A DNA stretch of 42,646 nucleotides, taken from assembly GCA_024305105.1 (NCBI GenBank), contig JAMWZA010000035.1, forward strand, positions 1 through 42,646. The letters are read 5' to 3'. Source of the stretch: Marinoscillum sp. GTDB taxonomy: Bacteria > Bacteroidota > Bacteroidia > Cytophagales > Cyclobacteriaceae. The first letter of the stretch is position 1. The number at the start of each line of letters is the position of its first letter. This document shows, piece after piece, positions 1-42,646 of the stretch. A model generated the notes under the pieces. The model did not search any database. It worked only from the letters and a program-made list of their open reading frames with translations, and had not been told where the DNA came from. The translations under genes and the position numbers were made by a program.

Positions 1-192
1 GCTAATTTAGCATTCGGTCCAGATGCGACCTTCAATGGATTCAACTTTACCCAGGCACCCCAACGCAGGATCGATTACATAGCGGTCAGTGAAGGAATCA
101 ATGTGAAAAAGTATGCGGTGCTAACCGACTCGTTCGATCAAAAATACATTTCTGATCACTTTCCGGTATTTTGTGTTTTAGGAATAAAGTGA
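1..192 (+). CDS. Endonuclease/exonuclease/phosphatase family protein, C-terminal end (partial)
   Basis: The window opens inside this gene; 63 codons remain before a TGA at 190-192. The tail has the two C-terminal signatures of the EEP (DNase I-like) fold: an arginine-rich strand ending in RRIDYI and, near the end, SDHFPV, where the SDH Asp/His belong to the catalytic site. Known members include exodeoxyribonuclease III-like nucleases, sphingomyelinases and inositol phosphatases; the fragment is too short to choose. Bacteroidota commonly carry secreted versions, but the N-terminus that would show a signal peptide lies outside the window. Confidence 0.8.
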   Translation, partial: ANLAFGPDATFNGFNFTQAPQRRIDYIAVSEGINVKKYAVLTDSFDQKYISDHFPVFCVLGIK

Positions 193-245
193 TCTAAATC
201 TAGAGATGATTTGTTTGTATATTCACTTGGTATAAATCTAAAATC

Positions 246-464
246 ATGACGATTGAAACTCGAAAACTTCGAATCATTGAACGTTTGTTGAAAAAAACAG
301 ACACTGATTTGATTGATAAAGTGGAATCTCTCCTGAATGCTGATGAGAAGAAAGTTTCTGAATCATTGAAGAAATATTCAGGAATATGGACAAAGGAAGA
401 AGCCGATGAAATGACTGAGATTATTGCAGATGGCTGTGAAAGTATAGATCATGCAGACTGGTAG
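246..464 (+). CDS. Antitoxin of a VapBC-type pair (VapB-like)
   Basis: A 72-residue, strongly charged protein that starts 54 bases after the previous stop and overlaps the downstream PIN toxin gene by 14 bases. Position, size and overlap are those of a type II antitoxin. The sequence is mostly helix-forming Lys/Glu/Leu (residues 1-45), then an acidic Trp-containing tail (residues 46-72) of the kind that usually wraps the toxin active site. No classic AbrB or ribbon-helix-helix motif is obvious, so the DNA-binding fold is not assigned. Such antitoxins normally repress their own operon. The assignment rests mainly on the partner gene. Confidence 0.72.
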   Translation: MTIETRKLRIIERLLKKTDTDLIDKVESLLNADEKKVSESLKKYSGIWTKEEADEMTEIIADGCESIDHADW

Positions 465-843
465 CGAATATTTACTTGACACCAACATTATTGTTGATTT
501 ATTCAGGGGTGACCAAAAAGCCGCAGATTTTATGTCAACAGCACCGTTCTCGGTCCCAGTTATTGTTGTTGGAGAGTTGTTGTATGGCGCTAACTTGGCA
601 CAACTAAAGGAGCAGCGTACCAAACAAGTTGAAGAACTTATCAAGCAAGTGAATGTGGTTCAAGTTGATGAAGAGACCTCTGAATTTTATGCTAAAATAA
701 AAGCAGATTTAAAACATAGAGGAACCCCAATTCCTGAAAATGATATTTGGATTGCTGCACTTTCTGAACAGCACTCACTAATTTTGGTGACTAAAGATTC
801 ACATTTCAAAAAAATATTATCTGTCGAGGTAAATTTTTGGTGA
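451..843 (+). CDS. vapC: PIN-domain ribonuclease toxin, VapC family
   Basis: A 130-residue protein of usual VapC length. The PIN acidic residues are all present: Asp10 in LLDTNIIVDL, Glu42 in VVGELLYGA, Asp98 in ENDIWIAA and Asp116 in LVTKDSHF. VapC enzymes are Mg2+-dependent ribonucleases, typically cutting tRNA or rRNA, held inactive by VapB. The ATG lies 14 bases inside the antitoxin gene, which supports translational coupling and this start. The gene ends at 843, 57 bases before the next likely start. It appears intact, so the pair is probably functional. Confidence 0.9.
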   Translation: MQTGSEYLLDTNIIVDLFRGDQKAADFMSTAPFSVPVIVVGELLYGANLAQLKEQRTKQVEELIKQVNVVQVDEETSEFYAKIKADLKHRGTPIPENDIWIAALSEQHSLILVTKDSHFKKILSVEVNFW

Positions 844-899
844 TCCGACAATATCAACCCTTCCCCACTTTAAATTGTATTGATTATTTATTTTGCCGA

Positions 900-3824
900 A
901 TGATGGATTTCGAAGCGCTTAGGAAACAGCTGGAAGGAGAATTATTTATCGATGAGACGACACGAAAATTGTATGCAACAGACGCATCGGCCTATCGTGA
1001 AATCCCTTTGGCTGTAGCCATTCCCAAAACCAATGAGGACATTGTCCAGCTGATCAAGTTTGCTGGGGAAAACAAGACGACCATCATTCCAAGAACGGCG
1101 GGAACTTCACTGGCGGGTCAGGTAGTGGGTGGAGGAATTGTTGTGGATGTGTCCAAGCATTTCAACCAGATAATAGAAGTAAATGAGCAGGAAGGCTGGG
1201 CGATTGTGCAGCCTGGAATTGTCAGAGATGATCTGAACAATAGGCTAAAAGAGTACGGATATTTTTTCGCTCCTGAGACCTCTACGGCCAATCGCGCTAT
1301 GGTTGGAGGAATGATTGGAAATAACAGCTGTGGAGCTAATTCGGTGGTTTACGGAAGTACTCGTGAACACCTGATGGAAGTGGACGTGGTATTGGCAGAT
1401 GGCAATCGAACGAAGTTTGCTCCAATGGATATGTCGGCATTCCTTGCTCGTGCCAATGGCATGAATACTTCGGGCCTGTTAGAGGCCAGCATCTATTTTG
1501 ATATCAAGGAAATGCTGTCGGACAAAGGTAACGTGCAGGCAATAAAAGAAGGCTTCCCCAAAGCATCAGTGCCAAGGAGAAACACGGGATATGCGTTGGA
1601 CATTCTTTCGGAGATGGTACCGTTTAAGTCAGAAGGGGCGATGTTTAACTTCAGCAAGCTCATTGCAGGCTCCGAGGGAACACTCGCTTTTGTGACAGCC
1701 GCTAAAATCAAGTTGAGCAAAATTGCCCCTCCACACAAGCGGCTGATATGTATCCACTGCAAAACAATAGATGAATCACTAAGAGCCAATCTGGTCGTAC
1801 TAAAGCATCAGCCTAGTGCGAGTGAGTTGATGGATCACTTCATACTGGAGGCAACTAAGCGAAATCGTATCTATAGAGATTATCGATTTTTTGTGGAAGG
1901 AGATCCACAGGCAATATTGGTAGCCGAACTAACCCATGAGACCGAGGAGGCAGCTGATCAAGCGGCACAAGCGCTAATTGATGACCTCAAAAAAGCTAAA
2001 CTGGGCTATTCTTTTCCAATTATCAGCGGAGATGAAATTAAGAAAGTTTGGGGTTTGCGCAAGGCTGGACTGGGACTATTGTCCAATGTAGTAGGTGATG
2101 CCAAACCGGCTCCCGTTATCGAAGACACTGCTGTGGATGTGGAGGATCTACCAGCATACATTGCGGAGTTCAATGAAATCTTGAAGAAACACGACCTCTT
2201 TTGTGTGCATTATGCCCATGCCGGTTCGGGTGAGTTGCATTTACGGCCGATTATCGACCTCAAGACATCTAAGGGTGTGGCGTTGTTTAGAACCATAGCA
2301 GAAGAAATAGCGACTCTGGTTAAGAAATACAAAGGGTCGCTTTCTGGCGAACATGGAGACGGTCGATTGCGTGGAGAGTTTATTCCACAGATGGTGGGAG
2401 AGCACAATTACAAGCTCTTTAAAAACCTAAAACAAACCTGGGATCCTCAGAACATCATGAACCCTGGCAAGATTGTGGACACTCCTCCGATGGACACCAG
2501 TTTGCGCTATGAAAAGGATCAGGTAACCCGTGAGTTTGAAACGATATTGGATTTCTCTGAGACAGAAGGTTATCTAAGAGCAGCAGAGCAATGCAATGGA
2601 TCAGGAGACTGTCGTAAGACCGAAATATCGGGAGGCACCATGTGTCCGAGTTACATGGCTACTCGCAATGAAAAAGAAACAACAAGGGCAAGAGCCAACA
2701 TTCTTCGTGAGATGCTCACGCGTTCTGATCGGCCAAACCCTTTTGCGCATGAAGAGATCAAAGAGGTGATGGACCTCTGTCTCAGCTGTAAAGGCTGTAA
2801 ATCTGAGTGTCCATCCAATGTGGACATGGGCAAACTCAAGCAAGAGTGGCAATACCAGTACTACAAAGAGAAGGGAGTTCCTTTCCGCAACAAACTGATT
2901 GGTAATTTCAGTGGAGGAATGAAGTTGGCATCTAAAATACCATGGGGATACCGATTAGCTTTCAGCAACGACGTGACAGGAAATTTGGTCAAAGGCGTAA
3001 TGGGTTTTGCTAAAAAACGGAGCATGCCGGAGCTGTCCAAAATTTCTTGGGAGAAATGGTTTACCAAACAGTTTAAGCCTACCGCTCATTCTGGCAAAAA
3101 GGTGTACCTCTTCATTGACGAGTTAATCAATTACAATGAGGCTGAAATTGGGATAACTACAGTTCAGTTGTTAGATAGACTTGGTTACCAGGTAGCATAC
3201 GTCAAGCATACAGAGTCCGGAAGGCCGTTTTTGTCCAAAGGATTTTTGGAAGAAGCACGAGAGTTTGCTAAAGAGAACGTAGCAGTATTCAAAGACCTGA
3301 TCTCGGAAGAAACACCACTAATAGGAGTGGAGCCGTCGGCTATTTTGACCTTTAGAGACGAGTATCCGGATTTACTCAGAGACCAGGAAAAAGAAGCTGC
3401 AAAGGCGATTGCAGACCACACATTTATGGTGGAGGAGTTTTTAGCCAAAGAACTCGATGCAGGAAATATTGACCTTACACTGTTTAAAGAGCAAGGAGCT
3501 CTGATAAAGCTGCATGGACATTGCCAACAAAAAGCACTTTCGTCGCTAACTCCAGTAAAGAAAATTCTTATGAAAATGGGAAGCAATCAGGTGCAATTGA
3601 TTCCGTCGGGTTGTTGTGGAATGGCCGGCTCGTTTGGATATGAAAAAGAACACTATGAGCTATCCATGAAAATTGGTGAGTTGGTGCTATTTCCTACCGT
3701 ACGCCAGCAACCGGAGGAGGTGATTATCGCAGCGGCAGGTACCAGTTGCCGGCATCAGATTAAAGACGGTACGGCTAGAAAGGCCAAACACCCTGTGGAA
3801 ATCATTTGGGAGGCGCTGAAGTGA
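900..3824 (+). CDS. FAD-linked oxidase / Fe-S protein fusion (D-2-hydroxyacid dehydrogenase, YdiJ-like)
   Basis: About 974 residues, starting at the tandem ATGs at 900/903; a TTG at 837 is also in frame but overlaps vapC and adds no conserved sequence. Residues about 40-270 form the FAD-binding PCMH domain (PRTAGTSLAGQ, NNSCGANS), followed by the FAD-oxidase C-terminal domain (SGEHGDGRLRGEF). The second half has two Fe-S cysteine groups, one near residue 565 and CLSCKGCKSECP near 627, then GlpC-type CCG motifs (HGHCQQKA near 871, SGCCGMAGSFGYE near 903). The arrangement matches large fused enzymes such as E. coli YdiJ, which oxidise D-2-hydroxyglutarate or D-lactate and pass electrons to the respiratory chain. 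Substrate is not decided by sequence alone. It stands alone as a transcription unit with no glcE/F neighbours. Confidence 0.88.
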   Translation: MMDFEALRKQLEGELFIDETTRKLYATDASAYREIPLAVAIPKTNEDIVQLIKFAGENKTTIIPRTAGTSLAGQVVGGGIVVDVSKHFNQIIEVNEQEGWAIVQPGIVRDDLNNRLKEYGYFFAPETSTANRAMVGGMIGNNSCGANSVVYGSTREHLMEVDVVLADGNRTKFAPMDMSAFLARANGMNTSGLLEASIYFDIKEMLSDKGNVQAIKEGFPKASVPRRNTGYALDILSEMVPFKSEGAMFNFSKLIAGSEGTLAFVTAAKIKLSKIAPPHKRLICIHCKTIDESLRANLVVLKHQPSASELMDHFILEATKRNRIYRDYRFFVEGDPQAILVAELTHETEEAADQAAQALIDDLKKAKLGYSFPIISGDEIKKVWGLRKAGLGLLSNVVGDAKPAPVIEDTAVDVEDLPAYIAEFNEILKKHDLFCVHYAHAGSGELHLRPIIDLKTSKGVALFRTIAEEIATLVKKYKGSLSGEHGDGRLRGEFIPQMVGEHNYKLFKNLKQTWDPQNIMNPGKIVDTPPMDTSLRYEKDQVTREFETILDFSETEGYLRAAEQCNGSGDCRKTEISGGTMCPSYMATRNEKETTRARANILREMLTRSDRPNPFAHEEIKEVMDLCLSCKGCKSECPSNVDMGKLKQEWQYQYYKEKGVPFRNKLIGNFSGGMKLASKIPWGYRLAFSNDVTGNLVKGVMGFAKKRSMPELSKISWEKWFTKQFKPTAHSGKKVYLFIDELINYNEAEIGITTVQLLDRLGYQVAYVKHTESGRPFLSKGFLEEAREFAKENVAVFKDLISEETPLIGVEPSAILTFRDEYPDLLRDQEKEAAKAIADHTFMVEEFLAKELDAGNIDLTLFKEQGALIKLHGHCQQKALSSLTPVKKILMKMGSNQVQLIPSGCCGMAGSFGYEKEHYELSMKIGELVLFPTVRQQPEEVIIAAAGTSCRHQIKDGTARKAKHPVEIIWEALK

Positions 3825-3847
3825 CAAAATGACTATCTTTAACCATT

Positions 3848-4252
3848 ATGTTATCGGCACAAGATAAATCCCAAATAGTCGAATTACTTCAGAATGAACT
3901 TGATGGAGTGCAAAGCATTTATGTGTTTGGTAGCCAAGCTTCCGGAGATGCACGTGATGATAGCGATATAGATCTGGCCGTATACACAGGTAAGATGATC
4001 CCGAATGAGTTAGTCTGGAATTGTAAATTCAAAATTGCTGAACTAACCAATAAAGAAGTGGATCTGGTAGACCTATCAAGTGTATCTACGGTATTACAGT
4101 TTCAGGTGATTTCATCGGGAGTGCAGTTGTTCGCAGTTGATGAAAACATCGAGTGGTTCGAATCAAAGGTATATTGGTTGTATTTAACTCTCAATGAGGA
4201 CCGTCAACACATACTTGACGATATTGCTAAATCTGGAAATGTTTATGAATGA
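3848..4252 (+). CDS. mntA: MntA-like nucleotidyltransferase (antitoxin of a HepT/MntA system)
   Basis: A 134-residue minimal nucleotidyltransferase. Residues 27-46 carry the family signature: VFGSQASG followed by DSDIDLAVY, giving the GSx10DxD active site, with a further Asp in VDLVDLSS. In HepT/MntA systems MntA adds AMP residues to the HepT ribonuclease and silences it. The usual partner gene begins at the MntA stop codon, and a start with the typical HepT N-terminus does overlap here at 4245, but its frame closes after 13 codons (listed separately). MntA is therefore intact but probably has no local partner. Confidence 0.82.
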   Translation: MLSAQDKSQIVELLQNELDGVQSIYVFGSQASGDARDDSDIDLAVYTGKMIPNELVWNCKFKIAELTNKEVDLVDLSSVSTVLQFQVISSGVQLFAVDENIEWFESKVYWLYLTLNEDRQHILDDIAKSGNVYE

Positions 4253-4286
4253 TGTGGTCAGAGTCAAAGTAGCGACCCAGGAATAA
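4245..4286 (+). pseudogene. Probable remnant of the HepT toxin gene
   Basis: An ATG overlapping the mntA stop (ATGAATGA at 4245-4252) opens a 13-codon frame, MNDVVRVKVATQE, closed by TAA at 4284-4286. HepT proteins typically begin MxDVVxNKxATIERC and their start usually overlaps the mntA stop, so position and sequence both fit. No further HepT-like sequence could be found in the three forward frames up to the patatin gene at 4452, so most of the gene seems deleted rather than merely frameshifted. The match is short and made from memory of the family. Confidence 0.5.
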
Positions 4287-4451
4287 CGAAGCGTGGACGG
4301 TGGGTTGGAGCGATATTTCACAATTCTTGTCCTGAAATTGAAAATCACCTAAGTTGGAAATAAGGAATCTTTATGATCATACAATTTAAGTGTTAACTTC
4401 GTGAAATAAAGTATGCATGCAGCGTATTTTTTTACTAATTAGTTTCACAAT

Positions 4452-5348
4452 ATGTCTCAAAAAGTTGCGCTTGTTTTGTCCAGTGGAGGAGCGAGAGGGT
4501 TAGCACACATCGGAGTAATCGAAGCTTTGGAAGCTGATGGGTATGAGATTACCTCTATCGCGGGCTCATCCATTGGCGCGGTGGTGGGGGCATTTCATGC
4601 TTGTGGGCGCTTACAGGATTATAAGAAATGGGCATTAAATCTGGATCGATATGACGTGTTCAAGCTCATCGATTTTACCTTTTCTGTTCAGGGATTTATT
4701 AAAGGGGAGCGGGTTTTCAAGACTTTGCAGGAGTTTATCCCAGATCAGAAAATCGAAGACATGAGCATCCCTTTTGCAGCTTTGGTGACTGACATTAAAA
4801 GTAAAAAAGAAGTGGTGTTCGATCAGGGGAGCATGTATGAAGCCATTCAGGCATCTGTGGCTATTCCCACGGTGATCAAACCAATAGTCAGGGATGGACG
4901 AGAATACATTGATGGTGGAGTGACTAACCCGATACCCATCAATCATGTGAAACGAACAGAAGGTGATATTCTGGTCGTTTCCAACGTCAACGCGATAATT
5001 CCTTATCAGCGCAATGTGGTAGACCAGCGACGAGAAAAGGTAGCACAAGCAACTTACAATCAAAAGATTCAATCTTTTTTGAACGGTTGGAACAAATTTT
5101 TGCCAGGCCCTACAGCAGAAAGTACAGAAAAGAAGCTGGGGTTTTTCGACTTGCTTAATGAGTCCATCGATCTTATGCAGGATCGACTTACTTCGTTACT
5201 CATGGAAAAACACAGGCCTGATATTTTAGTCAATATTTCACGTGAGGCGTGTAGTACATTTGAATTTTACAAGTGCCGAGAGCTCATTGAAGCCGGTCGT
5301 GATGCTTACAAGAAATCGATCAAATCAGAACTCAGTTCTGAGAAATAG
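4452..5348 (+). CDS. Patatin-like phospholipase
   Basis: A 298-residue cytoplasmic-type patatin without signal peptide. The catalytic elements are visible: oxyanion loop GGARG at residues 12-16, nucleophile elbow G38-S-S40-I-G42 and the catalytic Asp in DGG at 154-156. The family (RssA/YchK-like, about 300 residues) hydrolyses acyl esters of phospholipids through a Ser-Asp dyad; the true substrate here is unknown. The 3' end overlaps the convergent gene at 5332 by 17 bases. A roughly 165-base leader after the HepT remnant separates it from upstream genes, so it probably has its own promoter. Confidence 0.9.
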   Translation: MSQKVALVLSSGGARGLAHIGVIEALEADGYEITSIAGSSIGAVVGAFHACGRLQDYKKWALNLDRYDVFKLIDFTFSVQGFIKGERVFKTLQEFIPDQKIEDMSIPFAALVTDIKSKKEVVFDQGSMYEAIQASVAIPTVIKPIVRDGREYIDGGVTNPIPINHVKRTEGDILVVSNVNAIIPYQRNVVDQRREKVAQATYNQKIQSFLNGWNKFLPGPTAESTEKKLGFFDLLNESIDLMQDRLTSLLMEKHRPDILVNISREACSTFEFYKCRELIEAGRDAYKKSIKSELSSEK

Positions 5349-5631
5349 ACAGTTTGTTGGTTTCGTAAATTAAGATGTCCAGCAGCACATCTGTGAGGAG
5401 CATTGACTTGTTAAAAGTGACCATTCCAGTATGTCGCCCATTCAGTATTTTACCAGTCTCCATTTGAAATGAAATATTGGTAACTTCAGATTTGGTACTG
5501 AGCCGCACGAAACTGACCTGCATGATAGAATGATTAAGTCCATCATCGTATTGGCAATTCAGCTTCCAGGTCAGGTCGTCATTTGTCTCACAAATTTTAT
5601 TGAGCAAATTGACCAGGGTGATTTCATCCAT
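5332..5631 (-). CDS. Hypothetical protein of about 99 residues
   Basis: Not recognised. The frame is open from 5667, but the ATG at 5631 (MDEITLVNLLNKICE) is preferred because the extra upstream residues would bring the start within 12 bases of the divergent AMP nucleosidase gene. The product is soluble, with an amphipathic N-terminal helix followed by alternating beta-type sequence (DLTWKLNCQYDDG, IMQVSFVRLS, NISFQMETGK), suggesting a small alpha/beta domain. It is convergent with the patatin gene (17-base overlap) and divergent from the next gene. Steady coding character supports a real gene; function unknown. Confidence 0.6.
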   Translation of the reverse strand: MDEITLVNLLNKICETNDDLTWKLNCQYDDGLNHSIMQVSFVRLSTKSEVTNISFQMETGKILNGRHTGMVTFNKSMLLTDVLLDILIYETNKLSISQN

Positions 5632-5678
5632 CACTCTTAAGATAAACATTTGTAGAATATTCGCCAACTTTGCTTTTT

Positions 5679-6452
5679 ATGAAGACAAAACAAGAAATAG
5701 TAGAAAACTGGCTTCCGAGATACACCGGACAGGCATTGGAGGACTTTGGGCAATACATCCTACTCACCAACTTTCGAAATTATGTGAACATGTTCGCATC
5801 GTGGAATAATGTGGAAGTAGTTGGTGTTGGTCATCCCATGCAGTGTGCCACAGCAAATGGCATGACCATTATCAACTTTGGTATGGGATCTGCCAATGCT
5901 GCTACGATTAGCGATCTATTAAGCGCCATTGACCCTAAAGCGGTACTTTTCCTTGGCAAATGTGGTGGACTAAAGAAGAAGAACGAAGTGGGAGATCTCA
6001 TTCTGCCCATCGCTGGTATTCGAGGGGAAGGTACCTCAAACGATTACATGCTTCCGGAAGTGCCTGCGTTGCCTTCATTTGCGCTGCAAAAAGCCATCTC
6101 CACAACCATACGTGAATACGGTCAGGACTACTGGACAGGAACCGTCTACACGACCAATCGCAGGGTATGGGAACATGATAATAAATTCAAAAAGTATTTG
6201 AAAAAGATCCGTGCGATGGCCATAGACATGGAAACCGCCACCTTGTTTACGGCTGCTTTCGCAAATGAAATTCCAGTAGGAGCTTTGCTACTGGTTTCAG
6301 ATATTCCGATGATTCCTGAAGGTGTGAAAACGGATGAAAGTGATAAGAAAGTGAGCGCTCAATTCGTAGATCAGCACTTAAAAATTGGGATCGACTCTCT
6401 GCGTCAGCTGATCAATAACTCACAAACGGTTAAGCACCTGAAATTTGACTAA
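5679..6452 (+). CDS. amn: AMP nucleosidase (short form)
   Basis: A 257-residue member of the nucleoside phosphorylase superfamily. It matches the short AMP nucleosidase common in Bacteroidota, which splits AMP to adenine and ribose 5-phosphate. Recognisable segments are the N-terminal WLPRYTG/ILLTNFRNYV, the glycine-rich NFGMGSANAAT, LFLGKCGGLK, LPIAGIRGEGTSNDY, and AIDMETATLF with the Met-Glu typical of purine phosphorylase-type ribose binding. The ATG at 5679 is used rather than the TTG at 5670 because MKTKQEIVENW is the usual family start. It lacks the extra N-terminal domain of the longer E. coli Amn. A stem-loop follows directly. Confidence 0.9.
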   Translation: MKTKQEIVENWLPRYTGQALEDFGQYILLTNFRNYVNMFASWNNVEVVGVGHPMQCATANGMTIINFGMGSANAATISDLLSAIDPKAVLFLGKCGGLKKKNEVGDLILPIAGIRGEGTSNDYMLPEVPALPSFALQKAISTTIREYGQDYWTGTVYTTNRRVWEHDNKFKKYLKKIRAMAIDMETATLFTAAFANEIPVGALLLVSDIPMIPEGVKTDESDKKVSAQFVDQHLKIGIDSLRQLINNSQTVKHLKFD

Positions 6453-6456
6453 AAAA

Positions 6457-6491
6457 GCTAAACCCCGAGATAAATCTACCTCGGGGTTAGC
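6457..6491. terminator. Stem-loop terminator after amn
   Basis: Arms AACCCCGAG (6461-6469) and CTCGGGGTT (6480-6488) form a perfect 9-bp stem with a 10-base loop. It extends by GCTA/AGC with one bulged base. It starts four bases after the amn stop, and an A-run precedes it. There is no strong T-run on the forward side, so termination efficiency is uncertain. Confidence 0.65.
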
Positions 6492-6492
6492 A

Positions 6493-6934
6493 GTATGCTT
6501 ACATAACACATTGTAAGACGCTCTATGGTTGCTACTAACAACATCTATGATCTGGTCAGACAACCTGAGGTTGCCCTACTTTATTTCTGTTAAAAATAGA
6601 GCCCCGGACTTGTCGCTTAAGCAAACACTATCCGGAGCTACTATTACCACCTTGATGCTTTCCTATTGGCAATGGCTGTGCCATAATCTAAAAAGACCTG
6701 AATTGAGCTTTAAATAGAGTTTTGAAGATTGAAGACGCCATCCTTTTTTCTCTTTTTGAGAATGGTGAGATCAGAATGACATTAAAATATCACAAATATC
6801 TCTTGGAATAATTGATATTTTAAAATGGAGATTTAGAATTACAAGTTGATTTACCCTCTTGCACGGATGTGTTTGCGGAAGTCTGGTATTGCATCCAGAA
6901 TCTTATCTCTGCAGCTTAGTGGATAAAAAAAGTC
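6493..6934. other. Intergenic stretch without a recognisable gene
   Basis: About 440 bases lie between the amn terminator and the small lipoprotein gene. A 62-codon forward frame (6529-6717) exists, but its composition is not convincingly coding and I recognise no domain on either strand. An imperfect hairpin (GCCCCGGA at 6601-6608 with TCCGGAGC at 6631-6638) sits inside it. The last 200 bases are AT-rich and probably hold the promoter of the lipoprotein gene. It may be decayed coding sequence or an unannotated RNA; nothing more can be supported. Confidence 0.4.
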
Positions 6935-7186
6935 ATGATGAAAAACTATCTAAGAAGAATGAGTTTAGCAGTGGTTATTGCCATGAGTTTAATTTCATTT
7001 TCATGTGGAGAAGACGAAGAATCTTCAGGAAGCGATTGCTATACCTGTGATGAGTGCACTGGGCAGTTTGCCAATATTCTTAACGGACGCGAATATTGTG
7101 TAGACGGATTCGATAATCGATCCGATTGGGAAGCGAATAGAAATGCACAGGAAACCGATAGTGGGTGTACCTGTACGGATAGCTAG
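6935..7186 (+). CDS. Small Cys-rich lipoprotein
   Basis: An 83-residue protein (82 if the adjacent ATG at 6938 is used). A basic start and a hydrophobic segment (residues 9-23) end at Cys24 in ISFSC, read as a lipid-attachment site. The Cys is followed at once by GEDEESS, an acidic stretch like the export signal that sends Bacteroidota lipoproteins to the cell surface. The mature part has six more cysteines in CYTCDEC, YCV and CTC, enough for three disulfides, and no large hydrophobic core. No domain is recognised. It converges on the two larger Cys-containing lipoproteins across a strong stem-loop. Confidence 0.65.
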   Translation: MMKNYLRRMSLAVVIAMSLISFSCGEDEESSGSDCYTCDECTGQFANILNGREYCVDGFDNRSDWEANRNAQETDSGCTCTDS

Positions 7187-7187
7187 T

Positions 7188-7233
7188 TTGCCAGATTAGC
7201 AGGGTCGAATTGAGTAACCCACTAATCTGGCAA
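7188..7233. terminator. Bidirectional stem-loop between convergent lipoprotein genes
   Basis: A perfect 12-bp inverted repeat, TTGCCAGATTAG (7188-7199) and CTAATCTGGCAA (7222-7233), begins two bases after one stop codon and ends ten bases before the opposite stop. An inner GGGT/ACCC pairing (7202-7205 with 7217-7220) can extend the hairpin. Its position between two converging stops fits a shared terminator. Confidence 0.7.
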
Positions 7234-7243
7234 TTAGGGAGTT

Positions 7244-7795
7244 TTAGTTATTAAGACAAGTTGGTAAATCCCATGGATTCTGGCATTGGTTGCAACCTCG
7301 ATCTACAGAAATTTGCCTGTAGTTGAGTTCCCATGGTTTTCGACAGTAGGTAATTTCAATCCAACAAAGTCTCTTACCACCATATGGGCAAACATCCACA
7401 TCATAGTATGTTACTGTATAGCAGTGCTCTTGTTGGGGGTTAACCTCATAAGTATCTACCAGGGCAACTTTTCCCTGTGACAACTGAATCCCTTTTCCAG
7501 CTGAGTCTGTAATAGTGCCATCATACTCTGCATAGTTAGCAATTTGTACTTTCTGGAAATCCAGATTTGGATAATCACTGCTACATACTATTGTTCCATC
7601 CAGTATTGAATACTTGAGACCGTTATGGTCTTCAAAGTATATGGGACCCGAGAGAGTCATTAAATCCTCAAATAAAATAGTGGGCGACTCATCTGAATTT
7701 TGAGATGCCTCAATAGGTACAACCATTTCATTCTGATGGTCGGTGCAGGCAATTAGCACAGATGTGCTTAAAAGAATAATTATTAAGTATTTCAT
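7244..7795 (-). CDS. Cys-containing lipoprotein, tandem paralogue B
   Basis: A 183-residue protein with a lipoprotein signal peptide (MKYLIIILLSTSVLIAC, lipid Cys at residue 17). It aligns with the next upstream gene over the middle region. Shared features are a LSGPIYFED-type strand, DGTIVCSSDYP followed by LDFQKVQI, and the pattern YDGTITD...IQLSQGKVAL. The C-terminal third is rich in Cys (HCYTV, DVCPYGG, LCWIE, YCRKP, GCNQCQ, TCLNN). No known domain is recognised. It lies 17 bases downstream of its paralogue and is probably co-transcribed. A surface or periplasmic role is inferred only from the signal peptide. Confidence 0.75.
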   Translation of the reverse strand: MKYLIIILLSTSVLIACTDHQNEMVVPIEASQNSDESPTILFEDLMTLSGPIYFEDHNGLKYSILDGTIVCSSDYPNLDFQKVQIANYAEYDGTITDSAGKGIQLSQGKVALVDTYEVNPQQEHCYTVTYYDVDVCPYGGKRLCWIEITYCRKPWELNYRQISVDRGCNQCQNPWDLPTCLNN

Positions 7796-7812
7796 AATGA
7801 TTTAATTTTTGT

Positions 7813-8427
7813 TTAGAAACATATGGTGTCGAACTCTTCCGGTTCTTCATCCAGGCCATTTATAGATCCACCACATGGGAAACATTGCTCTGGACTTGGG
7901 TCGATTTGTAGACCAAAGGCATTTGAAAAGCACACTAAAACCATAGTGAAACAGTATTGTGATCCTTCTCTACCCTCACCATCAATACATGGCCGTTCTC
8001 TTTCATTAAGAAAGAGACGACAATCTGGGGGAACAGGTTCAAATCCACTGGTTGCCTCAGACTCTTCAGAATTGTAGTAGACGATTCCTTCATTCAAAAA
8101 GATGCTTTGATCTTGGATGTCTGTGATTACCCCAGTGTATTCCTCCTGATCTACAATCTCTATCGCCTGAAAAGCTATTTCTGGATGGTCATCCGCACAC
8201 ACAAATCTGCCATCTATCAGGTTGAATGTATTGTTAACTGCATCTGTGAAGTACAAAGCTCCCGATGTATTGGTGAGTTCTGATGCACTCATTAAACTTA
8301 GAGTTGGATTACCAGGAACTACCTCTGAGGCCACAGCTAATTCAATCTCTGTCGGAGTGGAATCTTCAGTACAAGACACTAAATAAATCAGTGCAAAGAC
8401 CGGTAGGAGTTTTTTTAATTGTTTCAT
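7813..8427 (-). CDS. Cys-containing lipoprotein, tandem paralogue A
   Basis: A 204-residue lipoprotein, first gene of a two-gene reverse unit. The signal peptide ends in YLVSC with the lipid Cys followed by TEDSTPTE, an acidic, surface-export-like stretch. The central region matches the paralogue at 7244: SGALYFTD, DGRFVCADDHP, IAFQAIEI, YTGVITD, IFLNEGIVYYN. The Cys pattern of the C-terminal part (DCRLF, RPCID, QYCFT, LVCFS, QCFPCGG, TICF) differs from its neighbour, so only the core is conserved. Function unknown; the pair looks like a local duplication that has diverged strongly. Confidence 0.75.
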   Translation of the reverse strand: MKQLKKLLPVFALIYLVSCTEDSTPTEIELAVASEVVPGNPTLSLMSASELTNTSGALYFTDAVNNTFNLIDGRFVCADDHPEIAFQAIEIVDQEEYTGVITDIQDQSIFLNEGIVYYNSEESEATSGFEPVPPDCRLFLNERERPCIDGEGREGSQYCFTMVLVCFSNAFGLQIDPSPEQCFPCGGSINGLDEEPEEFDTICF

Positions 8428-8542
8428 AGTGTTATAGTTTTAACACCGAATGTCAACAATTAGGCAATAGCCTGAAATCACTATTTAGTTAAGGGCGATA
8501 TAAAATTAGCTAAAGTGGGTTCTCATTTAGTGAACGATTTGG

Positions 8543-9883
8543 CTACAGCAGCTCATTTGCCAGATTAGCCAGTTCTGATCGCTCGCCTTTCTCTAAAGTA
8601 ATGTGTGCATACATTGGATGATCCTGAATGCGATCAATAAGATAGGACAGGCCATTACTCTGCGAGTCCAGATACGGCGTGTCAATCTGGTAGATATCTC
8701 CTGTGAAAACAATTTTACAGTTTTCGCCAGCTCTGGTGATGATGGTTTTTATTTCATGTGGTGTCAGGTTCTGTGCCTCATCGACTATGAAGAAGATATT
8801 GGACAAACTTCTACCCCTTATGTAAGCCAAAGGAGTGATCATGAGCTTTTCCTGGTTCACCATATCGTTGATGGCTTTAAACTCTTTGTCACTTTCCTTG
8901 TACTGACTTTGGATCAGTTTTAGGTTATCCCAAAGTGGTTCCATATACGGATTGAGCTTGGACTTGATATCTCCAGGCAGGTAACCTATGTCTTTATTGC
9001 TGAGCGGTACTATCGGTCTGGCCAGATAGATTTGTTTAAAATTTCTACGCTGCTCCAAAGCTGAGGCAAGCGCAATGAGTGTTTTACCCGTACCAGCTAC
9101 ACCATTGATTGTTATCAGACGGATGTCTGGATTCATCATCGCATGTATTGCAAATGTTTGCTCAGCGTTTCTTGGTTTAATACCGTGTACGGGCATTTTC
9201 TCCACTTTTTCGATCCGTTTTTCTTCTGCATTATATCTGGACAGAACAGAATTCTTTTCGCTTTTTAGAATGTAGTAGGAGTTGGCAATGGCTTTCTTCC
9301 TAGCTAATACGTTTTTCTTATCCGTAGATCCTTTTTTAAAGATATCGTCAATAACACTGGAGGCAACATCATCCAGCTCATATTTACCCGTATGTAATGT
9401 GCTGACGTTTTTAATTTTACCTGTCTCATAATCTTCCGCCTGTATATCAAGACTTTTCGCTTTCAGCCGGAGGTTAATGTCCTTACTAACGAGTATTACC
9501 TGTCGCTTCTTTTCAACGGCTTTCAGTGCCAGCGCAGCATTAAGAATACTGTGATCATTTTTGCGTTCACCGAAGACTTTGTGTGCATTGACTTCACTAT
9601 CTGTTTCCATCAGCACTTTGAACTTGCCTTTGGTTTTACCGTTTAGCGGGTTCCACTCCTGGAGCATCTTACCGGCGGCCAGTTTGTCTAGCAGTCTTGT
9701 AAACTCTCTCGCTTCAAAATTTTTCGTGTCGTTACCTTTCTTGAAGGTGTCCAACTCTTCCAAAACGGTAATTGGAATCCCAACGTCATGCTCCGCAAAA
9801 TTGAGGATGGAGTCATGCGCATAAAGGATAACAGAAGTGTCTAAAACGAAAATTTTTTTTTCCTTGGTGGTGGTCTTAGCCAT
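8543..9883 (-). CDS. PIN domain-PhoH family ATPase
   Basis: A 446-residue two-domain protein of normal length for the PhoH2/YlaK type. Residues 10-150 are a PIN nuclease domain with acidic residues Asp15 (LDTSVIL), Glu43 (LEELDTF), Asp110 (KNDHSILNA) and Asp134 (SKDINLR). Residues 235-446 are a PhoH P-loop domain with Walker A GVAGTGKT (261-268) and Walker B FFIVDEAQN (364-372). Characterised PhoH2 proteins unwind and cleave RNA in an ATP-dependent way, suggesting a role in RNA turnover. An 84-base gap separates it from the AlbA_2 gene upstream, so co-transcription is possible but not shown. Confidence 0.92.
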   Translation of the reverse strand: MAKTTTKEKKIFVLDTSVILYAHDSILNFAEHDVGIPITVLEELDTFKKGNDTKNFEAREFTRLLDKLAAGKMLQEWNPLNGKTKGKFKVLMETDSEVNAHKVFGERKNDHSILNAALALKAVEKKRQVILVSKDINLRLKAKSLDIQAEDYETGKIKNVSTLHTGKYELDDVASSVIDDIFKKGSTDKKNVLARKKAIANSYYILKSEKNSVLSRYNAEEKRIEKVEKMPVHGIKPRNAEQTFAIHAMMNPDIRLITINGVAGTGKTLIALASALEQRRNFKQIYLARPIVPLSNKDIGYLPGDIKSKLNPYMEPLWDNLKLIQSQYKESDKEFKAINDMVNQEKLMITPLAYIRGRSLSNIFFIVDEAQNLTPHEIKTIITRAGENCKIVFTGDIYQIDTPYLDSQSNGLSYLIDRIQDHPMYAHITLEKGERSELANLANELL

Positions 9884-9967
9884 AGTAGAGAATTGGATGC
9901 AGTGAAAAAGTGGCTTGATGTAATATTGTCAATTTGGAGGTAATATCACATTTAACACCAAAGAATT

Positions 9968-10621
9968 TCAGGAAAAATTATCCACAGCGATAAACCAGTC
10001 CTCTTTCTCTCTTGGGATGATTTTCAGGGTATTGGCAAGCACCATTTGTACCATGGTGGAGGACGCCGCTTTATAGTCCAATCCACTCAATTCTCTAAAT
10101 TCCTGAACTGTGACATGTTCATTGTCATTTAGGTAATTGAATAACAGTTTTTCATTGGTTCCATATTGGAAATGAACATCCTGTGGAGCGTTATTGAACT
10201 TCAGGATTTTTCGAATCTCCGGACTTGCCTGAATGGAGCGATCTTTTACTCGAACGAAGGCTTTGCCGTACCGATGAGACTTTTTCTCAAACGCATAATA
10301 AGGCTTTCTCTCCCCCGGATGGATGTAATAATGCAGCAGGCTCCGCTTTTCTGTCAAAGGGAATTCTTCAAAGTCGAATTCAATTTGTGGCCTGCATAAT
10401 TCTCGAATGGCTTTTTGCAAAATATAATCTTCTTCATCGGCATGCTTGCACCCCACGATAGAACAGTCATCATCTACACCAACAAACAGGTGGCCTCCAC
10501 CAGCATTGGCAAAGGCAATCACCTCTCTGATCACTTTTTCCGGGTGGTTGATTTTGCGTTTGAATTCTACATACTCATTCTCTCCGCCAAAGATCAACCG
10601 TTTGATCTCGTGCATTTCCAT
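9968..10621 (-). CDS. AlbA_2 (Schlafen AAA_4-like) domain protein with C-terminal winged helix
   Basis: A 217-residue protein. Residues 8-125 form the AlbA_2 domain: ENEYVEFKRK, then IAFANAGGGHLFVGVDDD, with the glycine-rich turn and acidic residues typical of this putative nucleic-acid- or nucleotide-binding family. Residues 150-215 (NEKLLFNYLNDNEHVTVQEF, then KAASSTMVQMV) look like a winged helix-turn-helix. Such proteins are usually regulators, and related folds occur in Schlafen-type nucleases, so either role is possible. Its start lies 11 bases after the MoxR-like gene, indicating one operon with the AAA+/VWA pair. An ATG at 10615 is an alternative start. Confidence 0.8.
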   Translation of the reverse strand: MEMHEIKRLIFGGENEYVEFKRKINHPEKVIREVIAFANAGGGHLFVGVDDDCSIVGCKHADEEDYILQKAIRELCRPQIEFDFEEFPLTEKRSLLHYYIHPGERKPYYAFEKKSHRYGKAFVRVKDRSIQASPEIRKILKFNNAPQDVHFQYGTNEKLLFNYLNDNEHVTVQEFRELSGLDYKAASSTMVQMVLANTLKIIPREKEDWFIAVDNFS

Positions 10622-10632
10622 TGATCCAAGGA

Positions 10633-12159
10633 TTAATAGAGGTCTTCATTATTCTCTTCATCGCCGGCACCAGGCATGGAAAACATACTGCTTAACAGGT
10701 CTTTGAACTGCATGCCCTTTTCTAATTTGTGTTTGCTAAGCATGCTGTATTCAGCCAACCCATGAAGAGCAAATTCCATCAAGAATAACTGGAATTCTTT
10801 GGACTGCTTACCATGTTGGTCCACTACCAGATCTTGAAGGCCGGGGATTTGCAAAAGCTCTTTTTCATAATCCTTACTGGTGTAGTCATGAAGCACGTCC
10901 ACCATATTTCCTTTTTCGAACCAATCCGTAATGGATTTATATGGGTTCTTGCCTTCTTTGTTTTTTCGGATTTGCTCAGGATCCGGGAAATACTCGATGA
11001 ACTGCTTTCGGATGGCTTTACCAACTAAGTTTTGCGCCACAATACCTGGTCCCTCTTGCTCTCCTTCGTATACAAGCTCCACTTTTCCAGTGATGGCAGG
11101 AAGTACGCCAACTAGATCAGCGATTCGAATGTGCGTTTGTTTTTCTCCATTGACCAGTCGCCTTCTTTCTGCAGCACTAAAAAGATTTTCATACGCAGAA
11201 ATGGTCAATCGGGCAGACACACCGCTATTGGCATCCACATACTCAGAGTCACGTGCTTCAAAGGCGATTTGCTCAATGAGTGTTTTCATTAAGTCAAACA
11301 CGACTACTGATTCTTTTTGTGTGGTTTCCAGATTCGCCTCCTGCTCTGTAATCTTTTTACCAATCTCAATGGACTTGGGATAGTGGGTGATAATCTGACT
11401 ATCGATTCGATCCTTAAGCGGTGTAACGATGCTACCTCTATTGGTGTAATCTTCCGGATTGGCTGTGAATACAAACTGAACGTCCAGCGGAAGTCGAAGT
11501 TTGAAACCACGAATTTGGATGTCTCCTTCCTGTAGGATATTAAAGAGCGCTACCTGAATACGAGCTTGTAAATCTGGCAATTCGTTAATGACAAATATTG
11601 CTCTATGAGATCTGGGGATTAATCCATAATGAATAACACGTTCATCCGAGTAAGGCAGTTTTAAGCTTGCTGCTTTGATAGGGTCCACATCCCCAATTAG
11701 ATCAGCTATGGTTACATCTGGTGTTGCCAGCTTCTCCGTGTAGCGCTCACTTCTATGCATCCAGCTGATGGGTGTGCTGTCTCCATGCTCGTGGATTTGA
11801 TCTTTTGCATAGCGTGATAGCGGTTTCATTGGATCATCGTTTAAATCCGAACCTTCCACTACCGGAATGTATTCGTCAAGTAGTTCGGTCATCATTCGTG
11901 CGATCCTTGTTTTTGCCTGACCTCTGAGTCCCAGAAAATTAATGTTGTGTTTAGCCAGAATGGCCCGCTCAATATCAGGAATGACGGTGTCCTCATATCC
12001 CCAGATTCCTTCAAACACATTCTTTTTCTGTTGCAGATTTTGGATAAGGTTCTTGCGCAGCTCAGACTTAATGCTGATTGGCTCGTATCCAGTACTTTTT
12101 AATTCGCCAAGCGTCTTGATCTTCAAAAGCTTGTCCGTAGGTATATCCTGATACTTCAT
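10633..12159 (-). CDS. MoxR/magnesium chelatase I-like AAA+ ATPase
   Basis: A 508-residue ATPase. Walker A is GLRGQAKT at residues 77-84. The Walker B-like segment is FVINELPDL at 189-197, with Asn where many AAA+ proteins have Asp but Glu193 kept. FTANPEDYTNRG and LKDRIDSQI follow as sensor-1 and arginine-finger regions. The ELPDL and NPEDYTNRG blocks resemble a ChlI-like MoxR subgroup that usually sits beside VWA-domain genes. MoxR ATPases are thought to act as chaperones that insert cofactors or remodel complexes with a VWA partner, here encoded nine bases upstream. The target complex is unknown. The C-terminal 200 residues are helical and not assigned. Confidence 0.88.
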   Translation of the reverse strand: MKYQDIPTDKLLKIKTLGELKSTGYEPISIKSELRKNLIQNLQQKKNVFEGIWGYEDTVIPDIERAILAKHNINFLGLRGQAKTRIARMMTELLDEYIPVVEGSDLNDDPMKPLSRYAKDQIHEHGDSTPISWMHRSERYTEKLATPDVTIADLIGDVDPIKAASLKLPYSDERVIHYGLIPRSHRAIFVINELPDLQARIQVALFNILQEGDIQIRGFKLRLPLDVQFVFTANPEDYTNRGSIVTPLKDRIDSQIITHYPKSIEIGKKITEQEANLETTQKESVVVFDLMKTLIEQIAFEARDSEYVDANSGVSARLTISAYENLFSAAERRRLVNGEKQTHIRIADLVGVLPAITGKVELVYEGEQEGPGIVAQNLVGKAIRKQFIEYFPDPEQIRKNKEGKNPYKSITDWFEKGNMVDVLHDYTSKDYEKELLQIPGLQDLVVDQHGKQSKEFQLFLMEFALHGLAEYSMLSKHKLEKGMQFKDLLSSMFSMPGAGDEENNEDLY

Positions 12160-12168
12160 TAATTCCTT

Positions 12169-13266
12169 TTAGAGGTTTTTTTTGCGATTTCTTCTGTAAT
12201 CTTCAAATACCAAGTTTCCAAGACCCTTAAGGCTGCTGTAATATGCATTGCCATTGTTTACTTCTGTGAATTCCCTGACAAACTGCTGTAAGTAGGGATC
12301 TGAAGCAATCATAAATGTGGTAATTGGAATATTGATTCGGCGGCACTGAGCTGCCAGGTTGAGTGTTTTGTTTAGGATTTTTGGATCCAGCCCAAAACTA
12401 TTTTTATAATACTTAATTCCTTGTTTCAAGCAAGTGGGTTTGCCATCGGTAATCATAAAAATCTGCTTGTTTTTGTTTTTTCTTCGTCGCAGCAGATCCA
12501 TGGCCAATTCTAATCCAGCCACTGTGTTGGTATGGTATGGACCTACACTTAAATAGGGCAGGTCTTTTATTTCTATCTGCCAGGAGTCGTTCCCAAAAAC
12601 GATCACATCTAGCGTATCCTTTGGATATTTTTTGGTGATCATTTCCGCGAGAGCCATGGCTACTTTTTTAGCCGGTGTGATCCTGTCCTCACCGTATAAG
12701 ATCATGGAGTGACTAATGTCAATCATTAGTACTGTAGAGGTCTGAGTTTTCACCTCACGTTCGCGCACTTCCAGATCATTTTCGGTAAGCATAAAATCAC
12801 CAAAACCATGATTTATTTGAGCGTTTCGAATGCTTTCAGTCAACTCAATTTGCTCAGGACTATCACCAAACTGAAATTCCCTAAAATCTGAACTCAGCTC
12901 ATCTCCCCTTCCGGAATGTTTGGTTTGGTGATCACCTTTTCCAGATTTGCGGAGCTTACCAAAGATTTCTTCCAAAGCACTTTTACGCATGGATTGTTCA
13001 CTTTTAGCGGTGAGCTTAAATTCTCCATCTGGCGTTTTGTCAGAAATGTATCCTTTGGATTTTAGTTCATCAATGAAATCGCCGATTCCATATTCTTCAT
13101 TGGAAATGTTATACTGCTTGTCCAGATTTGTCAACCAGCTCAGGGCTTCACTAACATCACCAGATGTAATGACCATTAATTGCAGGAAGATATTGAGCAA
13201 ATTATCAAATGTATTTTGCTCTGGATTTTTCTCAGGAATGAATTCTGTAAATCTATTTCCAATCAT
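12169..13266 (-). CDS. von Willebrand factor A domain protein, MoxR partner
   Basis: A 365-residue cytoplasmic protein, without signal peptide, first in the reverse unit. Residues 175-350 are a VWA domain with metal-binding MIDAS motif DISHS (183-187), TVAGLELA with the downstream Thr, and MITDGKPT. The N-terminal 150 residues are helical and charged. The gene ends nine bases before the MoxR-like gene. MoxR-VWA pairs of this kind resemble the ChlI/ChlD and RavA/ViaA arrangements, in which the VWA protein presents or recognises the substrate of the ATPase. The natural substrate cannot be read from the sequence. Confidence 0.88.
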   Translation of the reverse strand: MIGNRFTEFIPEKNPEQNTFDNLLNIFLQLMVITSGDVSEALSWLTNLDKQYNISNEEYGIGDFIDELKSKGYISDKTPDGEFKLTAKSEQSMRKSALEEIFGKLRKSGKGDHQTKHSGRGDELSSDFREFQFGDSPEQIELTESIRNAQINHGFGDFMLTENDLEVREREVKTQTSTVLMIDISHSMILYGEDRITPAKKVAMALAEMITKKYPKDTLDVIVFGNDSWQIEIKDLPYLSVGPYHTNTVAGLELAMDLLRRRKNKNKQIFMITDGKPTCLKQGIKYYKNSFGLDPKILNKTLNLAAQCRRINIPITTFMIASDPYLQQFVREFTEVNNGNAYYSSLKGLGNLVFEDYRRNRKKNL

Positions 13267-13414
13267 GATGTGGTCTTTGGTCTTAGTAAACTAAAAAATA
13301 CCAAGAATGATTTCCACTTTTTCAGGATTGATGGAGTTTTTTATCGTATTGGACTAATAAGATTCCTCAGAAATAAAAAATTCATTTTAAATTGGTGTTA
13401 TACCGACTAAAGTT

Positions 13415-13558
13415 ATGCCTGGACACAAGCCAATATTTGCTTCACTGATAGTTGACTTCTACACTTTTTTAAGAGATGGCTTATACAAAGCCATATTAGA
13501 GCCTGGCTCGGCATCTAAGCGGCGTGCCAAACGCATGAAGGACAAAAAGAAAGACTAA
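13415..13558 (+). CDS. Possible 47-residue basic protein
   Basis: A short forward ORF in the 299-base gap between two reverse genes. It encodes MPGHKPIFAS..., a hydrophobic/aromatic middle (LIVDFYTFLRDGLYKAIL), then a very basic tail ending KRMKDKKKD. Its stop lies seven bases before the converging hydroxylase stop. The composition resembles small nucleic-acid- or membrane-associated proteins, but no family is recognised. It could also be spurious; comparison with related genomes would decide. Confidence 0.4.
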   Translation: MPGHKPIFASLIVDFYTFLRDGLYKAILEPGSASKRRAKRMKDKKKD

Positions 13559-13565
13559 TGAATCC

Positions 13566-14180
13566 TTATTTTTTAGGCATGGTGCGGAAGATCACATCCC
13601 AAAAAGGGGACGATACGCCGAATGCATTGTGTGGATCTTTGTAGTGATGAATACCATGATGTACCCAAAGCACTTTGAAAAAGTTTTTTGGTGGCTTAAA
13701 TGCATGCACCATGTAATGTACCCAGAGATAAGAAGCATAACCCATTAGAAATCCGGGTAGAAAGCCGAAGACCATGTTGCCCATAATCACATAGTAAAAC
13801 CCAAAGAACAACGTGCTTAAGATTAAACTGAGTGGTGGTGGCATTGCCAATCTATCTTTGTCTTTAGGGTAGTCATGATGAACACCATGTACCGTGTAGG
13901 CAAATTTCTCTTGTTTTTCAGTCTTTGGCTGAAGGTGAAAAACAAAGCGATGCATGATGTATTCGATCAATGTAAAAGCAAAAAAACCAGCTAAAAACAA
14001 CAGTGGACCATTAACTGCATTGATATATCCATGCTGAAAACCATAGATCATTAAACCCGCAGAAATAACCCCAAACAAAACCAAAGGGATGGCAATGTGT
14101 GTTCTGGTTAGTTTTTCGAGTAGTGGGTTTTGAAATAGTGCTTTAGTGCCTTTTGTATGTGGTTTATTCTTGAGCTCCAT
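13566..14180 (-). CDS. Sterol desaturase / fatty acid hydroxylase family membrane protein
   Basis: A 204-residue integral membrane protein with about four hydrophobic segments. The di-iron histidine clusters are complete: HRFVFH (77-82), HGVHH (98-102), HYMVH (about 155-159) and HHGIHH (174-179). This is the pattern of the fatty acid hydroxylase superfamily, including fatty acid 2-hydroxylases and carotenoid hydroxylases. Its length and N-terminal transmembrane pair resemble the 2-hydroxylase (FA2H/Scs7) core, so lipid hydroxylation is likely; the substrate is inferred. It follows bshA on the same strand at a distance of 77 bases and has its own TAACTTTG promoter-like element. Confidence 0.85.
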   Translation of the reverse strand: MELKNKPHTKGTKALFQNPLLEKLTRTHIAIPLVLFGVISAGLMIYGFQHGYINAVNGPLLFLAGFFAFTLIEYIMHRFVFHLQPKTEKQEKFAYTVHGVHHDYPKDKDRLAMPPPLSLILSTLFFGFYYVIMGNMVFGFLPGFLMGYASYLWVHYMVHAFKPPKNFFKVLWVHHGIHHYKDPHNAFGVSSPFWDVIFRTMPKK

Positions 14181-14222
14181 ACTGATTGAATCGTTCTATT
14201 AGTTGCCTCAGCTTAACTTCCG

Positions 14223-14230
14223 CAAAGTTA
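14223..14230 (-). promoter_or_regulatory. Candidate -7 element (TAACTTTG) for the hydroxylase gene
   Basis: On the reverse strand TAACTTTG fits the TAnnTTTG -7 consensus of the Bacteroidota primary sigma factor, 42 bases ahead of the ATG. No convincing TTTG -33 box was found at the usual distance, so this is a weak call. Confidence 0.35.
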
Positions 14231-14257
14231 ACCTGAAATACCGGAAAATATTATGAT

Positions 14258-15406
14258 TTACGCAATGGTTGAGATGTTGTTTCTAACATTTGCCATTGTT
14301 TGTTGATAAAAGTTGACATAAATGGGTAAAATGTTGGATACGTCAAAATCCTTCGCACGGTTGAGTGCACCTTCTTTAAAATGTGACAAATTTGCTTCAT
14401 CGAGTATATGAATTGCTTTTTTCGCCATATCTTCTACATCTCCAACGTTACAGACAAACCCAGAAGTTCCATCCAGATTTAATTCTGGCAAACCACCGGC
14501 ATTTGATGATATCACAGGTACCTCACATGCCATGGCTTCAAGTGCTGCCAAACCAAAACTTTCTTTCTCTGATGTCATCAAGAAAAGGTCCGCTACTGAG
14601 AGTACTTCCTCTACAGCTTCCAGCTTACCAAGAAACCTCACATCATCGTGATTGCATAGTTTGCGACATAGCTCCTCCATAGGATATCGTTCTGGCCCAT
14701 CGCCTACAAGAAGAAGCTTAGCAGGGAGCACTTTTCGTACCCGGTTAAATACCTCAATGACGTCTTGTACACGCTTTACCTTTCTGAAGTTGGAGGTGTG
14801 AACAATGAGTCGTTCATCTTGCGGACAAATCGCTTTCTTAAAATGATCTTTCTTTTGTTTTTTGAATCGATCAAGGTCAATGAAATTGGGAATTACCTCA
14901 ATGTGTTGAGTGATGTCGAAATGATCTTTGGTGTCTTTCTTTAAGTCACTTGATACAGCAGTCACTCCATCTGATTGATTGATGGAAAAAGTCACCACCG
15001 GTTCATAAGTAGCGTCTTTCCCAACTAGCGTAATGTCTGTCCCGTGTAGCGTGGTGATTACAGGAATGGTAATGCCCTTGGTTTTCAAAATCTGCTTGGC
15101 CATAAAAGCCGCAGAAGCATGAGGAATCGCATAGTGGACATGAAGGATATCAATTTTTTCATGCTCTACCACATCCACCATTTTACTAGCTAATGCCAGC
15201 TCATAGGGAGGATAGTCGAAAAGAGGATAAGACTTCACATTCACCTCATGGTAGTATAGATTTTCACTAAAAAAATCCAATCGGGTGGGTTGAGAATAGG
15301 TGATGAAGTGCACTTCGTGACCTGCTTTAGCTAAAGCTTTACCTAACTCTGTGGCCACTACGCCACTACCACCATAAGTGGGATAACAAACTATGCCTAT
15401 TTTCAT
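14258..15406 (-). CDS. bshA: N-acetyl-alpha-D-glucosaminyl L-malate synthase BshA
   Basis: A 382-residue GT4-family glycosyltransferase. It shows BshA-specific blocks: KIGIVCYPTYGGSGVVATELG at the N-terminus, SQPTRLDFF, HYAIPHASAAF, TLHGTDITLVG, SNFRKVKR, and the C-terminal donor site EKESFGLAALEAMACEVPVI. The enzyme joins UDP-GlcNAc and L-malate in the first step of bacillithiol synthesis, and many Bacteroidota use this thiol. No bshB or bshC is present in the window. Length and start are standard. Confidence 0.93.
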   Translation of the reverse strand: MKIGIVCYPTYGGSGVVATELGKALAKAGHEVHFITYSQPTRLDFFSENLYYHEVNVKSYPLFDYPPYELALASKMVDVVEHEKIDILHVHYAIPHASAAFMAKQILKTKGITIPVITTLHGTDITLVGKDATYEPVVTFSINQSDGVTAVSSDLKKDTKDHFDITQHIEVIPNFIDLDRFKKQKKDHFKKAICPQDERLIVHTSNFRKVKRVQDVIEVFNRVRKVLPAKLLLVGDGPERYPMEELCRKLCNHDDVRFLGKLEAVEEVLSVADLFLMTSEKESFGLAALEAMACEVPVISSNAGGLPELNLDGTSGFVCNVGDVEDMAKKAIHILDEANLSHFKEGALNRAKDFDVSNILPIYVNFYQQTMANVRNNISTIA

Positions 15407-15414
15407 AACGCTCG

Positions 15415-15422
15415 CAAAAGTA
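15415..15422 (-). promoter_or_regulatory. Candidate -7 element (TACTTTTG) for bshA
   Basis: Reverse-strand TACTTTTG matches TAnnTTTG and ends eight bases before the bshA ATG, which would give a very short or leaderless mRNA. A -33 box is not evident. Confidence 0.35.
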
Positions 15423-15446
15423 AACCTGTCTGGTTTCCTTTTGTTC

Positions 15447-17816
15447 TCAATTCATCCATTTTGCTAACAATGCCTCGTAGACGACATCCTGGATTCTTGT
15501 ACGGATATTGCGACGTATAAGTTGATAATTATTGGAGTTCGGATGGATTCTGTTAGACAGGAAGACAAAAATCAAATCGTAGGCCGGATCAGCCCAGACC
15601 ATGGTGCCTGTAAATCCAGTATGCCCGAAACTGTACGCTGAGGTCAAAATAGAGGCATTTCCAATTCGAGTATCGGGTTTATCCCAGCCGAGTGCTCGGC
15701 GGTTGTTATTATAAAACTTCTGATTGAAGTAAGCGATTGTTTCTGTGTTTAAATACTGCTGTCCTCCATATGAGCCATTTTGCAACATCGTCTGGAGGAG
15801 TATTAACAATTCATGCGCATTGGAGAAAAGACCCGCATGCCCGGCCACCCCACCAAAAACGGCTGCATTGCGATCATGAACTTCTCCCCAAACAAGCTCA
15901 TCTCTAAAATAGTAGTCATACTCGGTCGGTGCTATTTCAAAGAGTTGAAATCCCTTATCTGTTGGATTAAATGCAAGCCTTTTTAAACCCAAAGGCTGAT
16001 AAAAACTCCTATTTAGGTAGCTGTCCATTGGTTCCTGGCAAATGGCCTCCACTACTTCATGCAGAATCATAAAACCAATATCGCTATAACCATAGCCAGG
16101 AAGACTGTCAAAGGTCATAAGTGGAGACTTGACAATCCAGCTTTTTAGAGAATCCAGAAGCATTTGATCGGGTTTCAGCCCATAGCTTCGGTGGTCATTG
16201 ATTATGTCTTCCTCTGTTTCATAAACGAAGGTTTCTACAAAATCACCATTCAGTGCTTTTTGCCAGAAGGGTACATACGGTTTCAATCCAGCATTGTGCG
16301 AAAGGAGCGCTCTTGTCGTAACAAAGTTTTTATTGGAGCTTTCATAGTGTGGCAAATAGTGGCCAATTGGCTTATCTAAATCTAAAAGTCCATTTTCGTA
16401 AAGTTTCATTGTAGCCAACAGTGTAGCGGTCACTTTCGTAACTGATGCCAAATCGTACATAGTCGATCGCTGAACAGGAATTAAACTATCGTAAGTGAGA
16501 TAGCCATAAGCTTCTTCCAAAATAATGGATCCATCTACGGCAATGGCGAGTTGCGCTCCGGGAGTACTTCCAGAGACGATTGCTTCGTTTACAATTTCCT
16601 GAATTCGATCCCTGGCTAACTGATCTAGTCCGGTCATTTCTGCTGGCGCATAGCCAAGCTTTTGAAGGCCAGGTAGCGGCTCATTTTTGAAATTGGAAAG
16701 GTAGGTATCAGATACGGGTAAAACTCCGTTTGCACCATGAGAGCCAAACAGCTGCTGCGGTAATAAGTAACTGTAAATATCACTTTCAATGCTGTAGATC
16801 AAAGCTGCGTCAACTTCCTTAAATATGTTTTTGAGGTTTGTACGTGTTCCGGTGAAGATGACATCTCGCTTATCCAAGGCCAATTCCATGGGAATGAATG
16901 CATCATTGTCAATTACAATTTTGGCATTACTGCTAGCTATATCCTCATATTCTGTGATGACAAAGCTGTATTTTCTTAGCATGTTGGCCATGTCGCCATA
17001 AGGCTCGTTTGAGAGGAAGCATACAGTATCATCTTGTAAGGGAAGCATTTGTTCTCTGAACAAAGCAATGATGGACTCCCTTCCGATTTCTACAGCAAGC
17101 TTGTTAGGAAGAGAAATTCGTTCAAAAGGTGATTTATAGGTAGCATTTATCAGGTTTTGCTTGATTCGATGATCAAGTGTCAAGTCGTTCATCAGCCGAT
17201 CGGCATATTTGGGTAATTTTTTAGAGACCGTTTGTTGATACGCATTGGGGATAACCCAGAATGCGTTAGTTTGAAGAAGCTGTTCTACATGTTTTCGCTT
17301 TTTTGTCTCGGCAAATGATAGTGCTTCTGGATCGATAAAAAAATCAGGATCATGTGCATGCATCTTTTTGATAAGGAGGTTGGTCCGATCTTGATTTTCT
17401 AGTTTAGGTAAGATGAGATAGTCAATGCCATGACCTCTGCTATACGATTTTAAGAAGTGGAAGTAAGTGCTAAGGAGCTCGGTGTTGTTTAATGCTGATA
17501 ATGTAAACAGATCCGGAAGGTTGTTGTCATCGTTCAGTACCGGATCAAGCCGTTGATCTAGCTGGACCGCAACGACCTTATCATAGTCACCTGGCGAATA
17601 TGGAAGGGGTTCATTGAAATAATAACCTCCAAACTCAGTGTTTAGGATGCTATTCTCGAAATCAGCTTCCACCCAGATCAACTGACTGATCTTTTCGGTA
17701 TCATTCAAATGCGAATAGATGCTGTCTGCTTTGGACAAAGCAGAATTACCTAACCCATAAGCCACCGTCAGGCCCAGGGAACTAATCAGGTACAAAATGC
17801 TTTTCAAGAAATGCAT
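15447..17816 (-). CDS. Exported GH3-like / serine beta-lactamase fusion protein
   Basis: A 789-residue protein with a signal peptide (residues 1-20). Residues about 30-390 look like a shortened glycoside hydrolase family 3 module: SRGHGIDYLILP, IGRESIIALF...MLPL, and FGSHGANGVLPVS from the GH3 C-terminal domain. The KHFPGHG motif and the SDW/SDA nucleophile segment are not visible. Residues about 400-780 are a class C beta-lactamase-like domain with S458-V-T-K461, Y577-S-D and HTG (in FGHTGFTGT). Bacteroidota often fuse these domains in proteins linked to peptidoglycan recycling. Those proteins are usually near 1,000 residues, so the GH3 part here appears reduced and may be catalytically dead. 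Confidence 0.85.
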   Translation of the reverse strand: MHFLKSILYLISSLGLTVAYGLGNSALSKADSIYSHLNDTEKISQLIWVEADFENSILNTEFGGYYFNEPLPYSPGDYDKVVAVQLDQRLDPVLNDDNNLPDLFTLSALNNTELLSTYFHFLKSYSRGHGIDYLILPKLENQDRTNLLIKKMHAHDPDFFIDPEALSFAETKKRKHVEQLLQTNAFWVIPNAYQQTVSKKLPKYADRLMNDLTLDHRIKQNLINATYKSPFERISLPNKLAVEIGRESIIALFREQMLPLQDDTVCFLSNEPYGDMANMLRKYSFVITEYEDIASSNAKIVIDNDAFIPMELALDKRDVIFTGTRTNLKNIFKEVDAALIYSIESDIYSYLLPQQLFGSHGANGVLPVSDTYLSNFKNEPLPGLQKLGYAPAEMTGLDQLARDRIQEIVNEAIVSGSTPGAQLAIAVDGSIILEEAYGYLTYDSLIPVQRSTMYDLASVTKVTATLLATMKLYENGLLDLDKPIGHYLPHYESSNKNFVTTRALLSHNAGLKPYVPFWQKALNGDFVETFVYETEEDIINDHRSYGLKPDQMLLDSLKSWIVKSPLMTFDSLPGYGYSDIGFMILHEVVEAICQEPMDSYLNRSFYQPLGLKRLAFNPTDKGFQLFEIAPTEYDYYFRDELVWGEVHDRNAAVFGGVAGHAGLFSNAHELLILLQTMLQNGSYGGQQYLNTETIAYFNQKFYNNNRRALGWDKPDTRIGNASILTSAYSFGHTGFTGTMVWADPAYDLIFVFLSNRIHPNSNNYQLIRRNIRTRIQDVVYEALLAKWMN

Positions 17817-17955
17817 TGTGTCAAATTAAATTAACTTTGTCAGACTCTGTACTCAGTAGGTAATAATATCGGCTGATCAAAGGAATTTTTCTATTAATGA
17901 CCCATTTTAAGGGTTAGTTCGTTGGAAAATTGATGTTTAACCTTAACAGATCCTT

Positions 17956-18297
17956 ATGAAATTCCCTTCCATCATAAAAACTGCGCGGTATCGAAGGTTC
18001 GATATAGAACCAAGGTATTACGACCCAATCAAAGAGGAAATTCAGGAACGCACCGAACGCATCAAAAACGAGATGAAGGGTGAGTATCAGGGTGAATTTG
18101 CCAGTGGGCGTATTTCTTTTGATCGCAAAACCAGAAAAACAGCCAGTTCATCGATGATGCAATTGCTCATTGCTGCGATTCTATCTATAGGAGTAGTCGC
18201 CTGGTTTTATTTAGGCAATGACATCCTCTATGCTGCGTGGTTGGGAGTGCCACTATATCTGTATTTCAAATTTAGAAAACCAACAAGACGCGATTAA
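17956..18297 (+). CDS. Small membrane protein upstream of mutL
   Basis: A 113-residue protein with a charged N-terminal half (PRYYDPIKEEIQERTERIKNE, probably helical) and two C-terminal transmembrane segments (about residues 68-87 and 89-106), ending in a basic tail. No domain with known function is recognised. The stop TAA overlaps the mutL ATG by one base, so the two are translationally coupled. The roughly 140-base gap upstream is divergent from the GH3/beta-lactamase gene and should hold both promoters. Confidence 0.75.
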   Translation: MKFPSIIKTARYRRFDIEPRYYDPIKEEIQERTERIKNEMKGEYQGEFASGRISFDRKTRKTASSSMMQLLIAAILSIGVVAWFYLGNDILYAAWLGVPLYLYFKFRKPTRRD

Positions 18298-20135
18298 TGG
18301 AAGATATTGTCCACCTGCTGCCGGATAGTATCGCTAATCAGATAGCTGCCGGTGAGGTAGTTCAGCGCCCCGCGTCAGTAGTTAAAGAACTTTTAGAAAA
18401 CAGCATCGATGCGGGAGCTACTGAAATCAAGATGGTGGTAAAGGATGCTGGAAAATCATTAATCCAGGTCATCGATAATGGCAAAGGCATGAGCCTGACC
18501 GATGCTCGAATGAGCTTCGAACGTCATGCTACCTCCAAAATCCGCTATGCAGAAGACTTATTTAAAATCCGAACGATGGGTTTTCGCGGTGAAGCGCTTG
18601 CTTCTATCGCCGCAGTAGCACAGGTGGAGATGAAAACCAAGCGAACGAATGATGAGCTTGGCACACTGCTACAGGTGGAGGCATCTGAGATCAAAAAACA
18701 GGAGCCAACAGCCACTAAAGACGGCTCTTCTATCAGTGTTAAGAACCTTTTCTACAATGTGCCGGCCAGAAGAAATTTCCTAAAATCGAATCCCGTAGAG
18801 CTGCGGCACATCACCGATGAGTTTCAGCGTGTAGCCCTGGCCAATGCTGGGGTGAGCATGTCTATGCTGAACAATGATCTGGAAATGTATCAGCTGGATG
18901 GAGGCAAGTTAAGTAAGCGTATAGTTCAGCTGTTTGGTCGCAATTACCAACAACAACTAATTCCCTGTCAGGAGGAGACACCTCATGTCAAAGTAGAAGG
19001 TTATTTGGGAAAGCCGGAGTATGCAAAAAAGACGCGTGGTGAACAGTTTTTCTTTGTGAATGGTCGTTACATTAGGAACAACTACCTCAATCATGCAGTA
19101 AATACCGCATTCCAGGGTTTGTTGAAAGAAGATTATCATCCATTTTATGTGCTATTCATGGAAATGGATCCACTACATGTCGACATCAATGTACACCCGA
19201 CCAAGACCGAAGTGAAATTTGATGACGATCGGATGCTTTATGGCATTATCAACTCATCTGTGAAGCAGGCGCTGGGTTCGTTCAATGTCACTCCTTCTTT
19301 GGACTTCAACACCGATGTGAATTTTGAGCAATTTACAAGTCCCGATCGGCCTGCCTCCTTTTCTCAAACTTCCAGCTCTAAAGACAATCAATATGCTCAG
19401 TTTAAAAACATAGACTCCAAAAGAGACCATGCAAAGAATTGGGAGAGTCTGTATGATTTTGCCCGGAAGGAGGATATCATTTCTGATGAACAACTCGACC
19501 AGGAAATGCCAGGCGCTACAGTGACATTTAGCAGTCGGATAGACGATGCAATGGATGAGCAGGAGTTGACGCCAAGTAAAATTTATCGCTTACACAATCG
19601 CTACCTCATCCGTCAGGTTAAATCTGGTATGACGATCATCGACGAACGCGCAGCATTCGAGCGTATTCTTTTCGAACGCTACGACGCCCGTTTAAAATCG
19701 GATAAAGGTGCTTCACAGAGTTCCTTGTTTCCTCAGCAGATTTCTTTAAACCCATCTGATTATTCCCTCGTTATGGAGATAAAATCGGAAATTCAGCAGT
19801 TAGGGTTTGAATTTGAGGAGATGGGTCAGCACATGATTGTGATACAAGGGGTTCCTGCCGAGTTGTCTAACTGCAACGAAAAGGAAGTATTTGAAGAACT
19901 TTTGGAACAGTATAAGTTTAACCGAAAGGAACTTGGCTTAAACCAAAAAGACAACTTGTGCAGAAGTCTGGCCAAAAGGACAGCAGCCATCAAATGCAAA
20001 AATTTGTCGGACCAGGAAGCAGAGCAGTTAATTGATCAACTATTTGGTTGTAAGCAACCCAACTATACTCCAGACGGTAATCCGACATATAAATTAATTA
20101 GTTTAGACAAAATTAAAAGCTGGTTTAGCTCATGA
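18297..20135 (+). CDS. mutL: DNA mismatch repair protein MutL
   Basis: A 612-residue MutL. The GHKL ATPase motifs are intact: ENSIDAGA (34-41), DNGKGM (60-65), ATSKI and TMGFRGEALASI (93-104), then NVPARRNFLKS and the DINVHPTKTEVKF block near residue 300. In the C-terminal dimerisation domain the position of the endonuclease motif DQHA(x)2E(x)4E reads DERAAFERILFE (449-460). The Gln-His pair is replaced, and a clear CPHGRP-type zinc motif is also absent. It couples MutS recognition to later repair steps. It is second in a tightly overlapping unit with the membrane protein and two rhomboid genes. Confidence 0.95.
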   Translation: MEDIVHLLPDSIANQIAAGEVVQRPASVVKELLENSIDAGATEIKMVVKDAGKSLIQVIDNGKGMSLTDARMSFERHATSKIRYAEDLFKIRTMGFRGEALASIAAVAQVEMKTKRTNDELGTLLQVEASEIKKQEPTATKDGSSISVKNLFYNVPARRNFLKSNPVELRHITDEFQRVALANAGVSMSMLNNDLEMYQLDGGKLSKRIVQLFGRNYQQQLIPCQEETPHVKVEGYLGKPEYAKKTRGEQFFFVNGRYIRNNYLNHAVNTAFQGLLKEDYHPFYVLFMEMDPLHVDINVHPTKTEVKFDDDRMLYGIINSSVKQALGSFNVTPSLDFNTDVNFEQFTSPDRPASFSQTSSSKDNQYAQFKNIDSKRDHAKNWESLYDFARKEDIISDEQLDQEMPGATVTFSSRIDDAMDEQELTPSKIYRLHNRYLIRQVKSGMTIIDERAAFERILFERYDARLKSDKGASQSSLFPQQISLNPSDYSLVMEIKSEIQQLGFEFEEMGQHMIVIQGVPAELSNCNEKEVFEELLEQYKFNRKELGLNQKDNLCRSLAKRTAAIKCKNLSDQEAEQLIDQLFGCKQPNYTPDGNPTYKLISLDKIKSWFSS

Positions 20136-20926
20136 TGCGATTAACGCCAATGGTGAAAAATATCCTACTGATTAACGTAGTGATTTTCATCATTCAATCA
20201 TTTTTGAAATTGCCACTAAATGATATCGGTGGATTACGAGTGGTTTTTTCAGACGAATTCGCTCCTTACCAATTCCTAACTTACATGTGGCTACATGGAG
20301 GGTTTGGGCACATTCTGGGGAATATGTTTGCGGTGTTCATCTTTGGTCCGATGCTGGAACAAGTCTGGGGTTCGAAGCGATTTCTTACCTTTTACCTGAT
20401 TTGTGGGATTGGCGCCGGCGTATTATTTGGTGTGGTCGACTTTTTTGAGAAGAACCAGATTCGTCAGGATCATCACGCTTTCATCGAAAACCCGGATCCC
20501 GGTGCATTTGAGATGTTTATCGTAGAATACAAAGTGAGTAGCCAACACACGCAAATGCTGGCAGAGTTTTCGGAGCAATTTTACGATTCGCCGAATAGTC
20601 GGTCTTACCAGGATCAGGCAATGCAGTTTGTGGATCAGATCTATCACTTATATGTCGATGGCATTATGGTAGGAGCTTCAGGGGCTGTTTTTGGTATATT
20701 AATGGCTTTTGGGATGTTGTTTCCGAACACTCAACTGTTTTTGTTGTTTCCTCCGATACCGATTAAGGCCAAATATTTGGTTCTGTTTTATGGACTATAT
20801 GAACTTTATAGCGAATTTAGTAGGATGCCTGGGGATAATGTGGCGCACCTTGCTCACCTTGGGGGCATGTTGATAGCCTACATCTTGTTAAAGCTGTGGA
20901 AAGACGATAGACGAAGATTTTACTGA
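20132..20926 (+). CDS. Rhomboid-family intramembrane serine protease (first of two)
   Basis: A 264-residue multi-span membrane protein beginning inside the mutL stop (ATGA overlap at 20132-20135). Rhomboid features are HGGFGHILGNMFAVFIFG in the second helix, the nucleophile motif GASGAVFG and the catalytic-His helix segment HLAHLGGM. Between the early helices and the nucleophile helix there is an unusually long polar insertion (about residues 105-175) with acidic and Gln/His-rich sequence. The family cleaves transmembrane substrates within the membrane; no substrate is suggested here. A second ATG at 20135 is possible. Confidence 0.9.
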   Translation: MMRLTPMVKNILLINVVIFIIQSFLKLPLNDIGGLRVVFSDEFAPYQFLTYMWLHGGFGHILGNMFAVFIFGPMLEQVWGSKRFLTFYLICGIGAGVLFGVVDFFEKNQIRQDHHAFIENPDPGAFEMFIVEYKVSSQHTQMLAEFSEQFYDSPNSRSYQDQAMQFVDQIYHLYVDGIMVGASGAVFGILMAFGMLFPNTQLFLLFPPIPIKAKYLVLFYGLYELYSEFSRMPGDNVAHLAHLGGMLIAYILLKLWKDDRRRFY

Positions 20927-21837
20927 TGAATAATAGCATACTGGACGATTTTAAGAATGCCTGGAACAAGCCGAATAATGCACCGGCTCAGTTGATCATT
21001 ATTAATGTGGTGATCTTTCTGGCCCTTGGGGTGTTGATGGTGGTGAGCCGAGTTTCTGGAATTGATCCGGTTTTTCAAATCGTTTATAATCAATTCTCAA
21101 TACCTCCACTATTTAGCGATTTTATTTTGCGACCATGGACGCTTATAACTTATTCATTTGCGCATAGTCTAACCGGCATATTTCACATATTATTTAATAT
21201 GCTGATCTTTTATTGGTTCAGCAAACTGATACTTGAGTTTTTAGGGAATAATCGGGTGATCAGTATTTATGTCCTTGGTGCCCTGGCTGGTGGATTAGCT
21301 TATTTACTCGTTTACAATGTCATTCCATTTTATCAGGACCAGGCGCCTGGAATTAGCGGAATGGTAGGAGCTTCCGCTGCGGTTTATGCAATTGTAGTAG
21401 CTGCTGCGGTATTCATGCCCAATTACACCTTTTTCATGCTGTTTTTAGGCCCAGTTCGGATTAAATACATAGCAGCATTCTATGTAGTGGTTTCTTTTTT
21501 AGGAAGCACAGGTGGAAATGCTGGTGGCAATATCGCCCATCTTGGAGGAGCTTTAATGGGTTGGCTGTTCATTTTGCAGCTGAAAAATGGAACAGACCTT
21601 GGCGCATGGATCATCGGGTTTATTGATTGGGTGAAGAGCTTTTTTGTGGCGACACCAAAGATCAAAGTAACGCACCGATCTGCACCGAAAAAATCAAAGC
21701 CAAGAAGCAAAACATCAGGATCGGCCAAAACAGACCAGGAGGAAATCGACGCTATCCTCGATAAGATTTCGCAATCAGGGTATGATTCGCTCACTAAAGA
21801 AGAAAAGCAAAAACTCTTCAACGCCAGCAAAAAGTAA
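20926..21837 (+). CDS. Rhomboid-family intramembrane serine protease (second of two)
   Basis: A 303-residue paralogue, starting one base inside the previous stop (TGATG). It has HSLTGIFHILFNMLIFYWF, the nucleophile helix GMVGASAAVYAIV (GASA instead of GASG) and the His helix GNIAHLGGALMGW. After the last transmembrane segment comes a basic linker (TPKIKVTHRSAPKKSKPR) and a short C-terminal helical motif, EEIDAILDKISQSGYDSLT...EKQKLFNASKK, a cytoplasmic tail common on Bacteroidota rhomboids. Both catalytic residues are kept, so it should be active. Tandem rhomboids after mutL suggest an old duplication. Confidence 0.9.
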   Translation: MNNSILDDFKNAWNKPNNAPAQLIIINVVIFLALGVLMVVSRVSGIDPVFQIVYNQFSIPPLFSDFILRPWTLITYSFAHSLTGIFHILFNMLIFYWFSKLILEFLGNNRVISIYVLGALAGGLAYLLVYNVIPFYQDQAPGISGMVGASAAVYAIVVAAAVFMPNYTFFMLFLGPVRIKYIAAFYVVVSFLGSTGGNAGGNIAHLGGALMGWLFILQLKNGTDLGAWIIGFIDWVKSFFVATPKIKVTHRSAPKKSKPRSKTSGSAKTDQEEIDAILDKISQSGYDSLTKEEKQKLFNASKK

Positions 21838-21887
21838 ATCCGAATAAGCCGGTTTAAACCCTATGGGTAGTTATGGGTTTCTTAACC

Positions 21888-23264
21888 ATGAAGCCTACTG
21901 TAGTCATTGCCGGAGCCACTGGATTTATTGGTCGCTGGTTCATTCAAAAATATTCTGAAAAGTATCACATCATCGCACTGAGTAGGCGAGATATGAACGC
22001 TTCGCTGCGTGAAGGTGTGGAATGGCGGAAGGTGGATATGTACTCCGTTTCCAGTACCATCAAAGCCTTGGAAGGTGCAGATTACGCCTTGTATCTGGTG
22101 CACTCGATGCAACCATCTGCCCGACTGAATCAGGGTACTTTTGATGATACGGATCTTTTGTTAGCAGATAATTTTGCCCGTGCTGCTGATGCCGTAGGGA
22201 TACAACAAATCATATTCATGGGCGGTATTCTGCCGAAGGAGGAAAGTAATTTTTCCAGACATCTGAGAAGTCGATATGAGGTGGAGCAGACATTAGGTGC
22301 TCGGAAGCCGGCACTTACTGCCCTCAGAGCCGGAATAGTAGTGGGGCCGGGAGGTTCATCTTTCGAAATAGTGGAAAAGCTCGTCAATCGGTTGCCGGTC
22401 ATGCTGTGCCCGAAATGGACGCTATCAGAAACACAGCCCATTGCCCTACCTGATGTCTTGAAAATCATCGACTATTGCCTTGGAAAAAGTGAATCTTACA
22501 GTCAGGCAATAGAAATAGGTAGTGATGAAAGAACCACCTACATGGACATGATGAAACAAACGGCTGAAATTTTAGGCAAGAAAAGGTTGATTACTTCAGT
22601 GCCGTTCTTCTCGCTGGGTCTGTCCAAACTATGGGTAGCGTTGTTTTCTGATAGTAGTACGACATTCGTTTCGCCGCTTATCGAAAGTTTACGGCATACC
22701 ATGACAGTGGATGAGCATCCACTAATGAAGAAACTGGATTTGGATTATATGTCCTATAAAGATGCGGTTCGATACGTACTAGCCTATCGGGATAAGTTAC
22801 CAGAATTACCGCCCGGTACCTCAGGTAGAAAAGTGAAGAATACCGTCAGAAGTGTTCAGCGTCTACCAAACGGTTCAGGGATGAATGCTATACAGGTTTC
22901 GGAGGAATATTTGCAGTGGTTGCCTAAATCGTTTAAGTACCTGATCAAAGTGGCAGATCAGGAAGACTTTGTCCGATTTAGCTTATTTGGTCACACTTTG
23001 TTGAGATTGCAATATGTACAGGATCGAAGCGATGAACAGCGGCAGTTGTTTTACATCGTAGGGGGTATGTTGGCCAAACGGACCGATTATGGTTGGTTGG
23101 AGTTTCGATCTGTTTTGAATGACCGTTACGTCATTGGAGCGATCCACGAGTTCGTTCCACGACTTCCCTGGTTCATTTACATCAATACCCAGGCGTTGCT
23201 TCACTTGTGGGTGATGAAGCGTTTTGGCAAGCATTTGTCGCGTTTACGTCAGGTGGTAAACTAA
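21888..23264 (+). CDS. NAD(P)-binding SDR-like protein with DUF2867 domain
   Basis: About 458 residues from the ATG at 21888 (MKPTVVIAGATGFIG); the ATG at 21873 adds only five residues. The N-terminus is an atypical short-chain dehydrogenase/epimerase Rossmann fold with nucleotide-binding GATGFIG and LVHSM, lacking an obvious YxxxK catalytic pair. The last 150 residues (DQEDFVRFSLFGHTLLRLQY through FVPRLPWFIYINTQALLH) match a DUF2867-type domain. Fused proteins of this kind are widespread but poorly characterised. It begins 51 bases after the second rhomboid and overlaps the convergent membrane-protein gene by 21 bases. Confidence 0.82.
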   Translation: MKPTVVIAGATGFIGRWFIQKYSEKYHIIALSRRDMNASLREGVEWRKVDMYSVSSTIKALEGADYALYLVHSMQPSARLNQGTFDDTDLLLADNFARAADAVGIQQIIFMGGILPKEESNFSRHLRSRYEVEQTLGARKPALTALRAGIVVGPGGSSFEIVEKLVNRLPVMLCPKWTLSETQPIALPDVLKIIDYCLGKSESYSQAIEIGSDERTTYMDMMKQTAEILGKKRLITSVPFFSLGLSKLWVALFSDSSTTFVSPLIESLRHTMTVDEHPLMKKLDLDYMSYKDAVRYVLAYRDKLPELPPGTSGRKVKNTVRSVQRLPNGSGMNAIQVSEEYLQWLPKSFKYLIKVADQEDFVRFSLFGHTLLRLQYVQDRSDEQRQLFYIVGGMLAKRTDYGWLEFRSVLNDRYVIGAIHEFVPRLPWFIYINTQALLHLWVMKRFGKHLSRLRQVVN

Positions 23265-23678
23265 CCAACCCAAAATGACGGTTCTTACAGACCAGCTAAT
23301 GGTTCGCCACCAGTTTATAGTAACCAGTTTTTCTATAAGCTCAATATCCAGGCCATCATTAAGTAGTTTGTTGTGAGCGGGGATTGCCCAAAAGGCTGTA
23401 TTGATCCAAATAATCAATAGAAAACCCACTGAAACCAGGTAAAGGGAAGAATTACCCATAGTTTTTAGGTAGAAGAGTAAACCAATGGACAGTATCAGCT
23501 CCAGTAGCATAGAAGGGGCCACAATGAAACTGATCGTACGCATGTGGAACTCCTGATAAAGCTGGTAGGCATCCTTACCCACCTTCGCAAAGCCAGGATA
23601 GTGGACCAATTGCACCAACCAAATAAGTCCGGTATTGAAGGCAGTGATCACCAAAAGGCATACGAGTAAGGATTTCAT
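23244..23678 (-). CDS. Four-helix membrane protein (possibly DUF1772-like)
   Basis: A 144-residue protein using the ATG at 23678 (another ATG at 23687 adds three residues). Four hydrophobic segments are apparent. Conserved-looking polar residues include a His in QLVHYPGF, His/Met/Arg in YQEFHMRTISF, an Asn in WINTAFWAIPAHN and Asn-Trp-Trp-Arg-Thr in the last loop. This layout resembles the DUF1772 (anthrone oxygenase-like) family, but that is a guess from pattern. The gene converges on the SDR-DUF2867 gene with a 21-base overlap of stops. Confidence 0.65.
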   Translation of the reverse strand: MKSLLVCLLVITAFNTGLIWLVQLVHYPGFAKVGKDAYQLYQEFHMRTISFIVAPSMLLELILSIGLLFYLKTMGNSSLYLVSVGFLLIIWINTAFWAIPAHNKLLNDGLDIELIEKLVTINWWRTISWSVRTVILGWLVYHLT

Positions 23679-23738
23679 GTAGTACAAACTCCTTATATGC
23701 GCTATTGTTGAAGGATTTTCACCTTAAAGTGAGAGTGT

Positions 23739-24782
23739 TTAAGCAGCCTTGTTCTTATTGGCCAGCTGACCACAAGCCGCATCAATATCTTTTCCTCTAC
23801 TTCTACGAACATTCACTATCACTCCGTTTTTCTTCAGGTGATCGGCAAATTTATCCAAACGATCGGCTTCCGTGTTTTTGAAATCTGCTTCTGAAATAGG
23901 GTTGTACTCGATGATGTTAATCTTTGATGGAATTTGTTGAGCAAATTTCAGGAGGTTATTTGCATCCTCTATGGTGTCATTGAAGTTGTAAAACAAGATG
24001 TATTCGAACGTGATTTTATTTCTTGTTTTATCATAGAAATACAGCAATGATTCTTTCAATGCCTCTAATGTATTGGTTTCATTGATTGGCATGATTTGGT
24101 TTCGCTTCTCGTCATCGGCCGCATGCAGTGACAATGCCAGGTTAAATTTCACCTCATCATCCGCTAACTTCTTGATCATTTTAGCGATGCCTGCAGTAGA
24201 GACCGTAATTCGCTTTGGGGACATATTTAAGCCATCTTCAGCGGTAATCCGATCGATTCCTTCCAACACGTTTTTGTAGTTAAGTAAAGGCTCACCCATG
24301 CCCATAAATACGATATTGGAAAGAGGGAGATTAAAGGCTGCTTTAGCCTGACCATCTATAGCGACTACCTGATCATAAATTTCTCCGGCATCCAGGTTTC
24401 GCTTCCGGTCCATGTAACCAGTAGCGCAAAATTTACAACTAAGTGAACACCCCACCTGTGATGATACACAAGCAGTCATTCGGTCATCGGCTGGTATCAA
24501 AACGCCTTCAATCAGTTCATTATCGTATAGTTTGAAAGCAGATTTTATCGTTCCATCCGAAGATTTTTGTTCTGTGGCGATAGAAATAGGACGAATTTCA
24601 AACTCTTTTTCTAGTTTTTCACGTAAAGACTTAGAGAGATTGGTCATTTCGTCAAAAGTCCGGGCAGACTTTTGCCACAGCCACTCCCATACTTGTCGGG
24701 CTCTAAATGCCTTTTCACCAACGCTGGTGAAATATTCAGTGAGCTTTTCGAGATTGAGTTTGCGGATGTCCTTTTTTTCCAT
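23739..24782 (-). CDS. rlmN: 23S rRNA/tRNA adenine-C2 methyltransferase RlmN
   Basis: A 347-residue radical SAM enzyme of standard length. The Fe-S motif is C112-SLS-C116-KF-C119. Cys105 and Cys337 (in DAACGQLA) occupy the places of the two further cysteines that form the methyl-transfer pathway in RlmN. GMGEPLLNY and SLHAADDEKR are also typical. It methylates A2503 of 23S rRNA and A37 of some tRNAs, using two SAM per reaction. A TAACTTTG element lies close to the start. Confidence 0.95.
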   Translation of the reverse strand: MEKKDIRKLNLEKLTEYFTSVGEKAFRARQVWEWLWQKSARTFDEMTNLSKSLREKLEKEFEIRPISIATEQKSSDGTIKSAFKLYDNELIEGVLIPADDRMTACVSSQVGCSLSCKFCATGYMDRKRNLDAGEIYDQVVAIDGQAKAAFNLPLSNIVFMGMGEPLLNYKNVLEGIDRITAEDGLNMSPKRITVSTAGIAKMIKKLADDEVKFNLALSLHAADDEKRNQIMPINETNTLEALKESLLYFYDKTRNKITFEYILFYNFNDTIEDANNLLKFAQQIPSKINIIEYNPISEADFKNTEADRLDKFADHLKKNGVIVNVRRSRGKDIDAACGQLANKNKAA

Positions 24783-24786
24783 GGTG

Positions 24787-24794
24787 CAAAGTTA
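24787..24794 (-). promoter_or_regulatory. Candidate -7 element (TAACTTTG) for rlmN
   Basis: Reverse-strand TAACTTTG matches TAnnTTTG and ends four bases before the ATG. If used, the transcript would be leaderless or nearly so. A clear -33 TTTG is missing. Confidence 0.35.
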
Positions 24795-24858
24795 TGAAGA
24801 GATTTTAGCTTTGGCCCGATTTATGGTAGTTGATAATCAAGCACTTGTCTAAAATATC

Positions 24859-25425
24859 ATGAAGTTACTCCTATCAATGAATTTGATGCTTTTTTCGTTC
24901 ATTCCACTTTTTGCACAAGGGTATGAGGATGATAGAATCTCGTGGAACAAATCGAGACCTGCCGGTTATTTAACCATTCGAAATGACCTGAACCATCAGG
25001 ATTACATCCTTGGAACAGAGTTAGGTATGGTGAATGCCAGGAGAAATCTCGCAGCATTTATCACATTTGATGCGCGCCCGTACCGCAAACGAATTTTACA
25101 ATATCAGGGTAACAATATGTTTTTCCAGTTTCGGGAGGAACGTTATTTCATTGGGGCTGGGGCAGAGTATATGAGGAAAATTAAGGAGTTGCCGCTGGCA
25201 GCGTTTATTCAACTAAATGGTTTGTATACCTGGGGGCAATATGCCGGCACTGACCGGAAACCGGACCAGGGCTGGGAGATTGTTCCAAGGATAGGTGTGG
25301 CACTAGATCTCCAGTCCTACGGGTGGTTGAAAGTTGGTTACACTTATTTGGATGCTCGTTCTTACCGGTTGGATAAACATCGGTTGTACATTGCTATAAC
25401 GGGATTTTTAAGCAAAGGAAGATGA
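24859..25425 (+). CDS. Exported protein, probable outer-membrane beta-barrel
   Basis: A 188-residue protein with a signal peptide ending FIPLFAQ (cleavage near residue 20). The mature part alternates hydrophobic and polar residues with many aromatics (GYLTIRNDL, AAFITFDARPY, MFFQFREERYFIGAGAEYM, WLKVGYTYLD, LYIAITGFL). This is the pattern of a small eight-strand barrel, though the last residue is not aromatic. No specific family recognised. Its stop overlaps the next lipoprotein start (ATGA), so the two are coupled and may work together at the outer membrane. Confidence 0.7.
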   Translation: MKLLLSMNLMLFSFIPLFAQGYEDDRISWNKSRPAGYLTIRNDLNHQDYILGTELGMVNARRNLAAFITFDARPYRKRILQYQGNNMFFQFREERYFIGAGAEYMRKIKELPLAAFIQLNGLYTWGQYAGTDRKPDQGWEIVPRIGVALDLQSYGWLKVGYTYLDARSYRLDKHRLYIAITGFLSKGR

Positions 25426-25805
25426 AGAAAGCATTATTACTAATTGCCATTATTAGTTTGTCGGCTATTTGGTCCTGTGATGAGGATGTCTGTATTTGTG
25501 ATTCTGGACCCTTCTATGGTGAGCTTCGGGTTAAAATCACGATCAATGATGAGAATCCTGAGGTATTATTAACCATTATGGAAGGCAATATAGAGTCTCA
25601 GGACACGGTAATTTCAGAATACGTTAATGAGACCAATGTCTATTATGAGCTAGAAGCAGATCGCTATTATTCCGCTGTAGTGGGTTATGATCAAGGCACA
25701 CGACAGATTACGGCCATCGATGGTCGCAGAATGACGCTCAGTGATGATGACTGTGGGTGTGAATATGCCGATAATATTACCCTCAATTTGAGGCTGGCGA
25801 ATTAG
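25422..25805 (+). CDS. Small lipoprotein coupled to the barrel-like protein
   Basis: A 127-residue lipoprotein whose signal peptide ends SAIWSC (lipid Cys at residue 19), followed by DEDVCICDSG, again acidic after the Cys. The rest is mainly beta-type sequence (ELRVKITIND, VYYELEADRYYSAVVGY) with a Cys pair DDCGCEYA. It resembles a small Ig-like or transthyretin-like beta domain, but no family is recognised. ATGA overlap with the upstream gene. The 3' end overlaps the convergent TonB-locus gene by 23 bases. Confidence 0.7.
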   Translation: MKKALLLIAIISLSAIWSCDEDVCICDSGPFYGELRVKITINDENPEVLLTIMEGNIESQDTVISEYVNETNVYYELEADRYYSAVVGYDQGTRQITAIDGRRMTLSDDDCGCEYADNITLNLRLAN

Positions 25806-27903
25806 CTTTTACTGTAAATGTTTTGTGTATTGAAACAGGTGCTCCCGCTGTATTAAACCCTTCGATAGAGAGTTCAAAATCCCCAGTTAGATCCGAAGTA
25901 AAAAACTCTATCTGATCAGTGTTATTTATTGTTAAATCAGGTTTCCAATACAATTGTCTCCTATAATCAGGTGTTTCGTCTGTCGGTGAGTTTTCATGAT
26001 TAGGAAATTCATATTCTCGCAGCGGTTCCAAGCCCTGGTAATCATAGGTGAGACTGTTTTTTCCTGGTTTGAACCCATAGAGATCTCCAGTAAATGTCTG
26101 AAATGAAACCATTCCATCGGCCACAAGCGGACCAAGAAAGAGTCGGCTTTGATTGATATGGATACTTTTGATTTTATATGGACTGAAGGATAATATATCT
26201 TCAGGCGTAGTAGGTAATCCGTCTATTAATATCAAAGGAGGCAGATCTGTAGGCATCATATATTTCAACAACACTTTCAGTTTCGATCGATTCTTATTCT
26301 GTCGGGCTACTACTTCAGGGACAAACTCGATAAAGTGTTCATACATTTTCGGGAAGCGATTGTAATCATCTAGTACATAGCTTTTCGGGAAAGGGTCAAA
26401 CTGGTACGGAAGTATTGGAGATGGAGTAAATGTAATTTGAGGTTTGTAATAGGCGTTTTCTATTTGATTTTTGATGCTTCGTTTGGCTAGATCGGCCGCT
26501 TGAGCCGAGTCAAGGATCACGGCAGGAAAGGACAACCCGTCATAGTTTTCCATAAATGGGTTATCTGTGGCGATTGCGCTAGTCGAATCTACATTCAAGA
26601 CAGTTAGAAATCCCTTCTTATCAGCGAACATTGGATCAATCTGAATAGAGAAAGTCCCGTCTTCCTTGATTTCACCTGAACGTATCTGATAAAGTGTGTC
26701 TATGGTTGAGAAGAGCAACTTTTCTCCTGCAAGAGAAGCTTCCACCTTGCCTGATATGAGTTCTCCACGCGTTTCAGGAAGGAACTTGATGCTGTGCGGC
26801 AATCTTTTTTGTCCAGTCCAGATGAAGTAGGGGTTAGATGAGTTCGTTCGGTTGCGAAGACCCATTTCATGACTCGTAGGTAGACGTGATTCGTTTACCT
26901 TGCTGACAGAGACGGAAAATGATCCGGAGGTATTCATTGGAATTTGGACTTTCGATCGGGTAGGAAAGGTTCCAATGTCTTGTATTTTTGGTCTATCATA
27001 AAAGGTTCCAAATACCAACTGTGCGTTTTCATATGTAGCTAAAAAAGGGCCCATGGTTTTAAAATTATCCTTGCTAACCCGAAACGGTTGATTTGTTGGT
27101 TGACGCTTTTCGAGAATTAATTCTTCACCATCAAAAACCTGAAGCAAACCATCACCATCACCTTTGCTAATGAGTTGAAACTGAAAAAAACCGGAATATT
27201 CCTGAGCTTTGAGGCTGTGTTCAGTAAATCTGTTTGGGAGATTAAAAAACTCAAATTCACCAGCTTCATTTTCTACGATGAGTTGATATTTCTGGTTTTC
27301 GGAGGGAGTTATGTCGAAGATGGCTATACCATTCTTATCAGACTTGAAGTCTGAAATCTTTGTCCCTTCAGTGTTGACAATTCTACCCGAAATGGCGTGA
27401 GGTTTTGAGTTTTGATAAACCTTCGCTTTTACTTCATTTACTCGATTAGGAACCATTCCACCACCTTGTTGAAAAAATTCTATGGACAATCCGTTGGCTT
27501 CAGGTAGCTCATATTTTTCGAAAGGGTTAACAATTGTAACAGGAAGGTTAAAGAATGTTTCAAAGTTCTTCATCCATCTGGTATAAGCCACCAGTTGATA
27601 GCTGCCAGTAGAAACCAGCGTAGGAACAAAAAACTCTCCGGAAGCACGACCATTCGTGATAAGAAGTTTTTGCTGGAATGGTCGTTGGTTATCTTCCCCA
27701 ACAAGTTCTACATAGAGAATTTTGCTCAATGAAGAAGGCAGCCCCGTACCAGCCTGATTGATGTATGCGGAGTAGTAGAGCGTTTCGCCAGAGAGCAGAA
27801 AGCTGCTGTTTGCATGCAGAAATACTTCCTCAGTGACGCGCTCGGATTGAGCTGATAAGGTGAAAGCTATTAGTACAGTGATGATATTTAAAAGTCCTTT
27901 CAT
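25783..27903 (-). CDS. Large exported MG2/plug-like protein of the TonB locus
   Basis: About 706 residues from the ATG at 27903, chosen because ATGA overlaps the DUF4249 stop and gives a signal peptide (MKGLLNIITVLIAFTLSAQ). The N-terminal part (ETLYYSAYINQAG through GSYQLVAYTRWMKNF) resembles the MG2 domain of alpha-2-macroglobulin-like proteins, followed by carboxypeptidase-regulatory-like beta domains. In the last third, LILIDGLPTTPEDILSFSP, KSIHIN and GMVSFQTFTGD resemble a TonB-receptor plug, but no 22-strand barrel follows. Bacteroidota encode many such barrel-less proteins beside TonB receptors; their role is unclear. It is last in the operon and lies downstream of an IS insertion. Confidence 0.78.
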   Translation of the reverse strand: MKGLLNIITVLIAFTLSAQSERVTEEVFLHANSSFLLSGETLYYSAYINQAGTGLPSSLSKILYVELVGEDNQRPFQQKLLITNGRASGEFFVPTLVSTGSYQLVAYTRWMKNFETFFNLPVTIVNPFEKYELPEANGLSIEFFQQGGGMVPNRVNEVKAKVYQNSKPHAISGRIVNTEGTKISDFKSDKNGIAIFDITPSENQKYQLIVENEAGEFEFFNLPNRFTEHSLKAQEYSGFFQFQLISKGDGDGLLQVFDGEELILEKRQPTNQPFRVSKDNFKTMGPFLATYENAQLVFGTFYDRPKIQDIGTFPTRSKVQIPMNTSGSFSVSVSKVNESRLPTSHEMGLRNRTNSSNPYFIWTGQKRLPHSIKFLPETRGELISGKVEASLAGEKLLFSTIDTLYQIRSGEIKEDGTFSIQIDPMFADKKGFLTVLNVDSTSAIATDNPFMENYDGLSFPAVILDSAQAADLAKRSIKNQIENAYYKPQITFTPSPILPYQFDPFPKSYVLDDYNRFPKMYEHFIEFVPEVVARQNKNRSKLKVLLKYMMPTDLPPLILIDGLPTTPEDILSFSPYKIKSIHINQSRLFLGPLVADGMVSFQTFTGDLYGFKPGKNSLTYDYQGLEPLREYEFPNHENSPTDETPDYRRQLYWKPDLTINNTDQIEFFTSDLTGDFELSIEGFNTAGAPVSIHKTFTVKANSPASN

Positions 27904-28840
27904 TCTTCCCAGTATGTTGGAGGTGTGAGGGTAGCATAAAATGAGCAATCAGTACACGATCTGGTATGGATGCTCACCTGATCCAGGAAAGGATCGTACA
28001 AGAAAACATTCGCTCCCTGTTCTACGAAATAGCCAGCACTATCGCTAGTCGTTTCGATGATTTCACTATATGGACAATTGTAAGGATATCGTGGAAAATC
28101 GAACTCTTCAAAATCTCCAGGCTTGAAATAGGATCGTTTCTCTGCTACACCTGCCGCCTCGAAATACCCCAGTATGTTTTGATTTGGGTTATCAATACTT
28201 GTAATATTTCCGATAACCGTACCGCTTTGCTGATCAAATAGTGAGCCACCAGATTGATTGTTTTCATTCAGCTGTTTGTAGAAAAGGTAGGCAGATTCAC
28301 TGATCGCAAATTGTTTTACCAATAAGGCATATCTTGTGCGGAGTTGCTGCTGTTCTTCGGAAATAAACCGAATCGGGAATTCAATTATTTGGTTAGCGGT
28401 GGATGTATTGGTGGTACTGTAAAAGAGTTCATTGGAGAACCTTTCCTGATAGCAAATTCCTAGTGAAGTGTCCATGTATTCTAGCGTCGAATCTTCATTT
28501 ACTCGATATCTGGCAGGATAAGGAGTTGCGATTTTGTAACCTTCCTCCCATTCATACCTGAAGTATTGGTGGTCTGTTTCCTCTGAATCAATAAAAAACT
28601 GAATGCCTCCAACATTTTGTTCCCCTGCTTCATTGGGTTGTTCTGTGTATCTACCATAAATGGTTGCTATTGGAGGAGCTGCCTGGAGTAACTCAGGTTC
28701 TGATTGATATTCCTCACCATTTTCCATGGTGATATGGAGTTGATAGGTACTTCCCACTTTGCCAGCAAATCCCGGCGGAGATTGATAAATACCATCTTCG
28801 GACTGTGAAAATATGGTCTGATCTCCATTCTCATCCTCCA

Positions 28841-28850
28841 CCCATACGTT
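28841..28850. repeat. Target site duplication, copy 1
   Basis: CCCATACGTT immediately outside the left end of the IS element, identical to 30232-30241. Ten bases is within the range produced by IS4-family transposases. Confidence 0.93.
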
Positions 28851-28868
28851 CAATGTCGTTAAGTTAAG
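28851..28868. repeat. IS terminal inverted repeat, left
   Basis: Eighteen bases, the perfect reverse complement of 30214-30231. The transposase stop codon (28870-28872) begins one base inside it. Confidence 0.93.
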
Positions 28869-28869
28869 C

Positions 28870-30156
28870 TCATATCCCTTTATAATTGATGATTTTGGCT
28901 CTTCTTCTTGCAGATGAACTGCTTCGTTCAAAAGATCTGTTGGGACGAATAATTTCTAACCTTGATTGAAGGATTTTGAGCATTTGCTTAACTAATCGAG
29001 GTATTCTATTGGAGTAGAAAATATCTATTAGAAAGTCTTTCATTTTTGCCATTACTTGGGTCTTATTGCCTTGTTTTGGGTGTTTGTTATTTGGTGCTAT
29101 GTTGTCCTTATCAACTCCTTGTGTTCTGATCATTGTTGAGATATTGAGCATAAGTACTCTAGCGTTAAAATCCTGTTTGACAGATTGTGGCGATTTCCCA
29201 CTAAAATGCTCTACATGAAGTGTTTTTTTAAAGGACTTATAACTCTCTTCAACTCCCCACCTCATGCCATATAATTCTCTAATGTCTTGAATATTAAATT
29301 GTTCCCTGTCCGTAAGATTCGTCAACAATATTTCTTTTTCTCCAGAAGGCAAATCAATAGCTACCAATCGTAAGCCATTCAACTGCTTTGGGATGTTGTA
29401 CAACTTCATATTATCACACAACTTATGTGTATTATGACGCATTACCCAATCGACATCATTATGGCCTTCATTCATTAGATCAGTTGCTTTCTTCCATCCA
29501 GTACTAAGCCGGAAACAAAATTGAAAGCCTCTTTGCATTAACAAGCCTGCAAGCCATTGACAAGGGTAACCACGATCAAAAACCAGAATGTCGGATTCAG
29601 CATTTAAAGCTTGTAAGTGTTTGACAGCTAATTCTTTCTCGCAACTTCTTCTCTGTGCTATTTCTGAATCAATAACCAGCTCGTTACATACATCATAAGC
29701 AAATGAACAACGTGCACTTATCAGTTTTTCATATTGATTGGGGATGCTTCCAAATTCTTCTTCAATCTCATCGGTATGAGGGAGATTCAACAGACTTCCA
29801 TCAATTGCCACGACTCGTTTGCTCTTCCATAATTTCTGGTAAGGAGATTTTGTATAAAAATAATCCAGGTGCTCATTAGCTAACTCTATAAAAACTTCGG
29901 GCTTTAGCTTTTTTCTGGATTGAGTAAAGGCACTTTTTGATACACTTTCAAACGCTATTGGAGACCTTGATAGTGATTTGTAAAACCTGTCCAACTCTGT
30001 CTGAACGCTAGGTCTGGTAAATCCCATAAGGTTTATAAGAAGTGCCTTGAAAGTCAGCTTCCTATTTCTGGTAAATGAAGACTTAGTGGTTTTATTTCTC
30101 TCAATAAACCGCTCATCTTCAATGGATTTTAATGTGTTTTTAAAAAGCCCTTCTAT
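28870..30156 (-). CDS. IS4-family transposase (start uncertain)
   Basis: DDE transposase with Asp in VVAIDGSLLNLP, Asp in DILVFDRGYP and the Y-(2)-R-(3)-E-(6)-K signature in YGMRWGVEESYKSFK. The first ATG is at 30027, but the frame is open and coding-like upstream to a TAG at 30187-30189. It includes SSFTRNRKLTFKALL, an N-terminal block usual in this family. No ATG, GTG or TTG occurs there. The best candidate start is ATA at 30154-30156, eight bases after AAAGGAG, giving 428 residues; the ATG was probably lost or a rare start is used. A +1 shift from a short leader ORF (30179-30211) is another possibility. Confidence 0.85.
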   Translation of the reverse strand: MEGLFKNTLKSIEDERFIERNKTTKSSFTRNRKLTFKALLINLMGFTRPSVQTELDRFYKSLSRSPIAFESVSKSAFTQSRKKLKPEVFIELANEHLDYFYTKSPYQKLWKSKRVVAIDGSLLNLPHTDEIEEEFGSIPNQYEKLISARCSFAYDVCNELVIDSEIAQRRSCEKELAVKHLQALNAESDILVFDRGYPCQWLAGLLMQRGFQFCFRLSTGWKKATDLMNEGHNDVDWVMRHNTHKLCDNMKLYNIPKQLNGLRLVAIDLPSGEKEILLTNLTDREQFNIQDIRELYGMRWGVEESYKSFKKTLHVEHFSGKSPQSVKQDFNARVLMLNISTMIRTQGVDKDNIAPNNKHPKQGNKTQVMAKMKDFLIDIFYSNRIPRLVKQMLKILQSRLEIIRPNRSFERSSSSARRRAKIINYKGI

Positions 30157-30213
30157 GAACCGGGCTCCTTTGTTTCTGTTACTCCTCTAAATTAATCAAA
30201 TACAACCACATTT

Positions 30214-30231
30214 CTTAACTTAACGACATTG
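30214..30231. repeat. IS terminal inverted repeat, right
   Basis: CTTAACTTAACGACATTG, the perfect complement of the left repeat. The transposase promoter should lie in or next to this end. Confidence 0.93.
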
Positions 30232-30241
30232 CCCATACGTT
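30232..30241. repeat. Target site duplication, copy 2
   Basis: CCCATACGTT, identical to 28841-28850. It encodes part of the Asn-Val-Trp codons at the break in the DUF4249 gene. Confidence 0.93.
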
Positions 30242-30444
30242 AGCCCCTCGGACGTATTCGTTGAGCACCGTATCTAATGGGTATGTATAGGTGATGGTGA
30301 TCACATGAGGGCCGGATTCGTTAGAAAGTTGTCCTTCTACAACGAGAGTGCGCTCAAAGTTGTCCGGATCAAAATCATACGGCTTCACACAGGATAGAAA
30401 CCCTGTTAGCATCAGTAATATGACTGTATAGGTTGAAAGTCGCA

Positions 30445-33216
30445 TCAGAATTTGAAGTTATAGCTAAGCGTTGGGACAGGATCTCCAAAAACGATCAGTT
30501 GGGAACCCTTGATCTCACCATCTTTTACATCAAAGAAGACAGAAAATGGATTATCTCTTCCGGTAAGGTTGTAAATGGATAGTGACCAAAAAGAATGTGA
30601 GAGTTTTTCGATTTTGTGATTTCCTTCCAGATTTATTCCCAGATCTATTCGGAAATAATCAGGGATCCTAAATGAGTTTCTATCTGAAAAATTAATGTTT
30701 TGAGACCCCATGAAATTGAATCCTGCTACAGGAACAGTGACGGGTCGTCCTGTATTGTAAGTGCTGTTGATCGAAAAACTCAACCGTCTTGTCAGCTTGT
30801 AATTAGCAACCAGATTAATGGTATGCGGCTTGTCGTAGGCTGTAGGGAAGTACTGGCCTTCATTAACCGTTTCTTCTGCCGCAGTGCCATCCAGTTTTAT
30901 GAACGTTCGTGCATAGGCGTAATTTATCCAACCATTTAATCGGCCGGATTTGTTCAAAGAGAATTCTAAACCATAGGACTTGCCAGGCCCCTGAAGTGCC
31001 ACACGTTCAATGTTTTCATTCAGCAGAAAATCAGCTCCAGTTTTGAAATCTACCAGATTATCCATCCACTTGTAATAGCCCTCCACGGAGACTTCTATTG
31101 TATTTCTGAAGAGGTTTTTAAAGTATCCGAGAGAAACCTGATCTGCCGACTGTGGCATGAGGTGATATCCTGATAACCTCCACGTATCTGTGGGGGATAG
31201 CGATGCGGAGTTAGACAAGCTATGAATGTACTGTCTTGTACGGCTGATGCCCGCTTTTACAGAGCTGGTAGAATTTAGCGTATATCTTGCTGAAAATCTC
31301 CATTCAGGACCATGGTAGGTTTTGATTACGGCTCCATTTGTAAAGTTGATTGAATCATTAATCGTCTCTCCATTCTTGGGACTTCCAGAAAGATATTGAT
31401 AGACATCTTTGGGTCCAAGTGCATTGAAGACGACATAACGTAAACCAGCATATAGCTGTAAATCTTCATTCAGATTGTATTGAGAGGAAGCATAAAGAGA
31501 CGTTTCCAATCCTTTTTCATGGCTTAGCTCATCTGACTTGACAATTGATTCGGATGTAAGTGGTGTTTTACTTCCTGGGTTTACATTGTATAGCTTACTG
31601 CTCATGCCTGCATTGAGCGTAAGCACTTCAGAAGGATAGTAGTTGAGGTCAGCAGCTATTGACCCTTCAGTCAAGTCAAAGTCTTGCTCGAATCCATTAG
31701 GGATGGACTCATCATAGGTAATGGCGTAGCTGTAACGAGTAAATGTACTCGACAGGGAGCCAACCAGTGAGGTGGAGAAATCATGATCCCATTTGATGCT
31801 GGAATTGAAGTTTTTGTATCCAAAATTTGAAAAGGAGAATAAAGTATCCGACGATAACCGGAAGTCATCACTACTCATGTAGGTAGAGAATGTGAGGTCA
31901 TTCTTCTCATTAATTTGATGGTCCACTTTAGCAATGATATCGTAGAATGACACTTCGTTTTCACTAAAATTTGCACTCTTGGCTCTTTTTAGAACCCAGT
32001 TTGAATAGGTAGTTCTACCTGAAAGTAGCAGGCTCGTCTTTTCTTTGATTATTGGTATTTCCAAAGTAAGTTTTGAAGTGATTGGGCTGATACCTCCTTC
32101 TCCATGAAACGTGGTTTTATCGGGTTCTTTGCTGCTGATATCGAATACAGAAGAAAGTCTTCCGCCATACTTCGCAGGAATACCACTTTTATAAACTTCC
32201 ATATTGCGAATAGCGTCTGAGTTAAACACAGAAAAGAAACCAAAAAAGTGACTGGTGTTGTAAACAGGCGCTCCACCAAACAGTACCAGATTTTGATCTG
32301 TTTTACCACCACGGACGTTGAATCCTGAAGCTCCTTCGCCCACATTTTGGACACCAGCTTTTGTTGTCGCTATTTTCAAAATATCGTTTTCCCCAAGTAC
32401 GATAGGAACTGTTTTTACTTCTTCTGTACTGATTTTGCTTACACCCATCTGTATGTTGTTAATGTTTTCATCTCGATCTGCCGATACGGTCACTTCTTGA
32501 AGTGCAATGACATCTACATCCATAGAGATATCCAGCTTACCATTGGAAAACAAAATGACATTTCTGAATGTCGTTTTCATTCCGCTAAACTGAATATAGA
32601 TTTTATGCTTGCCATGTGGAAGTGACAGGGAATAGAATCCATCACCATCAGAGGTCGTTCCGATCATTGGGTTTTGTACAAACACAAATGCACCTTCTAT
32701 GGACTCACCAGTTTCTTCATCTGTAACATAGCCAGCAAGTGTTGCCTTACCAGAGTTACTGGTCTGGGTTCTGTTACCAATCTCAAAAACGTAATTCTCC
32801 AAATCGCTTTTGTCACTGCTCTGTGCGGAGTATTCGCGGGAAAAAACCAGTCCTTTGGTAGATACTTCGTCAGAAGCTCGCTCTTTAGCGAACACCTCCA
32901 TGAAGCCCGGCTCTTCGATGATGACTACATTATTGAGCAAAATGAGTTTGTTATCATCTTGATAGTAATTGAGGGTGGTGCCTTCAAATAAATCATCTAA
33001 AGCAGACTCAAGTGTTTGTCCGGTAAGAGGCTTCGTTACTTTCAGGGAGTCAATCCAGCCACGCTCATAATAGAATTGGAGTGTATGTTTTTCAGAGATA
33101 TCCTGAAAGACCTCATCAACTGGCTGATCGACGTATGATTCTGAAATTACGATCCCAGACTGAGCAATTAGGCCTAAAGAAATAGAGAATAATAGAAGAG
33201 TTATCGAGTATTTCAT
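30445..33216 (-). CDS. TonB-dependent receptor with N-terminal STN domain
   Basis: A 923-residue outer-membrane receptor with a signal peptide (residues 1-19). Residues about 22-95 are a secretin/TonB (STN) domain. Residues about 160-245 are a carboxypeptidase-regulatory-like domain (AGYVTDEETGESIEGAFVFV). A plug follows (VRGGKTDQNLVLFGGAPVYN, YKSGIPAKYGGRLSSVFDI), then a C-terminal barrel ending in aromatic LSYNFKF. STN domains in FecA-type receptors signal to an anti-sigma factor, but no FecR or ECF sigma gene is in the window. Start overlaps the upstream stop (ATGA) and stop overlaps the DUF4249 start. The substrate is unknown. Confidence 0.92.
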   Translation of the reverse strand: MKYSITLLLFSISLGLIAQSGIVISESYVDQPVDEVFQDISEKHTLQFYYERGWIDSLKVTKPLTGQTLESALDDLFEGTTLNYYQDDNKLILLNNVVIIEEPGFMEVFAKERASDEVSTKGLVFSREYSAQSSDKSDLENYVFEIGNRTQTSNSGKATLAGYVTDEETGESIEGAFVFVQNPMIGTTSDGDGFYSLSLPHGKHKIYIQFSGMKTTFRNVILFSNGKLDISMDVDVIALQEVTVSADRDENINNIQMGVSKISTEEVKTVPIVLGENDILKIATTKAGVQNVGEGASGFNVRGGKTDQNLVLFGGAPVYNTSHFFGFFSVFNSDAIRNMEVYKSGIPAKYGGRLSSVFDISSKEPDKTTFHGEGGISPITSKLTLEIPIIKEKTSLLLSGRTTYSNWVLKRAKSANFSENEVSFYDIIAKVDHQINEKNDLTFSTYMSSDDFRLSSDTLFSFSNFGYKNFNSSIKWDHDFSTSLVGSLSSTFTRYSYAITYDESIPNGFEQDFDLTEGSIAADLNYYPSEVLTLNAGMSSKLYNVNPGSKTPLTSESIVKSDELSHEKGLETSLYASSQYNLNEDLQLYAGLRYVVFNALGPKDVYQYLSGSPKNGETINDSINFTNGAVIKTYHGPEWRFSARYTLNSTSSVKAGISRTRQYIHSLSNSASLSPTDTWRLSGYHLMPQSADQVSLGYFKNLFRNTIEVSVEGYYKWMDNLVDFKTGADFLLNENIERVALQGPGKSYGLEFSLNKSGRLNGWINYAYARTFIKLDGTAAEETVNEGQYFPTAYDKPHTINLVANYKLTRRLSFSINSTYNTGRPVTVPVAGFNFMGSQNINFSDRNSFRIPDYFRIDLGINLEGNHKIEKLSHSFWSLSIYNLTGRDNPFSVFFDVKDGEIKGSQLIVFGDPVPTLSYNFKF

Positions 33217-33941
33217 TCTGGCTGATCTGTAATTTGCTGGTCTATATAGGACATTAGTTCAATGATATCAGCATCGTTGCCAGGGGAGATTTTAAGATTG
33301 CGCTTCGAGATGAATGATTTAATGTCTGATTTTTTACTTTTAAATACCTTGAGGATAGATTCCTTTCTTTTGATCCGATGATAGGTGTCTTCGTAGTTGA
33401 AATAATAGAAATCGTCTACTTCAAATTCTATGGTTCGCTCTATGACTGTTTTTTTATGCCTCTTGGCAATCAGAGAAACTTTATCACCTCTACTTAAGAT
33501 TTCATAAAATCCAGGCGCTTTATTTCCTACCGACTCATTGATGTATTCGAAAAGACTTCCTCTAAGTTCAAAAGACTTCACCTGAGATTGAATAATTTTG
33601 ATGGCCTGATTGTGATAGATAAAAGAAGTCGGGTGCCGAATGAGTAAAACGTCCTGATCAATATCGTAAGTCATGTAAATGCTATCAAATAATTGTCCGC
33701 GATAGTAAATCTGACCCGGATACCATTCTTCACTAACAAAAAATTGATGTGATGCAGTGGAGATTCTTTTTACTTCCAGGTACTCACCATTCAGAATACC
33801 TGAGTTATTCAGTCCGTTTTTGGTATCATACCACGACCGAGAATCGGCTAAGATCTGGGAGCTTTCCAGCATATACTGAGCCTTTAATGAAAGACTTCCT
33901 AGTAACAATAAGCAAAGAATTAGTAGGTGGTATTTCCGCAT
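33213..33941 (-). CDS. Exported protein at the head of the TonB locus
   Basis: About 242 residues from the ATG at 33941 (MRKYHLLILCLLLLGSLSLKAQ is a clear signal peptide; the upstream ATG at 33962 would bury it). The mature part is beta-type with many Tyr residues (SEEWYPGQIYYRGQLFDSIYMTYD, DDFYYFNYEDTYH), ending in a charged helical tail (SKKSDIKSFISKRNLKISPGND). No domain is recognised with confidence. The stop region overlaps the receptor start, so it is part of the same translationally coupled unit and probably functions with the receptor. Confidence 0.75.
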   Translation of the reverse strand: MRKYHLLILCLLLLGSLSLKAQYMLESSQILADSRSWYDTKNGLNNSGILNGEYLEVKRISTASHQFFVSEEWYPGQIYYRGQLFDSIYMTYDIDQDVLLIRHPTSFIYHNQAIKIIQSQVKSFELRGSLFEYINESVGNKAPGFYEILSRGDKVSLIAKRHKKTVIERTIEFEVDDFYYFNYEDTYHRIKRKESILKVFKSKKSDIKSFISKRNLKISPGNDADIIELMSYIDQQITDQPE

Positions 33942-34080
33942 TGGCGCAAGTATATTGGACAAAAACTTTAATTACCATTTTTTCTACCGTCATCTTAACG
34001 TTTCTAGAAATATTCGATCACAAAAGTCAAGGTATTTTACTATTGGGTAACAATTTGATAGTTTAGCACCCTACTCTTCT

Positions 34081-34587
34081 ATGAAAAATATTGCAACAGA
34101 AATAGATCGGATAAACTGTGTCATTGGCAAGGCTACAAGCTGGTTGACTTTTGGACTGGTTGTGATAATTATTTTTGATGTATTTATGAGGTACGTTTTT
34201 TCCACAACCTCAGCGGCTTCTTTTGAACTGGAGTGGCATCTGTTTGCGGCTATCTTTCTATTGTCTGCAGGATGGACTTTTCAGCAAGATCGACATGTGA
34301 GAGTGGATGTGTTTTATACACACTTTTCTCCGTTAACCAAGGCATGGATTAACGGCTTAGGATGTTTGATTTTATTAATTCCTCTATGCTATATCGGAGT
34401 TAGTGAGGGGGTACAATTTGCCTACAATGCTTACAAACTGGGAGGAACCAGTCCGGATCCAGGAGGTTTGCCTGCACGGTTTATTATCAAAGCATCAATT
34501 CCTCTGGGATTTTTACTACTGGGCATGCAGGGATTGGCAGAAATATTAAAGTCCTTCACCACTATTGTAAACGGTAGGAAATCATGA
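34081..34587 (+). CDS. TRAP transporter small permease subunit (DctQ family)
   Basis: A 168-residue membrane protein with four hydrophobic segments. It has features of DctQ subunits: ELEWHLFAAIFLLSAGWTFQQDRHVRVDVFY, with the conserved Glu-Trp and RVDVFY, and the P-A-R-F tail region. It pairs with the large subunit that starts within its stop (ATGATG overlap). Together they form the membrane part of a Na+-driven carboxylate-type transporter. No binding-protein gene (DctP) is adjacent in the window. Confidence 0.88.
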   Translation: MKNIATEIDRINCVIGKATSWLTFGLVVIIIFDVFMRYVFSTTSAASFELEWHLFAAIFLLSAGWTFQQDRHVRVDVFYTHFSPLTKAWINGLGCLILLIPLCYIGVSEGVQFAYNAYKLGGTSPDPGGLPARFIIKASIPLGFLLLGMQGLAEILKSFTTIVNGRKS

Positions 34588-35885
34588 TGGAATACTTACC
34601 GATTATTCTGTTTGCATCTGTTTTTATACTTATTCTTTTGGGTTTTCCAGTAGCATTTACATTGGGAGGTCTTTCTGTGATTGTGGGAATTTTCGTCTTT
34701 GATGTTGATTTTTTCTACCTCCTGTCATTGCGGGTATATGGCACCATGCAGAATTTTGTGTTGCTAGCAGTACCACTGTTCATTTTCATGGGGATCATGT
34801 TAGAGAAGTCGGGAATTGCCGAGCGACTACTTGAAACCATGGCGTTGATGTTTGGCAAATTCCGAGGTGGGCTGGCCATAGCGGTAGTGGTGGTCGGGGC
34901 GATGCTGGCGGCTTCCACAGGGATAGTGGGAGCGACAGTCGTTACCATGGGATTAATTTCTTTGCCCACGATGTTGAAGAGAGGCTATGGGCCAAGGCTA
35001 AGTACCGGGGTAATTGCTTCATCTGGTACATTGGGGCAAATAATACCTCCTTCCGTAGTACTTGTACTTTTGGGGAGTGTCTTGAATGTCTCGGTAGGAG
35101 ACCTATTCATAGCTGCGATAGTGCCAGGATTAGGTCTGGTGGGCTGTTATCTGTTATACATTATTGTCTATGCACAGGTTTTCCCCGACAGAGCGCCAGC
35201 GATGCCTAAAGCTGAAATAGATGTGTTTAAAGCGAAAGGAGTTTCTAAAGAAATTATAAATTCATTTGTATCGCCCTTCTTACTGATACTAGCCGTTTTA
35301 GGCTCCATTTTTGCAGGTATCGCATCACCAACAGAAGCGGCTGGAGTTGGTGCTTTTGGCGCGATGGTTTTGACCATAATAGACCGAAATTTCAACCTAT
35401 CCATGCTCAAAGAGGTGATGAAGGAAACGACTTTGCTAACCTCGATGGTATTTATGATTTTGGTAGGAGCTACGGCTTTTTCATTGGTCTTTAGAGGGTT
35501 GGAGGGGGATAAGTTGTTTTTAAGTATGATTGACAATGCCGAACTCAGTCCAACAGCTTTCTTATTAATGGTGATGCTACTGGTGTTCGTTGCTGGGTTT
35601 TTCATTGATTTTATTGAGATTGTTTTTATCATCGTGCCAGTGGTGGCTCCCATTATGGTAGCTATGGGGATGGACCTGATCTGGGTAGGTATTTTGTTGG
35701 CCATCAACTTACAAACCTCTTTTTTGACACCACCTTTCGGCTTTGCACTATTTTACTTAAAAGGAGTAACACCCCCAGAGGTTAAAACGATGCATTTATA
35801 TCAAGGTGTGATTCCATTTGTGATCATTCAAATTTTATTTTTGGTATTGCTTTTCATTTTTCCAGATATTGTGTCTTTTTTGTAA
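34584..35885 (+). CDS. TRAP transporter large permease subunit (DctM family)
   Basis: A 433-residue membrane protein with about twelve hydrophobic segments, usual length for DctM. Recognisable stretches are LGFPVAFTLGG, LLAVPLFIFMG, AMLAASTGIVGATVVTMG, SSGTLGQIIPPSVVLVLLG, SPTEAAGVGA and LQTSFLTPPFGFALFYLKG. DctM is the ion-coupled translocation subunit. It overlaps dctQ by four bases. TRAP systems normally need a periplasmic DctP protein, so the partner must be encoded elsewhere or the system is unusual. Confidence 0.93.
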   Translation: MMEYLPIILFASVFILILLGFPVAFTLGGLSVIVGIFVFDVDFFYLLSLRVYGTMQNFVLLAVPLFIFMGIMLEKSGIAERLLETMALMFGKFRGGLAIAVVVVGAMLAASTGIVGATVVTMGLISLPTMLKRGYGPRLSTGVIASSGTLGQIIPPSVVLVLLGSVLNVSVGDLFIAAIVPGLGLVGCYLLYIIVYAQVFPDRAPAMPKAEIDVFKAKGVSKEIINSFVSPFLLILAVLGSIFAGIASPTEAAGVGAFGAMVLTIIDRNFNLSMLKEVMKETTLLTSMVFMILVGATAFSLVFRGLEGDKLFLSMIDNAELSPTAFLLMVMLLVFVAGFFIDFIEIVFIIVPVVAPIMVAMGMDLIWVGILLAINLQTSFLTPPFGFALFYLKGVTPPEVKTMHLYQGVIPFVIIQILFLVLLFIFPDIVSFL

Positions 35886-35950
35886 TTCATTCATTAATAG
35901 CGGGTACAGTTGTTTTGTATGCTTTGAATGACTTAAAAAACCTAACCACA

Positions 35951-36805
35951 ATGATTAATTTAATTAAGTTGTTTGCCCTTATGGCAACACTTTTATCTGC
36001 ATTTATAACTTTAGCTCAGGATGGTATAGGTATAGGAACACAAAATGTCAGTTCTGATGCCGTACTGGAAGTTAAGTCTACTGATAAGGGTGTTCTGTTA
36101 CCACGTTTGACTACTTCGGATAGAACATCAATGACCCCATCTTCAGGAGGCCTTATGGTCTACGATACGGAGTTTCAAGCCTTTTTTTATTATGACACTG
36201 TGAGCGTATCCTGGAAACGAATGGTAGAGGAAAATAGCTTCGGGACTGTTCCTTTAGGGGGAATTATGATGTGGAGTGGCAGTTCTAATGACATTCCTGA
36301 TGGATATGCGTTGTGTGATGGTCAAACTGTAAACAGCTTTAAGACACCGGATCTGTCTGAACGCTTTGTGATGGGTGGATCTACTCCGGGTAATTTGGAC
36401 ATGAGAGTCGTTGTTACCGATACACTCAACTCTAATTATCAGGTTGGTGGGGCGGAATGCTCAGAGCATGAATTTCTGTGGTCAGGAACGATTACTATTG
36501 CGGAACCTCCAGGTGGATTCCCACCACCTCCAGCTCCTGGAGAGCCATTATTAATTTGTACTGGTATGGAGGATAATGTTGGCATGAGTTTCACATATTC
36601 TCTGCCAATGGATAGTTGTGATCATATTTTAAATGATGTATTACTCATAACTGACGTAGTTGTTCGAAGAGCTGTCATTGCATGTGATGCGTATGAATTA
36701 ACCAATTGCACATCTACACCTAATCCTAATTACTATTTAAATAATGAGGCTTGTAGGTTGGCTGCTGAGCTCTATACCATTGCCTTCATCATGCGGGTAG
36801 AGTAA
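35951..36805 (+). CDS. Exported tail-collar-domain protein, paralogue 1
   Basis: About 284 residues from the ATG at 35951, which opens a signal peptide ending TLAQ; the ATG at 35915 would precede it by 12 residues. After the signal comes DGIGIGT and a repeat-like LEVKSTDKGVLLPRL, a motif common to exported Bacteroidota proteins. The region PLGGIMMWSGSSNDIPDGYALCDGQT followed by TPDLSERFVMGG matches the phage tail collar domain, usually an adhesin or fibre tip. The C-terminal part has several Cys residues and ends AFIMRVE. Such proteins may be secreted adhesins; the role is inferred. Confidence 0.75.
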   Translation: MINLIKLFALMATLLSAFITLAQDGIGIGTQNVSSDAVLEVKSTDKGVLLPRLTTSDRTSMTPSSGGLMVYDTEFQAFFYYDTVSVSWKRMVEENSFGTVPLGGIMMWSGSSNDIPDGYALCDGQTVNSFKTPDLSERFVMGGSTPGNLDMRVVVTDTLNSNYQVGGAECSEHEFLWSGTITIAEPPGGFPPPPAPGEPLLICTGMEDNVGMSFTYSLPMDSCDHILNDVLLITDVVVRRAVIACDAYELTNCTSTPNPNYYLNNEACRLAAELYTIAFIMRVE

Positions 36806-36908
36806 TGGGATAGAAAATTTGTCAATGTTAATAAAACCGTTTCTTGCTAATATAGTAAACTGGAAGAGGATGTATGGTGTTTTTATGGAAACTTAAATTT
36901 AATTGATC

Positions 36909-37889
36909 ATGATCAAGGGTTGTATTTGTCTTGTTGTCTTGATAATTTTTAGTCCAGTATTTGCTCAAGATGGAGTTGGTATTGGTACCAAAACCCCACA
37001 CAACTCCAGCATACTACATGTTTATTCATCAAGCAACAATAAAGGTGTTCTTTTTCCAAACACCGCGCCCGCTTATTTAGATGGAATTAAATCAACCTCT
37101 GAAGATGGTTTGATCATGTTTGACAGCACCTCACATAACCTTGTTTATTTCAAGAATAATAGGTGGAATTTTATCACTCCATGGGTGACAGACGAGGTAA
37201 CGGATAGTGATGCGGTTGATTACATTAGCACTGCTTTCAATGTTGGGATTAGGACCTCTTCAACCCCTGCCGAAGCTTTGGATGTTAATGGGAATATCAA
37301 GGCAACAGGAGATGTCTCTGCAAACAAACTGAATGGCCTGGGGGTGGTGCCTTTAGGGGGGATAATTATGTGGTCAGGAGCAAGTGGAACGGAGCCCTCT
37401 GGATATGTACTTTGTAATGGGCAAACTTCCAATGGTTATGTTACCCCGAATCTATTGGGGCGCTTCATAGTGGCTGGAAGTGAAGGAGGCGCAGGTGGTG
37501 GCTCTAATACCTTATCGACATAAAATATAAGTTATCAACGGCTTGAGGAATATATAATTGACGAAAGTGCTGGGTGTTCTACAATTGCTCAATTGTATTC
37601 AGGGGAAGCACTAATCACTGGGTCATGTACTGAAAGTGGCTCTTATATTTCATTTTCAGACATTGCAGCAACATCGTGTTTACAGGCAGCACAGTATTAT
37701 GCAGCCGATCACATAGAGCCTACATGTGGAGTTAGCACTACTAGAAACTGTTCTTCCAGATCTAACCCAGATTACTATATGACAAAGGAAGAATGTTACA
37801 ATGAAGGTGTAGAAGAATTGGATGTTGTTACTTCAGTGGATAGTCGTCCTCTTTATTATCAACTGGCATTCATCATGCGGGTAGAGTAG
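36909..37889 (+). pseudogene. Exported tail-collar-domain protein, paralogue 2, with in-frame stop
   Basis: A signal peptide (MIKGCICLVVLIIFSPVFAQ) and DGVGIGT begin at the ATG at 36909. A linker, then PLGGIIMWSGASGTEPSGYVLCNGQT and TPNLLGRFIVAG form the collar domain, ending in a glycine-rich stretch and NTLST. TAA at 37521-37523 (codon 205) interrupts the frame. The same frame then continues with coding-like sequence through CSSRSNPDYYMTKEEC to AFIMRVE at 37889, matching the C-terminus of paralogue 1. So a full protein of about 326 residues existed, and one nonsense change now truncates it. The truncated collar domain alone could still be secreted. Confidence 0.75.
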
Positions 37890-37898
37890 CATCAGTTA

Positions 37899-37943
37899 AT
37901 TACTTTGCAAGTAATGCGGCATTTCGGTCATTTTGACCTGAAA
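37899..37943. promoter_or_regulatory. Two inverted repeats upstream of clpB
   Basis: ATTACTT-TGC-AAGTAAT (37899-37915) is a perfect 7-bp inverted repeat just after the collar gene stop and may act as a weak terminator. GGTCA-TTT-TGACC (37926-37938), flanked by TTTC and TGAAA, is a palindrome about 105 bases ahead of clpB. A stress-regulator site is possible, but no known operator sequence (for example CIRCE) is matched. Confidence 0.4.
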
Positions 37944-38043
37944 ACACCCCTTCAATCTTCTGATTCGGACTTTTTGTCTTGTTTATGGTGTTGGCTCGTC
38001 ATTTGAAGCTCTGGTTAGTCGAAACATAAACCGATTGACGATC

Positions 38044-40659
38044 ATGAATTTTAATAACTATACCATAAAATCTCAGGAGGCTTTACAAAAGGCAACTGAA
38101 ATAGCCAGTGGAAATAGCCAGCAGGTCATTGAAACTGGTCATTTGATGCAAGCTATTCTGCAGTCAGATCAAAATCTGATTTCCTTTCTGCTGAAAAAAC
38201 TAAGCGTATCCAAGGAAGGTATTGATTCGAAGCTCAAGGAGTTGATAGCTACGTATCCTAAGGTGAGTGGTGGACAACCTTATCTTTCTTCTGATTCACA
38301 TCAGGCACTGCAAAAGGCAGAGACGTACCTTAAAGAGTTTGGTGATGAGTTTGTTGCGGTTGAGCATATCATTTTGGGGTTATTGGCAGGTAAGGATAAA
38401 ACCTCGCAAATACTAAAAGATGCAGGATTTGATCAAAAAGGGTTGATTCAAGGGATCAAGGAACTGAGGGGTGGAGAAAAAGTAACCGACCAGAATGCAG
38501 AATCGAAGTATCGAAGTTTGGATAGGTACTCTAACAACCTAAATGACTTAGCAAAGAAGGGTAAAATTGATCCGGTAATTGGGCGCGATGAAGAGATTCG
38601 ACGCGTACTTCAGATACTGGCAAGAAGAACTAAAAACAATCCCATTTTATTAGGTGAACCGGGTGTTGGTAAAACGGCCATTGTCGAAGGACTGGCTCAG
38701 CGGATTGTGGATGGTGACGTACCAGAAAACCTTAAATCTAAAACACTCATATCTCTGGATATGGGACTGCTCGTTGCAGGAGCAAAATACAAAGGCGAAT
38801 TTGAGGAACGACTCAAGGCGGTCATCAAGGAGGTAACCGATAGTGATGGGGAGATTATTCTCTTCATAGATGAGATTCATACGCTAATCGGCGCAGGAGG
38901 CGGCGGTGAAGGTGCGATGGATGCAGCTAACTTACTCAAGCCAGCATTGGCGAGGGGTGAACTACATGCTATAGGAGCAACTACTCTTAAGGAATATCAG
39001 AAATACATCGAAAAAGACAAGGCACTGGAACGCAGGTTTCAGGGTGTGCTCATCGATGAGCCTTCAGTTGTTGATGCCATTTCTATACTTCGAGGGATCA
39101 AGGACAAATACGAAGTGCACCATGGGGTGCGAGTAAAAGATGATGCAGTGATTGCCGCAGTAGAATTATCCAGCCGATACATTTCTGACCGCTTTTTGCC
39201 GGATAAGGCTATTGATTTAATGGATGAAGCGGCTTCCAAGCTGCGGATAGAAATAGACTCTCTTCCAGAGGAGCTGGATGAATTGAACCGCAAAATCATG
39301 CAGTTGGAAATCGAACGAGAGGCCATCCGGCGTGAGAAAGACAAGCAAAAGGAGAGTGAGTTAAGTAAAGAGATTGCAGATCTAACTGGCAAGCGAAATG
39401 AGCTCAAGGCCAAATGGGAAAATGAGAAAGCGGTCATCCAAGGCCTAAGACAAGAAAAGGAAAACATAGAGAAGTTTAAGCATGAGGCTGAGCAAGCTGA
39501 GCGGTCTGGGGATTTTGGTTTGGTAGCTGAAATCAGGTACGGTAAAATCACAGAGGCAGAGAAACGTTTGGAGGAATTCAAGCAGCAACTTCATGAAATG
39601 CAGGGAGAATCATCGCTGTTAAAAGAGGAAGTTGATAGCGAAGATATCGCTGAGGTGGTAGCCAAGTGGACGGGGATTCCGGTATCCAAAATGCTTCAAA
39701 GCGAACGTGAAAAACTCTTAACTCTCGAAGAGGAATTGGGACGAAGAGTGGCAGGTCAGGAAGAAGCCATTTCGGCTGTTTCTGACGCGGTTCGTAGAAG
39801 TAGAGCAGGTCTTCACGATCCGAATAGACCAATCGGGTCTTTTATATTTCTTGGCACCACTGGAGTAGGTAAAACGGAGTTGGCTAAAGCGCTGGCCGAG
39901 TATCTGTTCAACGATGAAAATTCCATGGTACGCATTGATATGTCGGAATATCAGGAACGACACGCGGTGAGTAGACTAATCGGAGCACCTCCGGGATATG
40001 TAGGCTATGATGAAGGAGGCCAGCTTACAGAATCTGTGAGGAGGAAGCCATATAGTGTCGTGCTGTTAGATGAAATAGAGAAGGCACATCCCGATGTGTT
40101 TAATATTCTCTTGCAGGTTCTTGACGATGGTCGGTTGACGGATAACAAAGGCCGTGTTGCGAATTTTAAGAATACCATTATTATCATGACCACTAATATT
40201 GGGTCAGGGTTGATTCAGGAACGATTTGAAGCACTCAATGATACCAATGCGGATGAACTTGTGGAGGAAACTAGAAAAGAGGTTTTTGAGCTTCTTAAAA
40301 GATCTGTAAGGCCAGAGTTTTTGAATCGTGTGGATGAGACCATTATGTTCCGTCCTTTGAGTAGAACCGATCTTAGAAAGATTGCTGGTATCCAATTTAA
40401 GGTAATTCAGAAGCGGTTGGCAGAAAATGGAATTAAAATTGAAGCTGACAATAAGGTGCTGGACTATTTGGGGGCAATAGGCTTTGACCCGCAGTACGGT
40501 GCCAGACCTTTGAAACGCGTGCTGCAGCGACAGATACTCAATGAATTGTCTAAAGACATTCTGGCAGGAAAGATTTTCAAAGATGCCGTCATTGGAATAA
40601 CACTTTCTGATGACCATCAAATAGAATTCATCAATCTGGATGAAATTCAGGTTGAGTAG
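38044..40659 (+). CDS. clpB: ATP-dependent chaperone ClpB
   Basis: An 871-residue Hsp100 disaggregase; the ATG at 38044 ([15 protein letters not shown]) is preferred over a TTG at 38035. The Clp N-domain occupies residues 1-145. The first AAA+ module has Walker A GEPGVGKT (about 204-211) and Walker [11 protein letters not shown] long coiled-coil middle domain lies at about 400-520, and the second AAA+ module has GTTGVGKT (about 604-611) and [12 protein letters not shown]. The middle domain distinguishes it from ClpA/ClpC, and there is no ClpP-binding loop. ClpB works with DnaK to rescue aggregated proteins and is usually heat-induced. A strong terminator follows. Confidence 0.96.
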
Positions 40660-40679
40660 AAGTCTTAAGTACTAGAAAT

Positions 40680-40707
40680 GGGCCGGAGCTACTCTTCGGC
40701 CCTTTTT
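40680..40707 (+). terminator. Rho-independent terminator after clpB
   Basis: A 9-bp stem, GGGCCGGAG with CTTCGGCCC (one G-T pair), a 5-base loop CTACT, then TTTTT. It starts 21 bases after the clpB stop. Confidence 0.88.
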
Positions 40708-40798
40708 ACTTCAGTTTGTAAAGTCAGATATGTGAAGTATTTTTCCATTAGTTGGGCAAATTATGCTGAATGTATAATTTGTGGTTAAATCCAACCGC

Positions 40799-41335
40799 AT
40801 GGAAAAAATGAAACATTGGTTTATTGCATTTGCCTTAATAGTTGCTTCTCAAGCTATTGCTCAGGACAATCCAAAATCTGAATTTGCCCGTGATTTTTTA
40901 CCAGTATGGACGACATCCACCAATAATGCGGTGGAAGTAGCTCAGGCAATGCCAGAGGAATTGTACGATTATAAGCCCAATGATTCGAGCATGACGTTTC
41001 GCGAGCAGATAGTTCATATCGGGTTTACCGTTAGTTTTTTGACGACTTATTTCACGAGTGAAACTAAGCCTGAGTTCAATGAACCGGATTTTGCCAACAA
41101 GTCAAAGGCTGATGTAGTGGCATATTTACAAGACAATATTCTGAAAGCGACCGAAATCATTTTCAACATGACTGAAGAAGCGTCTCAAGAAGAAGTACGA
41201 GTTTTTAGTGGTAAAATGATGAAGCGCTATGTGGCCATACTATTTGTACAGGATCACTTGACAAATCACAGAGCCAAAGCAAATCTATACATCCGCATAA
41301 ATGAGATGAAACCACCCGCTTATGGGTTCTTTTAA
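40799..41335 (+). CDS. Exported DinB-like protein
   Basis: A 178-residue protein starting at the ATG at 40799 with a signal peptide ending SQAIAQ (residue 22). The mature part is a four-helix-type sequence with the DinB/YfiT metal-binding histidines: His73 in FREQIVHIGF, and His153 and His157 in DHLTNHRAK. The DinB superfamily includes thiol-dependent transferases and DNA-damage-inducible proteins. Exported forms are common in Bacteroidota and uncharacterised. A GTG at 40781 is in frame but would place the signal peptide unusually far in. It is monocistronic after the clpB terminator. Confidence 0.85.
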   Translation: MEKMKHWFIAFALIVASQAIAQDNPKSEFARDFLPVWTTSTNNAVEVAQAMPEELYDYKPNDSSMTFREQIVHIGFTVSFLTTYFTSETKPEFNEPDFANKSKADVVAYLQDNILKATEIIFNMTEEASQEEVRVFSGKMMKRYVAILFVQDHLTNHRAKANLYIRINEMKPPAYGFF

Positions 41336-41507
41336 ATAAACAGTACCTTTTCAAAGGTGATAGTTGACACGTGCTGAAATTGACCTTCGCATTCTGAATA
41401 GGTCAAAAATAAGATAATTCTGATCTGAATGTTTATTCTGAGATATCTTGTTCTCTTTTTGTAATATGATCAGTGCTACCTCTAGATTTGCATTCAAAAC
41501 TTGATTG

Positions 41508-42026
41508 ATGTTTATAATTGAATTTTTAAAATCAGCGGATAGTTTAACCATTCAGCTGTCGATTACTTTGGTGTTGGTGGTGATTTACATTGTGATCACT
41601 AAGCTTACGGATAAGGTCATCAGGCGATTCGGAAGGAAAAATGAAATTGCTTTACCCAGAGTTGTTTACACGATTAAGTATTTCAGGTTTGTATTATTAG
41701 CGTTTATTCTGCTTGTGCTAGGAATCACATGGGACATTTCATTTGAGGGACTGTCTGTTTACTTTTTATCATTTTTTACAGTGGCGGGTGTTGGATTGTT
41801 CGCTTCATGGTCCATTCTTAGCAATATCACTTCAGCGATTATTCTATTTTTCTACTTCCCTTATAGAATTGGCGACCGAATACGAATTGTTGACGGAGAT
41901 AACTCCATCGAAGGAATTGTTTTTGATCTGAATATGTTCTCAATCGTTATCAAAAATGATGAGGGTCAGAAAATAACTTACCCAAACAGCGTCGCTTTGC
42001 AAAAGGCCATCGTTATGATGAAATAA
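41508..42026 (+). CDS. Small MscS-family mechanosensitive channel
   Basis: A 172-residue membrane protein with three hydrophobic segments (about residues 14-35, 60-80 and 88-120), then a short beta-rich domain with YRIGDRIRIVDGDNSIEGIVFDLNMFSIVIKNDEGQKITYPNS. The last segments match the pore helix and the start of the MscS beta domain (GDRIRI, YPNS). It lacks the large C-terminal vestibule of E. coli MscS and is similar in size to minimal MscS-like proteins. The ATG at 41508 is used; a TTG lies one codon upstream. A role in osmotic protection is likely but gating is untested. Confidence 0.85.
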   Translation: MFIIEFLKSADSLTIQLSITLVLVVIYIVITKLTDKVIRRFGRKNEIALPRVVYTIKYFRFVLLAFILLVLGITWDISFEGLSVYFLSFFTVAGVGLFASWSILSNITSAIILFFYFPYRIGDRIRIVDGDNSIEGIVFDLNMFSIVIKNDEGQKITYPNSVALQKAIVMMK

Positions 42027-42096
42027 TGTGGTTGGTGATGCTTCTGATTATGTGTAGTTTAGACAAGCCAACCAGCCAAATTATAATAGACATAGT

Positions 42097-42639
42097 ATGT
42101 ATACCGAAAGTGATAGGCTTAAAGCTCTTGAGGAGCTTGGGCTCGATCGACAACCTGAACAGGTCTTTGATGATATAACAAGACTTGCTGCTACGATTTG
42201 TGATACGCCCATTTCCTTAATTACGTTAATAGAAGCAGATGTCCAATGGATGAAATCGAGGTATGGCCTCAGTGTATTGGAGACACCTAGAGACGTTAGT
42301 TTTTGTTCACACGCAATCAATACGCCCAACGAATTAATGGAGGTTCCCAATACATTAGAAGATGAACGGTTTAGGAACAATCCTTTAGTCATGCAAGACC
42401 CAAAATTACGGTTTTATGCAGGCATGCCCATTGTAACAGATAAAGGCCTGCCGATTGGTACTGTATGTGTGATCGATGGTGAGCCACGTAAATTAAGCAT
42501 GGATCAGCGATCAAGTTTGAGTACCTTATCCAAGATTGCTATGCAACTGATCTATGCCAGAGTCGTGAAACGAAAATTGGCCAAAATGGATTGTCAGTTT
42601 GATGACGAATTCAAAAGCCTATTGAACAATTTACCGTGA
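42097..42639 (+). CDS. GAF-domain protein
   Basis: A 180-residue complete protein composed almost wholly of one GAF domain. Typical sequence is FDDITRLAATICDTPISLITLIEADVQWMKSRYGL, followed by RDVSFCSHAI, FYAGMPIVTDKGLPIGTVCVIDGEPR and a C-terminal helix. This is the GAF type often found as an N-terminal sensor in kinases or cyclases, here without an output domain. The FCSHAI and GTVCVID blocks are strongly conserved in that group. It may be a stand-alone sensor acting through a partner; ligand unknown. It lies 70 bases after the channel gene. Confidence 0.85.
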   Translation: MYTESDRLKALEELGLDRQPEQVFDDITRLAATICDTPISLITLIEADVQWMKSRYGLSVLETPRDVSFCSHAINTPNELMEVPNTLEDERFRNNPLVMQDPKLRFYAGMPIVTDKGLPIGTVCVIDGEPRKLSMDQRSSLSTLSKIAMQLIYARVVKRKLAKMDCQFDDEFKSLLNNLP

Positions 42640-42646
42640 GCTTTTT

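Follow-up and report, generated by a model that had tools for sequence, protein, structure and literature searches.

The insertion and the locus that it interrupts

The locus raises the question of what split its DUF4249 gene, and what the split means for the gene, for its neighbors and for the inserted DNA itself. We examined it in a window of 42,646 bases, the whole stretch of DNA that was analyzed. The evidence strongly favors the insertion of an IS4-family DDE-transposase element, with a 10-bp stagger, into the DUF4249 gene of a TonB-receptor locus made up of four overlapping genes (Table 1). Such an event is of an ordinary, known kind; the part worth following is the start codon of the transposase.

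Table 1. Coordinates of the interrupted locus, the inserted element and the short elements of the same genome
Feature	Position	Strand	Description and basis
First locus gene	33213..33962	-	249 aa; no Pfam match at 0.001
TonB-dependent receptor	30445..33216	-	Upstream partner of DUF4249; Plug, CarbopepD_reg_2 (Pfam); syntenic in 5/5 genus members
DUF4249 5' piece	30232..30445	-	71 codons plus one base; runs 5 codons on into the element (76 residues)
Target duplication copy	30232..30241	.	CCCATACGTT; sequence
Terminal inverted repeat	30214..30231	.	Upstream of transposase; 18/18 against other end; TAA inside (30217-30215) ends DUF4249 5' piece
IS4-family insertion element	28851..30231	-	1381 bp; ends, duplication, transposase
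Transposase open frame	28870..30186	-	438 codons before stop; first ATG 30027; PF01609 and NF033592 on 385-aa part
Terminal inverted repeat	28851..28868	.	Beyond transposase stop; 18/18 against other end
Target duplication copy	28841..28850	.	CCCATACGTT; sequence
DUF4249 3' piece	27900..28850	-	316 residues plus stop, one duplication copy included; PF14054 on containing ORF; orthologs
Downstream gene	25783..27903	-	706 aa; weak MG2 similarity; intact
Short element L148	1895-2085		Contig C237 of the window's genome
Short element L149	1914-2104		Contig C240 of the window's genome
Short element L150	1902-2036		Contig C275 of the window's genome

Apart from the ends of the element, the 42,646-base window has no exact inverted pair of 18 bases. 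On both strands of the whole window, CCCATACGTT occurs at two sites only, each abutting one element end. Rejoining the flanks with one duplication copy kept gave a single open frame that spans 385 codons with the stop counted, that is, 384 residues from the ATG at 30445, or 388 residues if read from the preceding stop. The perfect 18-bp ends (18/18), the exact 10-bp duplication on both sides of the element (10/10) and the 385-codon frame after in silico excision that the preliminary description had reported were thus all recovered; the interval of 27900-30445 that it gave is the span of the split DUF4249 gene, inside which the element proper occupies 28851-30231. The target would be codons 69-72 of DUF4249, the third gene of the locus, opened by a staggered cut of 10 bp, and transposition would, judging from the family, have proceeded by cut-and-paste.

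The ORF that holds the 3' piece (27900-28931) matched PF14054 (DUF4249) with E=6e-29 and 101.9 bits against a gathering cut-off of 28.5. Translated from its ATG, the 5' piece yields 76 residues, the last five of which are wholly or partly element-encoded, and ends at the TAA within the terminal repeat; this repeat reads ATG TCG TTA AGT TAA, so that a host frame ends there in this insertion phase. The frame of the 3' piece extends upstream as far as a stop at 28958, with TTG/GTG codons at 28931, 28853, 28841, and 28757 and the first ATG at 28727. As these starts are internal codons only, its product would be without an N-terminal export signal. DUF4249 function is probably lost, given that the 5' piece ends after 76 residues and the 3' piece would not carry this signal; the intact protein was judged by eye to be a lipoprotein, from a cysteine common to the compared frames. 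A sequence search of the PDB with the DUF4249 piece returned one match only, which was insignificant (E=0.13). Elsewhere in the same genome (G000), contig C113 (43343-45756) has two sets of weak matches close together, at 26% to DUF4249 and at 25-27% to the downstream gene, and a distant paralogous locus may exist there.

Conservation of the locus and age of the insertion

The four minus-strand genes overlap at their ends (ATGA at 33216-33213, TGATG at 30447-30443, and ATGA at 27903-27900), and each of the 5 same-genus genomes has all four in this order, with DctQ, DctM, and RlmN nearby in all five; the overlapping four-gene TonB locus first recognized from the window was therefore confirmed. 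A stretch of G023 carries all four locus genes and gave no matches for the DctQ/DctM/RlmN neighbors, and a contig of G012 carries the last three genes, with the receptor cut at the contig end. Searching the genome contigs with the TonB receptor gave 26 distant loci of 25-35% identity. The downstream gene has a frame of 721 codons without internal stop. Its earlier designation as MG2/plug-like proved weak, since PF01835 (MG2) scored 13.9 bits (E=0.072), below the gathering cut-off of 32.8; a PDB sequence search with this gene gave 0 matches. In one genus member, the ortholog of the downstream gene (G003:C112:27593-29755) has one TAG inside the match.

The pairing of receptor and DUF4249 has a described counterpart. 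The relevant sections of PMC11003636 report a TonB transporter subfamily paired with DUF4249 (BT2172/BT2173) and propose that transporter and DUF4249 work jointly. The window locus resembles this pair in that the TonB receptor gene directly precedes the DUF4249 gene in a conserved operon, an adjacency kept in 5/5 same-genus genomes. It differs in having two further conserved genes and an interrupted DUF4249, and the likeness is one of gene arrangement.

The DUF4249 gene is uninterrupted in all 5 same-genus species, with stop-to-stop frames of 389-396 codons and identities of 51-57% (196/384 to 218/383 residues), and the alignment at the insertion point is gap-free in four of them and has one gap in G003. 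Because the gene is uninterrupted in all five, the insertion is taken to be derived. Of the claim that the insertion was recent, the derived state stood, and recency reaches only as far as “after the genus diverged”, as the genomes compared are of other species. The duplication, the ends and the flanking frames are all intact, as would fit a young insertion, within a comparison that covers other species only.

An insertion that is real but old, fixed across the species and tolerated, is the less probable reading of its age, though one to be taken seriously. It would agree with the transposase being without a canonical start codon, and with there being no source copy at hand: the element is present once in its own genome (a draft of 296 contigs), and a DNA search for sister copies, in which at most 6 candidates from each genome were scored, matched 3 of 59 genomes (own included), namely the window itself and pieces of 41 and 61 bases. 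Against great age stand the duplication matching at 10/10 and the ends at 18/18 positions, together with the lack of any acquired stop or frameshift in either DUF4249 piece or in the downstream gene. An assembly artefact, or a split confined to part of the population, is very improbable; the genome is a draft of many contigs, but a mis-join would not yield a single-copy element that lies inside a contig of 42.6 kb, has perfect ends and is flanked by an exact duplication.

Transcription across the interrupted gene

The preliminary description had further suggested a polar effect on the downstream gene, or expression of this gene driven from the element. Between 27500 and 30700, 6 sigma-70-like sites were found against a shuffled mean of 8.6, and the one site on the sense strand of the element is within the shuffled expectation. 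The same region has one terminator-like site against a mean of 2.3, at 28048 in the DUF4249 3' piece, and none inside the element. A pattern that we take to be of the Bacteroidota promoter type matched once in the window, at 41458, and not inside the element, and TANNTTTG had 31 matches, 0 of them inside the element. A promoter or terminator supplied by the element is therefore unsupported by the sigma-70-like, terminator and Bacteroidota-type scans, and neither suggested effect gained promoter or terminator support from within the element. The co-oriented downstream gene may keep its transcription by read-through, whereas its translational coupling to DUF4249 would be broken or dependent on re-initiation.

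It is hardly credible that the element is a switch whose insertion and precise loss toggle DUF4249, and perhaps the downstream gene, since the conserved overlapping locus and the co-orientation of element and genes that would suit it are set against the missing promoter and terminator evidence and a site uninterrupted in 5/5 related species; nor do such elements usually excise precisely.

Placement in the IS4 family

The 385-aa part of the transposase matched PF01609 (E=1.3e-14) and, with 152.6 bits against a cut-off of 115, NCBIfam NF033592 (transpos_IS4_1). The DDE residues D129, D204, and E313 (numbering of the 438-residue frame) and the residues Y306, R309, E313, and K320 of the Y(2)R(3)E(6)K motif are invariant across 11 aligned sequences. 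In the family account of De Palmenaer et al. 2008 (PMC2266710), as far as it is drawn on here, the IS4 family is defined by D(60-110)D(100-150)E plus Y(2)R(3)E(6)K, is described as having a single ORF without frameshift, and has a target duplication of about one helix turn, a length that the exact 10-bp duplication of the window element fits. The IS4-family label first given to the element is borne out by the NF033592 score above cut-off and by the DDE and YREK residues.

Comparison with the IS4Sa and IS4 subgroups in the parts of PMC2266710 that set them out revealed that (i) the DDE/YREK spacings fall in the stated ranges and the 10-bp duplication is the same; (ii) the end sequence CAATGTCGTTAAGTTAAG fits the consensuses of both, CA------T and -AATR--------WTW (IS4Sa / IS4); (iii) the size is near both ranges, the 1381 bp being just below the 1400-1650 bp of the IS4 subgroup; and (iv) unlike the family as described, the window element has a full transposase frame without a canonical start codon. 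The ends and the duplication alone fit IS4Sa and IS4 alike, and the choice of subgroup cannot rest on them. ISPa1635-like IS4 elements of Pseudomonas plasmids are distant: they encode a homologous transposase, 34% identical across 86% of the query. The copy that was read is annotated as starting at a TTG, and its ends fit the end pattern of the window element only if 3-4 mismatches are allowed.

Relatives and short elements

Protein searches gave matches in 17/296 genomes of the phylum and 30/390 genomes of the order, own included. The best complete relative is 38% identical and a split relative 52%. No relatives of the element were found in the viral contigs searched, and each of 209 plasmid records was below 60% identity. 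Among 390 genomes of the order, 30 contained the end pattern CAATGTCRTTWAGTTAAG, and the listed genomes gave 0 control matches. We examined 16 full-length elements with such ends, the window's included, several of which are separate copies in one genome. An exact 10-bp duplication flanks 9 of the 16 (8 of the 15 others), one (L109) has a duplication of 11 bp, and the remaining six (L067, L106, L107, L168, L170, and L171) have none.

The window's genome also holds three short elements with like ends, of 191, 191, and 135 bp, whose duplications match at 10/10, 9/10, and 8/9 positions, respectively. The two 191-bp elements, one of them reversed, are identical at 169 of 177 aligned bases. All that the short elements have in common with the window element is the terminal 18-24 bases, and it is possible that the three are its non-autonomous relatives, served by a common transposase.

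A transposase frame without a canonical start codon

Set beside the single-ORF description of the family, the transposase is one uninterrupted frame of 438 codons, the first 53 of which are conserved. These 53 codons before the ATG at 30027 (30027-30186, minus strand) include no ATG, GTG, or TTG. Over 46 codons, the window differs from its nearest relative, L077, at 9, 6, and 23 sites in codon positions 1, 2, and 3, respectively, with 18 synonymous and 11 non-synonymous codon changes. This third-position excess suggests that the stretch upstream of ATG 30027 is translated. The signal is less clear against L102 (17, 15, 26), L154 (26, 22, 40), and L080 (22, 24, 26). Among pairs of relatives, it is seen between L168 and L078 (17, 16, 26) and not between L080 and L081 (18, 16, 17). 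L077 itself changes frame further down, and in L092 (frame at 1321) a conserved block lies in another phase; the conserved transposase parts of L092 and L077 (1480-2885) being in different phases, either mutation or a programmed change may be at work in these two.

A census of starts among frames above 500 bits covered 13 rows, or 11 once the copies L168, L169, and L151 of a single genome were merged. Seven are from the window's phylum, of which L081 was left out, its frame being cut by the contig end (it has no canonical start either); L110, annotated from ATG in another phylum, was also left out. Before the F-x-R-x-R motif, none of the six phylum frames (window, L051, L078, L080, L154, and the L168 group) has an ATG, GTG, or TTG, with the reservations that L080 has a GTG one codon before the motif and that L169, in the L168 group, has a TTG 41 codons before it. 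Among the four frames from other phyla, starts are present in three (ATG in L106 and L109, TTG in L107); L108, which is annotated from ATA, lacks one. Below 500 bits (13 rows), a canonical codon precedes the motif in five (L086, L087, L088, L090, and L208) and is absent in two (L091 and L093); in the other six, our script found no motif, and these were not counted.

Two mechanisms that the start-less frames might have in common were considered. A single frameshift for all of them was rejected: an ATG ORF in the +1 phase, starting upstream and overlapping the frame, is present in 6 of 13 frames (window, L051, L078, L084, L091, and L108), and a run of at least 7 A or T lies within the overlap in three of those six (L051, L084, and L091). 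A shared AUA start is unsupported beyond a few elements compared by eye, the pattern of ATAGGG near the start being found in 0 of 40 genomes. No common start mechanism is thus established among these frames.

The window copy itself may yield a dead protein or one truncated to begin at ATG 30027, and the copy might be inactive, since its transposase is without a canonical start codon. We tentatively propose, at somewhat less than even confidence, that synthesis of the IS4-family transposases of this phylum with ends CAATGTCRTTWAGTTAAG does not use a canonical start but proceeds either from a non-standard codon or through recoding that begins in a short upstream ORF overlapping the frame. Programmed frame changes are known in other transposases of the broad DDE_Tnp_1 class, according to the sections of PMC3711429 that treat them; the whole word “IS4” does not occur in the first 300,000 of the 475,107 characters of the review PMC5009743.

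Implications

The strain would be a natural DUF4249 knockout beside an intact TonB receptor and could serve to find out whether the receptor depends on its partner. For this IS4-family group of the phylum, manufacture of the transposase without a canonical start, if true, would keep transposition rare and depart from the family's definition as a “single ORF, no frameshift”, and the window element would be a working example and not a dead copy. Even then, it would extend the theme of programmed frame changes treated in those sections of PMC3711429. If initiation is unusual or recoding occurs, annotating the transposases of this group from their first ATG loses about 50 conserved residues.
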